Below are positions 1-64,000 of a stretch of 64,000 nucleotides of DNA, in pieces. Where the stretch lies: assembly GCF_014201835.1 (NCBI RefSeq), contig NZ_JACHFH010000009.1, forward strand, positions 1-64,000, read 5' to 3'. Within the stretch, counting starts at the first letter, position 1. Each line of letters starts with the position of its first letter. A program made the translations under genes and the position numbers. The notes beneath the pieces were generated by a model, which did not search any database, was not told where the DNA came from, and saw nothing but the letters and a program-made list of their open reading frames with translations. This DNA comes from Pectinatus brassicae. GTDB lineage: Bacteria > Bacillota > Negativicutes > Selenomonadales > Selenomonadaceae.

Positions 1-87
1 TATACCCGGGCAAGAGACAATTCAAGAGAGCAATTCCAGCCTGCCATGGACAAAAGCCGTGGGCAAGGCATGGTCAAAGGAAGTTAG

Positions 88-471
88 CGGCTACATTCAA
101 GAGCTTTAGGTAACTCTGAACAATTAAAGATAAACAAAAGTAAAGGACATAGTGATAAAGGTTTCGGTTTTTCAACAAGCACAAACAAAAATCTAACAGA
201 AAACAGAAATATTGAAGCTATAGTTTTACCAGGCGAACTACAAGAATTGCAAGTGGGATGTGCTTATGTCAAAATAGGAGCTTATCCAATCGCCAAAATA
301 CAGTTCAGTAATAATCATTTACCCGATATTGCCCCGTATTATTTGCCATTTTTTAATAAAATAGCTACCGATGAAGAAATAAATGCAGCTTCTACTAATA
401 CGTCAAATGTCATAGTCACAGAAAAAAAGGGGACAGACAAAGAATCCCAAACACCTATTTTTAAATTTTAA
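88..471 (+). pseudogene. C-terminal fragment of a TraD/TrwB-like type IV coupling protein
   Basis: The frame is open from base 88 to the stop at 469-471 and reads through a region typical of the end of VirD4/TraD coupling ATPases: an ALGNSEQ segment, an R-N-I-E-A motif, then VLPGELQELQ and AYVKIGAYPIAKI. No Walker motifs remain and there is no credible start; a TAG at 85-87 closes the frame upstream. A different frame (2-109) encodes about 35 residues ending in GYIQEL that I do not recognise. The fragment directly precedes the relaxase gene, as coupling proteins often do in MOBF systems. It could be the tail of a gene broken by frameshift or a deletion scar. Confidence is moderate for the family and good for it being incomplete. 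Confidence 0.5.
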
Positions 472-501
472 GCTATTTAAGTAAAGGCAGGCTATAAAAT
501 C

Positions 502-3084
502 ATGCTAAGTATAGATAATATTGGGTTAAATCAAGCTAGTACGTACTACAGTGAAGACGATTATTATACGCGCAATTTAAATAAAGATGACGAATGGCAA
601 GGAAATTTAACACAGAAATATAGCAACGAAAAAGGTTTTTCACCAAAGGATTTCGACAATGCTCTAAAATCAATGCCAAATTCTAAACGTGCAGCTTACG
701 ATTTAACTTTTTCAGCACCTAAGTCAGTTTCTATAGCAATGATATTAGATAATGAGAAAAAAGCAGATATGATACAAGCACATAATAAAGCTGTAACAGA
801 TACTATTAAAGAAATAGAAGCTAATGAGATCGAAGCTCGTATAACTAAAAACAGAATTACTGAACGTGTGTTAACAGGAAAAATAGCTGTTGCTAAATTT
901 AATCATTTTGTTAGTCGTGAACAAGATATGCAGCTGCACACACATTGTGTTGTACTTAATCGAACTGAATACAATGGAAAAGAATACGCTATATCAAATG
1001 AAAATCTTTATACTAATAAGATTCTATATGGTCAACTCTATCGCAATCGTCTAGCTAAAAACCTACAAGACATTGGCTATTCTTGTCATATAACCGATAC
1101 CGAAAAAGGATTTTTTGAGTTAGATAATATTGAACAGGACTGGATTGATAATTTTTCTACTCGTCGACAACAAATCAATGAAAAATTAAAGGAATGGGGC
1201 ACAAATAGTGCCCTTGCTTCCGATAAAGCAACTTTACTCACACGCCAAGCAAAAATTAATAAAGATTTCTCTTTACTGGAAAAGTCCTGGCAAAAACAAA
1301 TAAATGGTAAAATAAGCATTGATAAAAATCCACTGAAAATAAAAATAAGCACTTCTCAAAAAAATAATGCTTTTAATCAAGCCGTTGATAGTATTGCTAA
1401 TCAAAAATTTGCTTTTACAAGAAAAGAACTTGAGCGTGCCGTACTTGCAGAAGGTTGTACTTTGGGCATGAACAGAAGTGATTTTACTACCCATTTTGAA
1501 AACTCTGATCTGATCAACTTAGGTACACAAAAAAATATAGCTGATACTACAACTTTCTATACCACTGCTAATAATATTGCCGTAGAAGAAGAAATAATGA
1601 GCAATATCACCAACACTTCTAAACTACAAAATATAACAGATGCTAAAAAAGATTTAGATAATATTATTAGTCAACAGCATCTTTCATTAACCAGTGAACA
1701 AAAACAAGCTATCTTAAATATAGCTAACAGCAATATGCAATTTAGCGCTGTACAGGGTCTTGCCGGCACAGGAAAAACATATATGTTAAATTCTACTAGA
1801 GAATTGTTTGAAAAACATGGCTATACAGTTAGCGGCATGGCATTTACTGGTAAAGCAGCTGAAGGACTAGGAACAGCTGGTATTAAAAGTACCACAATAC
1901 ACAGTTTTCTTAATCATTTAGAAAGAACTACTAACATCTCTATAGAATCGGATCTAAAACAAACTTGGGACTTCTCAAATCTGAAGCCTACAGGCAAAGA
2001 ACTATGGGTTATTGATGAGGCAGGCACTTTAAATAATAATTTATTTTTATCTGTACAAAAAGCTGCTATAGCAAAAAATGCTAAGATCTTATTGGTCGGT
2101 GACTATAATCAATTTAATCCCATTGGACCAGGTAATGCTTATCAATCTTTAGTTCAATCTGGTAAAATTTCTACATCATATTTGACTGATATAAGGCGGC
2201 AATCAGATGAAATACTTTTAAATGCTGTAAAAGAATCTGTAAGCGGTGATATAAGTAAAAGTATCTCCCTACTAGCCAAAAACATTAAAGAAATCAAATC
2301 ACCTATTACACGTTTTAAGTTAATAACTAAAGAATATACTTCATTATCATTGCCTGAACAAGACACTACTATTGTCCTAACTGCTAAAAACACTGAACGT
2401 AATACATTAAACGAATCAATAAGAGACGCCTTAATAAGAAGCGGACAAATTGATATAAATAATCAAAAAGGATTTGCTGTTATATCTAATAAAAATGAAA
2501 AAACAATCAAAAGTTTTGCACCTGGTGACAAAATTATTTTTACCAAAAATAATCATAAACTAAATATCATGAATGGACAATTAGGAAAGATAACTGCTAT
2601 AAATAACAATTTTATGACTATTTCCAGCAATAGCAAATCCTTTAATATTGATATGAATAACTATCAACATCTTGATTATGGTTATTGTTTTACTGGCTAT
2701 AAATCTCAAGGTATGACTGTAAACAAAGCCATAGTTAATATAAATAGTAAAAACACTACTTTAAATTCTCGTAATGCTTATTATGTTAATATCAGTCGAG
2801 CAAAAAATGGTATAAGTATTTATACTGATAATATAAGCAACATTAGTAATCAAATTAAACAGTGGCAAAAGAAAATCACTTCAGATGATTTCTTGATCAA
2901 ACAATCCACTAGCTTGCGTAATAAAAACATATCTAAAAACTCAATTAAACACAGCATACTTAAAAAGCCCTTAAATGCCGCTGAATTCAGCATAAATTCA
3001 ATAAAAGAAGCCTCACAAAAATTAAACACCAGTAAAACTATTAATTCTATTGCTACTAAAATACAGTCTCATATACATTTATAA
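502..3084 (+). CDS. MOBF conjugative relaxase-helicase (TrwC/TraI family)
   Basis: Nicks one strand at oriT, stays covalently attached through a tyrosine, and unwinds the strand for transfer. The N-terminus carries the tyrosine cluster (YY at 15-16 and 21-22) and the signature YDLTFSAPKSVS. The metal-binding motif QLHTHCVVLN is near residues 143-152. The helicase half has Walker A GLAGTGKT near residue 420, Walker B WVIDEAGTL near 505, and a late motif GYCFTGYKSQGMT typical of RecD-like helicases. At 860 aa it is somewhat shorter than TrwC (about 970). The upstream fragment looks like a coupling protein, and an integrase follows. MOBF relaxases are typical of proteobacterial plasmids, so presence here fits a diderm Firmicute host. 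The gene is much more AT-rich than the core genes nearby. Confidence 0.93.
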   Translation: MLSIDNIGLNQASTYYSEDDYYTRNLNKDDEWQGNLTQKYSNEKGFSPKDFDNALKSMPNSKRAAYDLTFSAPKSVSIAMILDNEKKADMIQAHNKAVTDTIKEIEANEIEARITKNRITERVLTGKIAVAKFNHFVSREQDMQLHTHCVVLNRTEYNGKEYAISNENLYTNKILYGQLYRNRLAKNLQDIGYSCHITDTEKGFFELDNIEQDWIDNFSTRRQQINEKLKEWGTNSALASDKATLLTRQAKINKDFSLLEKSWQKQINGKISIDKNPLKIKISTSQKNNAFNQAVDSIANQKFAFTRKELERAVLAEGCTLGMNRSDFTTHFENSDLINLGTQKNIADTTTFYTTANNIAVEEEIMSNITNTSKLQNITDAKKDLDNIISQQHLSLTSEQKQAILNIANSNMQFSAVQGLAGTGKTYMLNSTRELFEKHGYTVSGMAFTGKAAEGLGTAGIKSTTIHSFLNHLERTTNISIESDLKQTWDFSNLKPTGKELWVIDEAGTLNNNLFLSVQKAAIAKNAKILLVGDYNQFNPIGPGNAYQSLVQSGKISTSYLTDIRRQSDEILLNAVKESVSGDISKSISLLAKNIKEIKSPITRFKLITKEYTSLSLPEQDTTIVLTAKNTERNTLNESIRDALIRSGQIDINNQKGFAVISNKNEKTIKSFAPGDKIIFTKNNHKLNIMNGQLGKITAINNNFMTISSNSKSFNIDMNNYQHLDYGYCFTGYKSQGMTVNKAIVNINSKNTTLNSRNAYYVNISRAKNGISIYTDNISNISNQIKQWQKKITSDDFLIKQSTSLRNKNISKNSIKHSILKKPLNAAEFSINSIKEASQKLNTSKTINSIATKIQSHIHL

Positions 3085-3213
3085 AGTAATCCGGTTTTTA
3101 TAAAAATAGTGCTGTTTTGTTTACAAACAAGGATCTAGACTTCGTCCTATTTTCAATAGTCCTTGTTTGTAAACTTCAACAACACTTTATCAATTATCAA
3201 CCGGAACACTTTT
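3083..3213. repeat. Imperfect inverted repeat of about 50-bp arms between relaxase and integrase
   Basis: The inner arms GTTTACAAACAAGGA (3119-3133) and its exact reverse complement (3160-3174) flank 26 bases. Outside them the arms keep matching with small differences: TCCGGTT near 3090 pairs with AACCGGA near 3200, and the flanking AAAGT with ACTTT. The loop contains smaller inverted repeats (AGGA/TCCT and CTATT/AATAG). It is not followed by a T-run on the plus strand immediately after the inner stem, so a simple terminator is less likely. An oriT or recombination/replication site is possible, but no nic site is recognised. Confidence 0.7.
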
Positions 3214-3264
3214 TTCTATTCTCTACAAAGTTCCCCATAAATAATAATTAGAAGGTGATTTTAT

Positions 3265-4455
3265 ATGCCTGTACAACAACGAGGAAAAAACAGCTGGCAA
3301 ATAACTATAAATAATGGCAGCGATCCACAAGGCAGACGTATCCGAATAACTAAAACGATACGTGCAGAAAATAAAACAGAAGCTTTAAAATATGAAAAAA
3401 TCTTAGCTGGTGAAATAGCTAAGAAAAATTATGTTAATCCACAGTCTATGACTTTAAATAGCTTTTATTCTTACTGGAAAGATAATTACTTAAAAGCACA
3501 GAAAAAACGTGATAAAACAGTATTAAGTTATGATGATTTATTTCGTCGTATTGATGCTGCTTTAGGTCATATGCCTATAGATAAATTACAGCCTAAGCAT
3601 ATCCTTGCTTTTTTAGATCAATTACGAACATGTCCCCGTTTAGATAATCGTCCTGGCGGACTATCTGACAACTCTATACGCAAGCACTATACTTTATTGC
3701 ATTTAATATTAAAAAAGGCTACACAGTGGCAATTCATTTTAAATAACCCTGCCGATGCTGTCGATCCCCCAAAATTCAAATATCGCAATACTAAAAAGAT
3801 ACTATCACCTAAAGAATTAGGTATATTCTTGATTGCTTTACGGCAGGAAAATCTAAAGCATCGACTTTGGGCTATGCTTTGTCTATCATTAGGACTGCGT
3901 CGTGGAGAAGCTATCGCATTGCAATGGAAACATGTCAATTTCACTGAAAAGAAATTAACTATCTGTCAAACAGTACAATATATTCCCCGTAAAGGCTTAA
4001 GCTTAAAACCTCCTAAAACAGATAGCTCTAACAGAGTTTTAAGTTTATCTAACGAATTGATTGATTTATTATCTGTTTATAAAAAAATAAAACATAAAGA
4101 ACAGATTACACTCGCTAATAAATGGTGTGGTAATCCTGATTTTAATGAAAACTTCATATTCACAACATGGGATGGCAATATATCACATCCAGATAGTATG
4201 AATATTTGGTTACGTAAATTTGCTAAGAAAAATAATTTGCCAGCAATTAGCCCTCACAGTCTTAGACATATGGCAGCTACTTATCTCTTACATGCTGGTG
4301 CAGATATTACAACTGTTGCAGGCAAGTTAGGTCATTCTAACGGCACTATAACTCAAACAGTCTACGCCCATTTATTACAAAATGCTGAACAAGAAACCGT
4401 TGCTTTGATGAATAATATTCTATCTTCTAGTATAGAAAAAGCTAATAAAATATAA
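3265..4455 (+). CDS. int: Tyrosine site-specific integrase
   Basis: Catalyses integration and excision of the element. The N-terminus (to about residue 55) resembles the arm-binding domain of Tn916-type integrases, followed by a core-binding SAM-like domain (about 65-170). The catalytic set is visible: R212 in GLRRGEA, H331 and R334 in HSLRH, H357 in LGHSNG and nucleophile Y367 in TVYAHL. A ribosome binding site AGAAGGTGA precedes the ATG. Full length (396 aa) and all key residues are intact, so it is probably active. It sits 2.2 kb from the tRNA-Lys, with one cargo gene between, instead of directly at the att site. Confidence 0.95.
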   Translation: MPVQQRGKNSWQITINNGSDPQGRRIRITKTIRAENKTEALKYEKILAGEIAKKNYVNPQSMTLNSFYSYWKDNYLKAQKKRDKTVLSYDDLFRRIDAALGHMPIDKLQPKHILAFLDQLRTCPRLDNRPGGLSDNSIRKHYTLLHLILKKATQWQFILNNPADAVDPPKFKYRNTKKILSPKELGIFLIALRQENLKHRLWAMLCLSLGLRRGEAIALQWKHVNFTEKKLTICQTVQYIPRKGLSLKPPKTDSSNRVLSLSNELIDLLSVYKKIKHKEQITLANKWCGNPDFNENFIFTTWDGNISHPDSMNIWLRKFAKKNNLPAISPHSLRHMAATYLLHAGADITTVAGKLGHSNGTITQTVYAHLLQNAEQETVALMNNILSSSIEKANKI

Positions 4456-4464
4456 AATATTAAA

Positions 4465-6540
4465 TTATTTTACAACTAGCATTTTTAACATATCCAAACC
4501 ATCTAAAATCACATTATACATCCCTAATGTAATTTTATTATATAGATTTTTTTCAATTTTTTGAGATTCTTGTGATTCATTTAAAATATTAAGTATGTCT
4601 TGACGTATATTTTTACTTAAGGAAACATCTTTTACGAATTCCTCAGCATAATAATATTTAATATTTGGATGTACATTATTAATATTCTCTGCTTTCTTAT
4701 CTAATAGCCAATAGTGTAATTCATCACAAAATGGTTTATATTTTTCAGTAGTTTCATTTTCATTTATATTATAATTATTTCCCCACATAGTAAAATAGAA
4801 TGATTTTTTACATTCAATAATAATATGTGAATATTTTATTTTATTAGAGACATCTTTATCTATACAAATATCTGGTATACTTCCATTTGGCAATACAGCA
4901 TGATAGTGTATTTTTCCATATTTTTCCCTAGCAATTTGTTTACAAATAACTTCCCATTTATTTCCCAAATAAAAGAATAAATCACGTTTTTTACCAACTA
5001 TTTTATTCAATTCTAACTGGCTTTTACAAAAACTTTCCAAGTAGAAATTTAAATTATTAAAGTCTACTAAATCAATAATTAATTCATTAGTCTTTAAAAG
5101 GTAGTAAATTAATTTTTTTAAAATAGGGATTGCTCTAATATCGCCATAACTAAGCAGTAAAAACAAACCACATAGAGGACGTGTTAGATTTCTTGTAAAT
5201 TTTTCAGTAGGTAACTTTCCCATCCAGTCATCATTTCCTATATATTCTAGTAAATGTTCTCTATTTATTTCTCCCCTATTATAGTCAAGACAATATTTTA
5301 AATTCACCACATCATTAAAATATATTTTATTATAAGTACTTTTAAAAACAATAAATTCCATTAAATTAATTAACTCTTGCTGCCATAAGTCATTATTAAT
5401 AAAAAAACCATCTAAAATAAATTTTAATTTTTTTAAAAAATTAGCTCTTTCTTCTTTCTCAAGAAAAGTAATATATGCAAATATCAAATTTACGCTAAAT
5501 GGAAATAATCGCCTTGACAATAATGTTATTTTTTCGTGAAATTCAGTTATCAAATTCTCATCAGAAGCTTCATTTAAACAAATAATATACTCATTAAATA
5601 TGTTTTTATATTCTCTATAATAATTAAAATCAGGTATTATTTCCCCTGCATTTATCATATAAATAATTTCACATAAAACATCAACTTTTTCTAAAACATT
5701 GTCACATCTCTTGTATCTATTGATCAACATTTCTGGGGTTTTTAATGTAACTTCCGACTCGTTAGTAAAACATAAAACTTTAGATACTCTAGACCTATCT
5801 GTAATGCATCCTTTTTCACTGGCCTTTTTTAACAAATAACACCAGTATGAGTGATACGTTAATGTTTCTACTTTTTTAAATAAAGCTAAAACAGCTTTAT
5901 AATTAAATAACATTTTATCTTCAATCGGAAAATCTATAATTAATTCGATCTCTTCATCTGTTAATGGTTTATAAATATTTTCTCTATTCTTATTTTTTAA
6001 TATATATGATCTTATAATACGAGTAAAATCCTGTAATGGATAATTATAGCTTCCTAATATATTTTTACTGATGTAACTATAGTTAAACCTTAACGTTATA
6101 TCCCTTTCATTTAAAATGCTAGTATATTCTTCTGTAAACTTATATAAAGCATCTTTTCTGATATTTCTTGCGTTTATAGAAATCTCAGAAATATATTTAA
6201 TAATTTGGTCTAAATTTCTATCATTTACTACATATTTAATCAAAGAATTGGTTATGTGATTACTAGTGTCATTTAATATTCCCAAATGTGCTTTCTCAAA
6301 CATATTATAATACTTTATGTAATATGTATTAAACCAATGAAATAATTCAATTATTTTATTATCACCTAATTTAGATACTATATTAATAATACTACTTGTT
6401 AATCGTGTATTGTCACTATAAAAGTTATCATTCAATACCGGCATTATTGAAGCACCATATTCAGCAAACAATCTTATTCCTTTTTCTCTTTCATGTTTGA
6501 CCTGAGAAGCAAGTAAATTTAAAATATAGTCATTATTCAT
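4465..6540 (-). CDS. HEAT-like repeat protein with C-terminal PD-(D/E)XK nuclease; cargo gene
   Basis: No named family recognised. The N-terminal 70 residues look like HEAT/ARM helices (VKHEREKGIRLFAEYG, then a SSIINIVSKLGD helix), and most of the following 450 residues are predicted helical and rich in I, N, K and Y. The C-terminus contains a PD-(D/E)XK nuclease core: a helix GNKWEVICKQIAREKYG, then P556-D557, then IIIE576-C-K578, with about 19 residues between D557 and E576, the usual spacing. The ATG follows AGGAGATATTATC. The gene is far richer in A+T than its chromosomal neighbours, runs opposite to the integrase and ends 10 bases after it. It is the last gene before the tRNA-Lys att site, a position often occupied by defence or other cargo genes. 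A restriction or anti-phage role is an inference; other DNA repair roles are possible. Confidence 0.72.
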   Translation of the reverse strand: MNNDYILNLLASQVKHEREKGIRLFAEYGASIMPVLNDNFYSDNTRLTSSIINIVSKLGDNKIIELFHWFNTYYIKYYNMFEKAHLGILNDTSNHITNSLIKYVVNDRNLDQIIKYISEISINARNIRKDALYKFTEEYTSILNERDITLRFNYSYISKNILGSYNYPLQDFTRIIRSYILKNKNRENIYKPLTDEEIELIIDFPIEDKMLFNYKAVLALFKKVETLTYHSYWCYLLKKASEKGCITDRSRVSKVLCFTNESEVTLKTPEMLINRYKRCDNVLEKVDVLCEIIYMINAGEIIPDFNYYREYKNIFNEYIICLNEASDENLITEFHEKITLLSRRLFPFSVNLIFAYITFLEKEERANFLKKLKFILDGFFINNDLWQQELINLMEFIVFKSTYNKIYFNDVVNLKYCLDYNRGEINREHLLEYIGNDDWMGKLPTEKFTRNLTRPLCGLFLLLSYGDIRAIPILKKLIYYLLKTNELIIDLVDFNNLNFYLESFCKSQLELNKIVGKKRDLFFYLGNKWEVICKQIAREKYGKIHYHAVLPNGSIPDICIDKDVSNKIKYSHIIIECKKSFYFTMWGNNYNINENETTEKYKPFCDELHYWLLDKKAENINNVHPNIKYYYAEEFVKDVSLSKNIRQDILNILNESQESQKIEKNLYNKITLGMYNVILDGLDMLKMLVVK

Positions 6541-6597
6541 GATAATATCTCCTAGTTATTAAGTATATAAATTTAATTAAGCTATTTCTATACAAGC

Positions 6598-6621
6598 TGA
6601 CATCATTTTTGACATCATTTT
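6598..6621. repeat. Perfect tandem direct repeat, 2 x 12 bp, possible integrase arm site
   Basis: TGACATCATTTT occurs twice back to back, 45-68 bases from the tRNA 3' end, in the stretch between the cargo gene start and the tRNA. Arm-type sites of Tn916/lambda-like integrases are short direct repeats near each element end. No other copy was noticed near the integrase gene. Confidence 0.5.
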
Positions 6622-6626
6622 ACAAC

Positions 6627-6656
6627 AAAAAAGACTTCCCGAATACGAGAAGCCTT
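6627..6656 (-). terminator. Terminator downstream of tRNA-Lys
   Basis: On the minus strand an 11-bp stem (two G-U pairs), loop TATT, is followed by TTTTTTG. It lies 10 bases past the tRNA CCA. If the element ends at the tRNA, this terminator is element-borne and restores transcription termination after insertion. Confidence 0.8.
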
Positions 6657-6665
6657 GAATTTACA

Positions 6666-6741
6666 TGGTGACCCACCGGGGAATCGAACCCCGAACCTGC
6701 TGATTAAGAGTCAGATGCTCTACCAATTGAGCTAGTGAGTC
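6666..6741 (-). tRNA. tRNA-Lys (anticodon CTT), CCA encoded
   Basis: Cloverleaf is complete: 7-bp acceptor stem GACTCAC/GTGGGTC, T-loop TTCGATT, anticodon loop CTCTTAA. The encoded 3' CCA is at 6666-6668. Its 3' end borders the integrated element and is the likely attachment site. Confidence 0.95.
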
Positions 6742-6759
6742 AGTTCCTTAAGTACGTTA

Positions 6760-6820
6760 TATATTATAAATCATAATTATTAAAAATACAAGTATTTTTT
6801 TAATTATGATTTATAATATA
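6760..6820. repeat. Long palindrome between csaB and tRNA-Lys
   Basis: Perfect 20-bp arms (6760-6779 and 6801-6820) enclose a second palindrome AAAAATAC-AA-GTATTTTT. Together they form a nearly continuous 28-bp AT-rich stem just after the csaB stop codon. It may act as the csaB terminator although no clean T-run follows. Confidence 0.75.
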
Positions 6821-6824
6821 CCTA

Positions 6825-7919
6825 TTATTTTTTTATTAACAGTGAAAGTGCCGTTTCTGCATTGCTATAAGCATCTTTTCGCAACTGTGCCAAACGATTC
6901 TTATTCATTGCTTTGAATTCGTCTTTATTACGCCATTTTTGGGTGAATTCATGCAATATTTTATCTACATCAGCATCTTCAAGTGTATTTACTGCTTTTT
7001 CCCCAATAGAATTTAAAAATCTATCTATTTTAGGATCATATGATAAGCCAATCATCGGCACACCCATAACTCCAGCAAATATCAATGCATGCAGGCGAAT
7101 AGATATAAGCATATCCATATTGCCCGTCAATGATAGTAACTCGCCTGTAGTGTATTCATCGTTTAAGATTATGGGCTTTGTTTTCATATATGATGCTATT
7201 TTTCCCGATACTTTTACATCTTCTGGAAACTGCATTGGTATGAAAACAATTTGTGCCGCAAAATTCTCATTGATTTTATCAGCAAGCGCTGCCAATGTTA
7301 ATTTATAATGCTTAAGACCGCGCCATTCTCTAGGACAAATGCCAATTATTGGTTTTGTTAAAAGCACTTTGTTAGCTGCCAATATTTTGCGACCAATATC
7401 AATAGCTACTGGATGAATAGCTAAAACCGGATCGGCTGTCACTTTTATTGCCGGTTTAGTCACTTTAAGCTGCTTTAATTCACTGAGTGAACCAGCATCG
7501 CGAATTGTAATATACTTAGCTCTACTGCAGATCCATTTCATTAGCTTACGCGGCAGCCAGCCATAAACAGGACCAATTCCTTGGGCATAAAGCATTACTG
7601 GCGTATTAAGTAATTTAGCTAAAAATAATATTCCCAAATAATAATACAAACTGCGGCCGCTTGTTACATTCTGCAGCAAACTGCCGCCACCACTTAGCAG
7701 TAAATCAGATTTCTTTAAGGTCTTAATTATTGCCAATATATCGAGCCAACCGATTGAATCTACCCCATGTCTTTTCTTTGTATCCTCAGGATTTGCCGAT
7801 ATAACCGTAAATTTTGTTTTAGGGTCAAGTTCTGTAAAAACTTCCAACATTGCGGCAAGCATTGCTTCATCACCGGCATTTTTTGAACCATAATACCCTG
7901 AAACTACAATGTTATTCAT
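6825..7919 (-). CDS. csaB: Polysaccharide pyruvyl transferase CsaB
   Basis: Transfers a ketal-linked pyruvate onto cell-wall-associated polysaccharide, the modification that anchors SLH-domain proteins in many Firmicutes. The N-terminus VSGYYGSKNAGDEAM and the segments LLSGGGSLLQ, YAQGIGP and SIRLHALIFAGVMGVP are diagnostic of the family, and 364 aa is the usual length. It overlaps the end of the DUF5693 gene by 8 bases (ATG inside that gene's end), so the two are probably translationally coupled. The csaB-DUF5693 pairing is typical of Negativicutes and Clostridia. In Negativicutes, SLH proteins of the outer membrane are reported to bind polyamine-modified peptidoglycan, so the exact substrate here is uncertain. 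Confidence 0.92.
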   Translation of the reverse strand: MNNIVVSGYYGSKNAGDEAMLAAMLEVFTELDPKTKFTVISANPEDTKKRHGVDSIGWLDILAIIKTLKKSDLLLSGGGSLLQNVTSGRSLYYYLGILFLAKLLNTPVMLYAQGIGPVYGWLPRKLMKWICSRAKYITIRDAGSLSELKQLKVTKPAIKVTADPVLAIHPVAIDIGRKILAANKVLLTKPIIGICPREWRGLKHYKLTLAALADKINENFAAQIVFIPMQFPEDVKVSGKIASYMKTKPIILNDEYTTGELLSLTGNMDMLISIRLHALIFAGVMGVPMIGLSYDPKIDRFLNSIGEKAVNTLEDADVDKILHEFTQKWRNKDEFKAMNKNRLAQLRKDAYSNAETALSLLIKK

Positions 7920-9984
7920 GCCCGATATTTTTCCTCCTCTCTAAACGAGAAGATACGTATCGCCATACTTCCAACAGCAATACCGCTATAATACCAAGCA
8001 ATGCCCCCAAAACAATGCCATCTATTCCACGAACTAATGACATATACATTGGTGTACGCATATGCGCAAAAGTTTCAATCATTGATCCTTGTCCAATAGT
8101 TGCTGCAAAAACTATTATGCCAAATAACATTACCGGCCATTTTCTAAGCCAAGCTATCACCATAATAATAAATGCCGGATGACCAATAAACAATTCTTTG
8201 GAGCGCGGCCGCGCAAAAAATGCCCGTTCTAATATAGCACGAATTTTTAATTCAATTCCCGGCACTGGGAAGCCAGCTGTATGACCAGAACGTTCAACAA
8301 ACACCACTAATACAACTAATAAAAAGAAGAATATCATCAGTGTCTTCACTAATACTTTCATATTAAGTAAATATTTTATCTGCTCAATAAGTTTCATTGG
8401 TACCAGTGGATTATTGTCATCCAGAATATTATAGCGCTGGCAAAGTGCTATCCCCACCAATATCATTGGTAAAACAAAGGTCAATTTAATACCACGGAAA
8501 AAGTCAATTTCAAGGAAGTATCTTACATCAGATAATAATCCTGATAAATATGCTGCACCCATAAATGATATTACACTGGCAACAATTATCCCCACCACCG
8601 CCGTTACAATAGCAGCAATAATTGATTTATCTTCACTGCGATCACGGTTTTTTAATCGTTCCAGCACCCAAATCATTGATAGCGCGGGAAATAAATTAGC
8701 TGATGCCAATGCTCCTATCAAGCGTATTTTATTGCCATGTCCCATGGCTAAGGGAATTACACAGATAAGTGATGCAATAATAAACAATGCATACTGATAT
8801 TTCATTTTAAAACCTGGAATAATAAGCGACAGGTATAAAACTCCCGCTGCACAAACTCCCAGCATTAAAAGTATTCTAAGTCCCTGATTAGCCTGATATT
8901 CATTGAAAGTACTTGCCGGCCCAATTTTAAAACCCTTAGCCTCAAGTTTGTTTTTGACAGCACTGAAATATTTCATATTGGTCTCAAACAACGACATATT
9001 TGGTGCAGGCTGTTTATAGAGTTTTAGTAAATCGATGCGAATGTTTCTTTCTTCATCGGTATTGCTCCAACGTTCAACAGCATCTGCCATCTTCAATTTA
9101 GGCTGCTCACCTTCAGGAATTACATAAAGGCGTGCTGCTTTATAATCCAAACCTTTGGCCAAATCCAAAAGACCTGCTTGCGGATAAAATTGCAGCTGTG
9201 TTACATTTTCTATCATACCAAGTGTTATATTACGTTTTTTCATCTGTTCTACTGTATACTCGGATAAATCAGGTGCACCCAATGTTGCCTTACCAGAAAA
9301 TACAATATCAGATACCTTTATACCTTTTAAACGAGAAAAAACAGCATCTATTTTTTCTTTATTAATATCAGTATAGTTGCTTGGACGAGCCACTACATAA
9401 AAGCCAGCAGCATTTACTGCTTTCATTTCATCAGTTGGCATACCAATATTCATTTTTTCAAAATCTTCATAGCGGTCTTTTACCACTAATACCTCTTGAC
9501 TGCCTACTGTTGTTGGATGGACTCTATTTGCCCCTAAGCGCAGTAATAAATCTTCTTTTATTTCCTTAAAAGTCTGTGCATCATGACCTGTGACATATAT
9601 CTGCTCAGCTTTTATCTCATTTTTTTCTGCTAATTCTCGCCAAGCCGGATCAGTCAATGTTCCATTATAGTAAGCTCGCAATATTTCGCTGCCTGGTGTT
9701 GCTGCGGCTTTTCCATTAACGTTTAATTTTTTAAATGTTGTTTCGTAAACAGCCAGTGATGTTATCCCTGCTTTTTTCACCTGTGCAAGTACTTCGGATG
9801 GTGGTAAGCCTTCATCTTCTGCTAATTCTAATACATCTTCATAGTCGAGCACTAGCTCAACAGTCTTATTACTTTGTTCTATATGATATCTTTGAAAACT
9901 GATTATTAATCCAGCCACCAAACCTACTGCAATTAGCAACACAAACCAACGGTTGTAATTGAAAACTTTCAAAATGTTCCCCAC
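7912..9984 (-). CDS. DUF5693 family multi-pass membrane protein
   Basis: Function unknown. Residues 12-30 form an N-terminal membrane anchor; about 35-345 is a soluble, probably extracytoplasmic domain; the C-terminal half has roughly eight hydrophobic segments (for example LRILLMLGVCAAGVLYLSLI and LFIIASLICVIPLAMG). The gene sits between a DUF2993 gene (5-base gap) and csaB (8-base overlap), so it is likely co-transcribed with them. The conserved neighbour csaB suggests a cell-envelope polysaccharide role, perhaps transport or assembly, but that is inference. Length and composition match the family and no defects are seen. Confidence 0.85.
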   Translation of the reverse strand: MGNILKVFNYNRWFVLLIAVGLVAGLIISFQRYHIEQSNKTVELVLDYEDVLELAEDEGLPPSEVLAQVKKAGITSLAVYETTFKKLNVNGKAAATPGSEILRAYYNGTLTDPAWRELAEKNEIKAEQIYVTGHDAQTFKEIKEDLLLRLGANRVHPTTVGSQEVLVVKDRYEDFEKMNIGMPTDEMKAVNAAGFYVVARPSNYTDINKEKIDAVFSRLKGIKVSDIVFSGKATLGAPDLSEYTVEQMKKRNITLGMIENVTQLQFYPQAGLLDLAKGLDYKAARLYVIPEGEQPKLKMADAVERWSNTDEERNIRIDLLKLYKQPAPNMSLFETNMKYFSAVKNKLEAKGFKIGPASTFNEYQANQGLRILLMLGVCAAGVLYLSLIIPGFKMKYQYALFIIASLICVIPLAMGHGNKIRLIGALASANLFPALSMIWVLERLKNRDRSEDKSIIAAIVTAVVGIIVASVISFMGAAYLSGLLSDVRYFLEIDFFRGIKLTFVLPMILVGIALCQRYNILDDNNPLVPMKLIEQIKYLLNMKVLVKTLMIFFFLLVVLVVFVERSGHTAGFPVPGIELKIRAILERAFFARPRSKELFIGHPAFIIMVIAWLRKWPVMLFGIIVFAATIGQGSMIETFAHMRTPMYMSLVRGIDGIVLGALLGIIAVLLLEVWRYVSSRLERRKNIGHE

Positions 9985-9989
9985 CTTGT

Positions 9990-10697
9990 CTATTCTTTGT
10001 GAGCACTTGCTACAATAGCCAGCTTATTTTCTCTTTGTGTTACAGTATCAATCTGTGCATCAAACGGCAATTTAGTTTTATCAATTAATAGGATATTTTC
10101 CATGCTGTTTAAGCTGATTTTTCCCAATAAATCATTCTCTACATCAAGTTCTGAAACTTTAAAGTAGATATTGCCATCTTTAGTATAAAGATTTCCCCGC
10201 ATATTAGCTAATATTTTATTCCCCAATAATGGAATTTCTGCTTTTACTGTTACAAATTTAGGCATAATATCAACATTTACGTTATGAACCTTACTTATAC
10301 GTTTAGCTAATAATTTTTCTAACGACTTTTCGTCAATAGTACATGACATCGTGATATTTTTAGCTTTAGCAATCTTTAAATGCTTTTCCAGCAGTGAACT
10401 CATATCTATTTTTATATTGGTTCCAACTAATGATAAATCATGTACCTCGGTTTCTCCAATAAGTGCTGTATCCGCTGTATAAGAAATTTTATCAATATTA
10501 CCATTAGCAATCATAAATGATGGATGTGTGTATATCTCGCCATATATATGCTGTGCCTTCATATTATCCTTTAAATAACTTCGTATTGTAAAAGATATAT
10601 AATTAGGTAATAGTAAATTAGTCAGCACTGTTAACACTATTATTATTAAAGAAACAACAACTAAACCTTTTCGCAAATTTATCACCTGCACTATCAA
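9990..10697 (-). CDS. DUF2993 (LmeA-like) envelope protein
   Basis: Single N-terminal membrane segment (about residues 9-30, GLVVVSLIIIVLTVLTNLLL) followed by a beta-rich domain typical of DUF2993, a family that includes the mycobacterial phospholipid-binding LmeA. Role here unknown; a lipid-binding or envelope-maintenance function is possible. It begins 5 bases after the prfB stop and ends 5 bases before the DUF5693 start, in one minus-strand operon prfB-DUF2993-DUF5693-csaB. Confidence 0.75.
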   Translation of the reverse strand: MIVQVINLRKGLVVVSLIIIVLTVLTNLLLPNYISFTIRSYLKDNMKAQHIYGEIYTHPSFMIANGNIDKISYTADTALIGETEVHDLSLVGTNIKIDMSSLLEKHLKIAKAKNITMSCTIDEKSLEKLLAKRISKVHNVNVDIMPKFVTVKAEIPLLGNKILANMRGNLYTKDGNIYFKVSELDVENDLLGKISLNSMENILLIDKTKLPFDAQIDTVTQRENKLAIVASAHKE

Positions 10698-10702
10698 CTA
10701 TA

Positions 10703-11810
10703 TTAAATTTGTTTATTTGCCTTTGCCCGCAAATAATTTTCAATGAACATGTTTATTTCGCCGTCCATGACACCTTGAGTATCACTTGTTTCTACATTAG
10801 TACGATGATCCTTTACCATATTATATGGATGGAAAACATATGAACGTATCTGGCTGCCCCATTCTATTTTTTGCTGGTCGCCTTCCAACTTAGACAGTTC
10901 TTCTTCTTTTTTCTGTAGTTCGAGCTCAAATAATCTAGCACGCAACAACCGCATACATTGTTCCTTATTTTGCAGCTGGGAGCGCTGGTTTTGACACTGA
11001 GCTACAACCCCAGTTGGAATATGGGTCATACGAACAGCTGAATCCGTTTTATTGATATGCTGCCCACCAGCACCGCTGGCGCGATAAGTATCAACACGAA
11101 CATCTACCATGTTAATATTGACTTCCACATTATCATCGATTTCCGGCATTACATCACAAGCTGAAAAGGATGTATGACGGCGAGCATTCGAATCAAATGG
11201 TGATATACGAACAAGACGATGTACGCCCTTTTCCGCCTTTAAATAACCATAGGCATTATGCCCCTTTATCATCAGAGTAACCGATTTCACACCGGCTTCA
11301 TCGCCTGGTAATAAATCAGCTGTTTCTACAGAAAAACCATTTTTTTCTGCCCAGCGACCATACATACGCAGCAGCATCTGTGTCCAATCCTGTGCTTCTG
11401 TTCCGCCCGCACCAGCATGCAGTGTTAAAATAGCATTATTAGCATCATAATGGCCTGATAAAAGTATTTCCAGTTCAAGCTGTTCTAACTGTGTACGAAT
11501 GAATTTTATATCACCCTCAACTTCAGCACAGACACTTTCATCCTTATCTTCCATGCCCATTTCCCATAATACCTGCATGTCCTCATATTTATTGATAAGG
11601 TTTTCGTAACGTTCTACACCATCTTTTAATGCGTTTAATTCTGTAGATACTTTCTGGGCTTTTTCAGGATCATCCCAAAAAGCTGGTTCACCCATTTTAT
11701 ATTCTAGCTCGGCTATTTTTTCTTTTTTGCGAGCGACGTCAAAGTGAAGCCCCCATTTCATCCAGTTTTTTCTTGACGTCTACAATTGTTGTACGTAAAT
11801 CTTCTAACAC
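10703..11810 (-). CDS. prfB: Peptide chain release factor 2, with programmed +1 frameshift
   Basis: RF2 releases the peptide at UGA and UAA. The main frame (from 11740) contains the GGQ motif in RASGAGGQHINKT and the rest of the domain, ending ANKQI. The N-terminal 23 codons are in another frame: a GTG start at 11808-11810 gives VLEDLRTTIVDVKKKLDEMG and ends at an in-frame TGA (11739-11741). The shift site reads CTT TGA C, preceded by a GGGGG Shine-Dalgarno-like run in codons ATG GGG GCT, as in classical autoregulated prfB: low RF2 leads to a slip past T 11741 into GAC. A weak AAGGA lies upstream of the GTG. The coding sequence is therefore join(11742-11810 complement, 10703-11740 complement). 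Confidence 0.93.
11738..11755 (-). promoter_or_regulatory. prfB programmed frameshift site
   Basis: Minus strand shows GGGGG, 5 bases, then CTT TGA C. The UGA is the codon read by RF2 itself, so frameshifting senses RF2 supply. This matches the well-known E. coli arrangement, with slightly longer spacing between the purine run and the slippery CTT. Confidence 0.9.
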
Positions 11811-11867
11811 TGTCTTTCACATCCTTAAAATTTATATAAAATTATACCCGCTCCGGTATTTCTTAAA

Positions 11868-11905
11868 ATACAGCAACAGCCAGATAGGCTATTGCTGTAT
11901 TTTTT
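11868..11905 (-). terminator. Terminator downstream of secA
   Basis: 14-bp stem ATACAGCAACAGCC/GGCTATTGCTGTAT (one mismatch), 5-base loop; T-run present on the minus side as TTTT, and a longer one on the plus side. It sits 30 bases before the prfB region and just after the secA stop at 11905. Confidence 0.7.
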
Positions 11906-14430
11906 TATTTATTACGTCCACAGCAGTTTTTATATTTTTTTCCGCTGCCACAAGGACACGGGTCATTTCTGCCAACTGTTTCTTTATTCACCACTGGTTT
12001 CTTCTTAGTTTCTTCAGTCTCATCGCCGCCATGTGATGCTGTTGCTGTCTGCAAATGGTCTTCAAGCTGACTTTGTTGTTCCTGTACGATATTAACACGA
12101 TACATCAGCTTAGCTACTTCTTCCTTGACATTATTAATCATAGCCTGGAACATATCATAAGCTTCTGTTCTATATTCAACAATTGGATTTTTTTGTCCAT
12201 AAGCACGAAGTCCAATTCCTTCACGCAGCATATCCATTTCGTCAAGATGTTCCATCCATTTATTATCAACGACTTTAAGCATGATTATTTTTTCTAATTC
12301 ACGCATATTTTCTTCGCCAAACATCTGTTCCCGTGCTTTATAATTCTCATCAGCCATGTTGTATAACATTTCTTTTAGTTCGTCACGGCTCATGCTTTCC
12401 AGCCCACCCTGCTGTAATTTTCCCTGTACAGCATAAACTTTTTCTGCATCTTCTATTAAATCAGCAATATTCCATTCTTCAGGATAAAGTTTTTCATTAG
12501 CATACAAATCCATTTCATCATCGATAATTTCATGAATCATCTGTAAAACATTATCTTTTAAATTTTCACTGGTCAGTACTGTACGACGTTGTCCATAAAT
12601 AACTTCACGCTGTTGATTCATAACATCATCATATTCAAGGACATGCTTACGAATATCAAAGTTGCGTGCTTCCACTTTCTTTTGCGCCTGTTCAATAGAA
12701 CGCGTAACCAGCTTGTGTTCAATCGGATCATCTTCGCCCATACCAAGTTTATCCATGATATTGGCAATATTGTCTGACCCAAATAAACGCATCAAATCAT
12801 CGTCAAGTGACAGATAAAAACGTGATGAACCAGGGTCACCCTGACGACCAGCACGACCACGCAGCTGATTATCAATACGGCGTGATTCATGGCGTTCCGT
12901 ACCAATGATATGGAGCCCGCCGTTTTCTTTAACACCCTCACCCAGCGTAATATCTGTACCACGGCCTGCCATATTGGTAGCAATAGTAACAGCTCCCGCC
13001 TGACCAGCATTAGTAATAATCTGCGCTTCCTGTTCATGGTATTTAGCATTTAAAACGTTATGCGGAATATGATGTTTTTTTAGTAAATCGCCCAGTTCCT
13101 CTGACTGCACAATTGAAGTTGTACCAACAAGAACCGGCTGACCTTTAGTGTGATATTCCTTGATGGCATTTACAACTGCTTTTAATTTAGCCTTTTTCGT
13201 TTTATAAATAACATCAGGATGATCTAAACGCTGAATAGGTTTATTAGTAGGAATTACTATAACCGGCAATTTATAAATTTTGAGGAATTCATCTTCTTCA
13301 GTCTTAGCTGTTCCTGTCATGCCTGATAATTTATCATACATACGGAAATAATTTTGGAATGTTATTGTTGCCAAAGTCTGTGATTCACGCTGAATTTTTA
13401 CATTTTCCTTAGCTTCAATAGCCTGATGTAAACCATCAGAATAACGACGGCCAAACATAAGGCGTCCGGTAAATTCATCAACGATAACAATTTCATCATC
13501 ACGCACTACATAATCCCTATCACGAATCATAAGTGCCTTAGCCCGTAATGCCTGGGTAAAGCAATGTGACATTTCAATATTACTTGTATCATAGAGATTT
13601 TCAATGTTTAAGGCCTTTTCGATCTTGCTTACAGCTGACTCTAATGGCGATACATTCTTTTCTTTTTCATTGAGCGTATAATCTTCGCCTTCTTTTAAAG
13701 GTGCTACTGCTCTTGCCATAATTGAATACATATTGGTTGATTTACTACCAGGACCTGAAATAATAAGTGGTGTACGGGCTTCATCAATTAAAATACTATC
13801 TACTTCATCGACAATAGCATAATTGAGATCTCTTTGCACCATCTGATCCTTATAGATAACCATGTTATCACGCAGATAATCGAAACCAAATTCATTATTA
13901 GTACCAAATGTAACATCACAGTTATAGGCAAATTTACGTTCAGCAAAATCCATATCATGCGTAATAAGGCCTACTGATAAACCAAGTGTACGATATAATT
14001 TCCCCATCCACTCACTATCACGTTTAGCCAGATAATCATTGACTGTAATCATATGAACACCTTTTTGTGATAAGGCATTAAGGTAAACAGCTGTTGTCGC
14101 TACAAGGGTTTTCCCTTCACCTGTTTTCATTTCGGCAATCTTACCTTCATGCAGGCAGATACCCCCTATAAGCTGTACATCAAAATGGCGCATCCCGAGC
14201 TTGCGGCGTGATGCTTCACGTACAACAGCAAAAGCTTCTGGCAATATTGCATCCAAAGATTCACCATTAGCTATACGCGTTTTGAATTTTTCAGTATTTC
14301 CGCACAATGTACCATCGCTCATCTTGCGATACTCTGGTTCCAGCGCATTTATTGCTTCCACAATTTTGCGCATGCGTTTTATTTCTTTTTCGTTATTATC
14401 TCCTAATAAACTTTTTAAAAAACCTAACAA
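11905..14430 (-). CDS. secA: Preprotein translocase ATPase SecA
   Basis: Motor of the Sec translocon, driving preproteins through SecYEG at the membrane. Walker A is [14 protein letters not shown] (about residue 100), DEAD-like Walker [16 protein letters not shown], and motif [12 protein letters not shown] is present. The C-terminus is the zinc- and SecB/lipid-binding tail [17 protein letters not shown] place the start at TTG 14430 ([11 protein letters not shown]): AGAGGTG lies 6 bases before it, whereas the upstream GTG at 14439 overlaps that ribosome binding site, and SecA proteins normally begin MLG. Stand-alone gene on the minus strand. Confidence 0.96.
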
Positions 14431-14604
14431 ATATGTCACCTCTTATTATAGTAAAGACATTTTTATGCATTAGACTAAGTATTGTTAATAACAAATATAT
14501 TGGCAGCCTATTCTCCGTTATGAATAGACTACGTAAAATTTTATCAAACAATCCCCTATAAGTCAAAACAGTCTAAGATAAATTATAATCTTTAATGACT
14601 TTTT

Positions 14605-14650
14605 TATCAATAAAAAAGTTTCCACCCTAATAATTCCTTGGATAGAAACC
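14605..14650 (-). terminator. Terminator downstream of the DnaA-domain-I-like gene
   Basis: Minus-strand hairpin pairing GTTTCTATCC-type arm (14640-14649) with GGGTGGAAAC (14618-14627), then a TTTTTTAT run. A short inverted repeat CTTTTTTAT/ATAAAAAAG follows. It lies 8 bases past the gene's stop codon. Confidence 0.7.
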
Positions 14651-14657
14651 TTTTTAA

Positions 14658-14972
14658 TTAAAACATTGTCTTCATTATCCCGATAACTTTTACCACTTTT
14701 ACCTTGAATACTTGTTTTAACGCTGGTGTTAAATCCTGAATATGGATTCTTTGCAGTTCATTGCCTGCTGTAATAAGTAAAGTATTATCATTTTTAGACA
14801 AATTATGGATAGGCTCGATATATTTAACAAAATCCTCTTCACCTATCATATCTTTTAATCGGGCAAAGCATTCCGTAAATTCACTTTTACGTTCTACAAT
14901 AGAACTAAGTCGTTCTGTTTTTAAATGCGGGTTATTTCTAATATTATCCATATTTTCTGCTGGTTTAAACAA
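14658..14972 (-). CDS. Small protein resembling DnaA domain I
   Basis: 104 aa. From about residue 30 the sequence FTECFARLKDMIGEEDFVKYIEPIH, followed by LLITAGNELQRIHIQDLTPALKQVF, follows the pattern of the DnaA N-terminal domain (a conserved F/W-containing helix, an I-E-P turn, a strand of hydrophobics then N-E-x-x-R-x-W/I). There is no AAA+ or DNA-binding part, so it is a stand-alone domain. Such a protein could bind DnaA partners or modulate initiation, but that is inference from pattern alone. It is alone between secA and ahbB, with its own terminator. A short poorly conserved N-terminal segment could begin at another start. Confidence 0.5.
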   Translation of the reverse strand: MFKPAENMDNIRNNPHLKTERLSSIVERKSEFTECFARLKDMIGEEDFVKYIEPIHNLSKNDNTLLITAGNELQRIHIQDLTPALKQVFKVKVVKVIGIMKTMF

Positions 14973-15023
14973 ATTTTTTCACTTTCCTTTCATTTAATTA
15001 TATTTTTTCGTACTATGCATGTA

Positions 15024-15060
15024 AAAAAAACTGCCATAAAGCATCTTTCTTTATGGCAGT
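15024..15060 (-). terminator. Strong terminator downstream of ahbB
   Basis: Perfect 12-bp stem ACTGCCATAAAG/CTTTATGGCAGT with 7-base loop; on the minus strand it is followed by TTTTTTT. Ends the ahbA-ahbB unit. Confidence 0.95.
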
Positions 15061-15070
15061 CCAAAATTAT

Positions 15071-15553
15071 TTATTGTGCTATTTTTTCATCTTCAAAATA
15101 ACGCATGCTTGTTTTTTTCCATTCTTTTACACTGTAAAGCATAACCCGTTCATTTAAGCCATTTTCCTGTGCTAAGGTCTGAGCGATATCGTCGCATTCT
15201 TCCTTAGTGGTTGCATGAATCATCGTATAAACATTATAGGGCCAGTCCGGTGTAGTTGTTCTATCATAACAGTGTGATACAGCTGCATTAGCAGCCATTG
15301 CCCGGCCAATTTCATCCATCTTTTCCGCAGGAACCACCCATGCACAAAGCACATTTGCCGAAAAACCAGCTGTATAATGAGCCAGTACTGCACCCATCTT
15401 ACGAATTTGGCCATTTTCTTTATACTTAGTCAGACGCTGTAATAATTCGCTCTCGGTTATCCCAATGCGTTTTGCTAATTCTTCATAGGGATTAGCTACA
15501 AGAGGAAAATCATTTTGCATTACTCTAATAATTTTTTTATCCAATGTATCCAT
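15071..15553 (-). CDS. ahbB: Siroheme decarboxylase subunit AhbB (Lrp/AsnC-like)
   Basis: With AhbA decarboxylates siroheme to 12,18-didecarboxysiroheme in the alternative heme route. N-terminal winged helix (residues 3-60), then an AsnC-type ligand domain. AhbB-like residues are visible in GAVLAHYTAGFSANVLCAWVV and VSHCYDR, then WPYNVYTMIH. It starts 8 bases after ahbA ends; the two form a dimer-of-partners operon. Lrp-type transcription regulators look similar, but the HCYDR and WPYN motifs favour the enzyme. No other heme gene is in this window. Confidence 0.85.
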   Translation of the reverse strand: MDTLDKKIIRVMQNDFPLVANPYEELAKRIGITESELLQRLTKYKENGQIRKMGAVLAHYTAGFSANVLCAWVVPAEKMDEIGRAMAANAAVSHCYDRTTTPDWPYNVYTMIHATTKEECDDIAQTLAQENGLNERVMLYSVKEWKKTSMRYFEDEKIAQ

Positions 15554-15561
15554 ATCATTAC

Positions 15562-16014
15562 CTACTTCAAATTAAATTTTACATTTACTTTATACTTTTT
15601 CCGAGAAACCAAATTCATTGCAGCCTCTACGCCTGGCAGTTTCCGTACATTTGACAAAATCTCATCACGATCCTGCTCACTATGTGTCAGCAAAGTAAAC
15701 CATAAGTTATATTTCCCCTTGCGCTCATAATTATGTGTTGCTCCCTCATAATTATTTATCGCGCTGGCAACTTGTTTCATATAGCCTTCCTTTACCTTTA
15801 ATGCTACCAATGTCCCACTATAACCAAGCTTAGCAGAATCAAAAAAAGGACCTACTCGCCTAATATATCCAGCCTGTTTTAATTTATTGAGCCGTTCTAT
15901 AACCTCTTGCTCAGACAGGCCAATGATTTTGCCTAAATCAGCAAACGGCTGTGGGGTCAATGGCAGATTAGTCTGTATAGCATTCAAAATCTTTTTGTCT
16001 GATAGTGTCAGCAT
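15562..16014 (-). CDS. ahbA: Siroheme decarboxylase subunit AhbA (Lrp/AsnC-like)
   Basis: Partner of AhbB. 150 aa: winged helix (about 4-58), then a ligand domain with GPFFDSAKLGYSGTLVALKV, THNYERKGKYNLWFTLL and a C-terminal R-KKYKV strand; the HNYER and YNLWFTL motifs are those seen in AhbA. First gene of the two-gene unit; upstream is engB on the same strand, 55 bases away. Confidence 0.85.
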   Translation of the reverse strand: MLTLSDKKILNAIQTNLPLTPQPFADLGKIIGLSEQEVIERLNKLKQAGYIRRVGPFFDSAKLGYSGTLVALKVKEGYMKQVASAINNYEGATHNYERKGKYNLWFTLLTHSEQDRDEILSNVRKLPGVEAAMNLVSRKKYKVNVKFNLK

Positions 16015-16069
16015 TTATCTACCTCGTATTTATAATTATATAATTGAATCTGATTCATATTTAATATAA

Positions 16070-16705
16070 TTATTCTACCAAAGCTTCCCCTATAAAGTCA
16101 AGTAAATATGAACGGCCGTCATTTTTTACGGAAGAATACGGCAATATCATAAGTTCAGGCACTCCTAAAGCTTTTTTTATGCGCGCAATATTTTTATTTA
16201 CGGCATTTTTACTAATTTTATCAGCTTTAGTTGCTATTACGAAAACTGGTAAATTATTTTTTACCAGCCATTTAAACATATCTATATCCGACTGCATAGG
16301 GTCATGTCGTATATCAATAAGCTGACATACACAATAGATCTGCTCAGATGTCAGAAAATATTTTTCGATAAACGAAGCCCATATTTTTCGGGCAGATTTA
16401 CCTGTTTTAGCATAACCATAGCCTGGTAAATCCACTAGATAAAAATCTTTTACCGATTCATCTTCGTAATATTTAGCACGTAATTTGAAAAAATTTATAG
16501 TCTGTGTCTTTCCCGGCGTACCGCTTATCCGCGCTAAATTGCGTGTACGCGTAAGCGAATTAATCAATGATGATTTACCAACATTGGATCGACCAATAAA
16601 AGCAATTTCCAGCATTTTTTCCTCAGGAAATTGCTCTGGTTTTACCGCTGATGCTATATATTCAGCACCAATTATATTTATCATTTCTTTTTTATTTTCT
16701 ATCAT
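16070..16705 (-). CDS. engB: Ribosome biogenesis GTPase EngB (YsxC/YihA)
   Basis: Essential GTPase for late 50S assembly. G1 motif GRSNVGKSS (near 37), G3 [10 protein letters not shown]4 TKADK and G5 YSSVKNDG are all present; 211 aa is normal. Its ATG overlaps the lon stop codon by 4 bases (ATGA-type), so translation is coupled to lon, the usual Firmicutes arrangement. Confidence 0.95.
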
Positions 16706-19026
16706 TCGTCCACCAATGCATATTTCAAAACTTCATCCATACTGGCAACTGGTATAAAGGTCATTTTTTCTCTGACTTCTTCATCAATATCTTCAATATC
16801 TTTTTCATTTTCCTGCGGCAGAATTATTGTATATATCTTTTCACGATAAGCAGCTAGCGTTTTTTCTTTAAGCCCGCCGATCGGTAGTACACGACCACGC
16901 AACGTAATTTCGCCAGTCATGGCTAAATCACTACGAACTTTTTTATCAGTAAGCGCCGATATCATTGCTGTAGCCATTGTTATACCCGCTGATGGGCCAT
17001 CCTTAGGAATAGCTCCTTCCGGCAAATGAATATGAATATCTTTCTTTTCATAAAATTGTTCATCAAGCCCTAACTCTTCACTGCGGCTTCTTATATAGGA
17101 AAGTCCGGCTTTAGCGGATTCCTGCATAACATCACCTAATTGACCGGTTAATATTAAATGCCCTTTGCCTTTTAAGACAGTGACTTCTGTAGGTAAAATA
17201 TCCCCTCCTACTTCTGTCCATGCCAGTCCTGTGCATACACCTACTTCAGCTTTCTTTTCAGCTTTATTACGGGCATATTTAGCACGTCCTAAAAATTCTT
17301 CTAAATTTTTAGCAGTAATGCGAATTTTATCTTTTTCTTCTTCAATAATTTTTTTAGCAATTTTCCGGCATACAGCACCAATTTGACGTTCCAGCTCACG
17401 CACACCAGATTCTCTAGTATAATCCGCTATTATTTTCTGCAAAGATCCCGCCATAAACTGCAATTGTGCTTTCTTTAAACCAGCTGCTTCCATCTGTTTA
17501 TTTACCAAATATTGCTTAGCTATCTGATATTTTTCCTCTTCGGTATAACTTTCCAATGTTATAATTTCCATGCGATCACGCAAAGGACGTGGTACTCTTG
17601 CTATATTATTGGCAGTTACTATCCAAAACACTTGTGATAAATCAAAGGGGATTTCCACATAATGATCAGAAAAAGTATTATTTTGTTCTGGGTCGAGCAC
17701 TTCGAGCAGTGCAGCTGCTGGATCACCTCTGAAATCAGCCGCAATTTTATCAATTTCATCAAGTAAAAATACAGGATTTTTGCTTTCGGCTGTTTTAATG
17801 CCATTTATTATTCTGCCCGGCATTGATCCTACATATGTTCTGCGATGACCGCGGATTTCAGCTTCATCACGCAAGCCACCTAATGATGCCCGAACAAACT
17901 TTCTTCCCATTGCCCTAGCAATGGATGAGGCCAAAGAAGTCTTACCAACACCTGGTGGACCTACCAAACAAATTACCGGAGCTTTCTTCCCATTGGATAA
18001 TTTGCGCACAGCCAAATATTCCAAAATACGTTCTTTGACTTTCTTTAAGCCATAATGATCCTTTTCCATAATATCTCTGGCCGCATCAATATTAAGCTTT
18101 TCTTTACTGGTACGATTCCATGGTAAATCCAATAAACACTCAATATATGAGCGTGCAACACCCGTTTCTGCTGATGCCGGTGACATTCTTTCCAAGCGTG
18201 CTACTTCTTTAGCTAATACCTCCATAACACGGCTTGGATACTTGCCTTTAGTCATTCGTATTTTATATTCATCAACTTCAGGTCGTTGTCCATCTCTATC
18301 GCCCAATTCTTTATGAATTGCTTTTAATTGTTCACGCAGATAATATTCTTTTTGGATTTTTTCCATCTGCTTATGAACACGCTGACTAATCTGCTGTTCA
18401 ATACCTAAAATTTCCATTTCGCGTGTTAAAATTGCATAAAGTTTTTCCAAACGCTTTGTAATGTCAATTAAAGATAATAAATCCTGCTTATCCTCTAATT
18501 TCATATTCATGTGGCTGGCAATCAAATCACATAAATGACCACCATCTTCTATCATAACCACCGACACTAATGTTTCCGGTGGAATTTTCTTACTCAATTT
18601 CACCCATTTTTCAAACTGGCTTACTACGCCACGCGTCAAAGCTTCCATATTTATCGAGTCATCCTGCTTATCTTCCTTATACTCGATAATCTCTGCTTCA
18701 TTATATTTTTCACCAAAGTTAATATCAGTAATCTGAGCCCGGTACATACCTTCTACCAAAACACGCATAGAGCCGCCTGGTAATTTCAAAAGCTGTCGTA
18801 TTTCTGCCACAGTTCCCACTTCATATATATCATCGACGCCAGGATCATTTACCGCAGCATCCTTTTGGGCACTAAGCATTATCTTGTGCTCATGCACCAT
18901 AGCTTCTTCCAATGCTGCTACAGATTTATCACGTCCTACATCAAGATTAACTATTACATAAGGAAATACAACTATTCCTCGGAGTGCTAGCAACGGCAAT
19001 TTCTTTCTTTTTTCTTCTTTTGCCAT
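16702..19026 (-). CDS. lon: ATP-dependent Lon protease
   Basis: Degrades misfolded and regulatory proteins in the cytoplasm. N-terminal LON substrate domain (about 10-200), coiled-coil linker, AAA+ module with GPPGVGKTS and FLLDEIDKI, then the serine-lysine protease with S679 in PKDGPSAG and K720 in GGLKEK. 774 aa matches LonA. Followed by engB in a 4-base overlap. Upstream 437 bases separate it from clpX; they hold a candidate RNA gene. Confidence 0.97.
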
Positions 19027-19183
19027 CTAATACACTTCCTCTCTAAAATTTATAATTTTTTACTAAGAACTCTACTCAATTGGTATTTATACATTAGAAA
19101 GAATCATTAAATATCTTTAAACTATTATTATAGTTAATTCATTAAAAAGTATTAAATTCCCTGCCTGCAAAATTTCAATATAA

Positions 19184-19406
19184 TAAAAAGAGCTGCTATA
19201 TCTATATTTTGCAGATAATTCCTTTATAAGGAACCATCATTGCCAAGCAGCTAATAAAGTACTCCTACTTTTTCAGCCCTATAGATATAACAACTCTGTG
19301 ACATATTCCCAACACTTAAGGTTTTATCATTTAAAGTGGGGGGTTCTCGTTCGATATAACTATCGTTATAAGCCTAAGCGAGCTAACCCCGTGTGTCTCA
19401 CGGTTC
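19184..19406 (-). ncRNA. Candidate structured RNA between clpX and lon
   Basis: The minus strand has a perfect -10 box TATAAT (19413-19418) with a TSS near 19406. The RNA would then contain a hairpin CCGTG-AGACA-CACGG, a long hairpin closed by GGGGTT/AACCCC, a hairpin CACTT-TAA/TTAAGTG, a hairpin AAAGTA-GGAG-TACTTT, and a last hairpin AGCTGC/GCAGCT (19191-19252) with CTTTTTATTA after it. There is no ORF with a ribosome binding site. It fits a sRNA of about 220 nt, but I cannot assign it to 6S, tmRNA or another known class. The -35 is poor (TTAAAC). Confidence 0.45.
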
Positions 19407-19463
19407 TTGTCAATTATATACTACCAGAAACATCTAGTTTAAGATTACTAACGGCAATAATAT

Positions 19464-20744
19464 TTATGCTGATTCTTCACTTGTTATTGCTTTTTTCGCA
19501 GGCTGCTTCTTCTTGTTACCATAAGTCAACAAAGGATCTATACCCTCTTCCACAACCTCTTTGGTAATACGACAAGCAGTAACACCTTTTGTCGAAGGTA
19601 TCTCAAACATAACATTGCGCATTATTTTTTCAATTATTGAACGTAAGCCACGTGCCCCAGTTTTTCGCTTCATAGCATCCTTCGCTATTGACCTTAATGC
19701 TTCCTTGTCAAATTCCAAATTAACACTATCCATTTCCAGCATTTTCTTATACTGTTTTACTAGTGCATTTTTGGGTTTCACTAAAATATCTATTAAAGCC
19801 TCTTCATCTAAGGCATCAAGTGTTACTACAATTGGCAAACGACCAATAAACTCTGGAATCAAGCCATTTTTCAAAAAGTCTTCCGGCAAAACATGGTGAA
19901 AAGCTTCCCCGGTATTATAGACCTTATGACTCTTTACCTCAGCACCAAATCCCATATTTTTTTCACCGCGACGATTTTCAATGATTTTTTCCAAACCATC
20001 AAAAGCTCCACCGCAAATAAATAATATATTAGTCGTGTCAATTTGTATTAATTCCTGATGTGGATGTTTTCTGCCGCCTTGTGGTGGCACATTGGCAACG
20101 GTTCCTTCTAAAATCTTTAATAATGCCTGCTGTACTCCTTCACCAGAAACATCACGTGTTATTGATGGATTTTCTGATTTACGGGCAATTTTATCGATTT
20201 CATCAATATATATTATGCCTTTTTCTGCTTTTTCTATATCATAATCTGCTGCTTGTATAAGTTTGAGTAAGATATTTTCCACATCTTCTCCAACATAGCC
20301 GGCTTCAGTCAACGATGTAGCATCAGCAATAGCAAAAGGGACATTAATTATCCGTGCCATAGTCTGCGCCAATAAGGTTTTTCCTGAACCAGTAGGTCCC
20401 AGCATAAGAATATTAGATTTTTGTAATTCGATATCATTATGCTTTAACCCTGCATTTATTCGTTTATAATGATTATAAACCGCTACAGACAAGGTCTTTT
20501 TGGCTTCTTCCTGGCCAATAATGTATTGGTCAAGTATAACTTTTATCTCCTTGGGTTTGGGTATATCTTTAAGTTCCACTTCGATTCCGTCAGTTAACTC
20601 TTCTTCTATTATTTCATTGCACAATTCAATACATTCATCGCAAATGTATACACCAGGTCCTGCTACGAGCTTTCGAACCTGTGTTTGTGGTTTACCACAG
20701 AACGAACATTTGAGTTGGCCTTTTTCGTCACCGAATTTTAACAT
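19464..20744 (-). CDS. clpX: ClpX ATP-dependent unfoldase subunit
   Basis: Unfolds proteins and feeds them to ClpP. An N-terminal C4 zinc-binding domain (CSFCGKP, then CDECIELC) is followed by AAA+ Walker [10 protein letters not shown], Walker [12 protein letters not shown], and the IGF-like loop region [10 protein letters not shown]-terminal KKKQPAKK tail. I choose ATG 20744 (MLKFGDEKG): AGAGGTG lies 7 bases before it. The longer GTG start (20753) would overlap that site. It follows clpP on the same strand with about 37 bases between, the usual Firmicutes order. Confidence 0.97.
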
Positions 20745-20780
20745 TTTTATCACCTCTTCCTTGGAAATAAGACGAAGCTC

Positions 20781-21398
20781 TTATTTATTGTCCGATTTCT
20801 TGGCTTTATCAGCATCTTCTGGTCTGATTATAACATCATCGATAAGCCCATAAGCCTTAGCTTCAGCCGCAGACATAAAATTATCGCGTTCGGTATCAAG
20901 TTCGATTTTTTCTTCCTTTTGACCGGTATGACGCATTAGGATTTCATTCAAAATTTTTCTGGCCCGCAATAATTCTTTCGCCTGTATCTGAACATCAGTA
21001 GACTGTCCCTGCGCACCACCCAGTGGCTGATGTATCATTATACGGGAATAAGGCAATGCGAAGCGTTTACCGGCAGCTCCAGCTGTCAGCAGCAGCGAAC
21101 CCATACTAGCTGCCTGTCCCATACATATAGTGGATACATCTGGCTTTATGTACTGCATAGTATCATAAATAGCAAGTCCTGCAGTAACAACACCGCCAGG
21201 GCTGTTTATATATAAATGTATGTCTTTATCAGGATCTTCCGATTCTAAAAACAACAATTGTGCTATTACTACATTAGCAACATTATCATCAATAGGACCA
21301 CCAAGAAAAATTATACGATCTTTTAGTAAGCGTGAATAAATATCATATGCACGTTCTGCTCTGCCTGACTGTTCAACGACCATTGGTACATAATTCAT
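20781..21398 (-). CDS. clpP: ClpP protease, catalytic subunit
   Basis: Serine protease forming a tetradecamer with ClpX. Catalytic triad S98 (QAASMGS), H123 (MIHQPLGG) and D172 (ERDNFM) is in place. 205 aa is slightly longer than average, with a lysine-rich tail. It lies between tig and clpX, with RBS-bearing gaps of under 40 bases, so the tig-clpP-clpX order is conserved. Confidence 0.97.
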
Positions 21399-21434
21399 AA
21401 CGACTCACTCCTCCCTTTTCGGAGAATTATACAA

Positions 21435-22724
21435 CTATTTTGCTAAATTGTCTACAATAAACTGTGCAGCTTTTTGACGACGAATTGTATCGTAAAGGCT
21501 AGCAATATAACCATTTTTAGTTATAATCTTTTTAACTTCTTTGGCAGTGCTGCCATAACGTGCTGCCATTAAAGCAATTTCAGTATCAACTTCTTTATCT
21601 TCTACTTTAACGCCTTCAGCTGCTGCGATAGTTTCTAAAACAAGATCAGTCTTAACAGCCTGTTGTGCTGTCTCACGATATGAATCACGAAGTTTAGCCA
21701 TATCAGTGTTGCTGTATTGAAGATATTGTTCCATTTTCATGCCATGTTGTTCAAGGCTGGCATTTAATTCATTAAGCATGCTGTTTACACGATTATCAAT
21801 CATGACATCAGGTATTTCTACAGCTGCATTATCAGCTGCTGCTTTCATAGCATTGTTTCTTAATTCGCCTTCAGCACGTGATTGTGCAGATTTTATCATA
21901 TTCTCACGTAAATTTTTCTTTAAATCTTCTACTGTTTCATAAGAAGTAGAACTTTTTACGAATTCATCATTTAATTCAGGAAGTTCCTGTATTTTAATAG
22001 CCTTTATTTTGCAATGGAACATTGCATCTTTGCCAGCTAAAGATTTTTCATGATATTCTTCAGGGAATTTTACAGATACATCTTTTTCTTCACCAACTTT
22101 AGAGCCAATAAGTTGTTCTTCAAATCCAGCAATAAAATGGCCGGAACCAATCTGAAGCGGATAATCTTTACCTTCGCCGCCTTCAAAAGCTTCACCATCA
22201 ACAGTACCTAAGAAATCTAAAGTTACAAAATTGTCATTTGCAACAACAGCATCTTCAGCAGCATCTACCATTTTAGCATGATGTCCACGCATATTTTTGA
22301 TTTGTTCATCAATTTCTTCATCGCTTACTTCAGCTTTTGGCATTTCAATCGTAAGACCTTTATAATCACCCAAAGTAACTTCAGGTTTTGCTGTAACTGT
22401 AGCTTTAAATACTACATCTTTACCTTCTTCTAAAGTAACAATTTCAATTTGCGGACGATCTACTGGTTCAACTTTTTCCTGAGCTAAAGCTTCATCAAAA
22501 GCTTTAGGTGCAAGAATTTCAAAAGCTTCATCCAAAATAGTCTGCATACCAATATTTTGAACAAGAATATGCTTAGGTGCATGACCTTTTCTAAATCCTG
22601 GGATATTAACACGATTACCTAACTGCTTGCAAGCAGCTGTTACAGCCTTGGCAAGTTCATCTGCCGGCATTTCTATAGTTAGAACCAATTTCTGGCTGTC
22701 TGCTTTTTCTGTACTGACTTTCAT
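21435..22724 (-). CDS. tig: Trigger factor (ribosome-bound chaperone, peptidyl-prolyl isomerase)
   Basis: Binds nascent chains at the ribosome exit site. The ribosome-binding signature is GFRKGHAPKHIL (near 45); the PPIase region has NFVTLDFLGTVDGEAFEGGEG and a helical C-terminal domain follows. Start moved to ATG 22724 (MKVSTEKADSQ), which has GGAGG 9 bases upstream; the longer frame to 22790 adds 22 residues that do not resemble trigger factor. First of the tig-clpP-clpX-lon group. Confidence 0.95.
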   Translation of the reverse strand: MKVSTEKADSQKLVLTIEMPADELAKAVTAACKQLGNRVNIPGFRKGHAPKHILVQNIGMQTILDEAFEILAPKAFDEALAQEKVEPVDRPQIEIVTLEEGKDVVFKATVTAKPEVTLGDYKGLTIEMPKAEVSDEEIDEQIKNMRGHHAKMVDAAEDAVVANDNFVTLDFLGTVDGEAFEGGEGKDYPLQIGSGHFIAGFEEQLIGSKVGEEKDVSVKFPEEYHEKSLAGKDAMFHCKIKAIKIQELPELNDEFVKSSTSYETVEDLKKNLRENMIKSAQSRAEGELRNNAMKAAADNAAVEIPDVMIDNRVNSMLNELNASLEQHGMKMEQYLQYSNTDMAKLRDSYRETAQQAVKTDLVLETIAAAEGVKVEDKEVDTEIALMAARYGSTAKEVKKIITKNGYIASLYDTIRRQKAAQFIVDNLAK

Positions 22725-22937
22725 TTTATAAAATAACCTCCTAAAATTATAATGTAAAACGACCCATTGGGAATGAAGGCCGCAGTACACCTAATATACT
22801 ATAAGCATAATAACATAAACCCTTTGCAAATACAAGCCTTTACATGCTGTAACGGACTAGCTGTCATCATACTTTTATATCTGTAAAAATAGTACTATTT
22901 ATTTATCCCATAAATAATTTTGTTTTATATATAAAAC

Positions 22938-22962
22938 AAAAAAACCCGGCATATAGCCGGGA
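22938..22962 (-). terminator. Terminator of the tRNA-Gly array
   Basis: Minus-strand hairpin CCCGGC-TATAT-GCCGGG followed by TTTTTTT, 9 bases past the last tRNA. Confidence 0.95.
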
Positions 22963-22970
22963 TTATATTC

Positions 22971-23045
22971 TGGAGCGGAAAACGAGGCTCGAACTCGCGA
23001 CCCCCACCTTGGCAAGGTGGTGCTCTACCACTGAGCTACTTCCGC
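22971..23045 (-). tRNA. tRNA-Gly (GCC), copy 1 of 4
   Basis: Anticodon loop TTGCCAA flanked by CCACC/GGTGG; CCA encoded; acceptor begins GCGGAAG. The last gene transcribed in the array. Confidence 0.96.
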
Positions 23046-23050
23046 AGATA

Positions 23051-23125
23051 TGGAGCGGGAAACGAGGCTCGAACTCGCGACCCCCACCTTGGCAAGGTGG
23101 TGCTCTACCACTGAGCTACTCCCGC
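23051..23125 (-). tRNA. tRNA-Gly (GCC), copy 2 of 4
   Basis: Same body as copy 1, but the acceptor begins GCGGGAG with the compensating CCCGC end. Spacer of 5 bases to copy 1. Confidence 0.96.
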
Positions 23126-23131
23126 ATATTA

Positions 23132-23206
23132 TGGAGCGGAAAACGAGGCTCGAACTCGCGACCCCCACCTTGGCAAGGTGGTGCTCTACCACTGAGCTAC
23201 TTCCGC
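23132..23206 (-). tRNA. tRNA-Gly (GCC), copy 3 of 4
   Basis: Acceptor GCGGAAG, as in copy 1; spacer 6 bases. The alternation of two acceptor types suggests duplication of a pair. Confidence 0.96.
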
Positions 23207-23212
23207 ATATTA

Positions 23213-23287
23213 TGGAGCGGGAAACGAGGCTCGAACTCGCGACCCCCACCTTGGCAAGGTGGTGCTCTACCACTGAGCTATTCCCGC
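23213..23287 (-). tRNA. tRNA-Gly (GCC), copy 4 of 4
   Basis: Acceptor GCGGGAA, close to copy 2 but with A at position 7. First gene transcribed in the array, behind a consensus promoter. Confidence 0.96.
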
Positions 23288-23318
23288 TTGTTTGCTATCA
23301 ACCACAGCAACGGATATT

Positions 23319-23346
23319 ATTATACACTATACAAAATAAATGTCAA
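23319..23346 (-). promoter_or_regulatory. Consensus promoter of the tRNA-Gly array
   Basis: Minus strand: TTGACA (23341-23346), 16-bp spacer, TATAAT (23319-23324), about 30 bases before tRNA copy 4. Both boxes are perfect. The remaining gap to 23541 (about 195 bases) shows a TATAAT at 23501-23506 that may serve the next plus-strand gene. Confidence 0.9.
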
Positions 23347-23541
23347 TACTTAAATTAAAAAAATCATATTAAAAATTTTATACTATATTTACTTTTCCCC
23401 ATTTTTCCGGCCCTATCACTCCAAGTACAGTAATTATTAATTTTTCTTACAATGACAAAAATATTATAACCACTATCTGATAATAAACCACTATTTATGC
23501 TATAATAAAAAAAACTTTACTTATAAGGATGTGACTTTCTC

Positions 23542-24852
23542 GTGGACGTTCCCGAGACCGATTTATTTTTTATTTTACTGATTATTATATTTTTTATCAA
23601 TAGTTTTTTTATCCTACTGCGCACAGCTCTTGTCGAATCGCATAAGAGTCAGTTAGAAAAAAATCTTAACAACAATGATATACGCTTAGAAAAAGCTGCT
23701 GTCATCATTGACGAAACCGATAATTTACTGACAGGTTTTTCCATTTGTACCATCTGTCTAAATTTTTTCATTGGTATAATAACGTTTTTTGCAACCATCC
23801 CCTATTTCTATTACCTAATGGAAAAATTGCCCATAAAATTCACCTATTCTTATGAACTGGCCTTTTTGCTTGGTGCCATCATCACTTTATTTATAGATAT
23901 ATTGTTTGCTAATCATTTGCCCAAAAAGATAGCACAGATAAAACCAGAATTTTATATCATACACAATTTATCTTTTCTAGTTATTTTTAATAAAGTTATA
24001 CAGCCGCCAATCATTTTTTTATCCTATGCTGTAAATTTTATTCTAATGATAACCGGTTCTAACCCCCCCGATAACGATTCCGTTACTGAAGACGAAGTAA
24101 AAGATCTCATAGAACGTGGTACAGAAGAAGGAACATTTGAAAAAGCCGAGCAGGATATGGTTGACAGCATTTTCCATATGAGCGATCAGACAGCCTACTC
24201 CTTAATGACACCACGTACCCAAATAATTTGGCTTGATATTGAAGATGATTTAATAACCAATCTTAATGTCATCCGAAAAAACCCTCATGAACTTTTTTTA
24301 ATTGGCCGCGATGATTTAGATAATCTTTTAGGAATCATCTACACCAAGGATATATTAAACGCTGCATTATCCAATGATTTATGTGATTTGGCTAAATTTG
24401 TAAAGAAGCCCATCTTTGTCCCCCGTTCCATGGAAACATTTCGCGTCCTGGAAAAATTTCGCGACAACAATATCCACGAAGCTGTTGTTGTAGATGAATA
24501 TGGTGGTGTTGTCGGTTTAATAACCTTAAAAGATATCGTTGAAGAAATAATTGGTGATATTTCATCTGTTGAAGAAAAGGAAGCTGTACAAATAATTCAG
24601 CGTACTGAAACTTCTTGGTATATTGACGGATTATATGATATCGATGACTTTAAGGAAAAATTTGACATTGAGGAGCTACCCGGCGAAGAACGTGGTCACT
24701 ATAAAACCATTGGCGGCTTTTTAACCTCATATTTTGGCTATATTCCAAAAACCGCCGAATACAAAATCTGGCAGAATCTAAAATTTGAAGTTGTTGATAT
24801 GGATAGAACTCGTATTGACAAAATTTTAATTACCAAACTTGATAACTATTAA
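23542..24852 (+). CDS. HlyC/CorC (CNNM) family transporter with CBS domains
   Basis: Four hydrophobic segments in the first 190 residues form the DUF21/CNNM membrane domain (FILLIIIFFINSFFILL is the first). Two CBS domains follow (about 205-335; the signature MTPRTQIIWLDIE starts the first), then a CorC_HlyC C-terminal domain (about 345-435). The family is linked to divalent cation (Mg, Co) efflux. The start is GTG at 23542 with AAGGATG about 12 bases upstream. It is a single gene between the tRNA promoter and a bidirectional terminator. Confidence 0.88.
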   Translation: MDVPETDLFFILLIIIFFINSFFILLRTALVESHKSQLEKNLNNNDIRLEKAAVIIDETDNLLTGFSICTICLNFFIGIITFFATIPYFYYLMEKLPIKFTYSYELAFLLGAIITLFIDILFANHLPKKIAQIKPEFYIIHNLSFLVIFNKVIQPPIIFLSYAVNFILMITGSNPPDNDSVTEDEVKDLIERGTEEGTFEKAEQDMVDSIFHMSDQTAYSLMTPRTQIIWLDIEDDLITNLNVIRKNPHELFLIGRDDLDNLLGIIYTKDILNAALSNDLCDLAKFVKKPIFVPRSMETFRVLEKFRDNNIHEAVVVDEYGGVVGLITLKDIVEEIIGDISSVEEKEAVQIIQRTETSWYIDGLYDIDDFKEKFDIEELPGEERGHYKTIGGFLTSYFGYIPKTAEYKIWQNLKFEVVDMDRTRIDKILITKLDNY

Positions 24853-24858
24853 TAGAAA

Positions 24859-24905
24859 ATACGCCTGTATAAATTAGTGTTAAATCCAATTTATACAGGC
24901 GTATT
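24859..24905. terminator. Bidirectional terminator between convergent genes
   Basis: Arms of about 17 bp reading ATACGCCTGTATAAATT and its complement, 13-base loop, located 6 bases after the CorC-like stop and just before the MocR stop at 24910. Confidence 0.85.
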
Positions 24906-24909
24906 TATT

Positions 24910-26388
24910 TTACAGTAGTTTCATTATTATTTTTGCCAATTTTGTTATCGCAATGCCAAATTCCTCACAGTTAAGATAGGCATATGATATACGCAAGGAG
25001 TTATTGGGCTTAAAATCATAAACATCTCCCGGTGCTATCAAAATATTATTTTGTACCGCCATAAAAAACAATTTTTCAATTGGAATATATTTATTAAAGG
25101 TCAGCCATATATAAAAGCCCCCCTGTGGTTTATTCCATACGGCAATATCACCAAATAATTTTTTTATGAACGCTAAGGCATTATTACAGCGTTTTTGCAG
25201 CTCGACGCATAAATTTGATAAATGTTTTTCATATAAACCACTGTTAATAAATTCTGCCAAAATTAATTGTGAAATCGAACTGGTTCCATAATCCATCTGC
25301 ATTTTTATATCACCCAGTCGCTGCACAATAGCTTCCGTTGCTACCAGCCAGCCCACCCTAAGACCCGGTGCCAGTGTTTTAGATGCTGTTCCTAAATATA
25401 TTACTAAATCATTTCTGTCTAATGATTTTAGTGACGGCAGCATTACTTTTTTAAAATTCAGTTCCTGATAGGCAGCATCCTCTATAATCGGCAATTGCCG
25501 TTCCTGACAAAATTTTATCAATTCCTGTCTGCGTGACAAGGACATATTAATTCCTGTTGGATTGTGATTGGTTGGTATCGTATATAATATCGGAAATTTT
25601 TTCTCATTAATATCTTTAACAGTTGATGGTATCTGCCAATATTTAATCCCCTGCTTATCAAGGCCTATCCCTTGCAGTTTCATCCCGGCCGACTGGAATA
25701 CTTCCAACGATTTTAGGTACGTCGGCATTTCCATATAAACAGCGGCTTTTTCCTGCATAAGCCCCACCGATATCAATTGCAACCCCTGCAGTGATCCTGA
25801 TGTTATTAATATATTATCTGCTGTTATATTTTTCATTCCTTGCTTATGCAAATGATCTGCCAATGCCTGTCGTAATTGTATGGAGCCTAACGTTTCCAAA
25901 TAACCAAATTTAATATGTTTTTTACTGATTTTACTCAAAACTTTATCCCACATTTTATAAGGAAATAAGTCAGGCGCAATTTCTCCTGTTCCCAACCGCA
26001 ATATATTAGGTTTAAATTCTAAGCGGTTTATTTCCTGGATAATATGATTATTAGCCTTAAAAGCACCTGAATTTATATATTTCCCCCAATCCAATGATGA
26101 GGTTAGCATTACCGACCACGTGTTAGCCTCAACCTTCGTGCCTAAACGACCATAGCTCTTAATAATTCCATACGAAGCCAGCTCCTCCATAGCCGTAACC
26201 ACCGTACTTCTATTGACGCCAAAAATTTCGGCTAATTTGCGCTGCGGTGGCAATTTTGTCCCTATACTCCATTCACCACAGGCAATTTTTTGACAAACGA
26301 AATCCACAATCTGCTGATATAATGGCTTAATCGTGTATTCCTTAGCTTTCCAGCTCACCGGTAAATCAAGTTTATTTTTACTGTTCAT
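24910..26388 (-). CDS. MocR-type GntR regulator with aminotransferase domain
   Basis: A GntR winged helix (residues about 15-85, with KLPPQRKLAEIFGVNRSTV) fused to a class I aminotransferase fold (about 120-492). The PLP lysine lies in LGTASKTLAPGLRVGW and the ring-stacking region in DAAYQE. MocR proteins usually sense PLP-bound metabolites and activate a neighbouring gene while repressing themselves. It is divergent from a LysE exporter, and three TTTGGTTGG repeats lie in the shared intergenic region. ATG follows AAAGGAAATACA. Confidence 0.9.
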   Translation of the reverse strand: MNSKNKLDLPVSWKAKEYTIKPLYQQIVDFVCQKIACGEWSIGTKLPPQRKLAEIFGVNRSTVVTAMEELASYGIIKSYGRLGTKVEANTWSVMLTSSLDWGKYINSGAFKANNHIIQEINRLEFKPNILRLGTGEIAPDLFPYKMWDKVLSKISKKHIKFGYLETLGSIQLRQALADHLHKQGMKNITADNILITSGSLQGLQLISVGLMQEKAAVYMEMPTYLKSLEVFQSAGMKLQGIGLDKQGIKYWQIPSTVKDINEKKFPILYTIPTNHNPTGINMSLSRRQELIKFCQERQLPIIEDAAYQELNFKKVMLPSLKSLDRNDLVIYLGTASKTLAPGLRVGWLVATEAIVQRLGDIKMQMDYGTSSISQLILAEFINSGLYEKHLSNLCVELQKRCNNALAFIKKLFGDIAVWNKPQGGFYIWLTFNKYIPIEKLFFMAVQNNILIAPGDVYDFKPNNSLRISYAYLNCEEFGIAITKLAKIIMKLL

Positions 26389-26397
26389 TGTATTTCC

Positions 26398-26493
26398 TTT
26401 GGTTGGTTTTAAATATTTTTTTGGTTGGATATTTATAAGTTTAATTATACTATAATATTGCTATAAATTAAATATTAACCTGTTTTTGGTTGG
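26398..26493. promoter_or_regulatory. Direct-repeat operator between mocR and lysE
   Basis: TTTGGTTGG occurs at 26398-26406, 26420-26428 and 26485-26493. The first two are 22 bp apart, two helical turns, as expected for a MocR dimer. The second sits just upstream of the lysE -10 box TATAAT (26451-26456), the third overlaps the lysE ribosome binding region, and the first overlaps the mocR leader. Confidence 0.7.
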
Positions 26494-26504
26494 AAAGGAA
26501 CACT

Positions 26505-27134
26505 ATGTATTATTTTCTTGAAGGGTTACTTATCGGGCTGGCTTATCTAGCTCCCATCGGTATGCAAAATTTATATGTAATAAATACTGCCATAAATCAC
26601 AATCGCCACCGTGCCATAATTTCGGCATTAATAGTTATTTTTTTTGATATAACGTTATCCCTGTCGTGTTTTTTTGGCATTGGTACCATGATAGATTATT
26701 TTTCCGCCCTAAAATTAATCATGCTTAGCCTAGGCAGTATTTTACTCATTTATATCGGCTATAAATTAATACAGCACCCTGCACTAAATACGAATACTGA
26801 CACTGTTCCACTCTCATTTACGCAAACTATCTATAAGTCGTGTGTTGTCACCTGGTGCAATCCCCAGGCCATTGTTGACGGTACGATTATGTTAGGAGCT
26901 TTTCATGCTATTTTCAATAACAATCAAGCCATCCTTTTTCTCAGTGGTATCATCAGCGCCTCATTCATTTGGTTTATTGGGTTATCTTTTCTTGTTTCCA
27001 CTTTCAAGCACAAAATAAGCCGTACTATTTTTGCCAGAATAAATCTAGCCTGCGGCATTGTTATTATTTTTTATGGACTTAAATTATTTTATGAATTAAG
27101 CAGCACCTTTATTATCAATAAAAATATATTATAA
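26505..27134 (+). CDS. LysE/ArgO family amino acid exporter
   Basis: About six membrane segments in 209 aa; the N-terminus (YFLEGLLIGLAYLAPIGMQNLYVINTAI) carries the P-I-G-x-Q-N motif of the family, and the CVVTWCNPQAIVDGTIMLGAF segment carries N-P motif residues. The ATG 26505 has AAAGGA 6 bases upstream; the longer TTG start is less likely. Probably controlled by the divergent MocR protein. Substrate (lysine, arginine or other) not readable from sequence. Confidence 0.88.
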   Translation: MYYFLEGLLIGLAYLAPIGMQNLYVINTAINHNRHRAIISALIVIFFDITLSLSCFFGIGTMIDYFSALKLIMLSLGSILLIYIGYKLIQHPALNTNTDTVPLSFTQTIYKSCVVTWCNPQAIVDGTIMLGAFHAIFNNNQAILFLSGIISASFIWFIGLSFLVSTFKHKISRTIFARINLACGIVIIFYGLKLFYELSSTFIINKNIL

Positions 27135-27148
27135 AATCCATTTATTAA

Positions 27149-27178
27149 AACCATAGCCGCAATAAGCTGTGGTTTTTT
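27149..27178 (+). terminator. Terminator of the LysE gene
   Basis: AACCATAGC/GCTGTGGTT stem (one wobble), 8-base loop, TTTTTT. Confidence 0.85.
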
Positions 27179-27184
27179 CTATGT

Positions 27185-27216
27185 AAAACAAAAAGCCACC
27201 CGCAGCAGCAGGTGGC
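27185..27216 (-). terminator. Terminator of pyrG
   Basis: Minus-strand stem GCCACC/GGTGGC enclosing a 10-base loop, then TTTTTG, 12 bases past the pyrG stop. Confidence 0.85.
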
Positions 27217-27227
27217 AGTAATTTTAT

Positions 27228-28862
<1,635 letters not shown>

Positions 28863-28893
28863 CTATATTATTTTTATTTAAATCTTATATTTA

Positions 28894-29127
28894 TTATTCC
28901 TGTGTAATCCACTCAGAAAGCTGCCACATACCATTACCAGCATGACGAAAACGGCTGTCCATATTTATAAGTGTATATATTTCTGATATAGCTGTCGATA
29001 AAGACTGTATTGGTTTATTTTTCTTCTCTATTACCTGCATAATCAAATCTTTGTAAAACATTGTATCGCCCAGCTCAGACAAAATATAGTAAGCTACGTC
29101 CACTTCTGGTTTGTTGGTGAAATCCAT
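28894..29127 (-). CDS. rpoE: RNA polymerase delta subunit (RpoE), short form
   Basis: 77 aa, a HARE-HTH domain only (DVAYYILSELGDTMFYKDLIMQVIEKK ... FRHAGNGMWQLSEW). Delta of Bacillus has in addition a long acidic C-terminal tail, which is missing here. Delta raises recycling of RNA polymerase and affects promoter selection; the tail is what displaces nucleic acid. Placed directly upstream of pyrG (58-base gap) and after argS (26-base gap). AGAGGAAAG precedes the ATG. Confidence 0.75.
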   Translation of the reverse strand: MDFTNKPEVDVAYYILSELGDTMFYKDLIMQVIEKKNKPIQSLSTAISEIYTLINMDSRFRHAGNGMWQLSEWITQE

Positions 29128-29153
29128 TAAGTATCTTTCCTCTCAATTATCTT

Positions 29154-30809
29154 TTACATTTTTTCCGGTGAATTCACACCGAGTATATTAAGGGCATGGT
29201 TTATAGTATTTTTAGCAGCAGCGGCCAAGCCTAAACGTGCTTGTGCCAGCGGCATATCCACCCCGATAATGCGGCATTTATTATAAAAACTATGAAAATC
29301 AGCGGCTAAATCATGGGCATAATTAGCAATGCGATGCGGGGCATAATCTCTGGCCGCTGAATTTATTTCATCGGTATATGACAATATCTTTTTCATCAGT
29401 GCTTGTTCTGCTTCATCTGTAAGCAAACTATAATCAGTATTTTCATCTACAGTAATTCCGGCTTCTTTAGCTTGGCGGAATATACTGCAAATACGGGCAT
29501 GTGCATATTGGACATAGTAAACTGGATTTTCACTGGATTCCGATTTAGCTAAATCAAGATCAAAATCAAGCTGGCTGTCCAATGAGCGCATTATAAAGAA
29601 ATATCTGGCTGCATCGCTACCCACTTCTTCAATGAGTTCCGATAAAGTTACACTTTGACCGGTTCGTTTTGACATCTTAACAAGCTCACCATTGCGATAT
29701 AAGCTTACCATCTGTAACAAAAGCACATCCAGCTTATCAGCATCAAAGCCCAAAGCTTTCATTGACGCTTTTACACGACAAATATAACCATGGTGATCCG
29801 CACCCCAAATATTTATAAGTTTATCAAAGCCTCGTTCATATTTGTTTTTATGGTAGGCAATGTCAGCAGCGAGATATGTCGGTACACCATTATCACGAAT
29901 TACCACACGATCCTTATCATCACCATATTCAGTTGATTTAAGCCATTTTGCACCATCTTTTTCATACATAGCACCATTTTTCATAAGTACTGCGCATGCA
30001 TCCTCAACCGCTGCAGGATGCAGCGTACGTTCACTAAACCATTTATCAAAATGAACATTAAAAGCTGCTAAATCTTCTTTTAATGCTGCCAGTTTTTCTT
30101 TTAAAGCCAATTCCTTAAATATTGCTAAACGTTCATCATTATCCATTGATAAATATTTATCATTTTCTTTATCAATAATACGCTGTGCCGTATCAATAAT
30201 ATCATGTCCATGATAGCCATTTTCCGGGAATTCAGTATCTTTTCCCAAAAGCTCAAGATATCTGGCGTTAACCGAGGCTGCAAGATTATCTACCTGGTTA
30301 CCAGCATCATTGATATAATATTCGCTTTGTACATCATACCCTGCTGCCCGCAGTAAGTTAACCAGTGCACTGCCAAATGCTGCACCACGACCATGTCCAA
30401 CATGCAATGGTCCTGTGGGGTTAGCACTCACATATTCAACCTGTATTCTGGCATGTTCTTTAGCTGGCAGATTTCCATAAGATAACCCTTTATCGATAAC
30501 ATCTTTTAGCTGATTGTGAACAACTTCTGCCTTCAAATAAAAATTGATAAAACCCGGGCCTGCTATCTCTGCTTTAACAAGATATTCAGACTCTATTTGT
30601 TTTATCAATTCTTCAGCAATCTTTCTCGGAGCCATGTGAAATACACGTGCTGACTGCATTGCAAAATTAGTGGCAAAGTCACCATAGTCTTTTTGCGGCG
30701 GCACTTCTAGTACTATATCAGGAATCTGTGCCTGCGGGAAAATTTTTGCATCAATATTTTTTTGTACCGCTTCTTTTATTGCTTCTATTATCAGCTTTTG
30801 GATATTCAA
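29154..30809 (-). CDS. argS: Arginyl-tRNA synthetase
   Basis: Class I enzyme. HIGH motif in ANPTGPLHVGHGRGAAFG (near 125), KMSK motif in MSKRTGQSVTLSEL (near 365), N-terminal tRNA-binding Add1 domain and anticodon-binding C-terminal domain. 551 aa is typical. Upstream neighbour DUF1934 and downstream rpoE-pyrG make a Bacillus-like cluster. Confidence 0.97.
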   Translation of the reverse strand: MNIQKLIIEAIKEAVQKNIDAKIFPQAQIPDIVLEVPPQKDYGDFATNFAMQSARVFHMAPRKIAEELIKQIESEYLVKAEIAGPGFINFYLKAEVVHNQLKDVIDKGLSYGNLPAKEHARIQVEYVSANPTGPLHVGHGRGAAFGSALVNLLRAAGYDVQSEYYINDAGNQVDNLAASVNARYLELLGKDTEFPENGYHGHDIIDTAQRIIDKENDKYLSMDNDERLAIFKELALKEKLAALKEDLAAFNVHFDKWFSERTLHPAAVEDACAVLMKNGAMYEKDGAKWLKSTEYGDDKDRVVIRDNGVPTYLAADIAYHKNKYERGFDKLINIWGADHHGYICRVKASMKALGFDADKLDVLLLQMVSLYRNGELVKMSKRTGQSVTLSELIEEVGSDAARYFFIMRSLDSQLDFDLDLAKSESSENPVYYVQYAHARICSIFRQAKEAGITVDENTDYSLLTDEAEQALMKKILSYTDEINSAARDYAPHRIANYAHDLAADFHSFYNKCRIIGVDMPLAQARLGLAAAAKNTINHALNILGVNSPEKM

Positions 30810-30825
30810 AAAACAATCCTCCCCA

Positions 30826-31269
30826 TTAATTTAAATACTCACTTGTTTTATCGGCTGCAGTAATTTCTACGTGCAATTCATTATTACTTTGCCATGCATC
30901 ATCAATTGACATGTCATAAATTATATGTATACTGCTAGAAATCAAGCCCTTGTCAATCGCTAGTTTCTTTGTATATACAGTAATCTTTATATCGCCAAAC
31001 GGTGTACGATAATTACTATCACTTTTTTCTCCATATGAAAAAAACTGTTCATGTGCCACTTTTCCTTTTCGTACAAGCCGCACCGTATTATCGGCAATTT
31101 TCAAAAGTGTCTTAGTACCTTCCATTCCACGTGAGTCCATTTCATTATATAAAACGTACCCGGTACCATCTTTATAGTAGTACTGCCCTTCTGACATAAA
31201 TTTTATGTTTGTCGTTTCCCCTAATGCATCGGTCTGCGAGCCTTCTACTTTTAAAATAACCTTCTCCAT
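30826..31269 (-). CDS. DUF1934 family protein (YwiB-like)
   Basis: 147-aa beta-barrel (lipocalin-like) protein of unknown function. Typical strands KVEGSQTDALGETTNIKFMSEGQYYYKDGTGYVLYNE; conserved R in NTVRLVRKGK. YwiB-like genes lie beside argS in many Firmicutes, as here (16 bases upstream). No signal peptide, so cytoplasmic. Confidence 0.85.
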   Translation of the reverse strand: MEKVILKVEGSQTDALGETTNIKFMSEGQYYYKDGTGYVLYNEMDSRGMEGTKTLLKIADNTVRLVRKGKVAHEQFFSYGEKSDSNYRTPFGDIKITVYTKKLAIDKGLISSSIHIIYDMSIDDAWQSNNELHVEITAADKTSEYLN

Positions 31270-31439
31270 TTCGACTCCTTTTTTGCAAACATATAAGTTA
31301 TTATAGCGTACTGACTGATAAAAGCCAACAATAAATTAATAAAATATCTTTTTTATTAATAATTAAAAGGGCAATCATGTTATTATACACCCATCACTAA
31401 AAAAGCCAATGCCTTTTACAGCATCAGCTTTAATAATAT

Positions 31440-32336
31440 TTATTTTATCTCTGCCAAATATTTTTTTATCATCTTCACTGGTCGATATGATTTTTTTGAC
31501 TTTCGCAGCCCCTCAATCCCCATATCTTCCTCGCGATTTATAAATTTCATATCCGCCCATTCATGCATAACAAATGCTTGGTTTATAAAGGTATAGGCTC
31601 CATTAATATCAGGGTCAGCCTTTTCTACATGGATTACAGCTGTATCGTCATTTAGCTGCTCACCGAACGTAAACGCCAACACACGTTTACCATCCATTAT
31701 TGCTCCGCCCTTTAGATTAAGCTCAGAAAAATTATTAAGTACCTCAATTATCGCATTTCTTTCTTCCGCAATAAACGGATCATCCGGCAGGTCCTGGCTG
31801 CGCGTCTTATACCAGCCATTAACAGTCAATTTGCACAGTGTTATTATATCTTCACAAATAGGAACGTATTCAGCCGTAGGGTAATTTTTATGGAAATTAT
31901 TCAAATGATTTTTTTTGGAATGAAATTTTCTGCCGCCTAACTTTATTAAATCCTCACTATTATATACATAATCAAAATTATCCTCATCCTCAATAATTGT
32001 AAATTCAGCATCAGGATATTTTTTTAATTCTTCAGCCATCGATTCTTCTATGCCATAAAAAATAAGCGGTTTATTTATCTCTTTAAAATATGCCAGCCAT
32101 TTTTTTATTGCCAATTGCATTTTGTCAGCCGGACCGAAGGGCTGCATGGCAAATTCATCAGTTTCCCATTGTGCCTTCAAAAACAAAACGTCGTCTTCAA
32201 CACACCACATCATATTATACGGTTTGCGCCACATTAAAAGATTAGTAAAATTAAAATGAGAATTCTCATAGTATCTTGCTTTAAAGTACGAATCAAATAC
32301 CGCTTTATCTTCTTTTTCTATCTGTTTAAAGTTGAT
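31440..32336 (-). CDS. DUF2156 (phosphatidylglycerol lysyltransferase-like GNAT) protein; probable ATC start
   Basis: GNAT-fold acyltransferase domain seen at the C-terminus of MprF/LysX-type enzymes; substrate unknown. Visible motifs: LGGRKFHSKKNHLNNF, GGAIMDGKRVLAFTFGEQ, HVEKADPDINGAYTFINQAF and NREEDMGIEGLRKSKKSYRP. Without an ATG the first methionine is 34 codons inside the family (MWRKPYNM). The same frame continues upstream with FKARYYENSHFNFTNLL, which is family-like, and the next in-frame stop is TAG at codon -5. The only plausible start is ATC at 32334-32336, 8 bases after AGGAGG. A 298-aa protein results, the usual size. Rare start codons are not proof; a sequencing error cannot be excluded. 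Confidence 0.8.
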   Translation of the reverse strand: MNFKQIEKEDKAVFDSYFKARYYENSHFNFTNLLMWRKPYNMMWCVEDDVLFLKAQWETDEFAMQPFGPADKMQLAIKKWLAYFKEINKPLIFYGIEESMAEELKKYPDAEFTIIEDEDNFDYVYNSEDLIKLGGRKFHSKKNHLNNFHKNYPTAEYVPICEDIITLCKLTVNGWYKTRSQDLPDDPFIAEERNAIIEVLNNFSELNLKGGAIMDGKRVLAFTFGEQLNDDTAVIHVEKADPDINGAYTFINQAFVMHEWADMKFINREEDMGIEGLRKSKKSYRPVKMIKKYLAEIK

Positions 32337-32551
32337 AGTAAAAACCTCCTATATATTATAATCCATATAAAACAACTCATAAATCAGTTTATATTTACTA
32401 ACAATAATTCAATTATCCCCTCAGACACAATTTTCTCATCGTTAAACAATAAAATTTATTTATGTTACCGCTAGCTAATTATAATAATTATTATTTGTTA
32501 AGTATTATAACAGTTATCGTTAAAAAGAGCAAATCCCTGCACAACAAAAAA

Positions 32552-32575
32552 ATGCAAAGCATATGCTTTGCATTT
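32552..32575 (-). terminator. Terminator of the Met/Asn tRNA array
   Basis: Perfect palindrome ATGCAAAGCAT/ATGCTTTGCAT followed on the minus strand by TTTTTTT, 10 bases past the last tRNA. Confidence 0.92.
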
Positions 32576-32585
32576 ATGTTCAGGT

Positions 32586-32662
32586 TGGTGGGCCCCGCAG
32601 GACTCGAACCTGCGACCAACCGGTTATGAGCCGGTGGCTCTAACCAACTGAGCTAGAGGCCC
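32586..32662 (-). tRNA. tRNA with CAT anticodon (Met, or Ile2 if lysidine-modified)
   Basis: Anticodon loop CTCATAA in stem ACCGG/CCGGT, T-loop normal, encoded CCA at the 3' end. The sequence cannot separate elongator Met from Ile2; the body resembles Bacillus Ile2 slightly. Not an initiator (no 3 G-C run in the anticodon stem). Confidence 0.9.
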
Positions 32663-32666
32663 GTTT

Positions 32667-32742
32667 TGGCTCCTCGAGTAGGACTCGAACCTACGACCGA
32701 TCGGTTAACAGCCGATTGCTCTACCAACTGAGCTATCGAGGA
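32667..32742 (-). tRNA. tRNA-Asn (GTT), copy 1 of 3
   Basis: Anticodon loop CTGTTAA; acceptor TCCTCGA/TCGAGGA, CCA encoded. Differs from copies 2 and 3 only in the acceptor stem. Confidence 0.95.
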
Positions 32743-32749
32743 ATATAAT

Positions 32750-32825
32750 TGGCTCCTTGAGTAGGACTCGAACCTACGACCGATCGGTTAACAGCCGATT
32801 GCTCTACCAACTGAGCTATCAAGGA
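32750..32825 (-). tRNA. tRNA-Asn (GTT), copy 2 of 3
   Basis: Anticodon GTT; acceptor begins TCCTTGA. Identical to copy 3, including the TATAATTGG spacer pattern. Confidence 0.95.
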
Positions 32826-32832
32826 ATATAAT

Positions 32833-32908
32833 TGGCTCCTTGAGTAGGACTCGAACCTACGACCGATCGGTTAACAGCCGATTGCTCTACCAACTGAGCT
32901 ATCAAGGA
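32833..32908 (-). tRNA. tRNA-Asn (GTT), copy 3 of 3
   Basis: Anticodon GTT; first of the array on the minus strand, 33 bases downstream of a consensus promoter. Confidence 0.95.
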
Positions 32909-32940
32909 ATTTCATATATTTGTTGTTGCCAACAAAAAAC

Positions 32941-32969
32941 ATTATACTTAAAATCAACAAAAGTGTCAA
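32941..32969 (-). promoter_or_regulatory. Consensus promoter of the Asn/Met tRNA array
   Basis: Minus strand: TTGACA (32964-32969), 17 bp, TATAAT (32941-32946). Both boxes are perfect; the stretch to 33080 otherwise shows nothing. Confidence 0.9.
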
Positions 32970-33074
32970 TACTTTTATCGATTTTTTTTAAGTATTTTAT
33001 ATTTATTTCATTTTACAGATAAAATCTCTGATTTTCTTCTATTTTCGTCTCTTTTCATTTTTATAACATGTAAG

Positions 33075-33150
33075 AAAAAATTCCCCTAATAGTATGAAAT
33101 GTTTCAGCAGACATAAACTAATAAGAAACACCTCATCTATTATAAGGGAA
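33075..33150 (-). terminator. Long imperfect terminator of amt
   Basis: Minus strand: TTCCCTTATAATAG arm (33137-33150), 44-base loop, CTATTAGGGGAA arm (33081-33092), then TTTTTTC. Confidence 0.65.
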
Positions 33151-33166
33151 TTTTCAACTTACAATT

Positions 33167-34966
33167 TTATTCTATAGGCTTATCCTGCAATGCAGCATAG
33201 CCTTCTTCACCTGTACGTATCTTTAAAACATTTTCCACATCATAAACAAATATCTTACCATCGCCATATTTACCCGTATACAAAATATCTTTGGCTGTTT
33301 TTATAATCAAATCAACTGGTATTGCCGAAACAATTAAGTCTATTTTTACTTTAGGTAAAAGCTGCGATTTGATTGTTGCACCACGGTAAAGTTCCTTATG
33401 GCCTTTTTGTATGCCAAAGCCCATTACCTTGGTTACTGTCATACCAGTTATCCCTAACTGTTCCAGCGCATCTTTTAATAATTCAAAACGTTCTTCTGAT
33501 GTCACAATGGATATTTTGGTTAATTTATGACCATCAGAAGTTGTAACTGCTGGTTTGTGTTCAACCGGCACTTCATTATCGTGTTCCACTACCGATAATG
33601 GAATATTAATTGGTGCACCAGTAATATTAGCAGCTCCTGTTCTTTCAAAACCAAAACCGGCATAAGCTGTCACAAGACCATGTTCACGAATATCAAGACC
33701 TTCAATTTCTTCTTCTTTGCTGACACGAAGACCGATAACAGCATCAATGATTTTAAAGATTATAAACATCGCTACAGCTACATATACAGCAATAGCTGCA
33801 ACACCAATTATCTGAGTTACCAGCATTGCTGTTCCGCCGCCATATAACAATCCACCATCTACAGCAAATATGCCGGTTAAGATAGTTCCTAAGGCGCCAC
33901 AGACACCATGGACAGATATTGCCCCAACCGGATCATCAATTTTGGCAATCTTATCAAAAAATTCCACTGAAAATACCACGGCAATCCCGCAGATAAGGCC
34001 TATAGCAAAGGCGCCAAAAGGATTTACTGCATCACAGCCGGCAGTTATCCCAACCAGACCAGCTAAACCACCATTTAAAGTCATAGATACATCTGGTTTA
34101 CCATAGCGTACCCATGTCAGTATCATAACCGTACAGGCAGCAACTGCTGCTGCTAAGTTAGTCGTTACATATATATTACTTATTGATAATAAAGTGGCAT
34201 CTCCAGTAGCACTTACTGTCGACCCACCATTAAAGCCAAACCAGCCAAACCATAATATAAACACACCTAAAGCAGCCAGCGGCATGCTATGGCCTAAAAT
34301 AGCATTAGGTGTTCCATCCGCATTATATTTACCAATACGCGGCCCTAACAGCGATGCACCAATCAGTGCTGCAACACCACCAACCATATGAACTACGGAA
34401 GAACCAGCAAAATCATGATACGGTACAGCTAAAGTAGAAAGCCAGCCGCCACCCCAAGCCCAGTGACCAGATATTGGATAAATAACAGCACTGATTACTA
34501 AGCTGTATACGCAATACGCCGAAAATTTTGTACGTTCAGCCATTGCTCCAGAAACAATTGTTGCTGCTGTTGCGCAGAAAACTGTCTGGAAAATTAAATA
34601 AGTCAGTGCTGGATAAGGTGCATCCCCACCAGTATAATTGCTTAAGAAAAAATCCGGTGCGCCAATGATGCCTGATATATCATTGCCAAACATCAAGCTA
34701 AAACCCACAACCCAGAAAACCACACTGCCAATACTAAAATCCATAAAATTTTTCATTACGATATTAGCAGCATTTTTAGCTCTGGTTAGTCCTGTTTCTA
34801 CCATGGCAAACCCCGGCTGCATAACAAAAACAAGAAATGCACCAATCAATGTCCAGGTAGTATCTGCCGAAACATATTTTGCCGTCCCCTGTGCAGCCGC
34901 AAAAGCCGTTGGAGCAGTAACTGCCATAAACGTCAGTGCAGTAAGTGCCAAACTAAATTTTTTCAT
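33167..34966 (-). CDS. amt: Ammonium transporter fused to a PII signalling domain
   Basis: Membrane channel for ammonium. A signal-like N-terminus (AVTAPTAFAAA) leads into about eleven membrane segments with family motifs such as GHWAWGGGW and FNGGSTVSATGDATL. From about residue 485 a GlnB/PII domain follows (KISIVTSEERFELLKDALEQLGITGMTVTKVMGFG), including a T-loop-like segment (QKGHKELYRGA) and the C-terminal GDGKIFVYDVENVLKIRTGEEG. Amt-PII fusions are known; the PII domain probably gates transport with 2-oxoglutarate and ATP/ADP. Start at ATG 34966 (MKKFSL), since AAAGGATG precedes it. The leader carries a terminator. Confidence 0.93.
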   Translation of the reverse strand: MKKFSLALTALTFMAVTAPTAFAAAQGTAKYVSADTTWTLIGAFLVFVMQPGFAMVETGLTRAKNAANIVMKNFMDFSIGSVVFWVVGFSLMFGNDISGIIGAPDFFLSNYTGGDAPYPALTYLIFQTVFCATAATIVSGAMAERTKFSAYCVYSLVISAVIYPISGHWAWGGGWLSTLAVPYHDFAGSSVVHMVGGVAALIGASLLGPRIGKYNADGTPNAILGHSMPLAALGVFILWFGWFGFNGGSTVSATGDATLLSISNIYVTTNLAAAVAACTVMILTWVRYGKPDVSMTLNGGLAGLVGITAGCDAVNPFGAFAIGLICGIAVVFSVEFFDKIAKIDDPVGAISVHGVCGALGTILTGIFAVDGGLLYGGGTAMLVTQIIGVAAIAVYVAVAMFIIFKIIDAVIGLRVSKEEEIEGLDIREHGLVTAYAGFGFERTGAANITGAPINIPLSVVEHDNEVPVEHKPAVTTSDGHKLTKISIVTSEERFELLKDALEQLGITGMTVTKVMGFGIQKGHKELYRGATIKSQLLPKVKIDLIVSAIPVDLIIKTAKDILYTGKYGDGKIFVYDVENVLKIRTGEEGYAALQDKPIE

Positions 34967-35043
34967 AAAAATCATCCTTTCCCGTCTTTATTGTCTGCAT
35001 AAAAAAATGTATAAATGCAGTTATCAAATTGCCCAACGAAAAA

Positions 35044-35134
35044 AAGCCCTGTTAAAGTAAACACTTTAACAAGGCTTCTTTGCCTAGGCTGTATTGATTT
35101 ATTACAGGATAGTACTTTTTGGTATTTTTGTCAA
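35044..35134 (-). promoter_or_regulatory. amt promoter and leader terminator (attenuator candidate)
   Basis: Minus strand: TTGACA (35129-35134), 17 bp, TATCCT (35106-35111). About 22 nt after the predicted start a 15-bp terminator stem (35044-35077, loop GTTT) is followed by a T-run, and amt begins 78 bases further on. A competing small hairpin AGGC-AAAGAA-GCCT (35072-35085) shares part of the terminator arm; its hexaloop has A at position 1 and G at position 4, as in ANTAR-controlled leaders of nitrogen genes. No upstream minus-strand gene needs this terminator. Confidence 0.6.
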
Positions 35135-35414
35135 CATTTTTCAGTAAAAGTTTGTGTTTTTTAATGTTTTTTCTTTTAAAACGATGGTTTTTCCTTTTAA
35201 TAAAAAGATTTCATGCCTAGATAATATTTTTTTAGGTTGCAATGCAAGTAAAAAAAATTATATAATTACTACATTGCTTATAAATAAATTTTAGATTTAT
35301 GGTATCATTTCATCTATATTAAAAAACAAATATCTCACCTATTTTATAATGCTGCCAAAATACATAATATTATTGATAAGTTTACATTCATATATTTTAT
35401 TAGGAGTTGATTCT

Positions 35415-36893
35415 TTGTTCAATAACATTGCTATTATTTTAGCGTTTGCCTGTTATCTCTTATTGATGATGTTTATCGGTGCCTATTATTACCATCGCAC
35501 CCATAATATGTCTGATTATATCCTAGGCGGACGAAAACTTGGACCATGGGTTACTTCCATGAGTGCAGAAGCTTCCGATATGAGTGGCTGGATGCTGATG
35601 GGGCTGCCTGGATTTGCCTATGTTGCCGGGTTAAACGCCATATGGATTGCCTTAGGACTAGCCTTAGGCACTTGGGCCAATTGGGCATTTGTTGCCAAAC
35701 GGCTTAGAAAGTATACGGAACTGGCTAACAATTCCCTAACCTTACCAGACTTTTTCCAAAATCGTTTTCATAACAAAAACGATGCCCTGCGCATCATTTC
35801 TGCCATTTTTATCCTCATCTTTTTCATTATTTATACCTCCTCCGGTTTTGTTGCCGGCGGCAAGCTCTTCCATACGGTATTCAATATACCTTACGAATAT
35901 GCATTATTTTTAGGTGCATTTGTTATCGTCTTTTATACCTTTGCCGGTGGATTTCTAGCCGTATGCTGGACTGATTTTATCCAGGGCGTTATGATGTTCA
36001 TCGCTATTATCATCGTTCCGGTTTTTGCCATGCTGATGTTAGGCGGCTTTACCAATAGTTTTTCAGCAATGCAGTTAATGACACCGCATGTCTTTAATCC
36101 TTTTATAAAACCCGACAATACTCATATGGGATTTATTGAAATAATTTCATTATTAGGCTGGGGACTTGGCTATTTTGGTCAGCCGCATATTCTCGTTCGC
36201 TTTATGGCGATAAAAGCTTCTTCGGAGTTAAAACAAGCTTCTCATATCGCCATGACCTGGGTAATTATTTCCTTAAGTGCTTCCGTGCTTGTCGGTATGG
36301 TCGGCAAAATTTTCCTGACCTCAACCTTAAACGGCAGCGCTACTGAAACTGTTTTTTTAGTACTTACCAATGATATTTTCCCGCCTTTTATAGCCGGTCT
36401 TATTCTATCGGCAGTTTTAGCCGCTATTATGAGCACTGCTTCCTCCCAGTTGTTAGTTGCCGCTTCTGCCTTCGCGCAGGACTTTTATAAAACAGTAATT
36501 CGTAAACCGACTAATCCCAAAGAACTTGTATGGGTCGGTCGTCTTTCTGTAATTATAATTGCCTCTATTGCCGTTTTTGTCGGTATGAATCCACAGAGTC
36601 TTATCTTAGATATGGTGTCTTATGCCTGGGCTGGTTTTGGCGCTTCTTTCGGTCCAGCACTGCTGGCTGCATTATTTTGGCGCCGCACCACCAATCTCGG
36701 TGTAATAGCGGGCATTTTAGTCGGGGGTATAACTGTTATTGTTTGGAAGCATTTTGCTATTTGGGGACTTTACGAAATCGTTCCTGGGTTTATTTTCTCA
36801 TTGCTGGCAATTTATGTTGTAAGCATAATCGATAAAGTCCCGGCCAAAGAAATAACTGATATATTTGATTCCGTGGAAAAAAGTAATATCTGA
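35415..36893 (+). CDS. putP: Sodium/proline symporter (SSS family)
   Basis: Sodium-coupled proline uptake, 12-13 membrane segments. Family motifs: YILGGRKLGPWVTSMSAEASDMSGW (near 40), the GRLSVIIIA and MASTASSQLLVA-type stretch (AIMSTASSQLLVAASAF), and WRRTTNLGVIAG. The start is TTG at 35415 (MFNNIAII), with TAGGAG 8 bases before it; the ATG at 35349 would add a leader unlike the family. Expressed alone, divergent from amt. The 448-base amt-putP gap holds the amt leader described separately; the putP promoter was not resolved. Confidence 0.9.
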   Translation: MFNNIAIILAFACYLLLMMFIGAYYYHRTHNMSDYILGGRKLGPWVTSMSAEASDMSGWMLMGLPGFAYVAGLNAIWIALGLALGTWANWAFVAKRLRKYTELANNSLTLPDFFQNRFHNKNDALRIISAIFILIFFIIYTSSGFVAGGKLFHTVFNIPYEYALFLGAFVIVFYTFAGGFLAVCWTDFIQGVMMFIAIIIVPVFAMLMLGGFTNSFSAMQLMTPHVFNPFIKPDNTHMGFIEIISLLGWGLGYFGQPHILVRFMAIKASSELKQASHIAMTWVIISLSASVLVGMVGKIFLTSTLNGSATETVFLVLTNDIFPPFIAGLILSAVLAAIMSTASSQLLVAASAFAQDFYKTVIRKPTNPKELVWVGRLSVIIIASIAVFVGMNPQSLILDMVSYAWAGFGASFGPALLAALFWRRTTNLGVIAGILVGGITVIVWKHFAIWGLYEIVPGFIFSLLAIYVVSIIDKVPAKEITDIFDSVEKSNI

Positions 36894-36913
36894 TAATTAA
36901 TTCTTTCAGCTTT

Positions 36914-36953
36914 AAATCAGGGAAAGCACAAAATGCTTACCCTGATTTTTTTT
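36914..36953 (+). terminator. Terminator of putP
   Basis: Stem AAATCAGGG/CCCTGATTT with inner AAGCA/TGCTT pairing, then TTTTTTT. Confidence 0.92.
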
Positions 36954-36954
36954 A

Positions 36955-36991
36955 TAAAAAAACTGCCACACCTATTAAAAGTGTGACAGTT
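36955..36991 (-). terminator. Terminator of the ArsB/NhaD gene
   Basis: 11-bp stem AACTGCCACAC/GTGTGACAGTT (one wobble), 9-base loop, T-run on the minus side; 11 bases past the stop codon. Confidence 0.92.
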
Positions 36992-37001
36992 TCTTGCCAT
37001 A

Positions 37002-38291
37002 TCATAAATATACAATAAATAAGAACAGGCTGCTTATTATTATTGATAATATCATCATCGGAAATGCTATTTTCATAAATTCCAAAAATTTAATCGGCCT
37101 GCCATGCTGCGCCGCCATGCCAATGACTATTACATTGGCACTGGCTCCAACAATAGTACCATTCCCCCCCAGGCAAGCACCTAGCGATAATGCCCACCAT
37201 AAGGGCTCAAGATTAGTTATTCCCATCGAACCCATATCTTTAATCATCGGTATCATCGTAGCAACAAACGGTATGTTATCAACAAATGATGAAGCTATTG
37301 CACTTACCCATAGCACCAGCATTGTTGTCAGCGGTAAATTCCCCTGCGTAAGGCTCATAACCTTTTCTGCCGCCATTTTTATGACACCTGTTTCCACCAA
37401 ACCGCCTACAAGTATAAATAATCCAGCGAAGAAGAAAATAGCCAGCCATTCCAAGTTACTCAACACTCGGGCAATAATCTTTTCTCTGCCACTCATACTT
37501 ATAAGCATCAGCAAACATGCACCGCTCATGGCTATCGTCGCTGACTCCAGTCCTAAATCACCATGAATCGTAAAGCCAGCCACTGTTATCGCCAAAACAA
37601 ATAAACATTTTTTCATCAAACGCGGACTCTTTAATTGTGCTTTTTCATCGAGACTCATAATTTTGGCCTTGAGCTCATTAGAAGTATGTAACTGCTTGCG
37701 ATAAATAAATATCATAAGTGCCATAGTAATAATAAAAATAATCGTGCAAACAACACCTAAATTATCTAAAAAAGTTATAAAATCAAGCTGTTTTACAGCA
37801 CTGCCAATCATAATATTCGGTGGATCCCCAATCAGCGTTGCTGTACCACCGATATTAGAAGATAAAATTTGCGCTACCAAGTAAGGATAAACTGGTAATT
37901 CCAGCTGCGAAGTAATACTAAAAGTTATTGGCACAGTAAGTAAAACCGTTGTGACATTATCCAAAAAGGCCGAACAAACTGCCGTTAAAGTGGCAAGAGC
38001 CAATAATAACTTTATGGGATTAGCCTTTACCTTTTTAACGGCCCATATCGCCAAATAATTAAACAAACCCGTTTCTGCTGTTATATTGACAATTATCATC
38101 ATACCGGTCAGTAATCCAATCGTATTAAAATCGATATGATGGATCGCCTGATCCTGGGTTATTATTCCCAATAAAATCATAATCATTGCGCCAAATAAAG
38201 CAATAACCGTTCTTTGTATTTTTTCAGAAATAATTAACACATAAATACAAACAAAAATCACTATAGCGAGTATAGCTTTTGTTTCTAACAT
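37002..38291 (-). CDS. ArsB/NhaD-family ion transporter
   Basis: Ion-transporter superfamily protein of 429 aa with about eleven hydrophobic segments. ArsB/NhaD motifs are visible: AFLDNVTTVLLTVPITF, IGGTATLIGDPPNIMIG, SFVDNIPFVATMIPM and LGACLGGNGTIVGASANVI. The family includes arsenite and Na+/H+ exchangers; no ars gene lies nearby, so the substrate is not established. Alone, between putP and glnS. The 131 bases to glnS show only a short ACTATGA/TCATAGT repeat. Confidence 0.88.
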   Translation of the reverse strand: MLETKAILAIVIFVCIYVLIISEKIQRTVIALFGAMIMILLGIITQDQAIHHIDFNTIGLLTGMMIIVNITAETGLFNYLAIWAVKKVKANPIKLLLALATLTAVCSAFLDNVTTVLLTVPITFSITSQLELPVYPYLVAQILSSNIGGTATLIGDPPNIMIGSAVKQLDFITFLDNLGVVCTIIFIITMALMIFIYRKQLHTSNELKAKIMSLDEKAQLKSPRLMKKCLFVLAITVAGFTIHGDLGLESATIAMSGACLLMLISMSGREKIIARVLSNLEWLAIFFFAGLFILVGGLVETGVIKMAAEKVMSLTQGNLPLTTMLVLWVSAIASSFVDNIPFVATMIPMIKDMGSMGITNLEPLWWALSLGACLGGNGTIVGASANVIVIGMAAQHGRPIKFLEFMKIAFPMMILSIIISSLFLFIVYL

Positions 38292-38422
38292 TCCTACACC
38301 TTCCCTGTTTGATTTTTACCATAGTGTCATGGCGGTATTTTAATAATTGAGTATGCATACTATGACTATCATCATAGTGTTTTGGGTAATAATAATTAAT
38401 TTATTAATTGTCTGCAAAGCAC

Positions 38423-40093
38423 TTATTTTTTAGCCATTTTAGCCCAGCTATCGCGCAATCCCACTATACGATTAAAGACTAAATGATCTTTTTGTGTGTC
38501 TTTATCAATACAAAAATAGCCCTGACGCAAAAATTGATATTTTGTACCGACTGCCGCCCAAGCTACCGACGGTTCAATCTTACAATCATCTATGGTGATT
38601 AAAGAATTAGGATTTAAATTAGCAATAAAATCTTTTTCCGGATCTTCATCCTCACGTAATAAATAATCGTATAAGCGCACCTGTGCTGTCAGGCATTCCT
38701 GAGCACTAACCCAGTGCAGCGTCCCTTTAATTTTACGGCCGGCTGTTGCTCCGCCAGTCTTGGAATCTGGATCATAAGTGCAATGTATCTCAGTAATATT
38801 ACCCGCATCATCTTTTATAACATCAGTGCATTTTATTATATAGCCATGCTTTAAACGTACTTCCCCACCAGGTTTTAAGCGGAAGAATTTTTTTGGTGCC
38901 TCTTCCATAAAATCAGTCTGTTCAATATACAGCTCTTTGGTAAACGGTACATAACGGTGATTATCGGAATTTGGCTGATTATCTGCCAATAAGTATTCAC
39001 ACTGATCATCAGGATAATTGGTAATGACTACCTTTAACGGCTTAAGCACCGCCATAACTCTATCGGCTTTTTCATTTAAATCTTCCCGTACACAATGTTC
39101 CAGCATAGCCACATCGACAAGGCTATTGCTTTTTGCTACACCGATTTGTTCACAAAAATCACGGATTGATTCAGGCGTATAACCACGACGACGGAATCCT
39201 GAAATAGTCGGCATACGCGGATCATCCCAGCCAGAAACATATTTCCCCTCAACCAACTGACGTAATTTTCTTTTACTCATAACTGTATTAGTAATATTCA
39301 GTCGGGCAAATTCTATCTGTTTTGGTCTTGTCATTATATCAAATCCTAATGACTCAAGCAGCCAATTATATAGCGGACGATGTTCTTCAAATTCCAAAGT
39401 ACATATCGAATGAGTTATATTTTCAATAGCATCAGATAATGGATGGGCAAAATCATACATTGGATAAATACACCATTTATCACCGGTACGATGATGATGA
39501 ATATGTGCTATTCGGTATATGACTGGATCCCGCATTGTTATATTGGGTGAGCTCATATCTATCTTAGCCCGCAAAACTCTTGTTCCATCAGCAAAATCAC
39601 CATTTTTCATCTGAGCAAACAATGTTAAATTTTCTTCCACTGTACGGTTGCGATATGGGCTTTCCTTACCAGTTTCAGTTAATGTTCCACGATATTGGCG
39701 AATTTCATCTGCCGTTAAATCACAAACATAGGCTTTGCCGTTTTCGATCAGTTTTACGGCAAATCCATATAATTGATCAAAATAATCCGACGCATAAAAT
39801 TTTCTATCCTGCCATGTAAAACCAAGCCATTTTACATCTTCTTGTATCGAATCCACATATTCCACATCTTCTTTTGTCGGATTAGTATCATCAAAACGAA
39901 GATTGCATAAGCCACTATATTTTTGGGCTGTACCAAAGTTTATACATATTGATTTTGCATGTCCAATATGCAAATATCCATTAGGCTCTGGCGGAAATCT
40001 AGTATGAATTCCTTCGGCATATTTTCCTTCTTTTAAATCTTCATCAATAATATTATGAATAAAATTAGATAAAAGTTTTACATTGTCTGGCAT
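38423..40093 (-). CDS. glnS: Glutaminyl-tRNA synthetase
   Basis: Class I synthetase charging tRNA-Gln directly. HIGH motif in [19 protein letters not shown] (residue 33 onward) and KMSKS-type VMSKRKL near residue 272; C-terminal anticodon-binding beta-barrels ([18 protein letters not shown]). Direct GlnRS is mostly gammaproteobacterial and eukaryotic but is found in some Firmicutes; horizontal origin is plausible for the family. Stand-alone gene. Confidence 0.95.
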
Positions 40094-40240
40094 TGACTAT
40101 CCCTCATTAATTTTAATTTTCGACATAAAAACACATTATATATATTTTCTCTCTAAATGAGTCTTATGACAATATTGTATTTATAACCATAAAAAAGCTA
40201 ACAACTCTCATATGGATTTTACGCTGTATAAATATTTATA

Positions 40241-41032
40241 TTAAGAAAAAACAATATCCTGCTGCGCAGCTTTCTTCTTAATATATTTATACAAAATAGA
40301 AAAGCCCTGTTGCATATCATTTGTCTGTGGCAAACTTTTAATTATTTCTTCAATATAATTTTTCTGCAATATCTGCTGCAGTGTCCACGAATAATTCAAA
40401 TCATAAATCCATAGCAAACGAACTAATTTACGGTCATTTTGCGTACGCATTTTTTGATAATCACATTGACCGCCAGCCTTAAACTGTTCAATAAAATCTA
40501 AACTGCACGGTTCTATATCATCATAAGTAAGATATGGTTTTAAGACACGAAATATATCAAGCTTATCAATATCTCGAATCATTTTAGCAAAAGCTATCTT
40601 ACGCGGGTCAGTTGCAGCTTCTATTTGCTTGGCATTATGATTACCAATTGCAAAATTAACAAGCTCACAATCATCTGATGATAATTTTTGCATTATAGGT
40701 ATTTCCTGTAATATTTCCAATCCCAATGCAGCATGATTTACCGACTTGCCATCATTAAAAGTTTTATAAAGCGTATATTGCTTAAACCTGCCAATATCAT
40801 GAAAAAGACCAATAAATTTAATTAAAAATTCATCATGCATATCTAGTTTAAGATGTTCTGCCAATTTTTCTGACAAATTAACAACTTTTTTTGTATGTTC
40901 TTCCTTTATCAATATTGCTTTTTGAATCTCTTCATTATCACTATAAAAAGACTTCATATAAGCCTGCATCCAGCTTAAAGCATCTTGCCAATGCTGAGCA
41001 GTCTTCTGATTTTCATTCATATCAAACACCAC
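40241..41032 (-). CDS. HD domain phosphohydrolase-like protein
   Basis: HD motif is complete: H53-type (HTKKVVNLSEKLAEHL), LFHDIGRFKQYTLY, HAALGLEIL and D in MIRDIDKLDIFRVL, the metal ligands of HD hydrolases. The C-terminus (from about 200) is helical and unassigned. Substrate unknown (nucleotide or phosphate ester). Start uncertain: GTG 41032 or ATG 41020. Not obviously linked to neighbours. Confidence 0.8.
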   Translation of the reverse strand: MVFDMNENQKTAQHWQDALSWMQAYMKSFYSDNEEIQKAILIKEEHTKKVVNLSEKLAEHLKLDMHDEFLIKFIGLFHDIGRFKQYTLYKTFNDGKSVNHAALGLEILQEIPIMQKLSSDDCELVNFAIGNHNAKQIEAATDPRKIAFAKMIRDIDKLDIFRVLKPYLTYDDIEPCSLDFIEQFKAGGQCDYQKMRTQNDRKLVRLLWIYDLNYSWTLQQILQKNYIEEIIKSLPQTNDMQQGFSILYKYIKKKAAQQDIVFS

Positions 41033-41102
41033 AAATATACAAATTTAATTAAAATACTTCATTATTATAACATATATATTCATAAATGGTAAAATAAAAA
41101 AA

Positions 41103-41120
41103 GGCCGGCATATCCCGACC
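41103..41120 (-). terminator. Terminator of the small 79-aa gene
   Basis: GGTCGG/CCGGCC stem on the minus strand, loop GATATG, followed by TTTTTTTT (41095-41102). Confidence 0.85.
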
Positions 41121-41146
41121 TATAAATAGCAGCCATATTTTTTTCT

Positions 41147-41386
41147 CTATACTTCACCTTTTAAATGCGCCAGCTCAGCCTGATTTTCCTGATAATACCA
41201 GCGAACTGATTTACCAATCGCACAGCGCACTGCGTCAAGCCTACCCTGCAAAGCCATTTTCTTTAACCGTGTAGCGTCAAATCCATTGATTGACAAATAA
41301 CTAGCCGAAATAAACCCTCCTCTTTTTAATACATTTCGATAGATCGCACTATCCCTTCGGTCTACTACAACTTGTCTTATCGCCAT
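41147..41386 (-). CDS. Small unknown protein, possible helix-turn-helix (excisionase-like)
   Basis: 79 aa, starting ATG 41386 after GAGGTG. The C-terminal half (DATRLKKMALQGRLDAVRCAIGKSVRWYYQ) follows the pattern of the wing of MerR/Xis-type HTH_17 domains (R-L-K-K-x-A-x-x-G-R-L-x-A-V-R-x-x-G-x-x-R-W), so DNA binding is likely but unproved. Stand-alone, with its own terminator, opposite to the fructose operon that begins 209 bases away. Confidence 0.6.
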   Translation of the reverse strand: MAIRQVVVDRRDSAIYRNVLKRGGFISASYLSINGFDATRLKKMALQGRLDAVRCAIGKSVRWYYQENQAELAHLKGEV

Positions 41387-41529
41387 CAAATCACCTCATC
41401 TAACGTTTAGCAGGTATAAAAGGCTATTAAATTTACATATTAATTATACAACATTTCCAGTGTTTTGTATAGCTGTAACACTTTATAGTATGATTAAATT
41501 TTGTTAACATTTCAACTTATGTGTTTTAT

Positions 41530-41578
41530 TGATTATTTTTGATTGACTTTGATTGTCTTTATGGATATAATTAAATCA
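41530..41578 (+). promoter_or_regulatory. Promoter and operator of the fruR operon
   Basis: TTGACT (41543-41548), 17 bp, TATAAT (41566-41571). TGATT occurs at 41530, 41540 and 41550, exactly 10 bp apart, on one helix face, and an inverted AATCA is at 41574-41578. This is the kind of repeat DeoR-type fructose regulators bind, and it covers the -35. Confidence 0.7.
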
Positions 41579-41594
41579 AAAAGAGGAATTTGCT

Positions 41595-42335
41595 ATGTTA
41601 GCTGCACAACGTCAAAACAAAATCCTGCAGATTTTAAGTCAACGCCATTCCGTAAGTGTTATTGATTTAGCTCAAATGCTTGATGCATCTGAAGCAACAA
41701 TACGCCGCGATATAACTGCCCTTGATAAAAAAGGTATATTGGTTAAAATTTTTGGTGGTGCAATGTCCTGCGAAAATTATTTAACAACAGAAGATAAGGT
41801 TGAAACACGTCAATCCATTAATATTAAACAAAAACAATCAATCTCAATCACTGCTGCTAATCTGATAAAGCCTAACGATGTTGTTTACATTGATGCCGGT
41901 ACTAGTACTGATTTTTTAGTAAAGCACATTCATGAAAAAAATGCTGTATATATTACCAATGATGTTTCACATGCTACCCAGCTGATAAGCCGCGGCTTTA
42001 AATCAATAATCATAGGCGGCAATATGAAATCTGTTACTTATGCAACAGTGGGTGCTATGGCCATTGCTAATTTAAAGCGCTATAATTTCACCATTGGTTT
42101 TTTAGGTACGAATGGCATAAGTTTGAAAGCTGGATTTACAACCCCAACCACTGAAGAAGCTTTAGTGAAAGAAACTGCCATTAACCACTGTCAAAAAGCT
42201 TACATCCTGGCAGACAGTTCTAAATTCGGCAAAATAACACCTGTTACTTTTGCGCCGCTTTCAGCAGCAACTATTATCACTGATAAAAAACCTGATGCAT
42301 CATATATGAAATATAATATTATTGTTGCTGAGTAA
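41595..42335 (+). CDS. fruR: DeoR/GlpR-family regulator of the fructose operon
   Basis: N-terminal HTH (RHSVSVIDLAQMLDASEATIRRDITALDKKG) and a DeoR sugar-phosphate sensor domain (YIDAGTSTDFLVKHI, TNDVSHATQLISRG). Likely binds fructose-1-phosphate and represses its own operon. RBS AAAGAGGAATTTGCT. Followed by fruK (53 bases) and fruA, as in classical fru operons. Confidence 0.9.
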   Translation: MLAAQRQNKILQILSQRHSVSVIDLAQMLDASEATIRRDITALDKKGILVKIFGGAMSCENYLTTEDKVETRQSINIKQKQSISITAANLIKPNDVVYIDAGTSTDFLVKHIHEKNAVYITNDVSHATQLISRGFKSIIIGGNMKSVTYATVGAMAIANLKRYNFTIGFLGTNGISLKAGFTTPTTEEALVKETAINHCQKAYILADSSKFGKITPVTFAPLSAATIITDKKPDASYMKYNIIVAE

Positions 42336-42388
42336 TATTTATATTATTTCGAATTTTTTTGACCATTATTTTAAAAGGAGTTCGTCCA

Positions 42389-43300
42389 ATGATTTACACT
42401 GTAACCTTTAATCCTTCTTTGGATTATATAGCCCGTCTTGATTCTTTCCAATCCGGGACTATTAATCGCTTAAATTATGAAAATTTTCTTTGCGGCGGCA
42501 AAGGAATAAATGTATCGATTGTTCTTAAAAATTTAAGTATGGATAGTACCGCTTTAGGCTTTACTGCTGGTTTTACCGGCAAAGAAATTGAACGACAATT
42601 AACTGATATTTTTCATTGTCATTGTGATTTCATCCATTTAAATGAAGGCAATACCCGCATTAATGTAAAAATAAAGGCTGATAATGAAACCGAGATCAAC
42701 GGTCAAGGTCCTGATATCAGCACCAATGCACTTAATGCATTGTTTGAGAAATTAAGTACTCTACAAGATGGTGATTATCTTGTTTTGGCTGGCAGCATTC
42801 CCAACACTTTGCCGAATGATATTTATGAAAAAATATTAAAGCACTTATCTGACAAAAAGATAAATGTTATTGTTGACGCTGAAGGGAAATTGCTTGTTAA
42901 TGTATTAAGTTACCACCCATTTTTAATTAAACCAAATAATCATGAACTAAGCGGTATTTTCGGTAAAGAACTAACCACCGTTGAAGAACTTGTAGAACAC
43001 GCCAAATTATTACAGGAAAAAGGTGCCCGCAATATCTTGATTTCACGCGGTGGTGATGGTGCTATATTACTGACTGAAAAAGGTGACTATATGCAGTGCC
43101 CTGCGCCTAAAGGAATTCTAATAAATTCTGTTGGTGCTGGTGATTCCATGGTAGCTGGATTTGTTGCTGGTTATATCAATACCAATGATTATAAAGAAGC
43201 TTTTCGCATGGGAGTGGCGTCAGGTTCGGCTTCTGCTTTTTCCGAAAATCTCGCCACCAAACCTGAAATAGATAATTTACTAAAGGATATCATTATTTAA
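42389..43300 (+). CDS. fruK: 1-phosphofructokinase
   Basis: PfkB-family sugar kinase converting fructose-1-phosphate to fructose-1,6-bisphosphate. Motifs NPSLDYIARLD, GGKGINVSIVLKNL (near 37) and the ATP-site GAGDSMVAGFVAG (near 251). Start ATG 42389 (MIYTVTFNPS) has AAAAGGAG nearby; an upstream in-frame ATG (42359) would add residues foreign to the family. 13 bases before fruA. Confidence 0.95.
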   Translation: MIYTVTFNPSLDYIARLDSFQSGTINRLNYENFLCGGKGINVSIVLKNLSMDSTALGFTAGFTGKEIERQLTDIFHCHCDFIHLNEGNTRINVKIKADNETEINGQGPDISTNALNALFEKLSTLQDGDYLVLAGSIPNTLPNDIYEKILKHLSDKKINVIVDAEGKLLVNVLSYHPFLIKPNNHELSGIFGKELTTVEELVEHAKLLQEKGARNILISRGGDGAILLTEKGDYMQCPAPKGILINSVGAGDSMVAGFVAGYINTNDYKEAFRMGVASGSASAFSENLATKPEIDNLLKDIII

Positions 43301-43313
43301 AAGGAGATCGATT

Positions 43314-45206
43314 ATGCATATCACTGACTTATTAAAAAAAGACGGCATTATGCTTAATGCCAAACCAGCTGATAAAAATAATGCTATAAGCATGCTGGTA
43401 GACTTAATGGACAGCACTGGTAATCTGTCTGACAAGGAACTTTATAAAAAAGCTGTTCTGGATAGAGAAGCTTCTGGTACTACAGGCTTAGGCGACGGTA
43501 TTGCTACCCCTCACGCCAAAAGTTCCGCTGTCAAAAGTGCCGGACTTGCTGCTATGGTAGTAAAAGACGGTATGGACTTTGAATCAATGGATGGTAATCC
43601 AGCCCACTTATTCTTTTTGATTGCTGCCCCCGATTCCAATAATGATGAACATTTACAAATGCTCAGTGCTTTGGCTACCATGCTTATGGACAGTGATTTT
43701 AAGGAAAGCTTAATCGCAGCTGAGAGCATTGAAGAATTTTTAAAACTTATTGATGATAAAGAAGCCGACAGATTTGCTCCCGCAGCGACCGAAACAGAAA
43801 AAGCTGCAGCCCGCGGCTATGAAGTTTTAGCTGTAACAGCCTGTCCTACTGGTATCGCCCATACTTTCATGGCAGCAGAAAGCTTAGAACAGCATGCCAA
43901 GAAAAGAAATATCACCATAAAAGTAGAAACGAATGGCTCAGAAGGAACTAAAAATAAATTAACAGCCGAAGAAATTGCAGCAGCAAAATGCATTATTGTG
44001 GCCGCTGATAAAAATGTCCCAATGGCCAGATTTAATGGACGCCCTGTCGTCATAACCAAAGTTGCCAACGGCATCAATAAAGCTGATGAACTTTTAGATA
44101 CAGCCATGAGTGGCAAAGCTCCAATTTATGAACATGATGCCGACAGTTCCGGCGAGACTATTGATAATGAAAGTGAAAGCGTAGGCCGTCAAATCTACAA
44201 GCATCTTATGAACGGCGTTTCCCATATGCTGCCTTTCGTTGTCGGCGGCGGTATTTTAATAGCACTAGCATTTTTATTTGATACCTTTAATCCGGCTAAC
44301 CCTTCTAAATTTGGTTCTAATACTCCTTTAGCGGCTTTCTTCATGCAGGTCGGTGGTGCATCCTTTGGTTTTATGCTTCCAATTCTTGCCGGATTTATCG
44401 CCATGAGTATTGCTGACAGACCTGGTCTTGTTGCTGGTTTTGTTGGTGGTGCTTTAGCCAATGCTGGTGGTTCAGGCTTTCTTGGTGCACTTATTGCTGG
44501 TTTTGCTGCTGGTTATATAATTATCGGCTTAAAAAAAGTATTTGCATTTTTACCACAATCACTCGAGGGTATAAAAAGTATTCTTATTTATCCATTATTT
44601 GGTGTCCTTCTTATTGGTATAGTTATTCATTTTATAATAAATCCACCTGTTGCCGGCATTAATGCTTGGCTAGTTGATACTTTAAAACATATGGACACAA
44701 GCAGCCGTGTATTAGTCGGTGCAATATTTGGCGGCATGATGTCCGTAGATATGGGCGGTCCGGTAAATAAGGCTGCTTATGTAATCGGTACTGGTATGCT
44801 GGCTAACGGCGAATTTGGTATTATGGCTGCTGTTATGGCCGGTGGTATGGTACCACCATTAGCAATTGCTTTATGCACCACTTTCTTTAAAAACCGCTTC
44901 ACGGCCAGTGAAAGAAAATCCGGTATTACCAACTATGTAATGGGGTTATCATTTATTACTGAAGGCGCTATTCCTTTTGCCGCCAGTGATCCATTACGTG
45001 TAATTCCGTCCTGTATTGTTGGCTCAGCTACAGCTGGTGCATTATCCATGGCTTTTGACTGCACACTGCGTGCACCGCATGGCGGCATCTTCGTAGTTCC
45101 AACTATTGGCAATCCTTTACTATATTTAGCAGCTATCATCATTGGTTCAGCTGTTAGTATGTTAATTCTTGCTATATTGAAAAAGCCCTTAACTTCACAT
45201 AAATAA
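43314..45206 (+). CDS. fruA: PTS fructose transporter, fused IIABC
   Basis: Imports and phosphorylates fructose to fructose-1-phosphate. Domain order IIA-IIB-IIC: IIA with H67 (GIATPHAKSS), IIB with phospho-cysteine C177 (VTACPTGIAHTF), and a IIC membrane part from about 290 to the end with nine to ten hydrophobic segments (GGPVNKAAY, FITEGAIPFAASDP). 630 aa is the standard fusion length. Last gene of the fru operon. Confidence 0.95.
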   Translation: MHITDLLKKDGIMLNAKPADKNNAISMLVDLMDSTGNLSDKELYKKAVLDREASGTTGLGDGIATPHAKSSAVKSAGLAAMVVKDGMDFESMDGNPAHLFFLIAAPDSNNDEHLQMLSALATMLMDSDFKESLIAAESIEEFLKLIDDKEADRFAPAATETEKAAARGYEVLAVTACPTGIAHTFMAAESLEQHAKKRNITIKVETNGSEGTKNKLTAEEIAAAKCIIVAADKNVPMARFNGRPVVITKVANGINKADELLDTAMSGKAPIYEHDADSSGETIDNESESVGRQIYKHLMNGVSHMLPFVVGGGILIALAFLFDTFNPANPSKFGSNTPLAAFFMQVGGASFGFMLPILAGFIAMSIADRPGLVAGFVGGALANAGGSGFLGALIAGFAAGYIIIGLKKVFAFLPQSLEGIKSILIYPLFGVLLIGIVIHFIINPPVAGINAWLVDTLKHMDTSSRVLVGAIFGGMMSVDMGGPVNKAAYVIGTGMLANGEFGIMAAVMAGGMVPPLAIALCTTFFKNRFTASERKSGITNYVMGLSFITEGAIPFAASDPLRVIPSCIVGSATAGALSMAFDCTLRAPHGGIFVVPTIGNPLLYLAAIIIGSAVSMLILAILKKPLTSHK

Positions 45207-45217
45207 TTTAATACTGC

Positions 45218-45260
45218 AAAACACAAAAAGACAGGCGTTATGCCTGTCTTTTTGTGTTTT
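45218..45260 (+). terminator. Terminator of the fru operon
   Basis: 19-bp perfect stem beginning AAAACACAAAAAGACAGGC, loop of 5; T-run in the right arm. Symmetric, so it may also serve the TetR gene from the other side. Confidence 0.92.
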
Positions 45261-45285
45261 ACCCACTAGTATTTACCTAGACCCA

Positions 45286-45885
45286 TTATTTCTTTTGCAA
45301 ACCATCAATTATGAGCTTTACCTTATAATCAACATTTTCACAAAAGGGAATTTCCAAGCTGCTAAACGCCGCAGCCTGAAAAATAGAATGAAACATTTCC
45401 GTAATAATTTCCGCTGGGATATCATCACGAAACTCATTGTTTTCCTGACCTTTTTTTATTATGCCGTAAAAAACATTTTTAAACAGTGGTGCTGTTTTAT
45501 TATTGTGTTCCATATCTTTAGGCTGTGCACTTTTATCAGCAGCCTTAATAAATAATGGTAAAACAAAACGATTTTTATCAAGTAAATTTGCCGTTTCTAG
45601 TATTACTGTTTCTAATATTTTAGTATAGTCAGCTGACGTCTGTGATATCGCCATAAAAGATTCTTTTATCTGTTTAGCGATTTGGTTGAGCAATTCTTTT
45701 AACAGCGTTTCCTTCGATTCAAAATAATTATAAAATGTCCCTAACCCCAGCTTAGCTTCCTTCATTATGTCGGCAATAGAAGTCTCAGCCATACCTTTTT
45801 CTATAAATAATTTAGTAGCCGCTTCAATAATACTTTTTTTGGACTGTATTTTTTTATTTTCCCGCTTAGTTAATTTTTCCTGCAC
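45286..45885 (-). CDS. TetR/AcrR-family regulator
   Basis: 199 aa. TetR HTH at about residues 14-60 (KKSIIEAATKLFIEKGMAETSIADIMKEAKLGLGTFYNYFESKETLL) and an all-helical ligand domain. Target and ligand unknown. The next gene, for a zinc-ribbon membrane protein, starts about 1.2 kb upstream on the same strand with a 55-base gap, so the two could be one unit. Confidence 0.9.
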   Translation of the reverse strand: MQEKLTKRENKKIQSKKSIIEAATKLFIEKGMAETSIADIMKEAKLGLGTFYNYFESKETLLKELLNQIAKQIKESFMAISQTSADYTKILETVILETANLLDKNRFVLPLFIKAADKSAQPKDMEHNNKTAPLFKNVFYGIIKKGQENNEFRDDIPAEIITEMFHSIFQAAAFSSLEIPFCENVDYKVKLIIDGLQKK

Positions 45886-45940
45886 AGTTATCTCCCTATC
45901 TATTTATATCATTAATCATCGTATCCTAATTATATTTTGC

Positions 45941-47140
45941 CTATTTTACTAGAATTTGCAATTTTTCCTGATTCTTTTTTTCGTCATCATATTGTTTTAT
46001 AAAACTTTTATAAACATCTTCTTCGCGCTGATGAATAATCTCGGCCTTATCATAATATGGTTTGGCCTCTTTATAGTCATTATCTTCAAATTCAATACGC
46101 GCTGCCTGCCTTGCTGCACGCACGTACTGCAGCGAAATACTTAAAACATTATGAAGTGACTGCCGCAAAACCGCTCCTTCTGGAACATTAGCCGTAATAT
46201 TATCAACTGCTCCCTGCAATTCAGTACGTTTAGCCTCGGCTTTATCAAGCTCAGAAAAATACTCGGCCCAAGTATAGCCGCCTTTACGCAAATTACTTAA
46301 AATATCCGGCAATCTTTCTTTTATTATTTCATATTCCTGTACATCAGTTTCTATTGCTGCTAAAAATTGTGCCATATTAGTAAATTGTTTATTATTTTGT
46401 TCATAATCATTTCGTAATTTTTTTACCCACGCCAGCACATTATCATTGATTGCCAAAAAATTATTATCAATAGTAATTTTTTGTTCTGCAACTGCAATTG
46501 TTGCTGCCAAACGCTTTATCTCTTTAATGTTATTTTTAACTTTATTGGCATCAGCATCAATTGAATTTTTTACTGGCGTATTAACAATAGTCAATAATTG
46601 TTGTATAAGATTGTTTTCATTTATTAGTAACTGCTTCATATCTGCAGCAAGTTTATTGTATTCCTGTGGTACTAATAATGCTGCATTTTTCTTATTTATT
46701 TCATCAATATTTTTCGCCTGTATTTGCAGCTGTTTTCTACATTCTTCCGGTGTTAAATTCTTATCTTTTATAAACATTGCCGCTAATATTTTATTGGTAT
46801 TATTTACGGTTTGGATATAATAACTAACTTGCAGATTATAATTGTTCAGCTCCCTTTGCCGAAAAAAAACATATGAAGTAATTCCCGCTGCCAATAATAT
46901 AAAAATCAAAGAAAAAATCATTATCTTTCGTCTTACAGCTCTTTGATATTTAAGATGTTTATCCACCAACAATAAAGATTTTAATTCTTGTCCACAGCTT
47001 GGGCAGGTCTGCATCGTTAAATTCAAATGTTCACCACACACTGGACAAACTAATTTTTTTTCTTGTAAGGACTGTCCGCAAAAACGGCAAAACTCATCAT
47101 CTTCATTGATATATTTAGCACAATATGGGCATCTAATCAT
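45941..47140 (-). CDS. Membrane protein with two N-terminal zinc ribbons
   Basis: Unknown function. Four CxxC pairs (CPYC-15-CRFC, CPVC-CPSC pattern) in the first 55 residues form two zinc ribbons; residues about 74-92 (IMIFSLIFILLAAGITSYVF) are a single membrane segment; the long rest (about 100-399) is helical and coiled-coil-like, probably outside the membrane. Resembles Firmicutes zinc-ribbon anchored proteins of unknown role. No start ambiguity seen. No RBS of unusual kind. Confidence 0.6.
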   Translation of the reverse strand: MIRCPYCAKYINEDDEFCRFCGQSLQEKKLVCPVCGEHLNLTMQTCPSCGQELKSLLLVDKHLKYQRAVRRKIMIFSLIFILLAAGITSYVFFRQRELNNYNLQVSYYIQTVNNTNKILAAMFIKDKNLTPEECRKQLQIQAKNIDEINKKNAALLVPQEYNKLAADMKQLLINENNLIQQLLTIVNTPVKNSIDADANKVKNNIKEIKRLAATIAVAEQKITIDNNFLAINDNVLAWVKKLRNDYEQNNKQFTNMAQFLAAIETDVQEYEIIKERLPDILSNLRKGGYTWAEYFSELDKAEAKRTELQGAVDNITANVPEGAVLRQSLHNVLSISLQYVRAARQAARIEFEDNDYKEAKPYYDKAEIIHQREEDVYKSFIKQYDDEKKNQEKLQILVK

Positions 47141-47236
47141 AAAAAGCCCCCCAGCAGTATAATAATATTCTATATAATATTATACCCAAAAACATTACTT
47201 TTCTCAAACACAATTACTGCATATTTCTAGCAAAAA

Positions 47237-47260
47237 AGCCACAACCTTACGGTTCTGGCT
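47237..47260 (-). terminator. Terminator of the LexA-like operon
   Basis: Minus strand stem AGCCAGAACC/GGTTGTGGCT with one mismatch, loop GTAA, then TTTTTTG; 8 bases past the stop codon of the 108-aa gene. Confidence 0.88.
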
Positions 47261-47268
47261 TCTTTCTA

Positions 47269-47595
47269 TCAGTCTGAAAAACTGAGCTTCTCATATTGTT
47301 GTATTAATAGTTCATATTGCCCGCACGCTTCTGTTTGCGGCATATTATTACTGGCCGCCTGCATAAAACTTCTATTGAAGCGAATAAAATAATTATAAAA
47401 ATCCTTATAATTATTATCGCCTGTTATTACTGCCAATAATTGCACTTGTTTAGCACAATTATGTGCCTGACAAACATATGCTAATGCTGCTGCATTGGTA
47501 TTAAGTGAATTTTTACGACATATGGCTAAAGCTGCTTTAACATTGCAGATACAGGCATTCACTGCTTGTTTAAATGCTTTTTCATTACTTTTCAT
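47269..47595 (-). CDS. Unknown small protein next to LexA-like regulator
   Basis: 108 aa, no recognised domain, no membrane segment; cysteine-rich for its size (about eight cysteines, for example NACICNVK, AICRKN, YVCQAHNCAK), which could hint at metal binding, though no C-x2-C pair pattern is clear. Start ATG 47595 with GGAAG before it; the longer TTG start (47610) is less likely. It follows the LexA-like gene with a 24-base gap, so is probably co-transcribed. Confidence 0.65.
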   Translation of the reverse strand: MKSNEKAFKQAVNACICNVKAALAICRKNSLNTNAAALAYVCQAHNCAKQVQLLAVITGDNNYKDFYNYFIRFNRSFMQAASNNMPQTEACGQYELLIQQYEKLSFSD

Positions 47596-47619
47596 TTTAT
47601 CGTCTTCCAAATAATTATT

Positions 47620-48234
47620 TTATATAACGTTTCCCAATAATGCTACGGCCTTACCCAAAATTCGTATATCACTGCAGGTTTTCCGATCAAACTCCATAGG
47701 TTTATATTTAGGATTTTCTGCGCGCAGCTGTACCATATTTCCATATTTATAAACACGTTTAAGTGTAGCACTATCATCGACCAGTACGGCAGCTATTTCA
47801 CCATCGTTAACATCGGATTGTTCATGAATAAAAACTATATCACCATCATATATACGGGCATTTATCATGCTGTCCCCTGAAATACGCAGACAAAAATCTG
47901 CTTTTAAAGAACTGTCACATGGTATATATTCGTCAAAATCCTGAACAGCCAATATTGGCCTGCCCGCGGCAATACTGCCAATCAATGGAATCTTTTTTAC
48001 CTTTTCGTTAACATCCTTTTTAGCTTTATCGAGCAGGTTCATTCCCCAAAAATATTCTGGTGGTATATTAAGTGCTGCAGCAATCTTTAAAACATTTTGC
48101 TGTTTTGGTTCATAACTGCCTGATAAATACTCACAAATAGATGATTTATTTATCCCCGTCAGTCGTGATAATTTTGTTTGGCTTATCTCTGCTGCCATCA
48201 TATATTTTCGTAGTCGTTCAGCAAACTCAGTCAT
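47620..48234 (-). CDS. LexA-like XRE repressor with S24 self-cleaving domain
   Basis: 204 aa: HTH of the Cro/XRE type (residues 5-60, QTKLSRLTGINKSSICEYLSG) plus S24 peptidase. Cleavage site A90-G91 (SIAAGRP), nucleophile S122 (SGDSMI) and general base K159 (TLKRV). The family includes lambda CI-like and SOS-type regulators that self-cleave on damage signals. It differs from true LexA, whose HTH is of another type. Its promoter (-35 TTGACA, -10 TATAAA at 48306-48311) overlaps the divergent promoter of the 48-aa gene. Confidence 0.88.
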   Translation of the reverse strand: MTEFAERLRKYMMAAEISQTKLSRLTGINKSSICEYLSGSYEPKQQNVLKIAAALNIPPEYFWGMNLLDKAKKDVNEKVKKIPLIGSIAAGRPILAVQDFDEYIPCDSSLKADFCLRISGDSMINARIYDGDIVFIHEQSDVNDGEIAAVLVDDSATLKRVYKYGNMVQLRAENPKYKPMEFDRKTCSDIRILGKAVALLGNVI

Positions 48235-48305
48235 AATCTAAACCTCCAGTTTTTATTTAGTATACCTAATTTGTTCGGAAAAATCAACCTGTAAAAATAT
48301 AATGA

Positions 48306-48356
48306 TTTATAAAATTGAAAATAATTCTTGTCAAAATATTTTTTTTAGTGTATTAT
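48306..48356. promoter_or_regulatory. Overlapping divergent promoters of the LexA-like and 48-aa genes
   Basis: Minus-strand promoter: TTGACA (48329-48334), 17 bp, TATAAA (48306-48311). Plus-strand promoter: TTGTCA (48328-48333), 17 bp, TATTAT (48351-48356). The two -35 boxes share five bases. A TTAG-TATAC-CTAA palindrome around 48257-48269 is a candidate operator. One bound repressor could switch both genes. Confidence 0.65.
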
Positions 48357-48428
48357 GTGTGTAAAGAAATCTGAATTTTATTTTTTAAGAAAACTAAATA
48401 TTTTTTTTATTTAATGGAGGTTAACATT

Positions 48429-48575
48429 ATGAAACATCTCGGTTACAGCCACATTATCAAAGCAAAAGATTTACGGGTATTAGCACGTTATGCGGCCATT
48501 TCAGCCTGTATTAAACCCATTATAAAACAAAATAAATACATTCATATAAATTGGCAGAAACCAAAATCGGCTTGA
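48429..48575 (+). CDS. Small basic protein, 48 aa, unknown
   Basis: Encoded by a short frame with a strong GGAGG ribosome binding site 9 bases before its ATG and a promoter overlapping that of the divergent LexA-like gene. Protein begins MKHLGYSHIIKAKDLRVLAR and ends WQKPKSA. It is basic and contains no clear hydrophobic segment; no family recognised. Could be a damage-induced regulator or toxin-like peptide; this is inference from the context only. It lies just before the convergent 101-aa gene (stop-to-stop gap 4). Confidence 0.6.
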   Translation: MKHLGYSHIIKAKDLRVLARYAAISACIKPIIKQNKYIHINWQKPKSA

Positions 48576-48579
48576 CTAA

Positions 48580-48885
48580 TTATTTGTGTTTTTTAACCAT
48601 TGGTACTAATATTATTTTATTATCTTCCCGCTTTACCTTAATTTGATAATCAACAATACCCTCTTTGTATAAATCAAGCTTTAGTTTAAGCAATTCTTTT
48701 TCCAAATCAACAGCAAGTTTTGCATCAATATAGCTGTCTTTAATATTGTTGTTATTTTTTTTACCTGCTGCTGTATTGTTCTTATCAAATTCGCGGGCAA
48801 TATCAAACAGGGATTTTTCTTTTTTTTCTTCTTTATAATCTTTAAACATATCTTTATCTGATAAATTTTTAGGAATTTTACTCAT
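48580..48885 (-). CDS. Unknown charged protein, 101 aa
   Basis: Lysine- and aspartate-rich, with a low-complexity asparagine run (KKNNNNIK near residue 43) and a C-terminal segment (DYQIKVKREDNKIILVPM) that could form two beta strands. No family recognised. Encoded 12 bases after the unknown membrane protein gene on the same strand, so likely the same operon. Confidence 0.6.
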   Translation of the reverse strand: MSKIPKNLSDKDMFKDYKEEKKEKSLFDIAREFDKNNTAAGKKNNNNIKDSYIDAKLAVDLEKELLKLKLDLYKEGIVDYQIKVKREDNKIILVPMVKKHK

Positions 48886-48897
48886 TATATTTCTCCT

Positions 48898-49734
48898 CTA
48901 AAGTTTATTATTTTTAGGCCATAGTACCATAGCTGCACTTATTAATCCCGCCATAAACAGCATGCAGCCGGCAAAAGCTCCTATTATAAGTCCAAACTCC
49001 CTGGCTAATACCGCCTGTCCGGCAAAATGCCAAACACCGTTTTCCATTTTAGCTACAAATGAAAAATACAGCATACTGCCAATTATATTTATAACAAAAA
49101 ATACAATTGTTTCTATAACAGCTGACTTTCTTTTATTTACAAATAAAAATACGGTCCATAAAATTATTGCTGCTAATGAGGTTTTAGCAAAAATATAAAA
49201 CATCACCGCTAAAAAATGTGACTGCAATAAATCTTTAGCTGATACATTACCAGCAGCATCAGGCTGCTGATTTTTTTTATCTGTTTGTGCCTGCTCAGTC
49301 TCCGGCAGTGCTGCACTTACCTGCTGTTTTTTTGCATCAACTGTTTCTTTTTTATCATCATTATTATTATCACGTTTTATATATTTATTATCCCGGATTT
49401 TATCATATGCCTGTGATTTTTTACTATCATTCTTGCTGTCACTCTTATCAGTATCGTGATCATTTGTCTGTTTTTTTTCTTCTGACTGTTTTATACGGGC
49501 ATGTTCTTCTATTTCCTGTGAAATTTTATCAGTATCAATCAATTTAATTTCAGGCATTTTAGGCATTGGAATTGCGGGCAGTTGTGGAGTTTCCAGCACG
49601 GGCGCTGCCATTTGCGGCAGCTCGACCTGTGCCCCAGCCATAGCAGTATGATAAAAATTCATTATACAGATTACTGCTATCATAAATCCATATTTTATAT
49701 AATATTTATGATAATCGCATTTTAAAATCGTCAT
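48898..49734 (-). CDS. Unknown exported membrane protein with low-complexity linker
   Basis: 278 aa. A probable signal or anchor region (about 15-35), then a proline-rich stretch (LPQMAAPVLETPQLPAIPMP), then a highly charged D/K/S-rich linker (about 75-165), then three hydrophobic segments (about 180-200, 205-225, 245-270). Two starts are possible: 49734, which overlaps the nspC gene by 29 bases, or an inner ATG at 49683. No family recognised. It follows nspC on the same strand. Confidence 0.6.
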   Translation of the reverse strand: MTILKCDYHKYYIKYGFMIAVICIMNFYHTAMAGAQVELPQMAAPVLETPQLPAIPMPKMPEIKLIDTDKISQEIEEHARIKQSEEKKQTNDHDTDKSDSKNDSKKSQAYDKIRDNKYIKRDNNNDDKKETVDAKKQQVSAALPETEQAQTDKKNQQPDAAGNVSAKDLLQSHFLAVMFYIFAKTSLAAIILWTVFLFVNKRKSAVIETIVFFVINIIGSMLYFSFVAKMENGVWHFAGQAVLAREFGLIIGAFAGCMLFMAGLISAAMVLWPKNNKL

Positions 49735-50848
49735 AATTAAATCGTTTCACAATTGTTATTTTTCCATCTTTGCCAACTGCTGCTATTGCGGGCAGCGGCA
49801 TACCATTAAAGGTATTATTTTTTACCATAGAATAAATTGCCATATCACAAAATATAATTTTATCACCTATCTTTAATGGCTCCGCAAAAGAATATTCACC
49901 AATAATATCACCAGCTAAGCATGTTGGTCCGCCAAAGGTATAGGTATATTTTTCTTCTTTCGGCATAAAGCCCTCTATAACATTAGGACGATAGGGCATC
50001 TCTATTACATCGGGCATATGGCAGGCTGCTGATGTATCCAGTATAACATTTTGCTGACCATTAACAGCTATCTCTAAAACACTACTACTCAAAAAACCAG
50101 CATCAAGAGCTACTGCTTCACCTGGTTCTAAATAAATTTCAACATCATATTTTTGCTGCATTTTTTTTATTAAATCTATCAATAAATTAATATTGTACCC
50201 TTGCCGGGTTATTAAGTGCCCGCCGCCAAAATTAAGCCATTTCATTTTATATAAATATTTACCGAATTTTTCTTCAATCACTTTTAGTGTTGCTGCTAAA
50301 TCCTCAGCACCCTGCTCACATAAAGTATGAAAATGCAGTCCGCTTATACCTTCTAGATCCTGTCCAGTAAATTTATCCAAAGTTATTCCCAAACGCGACC
50401 CTGGAGCACAGGGATCATAAATAACATGATCCTGCGTAGAAAATTCTGGATTAATCCGCAATCCACATTGGCATTTTTGTTTTAGTGCCTGTTCTTTAAA
50501 TTTATCCCATTGAGCAAATGAATTAAAAACAATATGATTACAAATTTTGACAATTTCGGGAAAATCCACTTCGCTATACGCTGGTGAAAAAATATGATTT
50601 TCTCCTCCCTGCATATACTCATGTGTCAAACGTGCTTCATAGATACCACTGGCCGTTGCTCCCGACAAATATTTACTAATTAATGGATAAAAATAATACA
50701 TAGAAAAAGCTTTTTGCGCTAAAAGTATTTTACAATTTGCTTTTCTTTGCACCTCTGCCAATATTTGTAAATTTTTTTCCAACAATTCTTCGTATATTAT
50801 ATAGCACGGCGATGGTAATTTTTTCGCCGCATCAAATACATTCTGCAT
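49706..50848 (-). CDS. nspC: Carboxynorspermidine (carboxyspermidine) decarboxylase
   Basis: PLP enzyme of the alanine-racemase-fold decarboxylase family; makes norspermidine or spermidine. PLP lysine K46 in ILLAQKAFSMYY; GLHFHTLCEQ, WLNFGGGHLI and DTSAACHMPDVIEMPYRP are family motifs. Acts on the product of the dehydrogenase encoded upstream. 380 aa is standard. Separated from the dehydrogenase gene by a 56-bp palindrome. Polyamines are also linked to peptidoglycan in Negativicutes; a link here is only inference. Confidence 0.92.
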   Translation of the reverse strand: MQNVFDAAKKLPSPCYIIYEELLEKNLQILAEVQRKANCKILLAQKAFSMYYFYPLISKYLSGATASGIYEARLTHEYMQGGENHIFSPAYSEVDFPEIVKICNHIVFNSFAQWDKFKEQALKQKCQCGLRINPEFSTQDHVIYDPCAPGSRLGITLDKFTGQDLEGISGLHFHTLCEQGAEDLAATLKVIEEKFGKYLYKMKWLNFGGGHLITRQGYNINLLIDLIKKMQQKYDVEIYLEPGEAVALDAGFLSSSVLEIAVNGQQNVILDTSAACHMPDVIEMPYRPNVIEGFMPKEEKYTYTFGGPTCLAGDIIGEYSFAEPLKIGDKIIFCDMAIYSMVKNNTFNGMPLPAIAAVGKDGKITIVKRFNYDDFKMRLS

Positions 50849-50883
50849 ATTAAAACACCTTCTTTTTATTTCATAAATAAACT

Positions 50884-50939
50884 ATACTTATAAATAATAC
50901 CGTTGTCAATTAATTGACAACGGTATTATTTATAAGTAT
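50884..50939. repeat. Perfect 56-bp palindrome between the two polyamine genes
   Basis: Centred on TA at 50911/50912; every base from 50884 to 50939 pairs with its mirror, giving 28 bp. It begins right after the dehydrogenase stop codon (50940-50942). No T-run follows on the minus strand, so it is not a typical terminator. Confidence 0.92.
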
Positions 50940-52139
50940 TTAATCAACCATAGTCGGATTAAAATCTTCCTGCCAAGGCAATCCCCACTTATTAAGTGCG
51001 TCCATAAACGGATCTGGATCAAATTCTTCAATATTATATACACCTGGTTTTTGCCATGTGCCATTCATGACCAGCATGGCCCCAATCATCGCCGGAACTC
51101 CGGTAGTATAAGAAACTGCCTGCGACCCTACTTCCCTATAACATTCCTGATGATCGCAAACATTATAAACATAATAATGCTTTTCTTTGCCGTCTTTTTT
51201 GCCGGTAAAGATACAACCGATATTTGTCTTACCTACTGTGCGTGGGCCAAGACTTGCCGGATCAGGTAAAACTGCCTTTAAAAATTGCAATGGTATTATT
51301 TTTTTACCCTCAAAATCTATTGGTTCAATAGAAGTCATTCCTACATTTTCTAAGCATTTTAAATGTGTAAGATAGCTTTGCCCAAATGTCATAAAAAAGC
51401 GAATGCGTTTTATGCCCTTTATATTTAATCCTAATGACTCAAGTTCTTCATGATGGAGCAGATACATATCCTTTTGTCCAACTTCGGCAAAACTATATTC
51501 GCGTTTTATTTCCATTGGCTTTGTTTCTACCCATTGGCCATTTTCCCAATAGCTGCCATTAGCGGTTACTTCACGAATATTTATTTCTGGATTAAAATTG
51601 GTCGCAAATGGATAACCATGGTCGCCGCCATTACAATCAAGTATATCAATGTAGTTTATTTCATCAAAATGGTGCTTTAACGCATGCGCACTAAATACAC
51701 CAGTTACACCTGGATCAAAGCCGCTGCCCAAAAGAGCTGTTATTCCTGCCGCTTTAAATTTTTCCCGATACGCCCACTGCCACTTATATTCAAATTTAGC
51801 CGTTTCTGGCGGCTCATAATTAGCTGTATCCACATAATGAGTTTTAGTCGCCAAGCAAGCATCCATAATCGTCAAATCCTGATATGGCAATGCTAAGTTT
51901 AATACAACATCTGGTTTATATTCATTTATCAAATTTATCAATTGCTCAGTAGAATCCGCATCTACCTGTGCTGTAGTTATTTTTGTTCTGCCACCTGCCA
52001 ATTTTTCTTTTAAAGCATCACATTTGCTTTTAGTACGGCTGGCAATCATAATTTCCTCAAATACCTCACTGTTTTGACAGCATTTGTGTATAGCAACACT
52101 GGCTACACCACCACAACCGATAATCAGCGCTCTCCCCAT
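50940..52139 (-). CDS. Carboxynorspermidine/carboxyspermidine dehydrogenase (saccharopine dehydrogenase family)
   Basis: Condenses aspartate semialdehyde with diaminopropane or putrescine, the step before NspC. The N-terminus RALIIGCGGVASVAIHKC is a Rossmann NAD(P) motif; HYVDTANYEPPET and GFDPGVTGVFSAH are typical of this enzyme group. Start ATG 52139 (MGRALIIG) has AGGAGG 8 bases upstream; the upstream frame adds 14 residues without family likeness. Confidence 0.92.
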   Translation of the reverse strand: MGRALIIGCGGVASVAIHKCCQNSEVFEEIMIASRTKSKCDALKEKLAGGRTKITTAQVDADSTEQLINLINEYKPDVVLNLALPYQDLTIMDACLATKTHYVDTANYEPPETAKFEYKWQWAYREKFKAAGITALLGSGFDPGVTGVFSAHALKHHFDEINYIDILDCNGGDHGYPFATNFNPEINIREVTANGSYWENGQWVETKPMEIKREYSFAEVGQKDMYLLHHEELESLGLNIKGIKRIRFFMTFGQSYLTHLKCLENVGMTSIEPIDFEGKKIIPLQFLKAVLPDPASLGPRTVGKTNIGCIFTGKKDGKEKHYYVYNVCDHQECYREVGSQAVSYTTGVPAMIGAMLVMNGTWQKPGVYNIEEFDPDPFMDALNKWGLPWQEDFNPTMVD

Positions 52140-52229
52140 ACAAAAACCTCCTAGTCTATATACTGTAGTATAGTATAACAAAAAAATTATTATTTGTATC
52201 TATCTGTTATAAATAATTTACAAATGCTT

Positions 52230-53483
52230 TTACTTAAGCATTTGTGCAATGATAAAAATCAATAAACCAATGCTGCCGCCAACCAATGAACCGTTTACCC
52301 TTATCCAAATTAAATCCGTACTTATTTTGGAATAAACAATCTCATTTAATTGCGCATCACTCATATTCATTAAAACCCGTCTTACAATATCACCAATCAT
52401 ATTTTGTCCCTGCAACGCTGATCGTCCAATAACATCATTTATAAATTTTTCCAGCTGCTTACGCAGATATATATTTTCTTTCAATAATATAAAGACATCA
52501 TCAAATTGCTGTTTAATAAACGATCGCAGCTGTCTTTGCAATCTGCTCTGTTCTTCATTCAAATCAAAATCACTACATACATTATTAGTCCATTCCCTAA
52601 TAATTTTTCTTACAACATCTGTTTCTGCAATAGCAGTCTGCAACTGTACCACAATATTGTCATAGGCATCTTTTTTTGTTAATTCATCAATATTATTGGC
52701 AATAATTAGACTTATATCCTGATGCACCTGGCTTTCTGACTGCATCATTTCCTGCAAAAAATCAATTAATTTTTTCTGCACCAATACTGCACATTCAGCT
52801 GTATTTATAACATCAAGCATACTTCCCAAAGAAAATAAAAATGACGGCACATTAGATTTCATTTTCTCGTCTAATATTTTTTCGATATACTGTCTGCTTT
52901 CCGGCTGAGCTATTTTATTACCGGCTACCAGCAATACCTTGTGCAGAATCTGCTGCTGGAGCTGTGGTTTTTGCAGCCATTCACTCAAATATATTTTAAT
53001 TTCAGTTGCTGATATATTTTCAGTAATTATTTTTACTATATACTCATTAATAAATTCTTCTGTAGTGCTGCGTTTTATTTCCGTTTTTACCGTATCTATT
53101 ATTTTATCGGCAGCAATTTCTTTATACTCCTCTTTATCTGCCCAAACAATAATTTTATCAACAGCATTTAATGAGCGCAATTGTAAAAATATGTTTTTAC
53201 GGGAAAAGAATTGCTGCTGTACTAATTTGGTAGTAGCCTGTGTAAAAGCCTGACGTTTACGCGGCAAAATTGCTGTATGCCAGCTTATGCCAAGCGGTCT
53301 GCCAAAAAGTGCCTTAACCGCAAACCAGTCAGCAATCCCTCCCACTAAGGCTGCTTCCACACAAAATAAAACGCCCTGTACGAAAATATTATTAGGATAC
53401 TGTACTTTTATATATAATGCAGCAATAAATAATATAGCCGCCACTATCAACACCTTATCGGCACGATTATATTTTTTCATCAA
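52230..53483 (-). CDS. DUF445 membrane-anchored protein, copy 2
   Basis: Unknown function. Two hydrophobic ends (VLIVAAILFIAALYI near 11-26, and the C-terminal SLVGGSIGLLIFIIAQML) bracket a long helical, charged region. DUF445 signatures: VEAALVGGIADWFAVKALFGRPLGISWHTAILPRK near residue 40, and a matching W-I-R-V-N-G-S-L-V-G-G near the end. It overlaps the sister gene by 4 bases, so the pair is translationally coupled. May span the envelope; role not known. Confidence 0.85.
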   Translation of the reverse strand: MMKKYNRADKVLIVAAILFIAALYIKVQYPNNIFVQGVLFCVEAALVGGIADWFAVKALFGRPLGISWHTAILPRKRQAFTQATTKLVQQQFFSRKNIFLQLRSLNAVDKIIVWADKEEYKEIAADKIIDTVKTEIKRSTTEEFINEYIVKIITENISATEIKIYLSEWLQKPQLQQQILHKVLLVAGNKIAQPESRQYIEKILDEKMKSNVPSFLFSLGSMLDVINTAECAVLVQKKLIDFLQEMMQSESQVHQDISLIIANNIDELTKKDAYDNIVVQLQTAIAETDVVRKIIREWTNNVCSDFDLNEEQSRLQRQLRSFIKQQFDDVFILLKENIYLRKQLEKFINDVIGRSALQGQNMIGDIVRRVLMNMSDAQLNEIVYSKISTDLIWIRVNGSLVGGSIGLLIFIIAQMLK

Positions 53484-54715
53484 TTACAAAACCTTTCTGC
53501 CATATAAGTAAGTACATATAGTGCTATACCAGCCATGCCGCCCACTAAAGAACCATTTATCCTTATCATCTGTAAATCACTGCTTATATGGTCTTCAATT
53601 AATGCTGTAAATTCTTCTGTCGAATAACTGTTTAATTTATTTTTTATCATATTCAGCAAGTATGGCGCACTTTTTTCCACTAATGTGGCCAGCTTGTCCT
53701 TTAACCAACCATCAAAAACCTTCTGTATATTTTTATCATTAATAAAATTTTTCAATTGACCATCAATAATATTATTGATTTTATTAAATAATTCTTGCTG
53801 CATTTGCTTATCAGCCAATAGTTTTCCCCAATAATCATTGCTTATTTGGACAAAATCACTATTTTTATTAATAGCGCGGCCTATCGCAGCAAACATCTCA
53901 TTATATTTGTCCTCCTGCTGCAAATCTACCAGCCATGTGTCACGCAGCCAGATTTGTAATTTTTTCCTGTTTTCATCATCTTTATTATCCCATTTAGTGA
54001 TAAAAGCGTTCAGCTTGCCTAAAACATCCTGCATAATACTTTCATCGCTTAAATCCAGCATAGCAATTGCCATCTCACGCAAAGTAGAGCCACTTTTATA
54101 TTCATTTTTAACATCATGAATAAGCTGCTCCAGCATTGACTGCATTTTTTTATCAGCCAGCATCGTGTTAATAAAAATGCCCACGGCTTTCATAAATATA
54201 TCAAGCTGCTTAGAATTTATAATTCCAGCTAATATATTAACTATCGCTTCTTTATATAATTTTTCATCATTTTTTTTAGCAACATTTTGTACATCAGTTA
54301 CGATAGCCGTAATGTCCATTTTTTTTATAAGTTCTCTGCCCAAAGATGTTATTGTAGTATATAATCGTTCTGTCCCACCTTTTTTTGTCAAATAATTGAC
54401 AAGCATCTGTCCCATATCATAACGAATAACGTCTTTCATGATATTATTAGAATTTAATAAATCCTTACTAATAAAATTAATAAGTTCATCCATAATTCGA
54501 CCTCGATTACGCGGTAAAATTGCTGTACGCCACGATATTCCCAGAGGTTTCCTAAACAGTGCCGTAACAGCAAACCAATCCGCTAAGCCGCCTATCATTG
54601 CCGCTAAAAAACCATTATGCAGTAACTTGATGAAAAATCCTTCTTTGCCTGCTGTCAGCAGCATTCCTGCCAGCATAAGTACTAACAGGCCTGTTGCCTG
54701 TAACTTTTTGTTCAT
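53480..54715 (-). CDS. DUF445 membrane-anchored protein, copy 1
   Basis: Same architecture as its neighbour: N-terminal membrane segment, GGLADWFAVTALFRKPLGISWRTAILPRN motif, long helical body, and the C-terminal MIRINGSLVGGMAGIALYVL. The two are paralogues, and this one is transcribed first. Tandem duplication with divergence suggests they may work together. Confidence 0.85.
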   Translation of the reverse strand: MNKKLQATGLLVLMLAGMLLTAGKEGFFIKLLHNGFLAAMIGGLADWFAVTALFRKPLGISWRTAILPRNRGRIMDELINFISKDLLNSNNIMKDVIRYDMGQMLVNYLTKKGGTERLYTTITSLGRELIKKMDITAIVTDVQNVAKKNDEKLYKEAIVNILAGIINSKQLDIFMKAVGIFINTMLADKKMQSMLEQLIHDVKNEYKSGSTLREMAIAMLDLSDESIMQDVLGKLNAFITKWDNKDDENRKKLQIWLRDTWLVDLQQEDKYNEMFAAIGRAINKNSDFVQISNDYWGKLLADKQMQQELFNKINNIIDGQLKNFINDKNIQKVFDGWLKDKLATLVEKSAPYLLNMIKNKLNSYSTEEFTALIEDHISSDLQMIRINGSLVGGMAGIALYVLTYMAERFCN

Positions 54716-54888
54716 CGTTATAACCTCAAATATCTATAAAAATTTATTATTAACTCTAAATATTATACAAATAAATATAGTAAAATTTCAACCCTGCCTA
54801 TTTATAGACAAATACTTTCTTACATGCTAAAATATAAAGTATATTATATGTTTAAATGTAAAACTTTGCTCATTAGGAGGGTTATTGT

Positions 54889-55119
54889 TTGGAGTTAACT
54901 ATTTTAATGATAATAGATGCTGTCATCGCTATCGGCTTAATCGCTTCTGTTCTTTTACAGGAAGGGAAAAGTGCCGGCATGGGCGGACTTTCTGGAGAAA
55001 CCGATACAGTATTTAGTTCCAAAGCCAGAGGACTGGATGCATTAATGGCTAAAGTTACAGTTGTTTTTGCAATTTTATTTGGAATTCTTACTGTAATAAT
55101 TGCAAAAATGACTGCCTAA
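54889..55119 (+). CDS. secG: Preprotein translocase subunit SecG
   Basis: Small two-segment membrane protein. GLIASVLLQEGKSAGMGGLSGETDTVFSSKARGLDALMAK is the conserved SecG loop and the second membrane segment follows (VTVVFAILFGILTVIIAK). TTG start at 54889 with GGAGGG 7 bases before. Starts the secG-est-rnr-smpB cluster known from Firmicutes. Confidence 0.93.
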   Translation: MELTILMIIDAVIAIGLIASVLLQEGKSAGMGGLSGETDTVFSSKARGLDALMAKVTVVFAILFGILTVIIAKMTA

Positions 55120-55123
55120 AAAA

Positions 55124-55156
55124 AGTTCTCTATCATCACGATAGGGAGCTTTTTTT
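55124..55156 (+). terminator. Terminator after secG
   Basis: 11-bp stem AGTTCTCTATC/GATAGGGAGCT (one wobble), 5-base loop, TTTTTTT. It separates secG from the esterase although the genes are in the usual order. Confidence 0.9.
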
Positions 55157-55185
55157 AATAAAATCTTTCCACGGGGTATTTTATC

Positions 55186-55929
55186 ATGATTTTAAAGGGT
55201 GCTGAACCATTTTTTCTGCCAGGTAATAAAGAAAATGGTATATTATTAACACATGGTTTTACCGGCTCTCCCTCTGAAATGCTGCTGTTAGGCGAGTATC
55301 TCAATAAACTTGGCTATACTGTTTTAGGTGTACGTCTATGTGGTCATGGAACAACACCTGAAGATATGTCACACACTATTTGGCAGGATTGGTATCAATC
55401 TGTCTGTGATGGGTACTTACTGCTTAAAGGCTGTTGCTCGCAGATAACCGCCATCGGTTTATCTATGGGCAGTATCTTATCATTGCTGCTAAGTCTTGAT
55501 TATCACGTTGACAAGCTCATTGCTCTTAGCACCCCGCTATTCATTGCTGCTCAGCGCGGCTTAAATTCATTGCCGCCGCGTAAACAATGTCATGATGATT
55601 TTATTCCTAAGCCTTCTCGCAAATATCCCGGCGTTGATGAACATTATACTGTCCATTATAAAAAAACCCCAGTAATTTGTGTTTATGAATTACTTGAATG
55701 CATCAATCATTTAAAAATAAATTTAAAAAACATTACTGCTCCTTTACTAATAATACAAAGTAATAACGACCACACTGCCAGCCCCAAAAGTGCGCAATAC
55801 CTTTATGATAATGTCCAAAGTCCAAGTAAAAAAATTTTACATTTGAATCATTCCGGACATCTAATAACTTTGGACAGCGAAAAAGAAATAGTTTTTTCTG
55901 CTATAGCAGATTTTATACAAAATAAATAA
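55186..55929 (+). CDS. est: Carboxylesterase (Est30-like alpha/beta hydrolase)
   Basis: 247 aa; nucleophile S93 in AIGLSMGSILS, acid in QSNNDHTAS and histidine in NHSGHLI. HGFTGSPSEM near 25 is the oxyanion-loop segment of Est30-type enzymes. Substrate not known; the gene is conserved between secG and rnr in Bacilli, here too (20 bases before rnr). Confidence 0.88.
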   Translation: MILKGAEPFFLPGNKENGILLTHGFTGSPSEMLLLGEYLNKLGYTVLGVRLCGHGTTPEDMSHTIWQDWYQSVCDGYLLLKGCCSQITAIGLSMGSILSLLLSLDYHVDKLIALSTPLFIAAQRGLNSLPPRKQCHDDFIPKPSRKYPGVDEHYTVHYKKTPVICVYELLECINHLKINLKNITAPLLIIQSNNDHTASPKSAQYLYDNVQSPSKKILHLNHSGHLITLDSEKEIVFSAIADFIQNK

Positions 55930-55948
55930 AATAACGATTGGAGAGATT

Positions 55949-58279
55949 ATGGAATTACAAGAACGAATTTTATATTATATGGAAAATGAGGCAACTGGAC
56001 CAGTCAGTGAAGAAGCTTTGGCCAGTGCCTTAAATTTGACCAATGAAGAATTAATTGAATTATTTTCAATCTTAGATAGATTAGAACACGACGGCCTTAT
56101 CGTCTGCAACCGCAACGATCTTTACGGTTTACCTGCACAAATGAATCTTGTCGTCGGCACCCTAAGCATGAACAGCAAAGGCTATGGTTTTATTTTGCCA
56201 CAGGATAAAAATGAAGCTGAGCTCGGTGATGTATTTATCCCCCCTTCATTGCTGGGATCAGCCATGCATAATGACAAGGTTATTTGTCGATTAAACGAGA
56301 CCAGCACTAGTGAAAGAGCTCGCGAAGGTGAGATCATTCGCATTTTAGAACGTGCCAATAAACAAATTGTCGGCACGTTTGAAAAAAGCACCGCTTTTGG
56401 CTTTGTAACACCAGACAATACCAAAATAACCAAGGATATTTTTATCCATAAACGCAATTTCAACAAAGCTCCTGTTGGGGCTAAAGTAATTGTTGAAATC
56501 ACTAAATGGCCGCGCAAACGCCATAATCCTGAAGGTAAAATCATACAGATACTTGGACAGGCCGATGACCCTGGTATCGATATACTCTCTGTAATTCATC
56601 AGTACGATCTGCCACTCGATTTTCCTGCTGAAGTTGCCGCCGCTGCCAAAAACGTTCCAATGTCCGTCATGGAAAAAGAATATAAAAAACGTGAAGACCG
56701 GCGTGATTTACCAATTGTAACTATTGATGGCGATGATGCCAAGGATTTAGACGATGGCGTCTATGTCACCAAAAAAGACAATGGTAATTATTTATTAGGT
56801 GTTTATATTGCTGATGTCAGCCACTATGTACGCGAAAATTCCACACTGGATATCGAAGCACGCAAACGCGGCACTAGTGTATATCTCGTCGACCGTGTTA
56901 TTCCAATGCTGCCAACCCGTTTATCAAATGGAATATGCAGTTTAAATGCCGGCCAGGACCGCTTATCCATGGCTGCAGAAATGGAAATCGGCTCTGACGG
57001 CCAGGTTATTTCCTATAAGATCTTCCCTACAGTCATTCATGTTTATCGCCGTTTAACCTATAATCTTGTTAATAAAATTCTTGTAGAAAAAGATCCAGAA
57101 ACAATTACTGCCAACAAGGATATTTTAAATTTATTAAACACACTGAGCGATCTACGCAATATATTAAAAAAACGACGCCACATCCGCGGTTCAATTGATT
57201 TCAATATAGCCGAAGTAAAAGTAAAATTAAATGAGCGGGGTATCCCAACAGCTTTATTAAAACGTGAGGGATCTTTGGGCGAATCAATAATTGAAGAATG
57301 TATGCTCATAGCTAATGAAACGGTAGCCCAGCATATGGCCAAAAAACAACTTCCATTTATCTATCGTGTTCACGAACAGCCCGATACAGAAAAGATTGCT
57401 AATCTCAATGATTTATTGGCAACCTTTGGCCTGCATATAAATAAAAATACTAAAACCAATAATATTGACCCGCTGGCAATACAAAAAGTATTAACTGCTG
57501 TAGAAGGCCGTCCTGAGGAGAAAATCATTTCAACGTTAGCCTTACGAACAATGCAGCAAGCTCGCTATAAAGAAGAAAATGCTGGTCATTTTGGTCTGGC
57601 TGCTGAATTTTATACCCACTTCACTTCACCAATACGCCGCTATCCTGATTTAATTGTGCACCGGTTACTGGCAGAAACAATTTCTGCTAAAGGACATTTA
57701 GCAGCTACCCGCCAAAAACAGTTAAATAAAATGCTGCCGGAAATCGCAGTATCATCTTCCATCAGAGAACGTGTTGCCGCTGATGCTGAACGTGATACTG
57801 TCGATATGAAAAAAATCGAATACATGGCACAGTTTGTCGGTGATGAATTTACTGGTGTCATAAGTGGTGTAACTTCCTTTGGTATATTCATTGAGCTTGA
57901 TAACGGCGTAGAGGGACTTGTTCATGTATCCAGCATGGCTAACGATTATTACGAATATGTCGAAAAAGAATATGCCTTAGTAGGACGGCGTACCAATACC
58001 CGTTATCAAATGGGACAAAGCGTTACCATTATTATTATGCGCGCCGATGCCAAGGAACGATTGCTCGACTTTATACTAAAAGGCAATGGTGTCTATAACG
58101 ATTTTAAACGTCCTAAAGTATCTGCCGCTGTGGAAAAAATTGCCCAGATACCAGCAGACAGTACGCCTACAAACAGCTCACATAATCATCGCCATAAAAA
58201 CAAAAAAGTTGACAGCTACCAAAAAATAACTCATAAAAAAAAGCATCGCAGCAAACATCTCAAAGCAAATCATAAATAA
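55949..58279 (+). CDS. rnr: Ribonuclease R
   Basis: 3'-5' exoribonuclease that degrades structured RNA and assists trans-translation. N-terminal HTH-like domain, two cold-shock domains (NSKGYGFILPQ and STAFGFVTPD), RNB catalytic core with DGDDAKDLDDGVYV (about 265), and S1 domain (GVISGVTSFGIFIELDNGVEGLVHVS), then a basic tail. 776 aa. RBS GGAGAG. smpB follows 53 bases later, the normal partner. Confidence 0.96.
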   Translation: MELQERILYYMENEATGPVSEEALASALNLTNEELIELFSILDRLEHDGLIVCNRNDLYGLPAQMNLVVGTLSMNSKGYGFILPQDKNEAELGDVFIPPSLLGSAMHNDKVICRLNETSTSERAREGEIIRILERANKQIVGTFEKSTAFGFVTPDNTKITKDIFIHKRNFNKAPVGAKVIVEITKWPRKRHNPEGKIIQILGQADDPGIDILSVIHQYDLPLDFPAEVAAAAKNVPMSVMEKEYKKREDRRDLPIVTIDGDDAKDLDDGVYVTKKDNGNYLLGVYIADVSHYVRENSTLDIEARKRGTSVYLVDRVIPMLPTRLSNGICSLNAGQDRLSMAAEMEIGSDGQVISYKIFPTVIHVYRRLTYNLVNKILVEKDPETITANKDILNLLNTLSDLRNILKKRRHIRGSIDFNIAEVKVKLNERGIPTALLKREGSLGESIIEECMLIANETVAQHMAKKQLPFIYRVHEQPDTEKIANLNDLLATFGLHINKNTKTNNIDPLAIQKVLTAVEGRPEEKIISTLALRTMQQARYKEENAGHFGLAAEFYTHFTSPIRRYPDLIVHRLLAETISAKGHLAATRQKQLNKMLPEIAVSSSIRERVAADAERDTVDMKKIEYMAQFVGDEFTGVISGVTSFGIFIELDNGVEGLVHVSSMANDYYEYVEKEYALVGRRTNTRYQMGQSVTIIIMRADAKERLLDFILKGNGVYNDFKRPKVSAAVEKIAQIPADSTPTNSSHNHRHKNKKVDSYQKITHKKKHRSKHLKANHK

Positions 58280-58331
58280 ATCCCATTTCTACAATATACG
58301 ATTTCAATTTATATAGAAAGGAACTTTCACT

Positions 58332-58805
58332 ATGGGAAAAAACAACAGCAGTATAAAAATTGTCTGCGAAAACCGTAAAGCCCGCCATGATTTTTTTATT
58401 CATGAAACGTTTGAAGCTGGTATTGCTTTGGTCGGCACCGAAGTAAAATCACTGCGTGCCGGCAAAGCCAATTTAAAAGACAGCTTTGCTTTAATAAAAA
58501 ATAATGAAGCCTACCTTGAAAATTTCCATATCAGTCCTTATGAACATGGCAATATTTTCAATCATGATCCTTTACGCCGCAGAAAGCTTTTAATGCATAA
58601 AGCTGAAATAATCCGCCTATTCAGTAAAACTCAGGAAAAGGGGCTCACGCTTGTTCCTCTTAAAATATATTTTTCCAAAGGCAAAGCCAAAGTAGAATTA
58701 GCACTGGCTTCCGGTAAGAAAAATTATGATAAGCGCCAGGTTTTGGCTGAAAAAACGGCTAAACGTGAAGTAGAACGAGCCCTGCGTGAACGGCAAAAAT
58801 ATTAA
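58332..58805 (+). CDS. smpB: SsrA-binding protein SmpB
   Basis: Binds tmRNA and delivers it to stalled ribosomes. Motifs [36 protein letters not shown] (near 18-55) and the basic C-terminal tail [21 protein letters not shown] are diagnostic. Last gene of the secG-rnr cluster. The ssrA gene itself is not in this window. Confidence 0.97.
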
Positions 58806-58845
58806 AAAATGGTGCAGCAATTAAAAATTGCTGCACCATTTTTTT
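58804..58845. terminator. Bidirectional terminator between smpB and the ABC permease
   Basis: 19-bp palindromic stem around ATGGTGCAGCAATT/AATTGCTGCACCAT with T-runs on both sides; overlaps the smpB stop. Confidence 0.93.
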
Positions 58846-59491
58846 AAAAACTTTTAGCGGCAAGACGACGATGTTCCCAACGGGCTAACAGCGATAAAGC
58901 ATAATTGATTACAAAATAAATTAAAGCTACACACCCCATAATAACAAATAAATGCACTGTATCACTATAGCGTCCGATTAATATCATACCTCGTCCCGTA
59001 AGTTCCTCCGTACCAACAGCCCAAACAAACGATGAATCTTTAATTACCGTTGTAAACTGTGAAACCATCGGCGGGATAATATTACGATAGGCCTGCGGCA
59101 AAATTATATGATAAACAATCTGCCATCTGTTAAGTCCCTGTGACAAAGCCGCTTCAAACTGTCCCTTAGACACTGAATTTATACCGCCACGAACAATTTC
59201 AGCCATAATCGCACCAGTAAACACGGACATTGCCAATATTCCTGACATTGTTGGCGGTAATGGTGTCATAAAACGTGCAATAAGGACACATAGTAAACAA
59301 GGAATATTGCGTACAATATCAACATATAGTCCACCGATATGACCAATAATAGGAAGTTGCAGATATCTGGCTACTCCAATAAGCGTGCCTAAAATAACAC
59401 TAAATATTATAGAAAAAAAACCTATCTCCAGTGTAACTTTAAAGCCGCCCATTAAAAATAAAAAATTATTCATTTGAAATAAGTCTGACAA
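58844..59491 (-). CDS. Polar amino acid ABC transporter permease (second)
   Basis: His/Glu/Gln/Arg-type (HisMQ) permease with about five segments and the EAA-like motif EAALSQGLNRWQIVYHIILPQAYRNIIPP. 4 bases from the other permease. Ends the operon, whose stop overlaps the shared terminator. Confidence 0.92.
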   Translation of the reverse strand: MSDLFQMNNFLFLMGGFKVTLEIGFFSIIFSVILGTLIGVARYLQLPIIGHIGGLYVDIVRNIPCLLCVLIARFMTPLPPTMSGILAMSVFTGAIMAEIVRGGINSVSKGQFEAALSQGLNRWQIVYHIILPQAYRNIIPPMVSQFTTVIKDSSFVWAVGTEELTGRGMILIGRYSDTVHLFVIMGCVALIYFVINYALSLLARWEHRRLAAKSF

Positions 59492-59495
59492 TAGC

Positions 59496-60167
59496 TTACA
59501 CCCCGGCTTTCTTTTCTAATTTATTTATATATTTACTAAGAGCAAAACAAATTATCCAATAACAGCAGCCCGATACAAAATAAGCTGGTCCATAATACAT
59601 ATTGCTGCCTGACCATGAATCAGCCTGATACATTAGATCTCCACCGGCAATCATTGCCAATACGGAGGTGTTTTTTACCAAATTTATAGTCTGATTGGCC
59701 ATCGCCGGCAGCATTACTTTCTTGGCCTGCGGCAATACTATATACCACATTGCCTGCCAATAGCTAAAGCCCTGGGAAACAGCAGCTTCCAGCTGTCCTT
59801 TCGGCACAGCCATAATGCCGCCTCTTACCACTTCAGCCATATAGGCTCCAGTATAAAGGCCAACACCCAAAATCCCAATTAATAATACCGGCAGCATTAT
59901 ATGTAAATGCGGCAAAGCATTATAAATAAAGATTACCTGAATTACCAAAGGAGTATTTTGAAAAAACTCCACATAGATACGATTTATTACCCGAATAATT
60001 TTATTGGGAAAAACACCGGCGATACCAAAAATTATCCCTAATAATATCGATAAAACAAGTGCACCGATTGTTACTTCCAGCGTTGTTATAAGCCCACCGA
60101 TAAATATATCACGTGCATCAAACAACGCCTGCCACTTGTACAGTGCAAAAGGATTATTTACATCCAT
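59496..60167 (-). CDS. Polar amino acid ABC transporter permease (first)
   Basis: HisMQ-type permease, EAA motif EAAVSQGFSYWQAMWYIVLPQAKKVMLPA, five hydrophobic segments. Start overlaps the last base of the binding protein stop (60167 shared), so translationally coupled. Forms the membrane channel with its neighbour. Confidence 0.92.
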   Translation of the reverse strand: MDVNNPFALYKWQALFDARDIFIGGLITTLEVTIGALVLSILLGIIFGIAGVFPNKIIRVINRIYVEFFQNTPLVIQVIFIYNALPHLHIMLPVLLIGILGVGLYTGAYMAEVVRGGIMAVPKGQLEAAVSQGFSYWQAMWYIVLPQAKKVMLPAMANQTINLVKNTSVLAMIAGGDLMYQADSWSGSNMYYGPAYFVSGCCYWIICFALSKYINKLEKKAGV

Positions 60168-60982
60168 TATTTATTTAACTTCCATTTTGCTAAAAGTTTA
60201 TCCATTTCGCCGGATTGTTTCATTTCTTTAAAGGTTTCATTAATAACTTTTGCTAATGCTTCATTGCCTTTTTTAGTAGCTGCACCATATTCCTGCGGTG
60301 AGAATTTATCAGCAAGAATCATTGTTTGATCATCAACATACCCTGCTAAATTGGAAGTATCCATAGCATATGCTGCTGCACGGCCAGCCATTAAAGCAGC
60401 CTTACATTCTGGATAGGTTGGGAACTCAGCAAATTTTACACTTACACCCGCTTTTTTCGCTGCTTCTTCAACGGCTTTTTTGGTAGTAGCGCCTTGGGGA
60501 ACTGCAATTGTCTTACCATCAAGATCTTTTATCGATGTAATATTATCTGATTTTTTTACTAAAAGACCTACTGGATCAGTATAATACGGATCACTGAAAT
60601 CATATTGTTTTTTGCGTTCCGGATTAATTGTATACGTTGCAATTACAGTATCAAGTTCACCACTATCGAGCAACGGTCCACGTGTTTTAGCCACAACTGG
60701 CGTAAATTCTACTTTTGATGGATCATTAAAGATTTTTTTAGCTACGGCATGTGCCAAATCGATTTCAAAACCTTCTATTTTACCTGTATCAGGATTTTTG
60801 TAACCAAATAAAGGTACATCAACCTTACAGCCAACCTTTAACGTCCCACGATCTTTAATTGTTTTCATAATATCATTGGAACCGGCTGTCTTTGATTCAC
60901 TGCCGCAGCCTGCCGCTACTAAAGAAAATGCCGTAACTGCTGTTAGTGCCAAGGTCATTAATTTTTTTCTTGATAAAAACAT
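60167..60982 (-). CDS. Amino acid ABC transporter substrate-binding lipoprotein
   Basis: SBP family 3. Lipobox LVAAGC with C26; core strands LKVGCKVDVPLFGYKNPDTGKIEGFEIDLAHAVAKK, FTPVVAKTRGPLLDSGELDTVIATYTI and PYYTDPVGLLVKKSDN. Start ATG 60982 (MFLSRKK) with TAGGAGG before; longer ORF start less likely. Likely an acidic or polar amino acid substrate (glutamine/glutamate), not determinable from sequence. Confidence 0.92.
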   Translation of the reverse strand: MFLSRKKLMTLALTAVTAFSLVAAGCGSESKTAGSNDIMKTIKDRGTLKVGCKVDVPLFGYKNPDTGKIEGFEIDLAHAVAKKIFNDPSKVEFTPVVAKTRGPLLDSGELDTVIATYTINPERKKQYDFSDPYYTDPVGLLVKKSDNITSIKDLDGKTIAVPQGATTKKAVEEAAKKAGVSVKFAEFPTYPECKAALMAGRAAAYAMDTSNLAGYVDDQTMILADKFSPQEYGAATKKGNEALAKVINETFKEMKQSGEMDKLLAKWKLNK

Positions 60983-61073
60983 AATTATACCTCCTAATTT
61001 ATGAAACATTATAATAATAAAATATCTTCCTAAATAAATTGCTAAATATATTAAACCAGTAAAATTTATATAA

Positions 61074-61796
61074 TTACAAAATCTTGCTTAAAAATTGCTG
61101 CGCTCGTTCATTTTGCGGATTATCAAAAAAAGCTTCGGGCGTAGCCGTTTCCAAAATTTGTCCATCGGCCATAAATATGACATGATCTGCAACCTCACGG
61201 GCAAATCCCATTTCATGTGTCACACACACCATTGTAATGCCGCTATGCGCAAGATCCACCATTACATCCAGAACCTCTTTTATCATTTCAGGGTCAAGTG
61301 CCGAAGTAGGTTCATCAAAAAGCATTATTTTAGGATGCATATTAAGCGCACGCGCAATGGCTACACGCTGCTGCTGTCCACCAGACAATTGTGCTGGATA
61401 GGCATCAGCCTTATCTTTCAAGCCTACACGCTCCAAAAATTCCAAACCAGTCTGACATGCCTCTTCCTTACTTTTTCCTTGCACTAATATTGGGGCTATT
61501 GTTAAATTTTCCAAAACAGTTTTATGCGGATATAAATTAAACTGCTGAAATACCATAGCAGCTTCCTGTCGTATCTGCTTTAGCTGTGCTTTTGATTTCA
61601 TCAAATTTATGCCATCAACAATTACATCTCCGCTATCAGGTCTTTCCAGCTGATTAATGCAGCGTATCATTGTGCTTTTACCTGAACCACTAGGGCCAAT
61701 CACTACAACTTTTTCACCTTGCTTTACATGTAGATTTATATCTTTTAAAACATGATTATCACCAAAATATTTATTAATCCCCTGTAGTTTTATCAT
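61074..61796 (-). CDS. glnQ: Amino acid ABC transporter ATP-binding protein
   Basis: Walker [10 protein letters not shown] (about 35), Q-loop [16 protein letters not shown], signature LSGGQQQR, Walker [17 protein letters not shown]-loop CVTHEMGF. 240 aa. First gene of the four-gene operon on the minus strand (ATPase, binding protein, two permeases). The promoter leader contains a terminator, described separately. The symbol is by similarity to the glutamine system. Confidence 0.92.
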
Positions 61797-61828
61797 TAAA
61801 ACAACCCCTCCTTCCTAAAAAAATGTAT

Positions 61829-61918
61829 AAAAAAAACGCCCAGACCTATTTTCCCTTAGATCAAAGCGCCATTGCTTAAGTATATTTTTAGTATAAATCA
61901 TTAAATAAATTTTGTCAA
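61829..61918 (-). promoter_or_regulatory. Promoter and leader terminator of the amino acid ABC operon
   Basis: Minus strand: TTGACA (61913-61918), 17 bp, TATACT (61890-61895). About 15 nt past the expected TSS a 12-bp stem (61837-61868, one mismatch) is followed by TTTTTTTT (61829-61836), about 32 bases before the glnQ start. No gene lies upstream on this strand to terminate, so transcription must pass an attenuator. No known riboswitch was recognised. The rest of the gap up to the tRNA-Cys holds only that tRNA's terminator. Confidence 0.65.
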
Positions 61919-62090
61919 TAAATTCATTTATATTATATTTATTAATTTTTTGAAACAAAAATCCATGTTTTTTATGTATTTATACCAAATCCAGCTTATT
62001 TATTATTGTTTAACTGTTTCATGTAATATAGCATTAATTGCAATTATTCTTTCAATTATATTTAAATACCATCTCTCTATATTCCATATA

Positions 62091-62120
62091 ACAAAAAAAG
62101 AGAAGAAACATCTTCCCTTT
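62091..62120 (-). terminator. Terminator of tRNA-Cys
   Basis: Minus strand: AAAGGGAAGA/TCTTCTCTTT (one wobble), loop TGTT, then TTTTTT. Confidence 0.75.
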
Positions 62121-62143
62121 TATAAAAAAATTTATATTCTTAT

Positions 62144-62218
<75 letters not shown>

Positions 62219-62235
62219 GCTTGCGAACATTTAAT

Positions 62236-62264
62236 ATTATATATATTTTTCCAGATATTGTCAA
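62236..62264 (-). promoter_or_regulatory. Consensus promoter of tRNA-Cys
   Basis: Minus strand: TTGACA (62259-62264), 17 bp, TATAAT (62236-62241); both perfect. From here to the next plus-strand gene nothing else is recognised. Confidence 0.9.
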
Positions 62265-62449
62265 CAGCTTTTTTATTTTATTTTTAAAACATTATTCATA
62301 TTACTATTTTCAAGTAAATATACTAAATCATATACTATAATTATTATCTTTGCAGAAATAACTCTAAGTAGTATATATAGTAATTGACGTTATTTATTAT
62401 AGTAGGTATACTTAGCTATATAAATATATTTTTTCAAGGAGGATTTCTT

Positions 62450-63022
62450 TTGAAACACACATTTAAATCATTATTTATAGCTTTTTGCCTGCTCCTTATG
62501 GGCACAGCCGCAGCTTTTGCTGCTCCGGTAGAAAAAACCGTTATAATGGATGATTCCTTTGATTTATCTTCTATCCATACTATCGCTATTGCCATGCCTA
62601 ATTATATTGAAAATGAAAAAAGCCCTAAATTAGATGAAGTAATAAAGGCTTTAGCTCAATCTGGTTTTGATTCCCGCAGCGTCAAACATTTGACTATTAT
62701 ACCATATTCCGTTATCGCCAAAAACATTCAAGCTGAAACCGGCAAGGATTTACAAACACTTGATAAAAACGAAGCAAAATCATTATTTACTGCACAGGTA
62801 AAAAAATATGCCGATGCTTATCTAGTCCTAACTGCTGCTAAGGACAGCCGTGTTGTCATGTTTTACGATTTATACTCTGCCAAAGACAATAAATATCTTT
62901 ATTCCTATGAAGTAATCGGCGGCGGACAAGGTGACAATAATTTACGTTCCTATACTACTTTTAACGATATGTTCTACGATGCTTTTGCCCAATCAGTTAA
63001 AGATCAGAAAAAAACTAAATAA
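62450..63022 (+). CDS. Small exported protein of unknown function
   Basis: 190 aa starting TTG 62450 (MKHTFKSLFIAFCLLLMGTAAAFAAPVEK): Sec signal peptide with A-F-A cut. RBS AAGGAGGATTTCTT is close. The mature part (IHTIAIAMPNYIEN, VKHLTIIPYSVIAKNIQ, YADAYLVLTAAKDSRVVMFYDLYS) alternates beta strands and helices in a way seen in envelope proteins that resemble DUF4136/LpoB, but no clear family is recognised. The longer ORF start at 62384 would hide the signal peptide. Single gene with its own terminator. Confidence 0.7.
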   Translation: MKHTFKSLFIAFCLLLMGTAAAFAAPVEKTVIMDDSFDLSSIHTIAIAMPNYIENEKSPKLDEVIKALAQSGFDSRSVKHLTIIPYSVIAKNIQAETGKDLQTLDKNEAKSLFTAQVKKYADAYLVLTAAKDSRVVMFYDLYSAKDNKYLYSYEVIGGGQGDNNLRSYTTFNDMFYDAFAQSVKDQKKTK

Positions 63023-63028
63023 TTTATT

Positions 63029-63065
63029 AAGGTGAGATGATAGTAAAATATCAGATCACCTTTTT
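63029..63065 (+). terminator. Terminator of the exported-protein gene
   Basis: AAGGTGA/TCACCTT stem with an inner ATGATA/TATCA pairing, then TTTTTC. Confidence 0.85.
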
Positions 63066-63141
63066 CTATATTTGGCATTTAATGAAATTTTATACATCCT
63101 TTGCTAGTCCTATATATTTTTAACTTTTTTGAAAAATATAT

Positions 63142-63170
63142 TGCATTTTTATGCATAATAGATGTATAAT
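63142..63170 (+). promoter_or_regulatory. argC promoter with possible ArgR operator
   Basis: TATAAT (63165-63170) with TTGCAT (63141-63146) 18 bp upstream. TGCATTTTTATGCA (63142-63155) is an inverted repeat covering the -35 and close to the ArgR consensus TGAATTTTTATTCA (two changes, symmetric). Confidence 0.5.
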
Positions 63171-63198
63171 TATAACACAGCAAAAGGAGGTACTCATT

Positions 63199-64000
63199 AT
63201 GAATATCAGCATCATAGGTGCTACCGGCTATGCCGGCGCAGAATTATTGCGGTTACTATATACTCATCCCCGAGCCAATATAATTCATTTAACTTCAGAA
63301 AGCAGTACTGGTAAAAAAATCTCCGCTATCTATCCTTATTTACGGGAACGATGTGATTTAACGCTTACCAGTCTTGATAATATAGAACAAATAGCCAAGG
63401 ACAGCGATTTTATTTTTATTTGTCTGCCACATGGCCATGCTATGAAAGTAGGGCAATTATTAGAAAGTAAGAATATACGCATTATTGATTTAGGTGCTGA
63501 TTATCGCTTTAATGATATCTCTACTTACGAGCAATGGTATAAAGTAAAACATCTCCATACTGCAGCTTCACGTGTATATGGTTTGGCTGAACTGCACCGT
63601 GAAGAAATAAAATCTGCCCGAATAATCGGTAATGCCGGCTGTTATACTACTGCCAGTATTTTAGCTCTGGCACCCTTAGTAAAAAATCACTTAATTGATG
63701 CCAAAAGTATTATAATAGATGCTGCCTCCGGCGTATCAGGTGCCGGTCGTTCAGCTAAACAAGCTAATTTATTGCCGGAGTTATATGATAGTTTTAAAGC
63801 TTATGCTGTCGCCAATCACCGTCATACACCGGAAATTGAGCAGGAACTTTCTATACTAAACGGTGAAAATATTATTTTAAACTTTACACCACATCTTGTT
63901 CCTATGGCTCGCGGCATTTTAAGCACCTGTTATGCCAATATCTCCCCTGCTGTTGATGATAAAACGATCAATGAGGCTTTTGCCAAAATGTATGGGCAGG
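63199..64000 (+). CDS. argC: N-acetyl-gamma-glutamyl-phosphate reductase (partial, runs off the right edge)
   Basis: Third step of arginine biosynthesis. ATG 63199 follows AAAGGAGG. MNISIIGATGYAGAELLRLL is the NADP-binding N-terminus; catalytic C in NAGCYTTAS; PHLVPMARGILST near the end. 267 codons are present; the family is about 345 aa, so about 80 are missing. Further arg genes probably follow beyond the window. Confidence 0.96.
   Translation, partial: MNISIIGATGYAGAELLRLLYTHPRANIIHLTSESSTGKKISAIYPYLRERCDLTLTSLDNIEQIAKDSDFIFICLPHGHAMKVGQLLESKNIRIIDLGADYRFNDISTYEQWYKVKHLHTAASRVYGLAELHREEIKSARIIGNAGCYTTASILALAPLVKNHLIDAKSIIIDAASGVSGAGRSAKQANLLPELYDSFKAYAVANHRHTPEIEQELSILNGENIILNFTPHLVPMARGILSTCYANISPAVDDKTINEAFAKMYGQ

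Follow-up and report, generated by a model that had tools for sequence, protein, structure and literature searches.

A gene of 691 codons, located in Pectinatus brassicae between the integrase and the tRNA att site of an integrated element and called here the cargo gene, was found to encode a protein covered by none of the family libraries searched. The protein contains, in the order E / PD / (D/E)xK, the residues of the PD-(D/E)XK superfamily. We give about an even chance to the reading that it is a single-gene defence effector, in which a helical sensor is joined to a PD-(D/E)XK nuclease; among the explanations considered, this one accounts best for the position, architecture and company of the gene. 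The general kind, a defence nuclease borne by a mobile element, is already known. Coordinates refer to the window, the whole stretch of 64,000 nucleotides that was analysed, unless another contig is named. The cargo gene and its parts are as follows.

4465..6540, minus strand: cargo gene, 691 aa (open frame; family-library searches)
5041..6540, minus strand: N-terminal region (residues 1-500), mostly helical by prediction, a possible helical-repeat sensor (model, pLDDT 36.5)
4573..5013, minus strand: residues 510-656, candidate PD-(D/E)XK domain (residue order, shuffles, comparison with the relative)
4951-4953, minus strand: candidate catalytic codon, E530
4873-4875, minus strand: codon of the candidate motif, P556
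4870-4872, minus strand: candidate catalytic codon, D557
4813-4815, minus strand: candidate catalytic codon, E576
4807-4809, minus strand: candidate catalytic codon, K578

The cargo gene within an integrated element

The nature of the reading frame was tested by its length, composition and start. In the ORF listing the frame is open over all 691 codons, and the chance of an open frame of this length at the same base composition is about 3e-33. The G+C content at the three codon positions (30.5/23.4/17.5%) is coding-like, and a ribosome-binding-like AGGAG was detected just 5' of the ATG. Because of its length, its codon-position composition and the AGGAG before its ATG, the frame is very probably a real gene; a random open frame was ruled out by the length chance and the coding-like composition. 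The overall G+C content of the cargo gene was 23.8%, lower than in the genes of the relaxase and integrase (31.5%) and in the flanking chromosome on the right side (36.3%). The earlier note had described a single AT-rich gene next to an integrase and a tRNA att site, and this description was confirmed in each respect. The following features of the element were identified in the window and on a second contig, C63 (L012, 4570 bp), which carries its other end.

178..471, plus strand: C-terminal remnant of the coupling protein, TrwB/VirD4-like (similarity over 178-381)
502..3084, plus strand: MobF (TrwC/TraI-type) relaxase-helicase (TrwC match, 1.1e-58)
3265..4455, plus strand: tyrosine integrase of the element (profile matches)
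6658..6711, no strand: 54-bp att repeat, the same sequence as C63 (L012) 328-381
6666..6741, minus strand: tRNA-Lys (CTT), into which the element is integrated and which is still intact
C63 (L012) 2975-4492: remainder of the coupling protein (TrwB, 1.2e-27)
L012 1043-1753: XRE-type regulator (matched by regulators of this type in PDB, best 1.4e-6)

The 54-bp repeat consists of the 3' part of the tRNA-Lys(CTT) gene and eight bases beyond it, and the exact match stops at its borders on both sides. The sister species G004 has the flank known from C63 and the repeat directly joined to an intact tRNA-Lys gene (292 bp at 99% identity), which represents the unoccupied site. On this finding we rejected the possibility that the cargo gene belongs to host DNA adjoining the element. 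In addition to the regulator, L012 contains ORFs that were labelled by reading as excisionase-like (79 aa), replication-like (98 aa) and MobC-like (100 aa). Mating-pore genes were not recognised by reading the ORFs of L012 and of positions 1-6711 of the window, between which the coupling-protein gene holds an assembly gap. The element thus combines an integrase, an att repeat, an unoccupied site and a relaxase without a full set of conjugation genes, as is characteristic of an integrative mobilizable element (IME). From the att repeat, the unoccupied site and the element genes, the cargo gene is therefore placed, at the level of sequence, inside an IME of about 11 kb, the middle of which is unassembled. 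It is the last gene of the element, between the integrase and att and convergent with the integrase; with the repeat, the G004 site, the integrase and the MobF relaxase, the proposed location at the att end was established.

The coupling-protein gene is broken where the two contigs end, and window 1-125 as well as L012 4493-4570 are unrelated to it. Because of this interruption, and because window 2-96 recurs exactly in contig C43, a repeat element is likely to be inserted within the coupling-protein gene. As to the integrase, two related enzymes (35% and 33% identity), perhaps belonging to other elements, are encoded in contig C13 of the same genome, at 25465-26598 and 367-1512. The four best integrase relatives in other genomes led to different elements.

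The same tRNA gene was also inspected in the genus. An integrase fragment lies beside the tRNA-Lys(CTT) counterpart of G001, and a VirB4-like gene (TrwK, 3.2e-23) together with other ORFs lies some 3 kb from the tRNA-Lys gene of G002. As judged from the sequences compared, tRNA-Lys(CTT) is an integration spot common to several elements in the genus. This sharing of the site by others speaks for a different role of the cargo, in which it would exclude competing mobile elements, such as incoming plasmids or rivals at tRNA-Lys, rather than phages. We regard this role as unlikely; it carries the same nuclease assumption as the effector reading.

Nuclease-like residues, fold and relatives

All the residues named in the earlier note (E530, P556, D557, E576, C577 and K578) are present with the right numbering, and the segment GNKWEVICKQIA, which includes E530, occupies residues 526-537. 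The ExK residues are followed by a block, YKPFCDELHYWLLDK...HPNIKYYYAEEF, that is partly conserved in G772, the genome with the sole relative found. The frequency of such an arrangement was estimated with 20000 shuffles of the cargo protein, using patterns that were all written after the sequence had been seen. The bare pattern PD-x(10-30)-[DE]xK appeared in 3089 shuffles (about 15%), the pattern with hydrophobic strands in 255, and the full pattern, to which the preceding G..[FYW]E helix had been added, in three, this pattern too having been written after the sequence was seen; a looser fourth pattern, lacking the G and the P, appeared in 1805. Taken alone, the PD/ExK motif is thus a weak indication. 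Assignment of the cargo protein to the PD-(D/E)XK nucleases is plausible.

Family searches with the whole cargo protein gave no family in Pfam, PADLOC and PHROGs at E up to 1, and no sequence match in PDB at E up to 10; a match to GapS6a in NCBIfam (E 0.34) was taken as chance. When the protein was searched in pieces, REP_ORF2 was the sole Pfam family (E 0.079 with one piece and 0.14 with another that overlaps it) and was judged a chance match, as were the PDB matches (best E 0.045 and 1.2). The pieces gave no match in PADLOC, none of whose anti-phage models matches the cargo. No PD-(D/E)XK family profile matched the whole protein (Pfam, NCBIfam, PHROGs and PADLOC) or its pieces (Pfam and PADLOC). 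Weak matches are hidden by the filters of HMMER, and very remote kinship of the cargo protein may escape such searches.

The N-terminal part had been described as HEAT-like. HEAT/ARM profiles gave no match in the cargo protein, whole or in pieces, and at E 1e-3 the genome containing the window had no match to HEAT_2 (PF13646) at all. Because no HEAT profile matched, membership in this family is not supported, and what is left of the description is a helical character, weakly indicated by the model. The AlphaFold predictions made without relatives were unusable, with a mean pLDDT of 36.5 for the whole protein and 42.1 for residues 510-656. In these poor single-sequence models, the secondary structure was mostly helix up to residue 541, followed by strands and helices, which weakly suggests a helical N-terminal part joined to a mixed C-terminal domain. 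A defence protein combining HEAT repeats with PD-(D/E)XK was not found in a literature search, in which subscription papers were thinly covered and sources were represented in part.

We then determined the distribution of the cargo protein. Among 278 genomes drawn from the phylum, three (G710, G777 and G772) passed the threshold of 0.01, and G772 contains the sole true relative (E 3.4e-12); the matches in G710 and G777 were due to chance, the genes being those for PriA and DAHP synthase, respectively. The relative in G772 is split in two pieces, located at two contig ends. The N-terminal piece (109 aa, 29%, 46.6 bits) matches cargo residues 10-102 and the C-terminal piece (59 aa, 46%, 56.6 bits) matches residues 596-653, whereas no more than 26.2 bits was reached in 2000 shuffles. 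The two pieces appear to be parts of one gene, as judged by the way they are oriented where the contigs end. Since both termini are common to the cargo and G772, the cargo protein is, by this comparison, a member of a rare family and not a lone frame. The region of the cargo with PD and ExK falls in the assembly gap between the two contigs of G772. In G772, the N-terminal frame runs for 138 aa before it ends, and the one that follows (114 aa) is without significant similarity to the cargo; because of these two observations, the G772 copy may be broken or built otherwise.

The surroundings of this relative were also analysed. An integrase was not recognised there by reading, and the best second place of a possible att repeat was 38 bp at 92%. 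Some 1 kb beyond the C-terminal piece, a Dam-like methyltransferase is encoded, with a score (96 bits) that stays under the curated cut-off.

True relatives were absent from 60 relatives of the genome, 380 genomes of the class and 398 of the phylum, three sets that overlap and include the genome itself. A match in G014 (39% over 62 residues, E 7.8e-4) was attributed to chance, since two stops lie inside it. Within the sensitivity reached in these and the following contig searches, plasmids and phages, searched by tblastn with the cargo, gave no true relative, and the G772 pieces gave weak matches there; an ORF of a Helicobacter cinaedi plasmid (E 6) was set aside, as it reads, by eye, like a relaxase. 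In the viral_contigs collection, no relative was detected with the whole protein, three pieces, the two-row alignment A2 and two DNA patterns. In genome_contigs, none was detected with six exact 8-residue patterns, the form of search applied there, and none was present among the 80 loci listed in a scan with the relaxase alignment, in which the matches listed were mostly remote MobF relaxases of other phyla.

The block common to the cargo and G772 reads YKPxCxELHxWxLxK / HPxIKYYxAExF and is located C-terminal of the supposed active site. This location, together with the high frequency of the bare motif in shuffles and the lack of any profile match, would fit a protein that is not a nuclease, namely a helical-repeat protein of regulatory or scaffold role in which the PD and ExK residues are coincidental. 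We consider such a protein quite improbable; the order and spacing of helix-E, PD and ExK with their hydrophobic flanks, rare in shuffles even if the pattern was chosen afterwards, argue against it.

Defence genes in related elements

The company of related relaxases was then examined. At a cut-off of E 1e-100 or better, a close relaxase was found in 11 of the 380 class genomes, the window's own included, and the neighbourhoods in the ten others were read as far as the contigs and the stretches retrieved from them reached. Weaker relaxase relatives (G030, G208, G222, G201, G258 and a second copy in G272) were left out of the counts. Among the ten, the ends of the element were demonstrated in two, G366 and G068. 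The G366 IME is bounded by a 57-bp repeat (96.5%) at tRNA-Arg. Its slot between integrase and tRNA is occupied by the PADLOC-catalogued pair DitA (596 bits) and DitB (323 bits), ordered and oriented like the cargo of the window; at the other end, behind the regulator, it carries a type III methyltransferase and restriction enzyme. The G068 IME is located at tRNA-Arg with an exact att repeat of 47 bp, and behind its regulator a restriction enzyme of type ISP/IIG is encoded; its slot between integrase and tRNA-Arg att contains no ORF of at least 60 aa.

In G027, PDC-M60A/B/C and DRT2 follow the relaxase. This PDC-M60 candidate system and the adjoining DRT2 reverse transcriptase occupy L060 10355-17545, and the former consists of a protein of 1178 aa and two response-regulator-like proteins, one with a fused nucleoside-phosphorylase domain. 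In G243, the relaxase is adjoined by SpbK, a PtuA-like ATPase and a restriction enzyme of type I. AbiEii (269 bits) and PDC-S59 (91 bits) were detected in G272, on a contig that may be a plasmid and has an ORF judged ParA-like by eye, and a Fic protein (88.7 bits) was detected in G038. PADLOC gave no match for the proteins scanned from G129 (one) and G318 (two); the neighbourhood of G253 was read and stands outside the PADLOC scan. A protein of 361 aa with a CxxC...H motif follows the relaxase in G035 (L064 10377-11462) and has no match in Pfam, PADLOC and NCBIfam at E 0.01.

Altogether, 13 of 20 proteins, a small sample hand-picked by eye from nine neighbourhoods, gave PADLOC matches of at least 100 bits, and such a match near the relaxase was found in five of the ten other genomes. 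As chromosomal controls we used the first ten non-overlapping ORFs of at least 200 aa to the right of the element; none reached 100 bits (best 51.4 bits), and four of ten passed the loose threshold of 1e-3. The assignment of the cargo itself to defence, made in the earlier note, was strengthened by this comparison, in particular by DitAB in the equal slot of G366, as an association.

Alternatively, the cargo could serve the element itself, in keeping with its place next to att and its transcription towards the integrase. It would then aid excision, transfer or persistence, as a nuclease or as an accessory protein that binds DNA, for instance in resolution of the Holliday-junction type or in the killing of cells that lose the element, and the PD...ECK signature occurs in Hjc-type junction resolvases as well. 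This service is difficult to reconcile with the content of the comparable slot in G366 and G068; because the slot differs in these two, the cargo is not a core part of the element. Among ORFs of at least 60 aa, moreover, no possible antitoxin is present besides the cargo between integrase and tRNA. We hold a function for the element to be distinctly improbable.

Under the preferred reading, that of a defence effector, the cargo most likely acts against competing mobile DNA, either phage or plasmid. We infer for the protein a nuclease fold, metal-dependent cutting, sensing and defence. The long helical N-terminal part would sense a protein or a DNA structure of the invader and would keep the C-terminal PD-(D/E)XK domain inactive until then; after sensing, D557, E576 and K578 with E530 would bind metal and cut DNA. 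The target may be the DNA of the invader only, resulting in restriction, or all DNA, resulting in abortive infection. More tentatively, and with somewhat more doubt than belief, the cargo could be the founder of a new family of single-gene defence nucleases, characterized by a helical-repeat sensor, a divergent PD-(D/E)XK domain and the conserved block, and carried as an exchangeable cassette between integrase and att in a family of MobF elements that target tRNA genes and would shuttle defence systems among relatives of Selenomonas.

If the effector reading is correct, a single-gene defence family missed by the catalogues searched would be added, and the integrase-to-att slot of MobF elements would be a place to seek further ones. 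Even if the cargo proves to be otherwise, the element family looks like a defence-gene carrier, the genes in or beside its members including DitAB, type I, III and ISP restriction, DRT2, SpbK and PDC-M60.

Comparison with known systems

The element resembles the IMEs with MobF relaxases in its tyrosine integrase, excisionase-like ORF (by reading), relaxase, TrwB-like coupling protein and tRNA att repeat; it differs in that, in the window's copy, the coupling-protein gene is broken, with repeated sequence at the contig break. The pair DitAB (DitA/DitB of PADLOC) of the G366 IME is like the cargo in its slot and in the way it is ordered and oriented with respect to the integrase and the tRNA att. 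DitAB, however, consists of two genes, and the cargo gave no match by blastp against the G366 pair at 1e-3. In Mrr/Hjc-type PD-(D/E)XK enzymes, the family motifs are a helix glutamate, PD and E-C-K in this order, and the same order is found in the cargo, whereas a significant profile match was not obtained.

The nuclease family of Shedu bears the name DUF4263, to which the cargo has no match because the whole protein lacks any Pfam match. As to membership, the cargo matches neither the nuclease domain of SduA nor the Shedu model of PADLOC, and it differs from Shedu in the length of its N-terminal part, which is apparently mostly helical and matches no library. Shedu (SduA) is an anti-phage nuclease of the PD-(D/E)XK type, encoded by a single gene and variable in its N-terminal domains; its N-terminal clamp binds DNA ends and its PD-(D/E)XK domain cuts (PMC12904381). 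The likeness is in the single gene and in the C-terminal PD-(D/E)XK-type residues of the cargo, which follow a large N-terminal part that would determine specificity; Shedu may be taken, by this analogy, as the nearest working model for the cargo.
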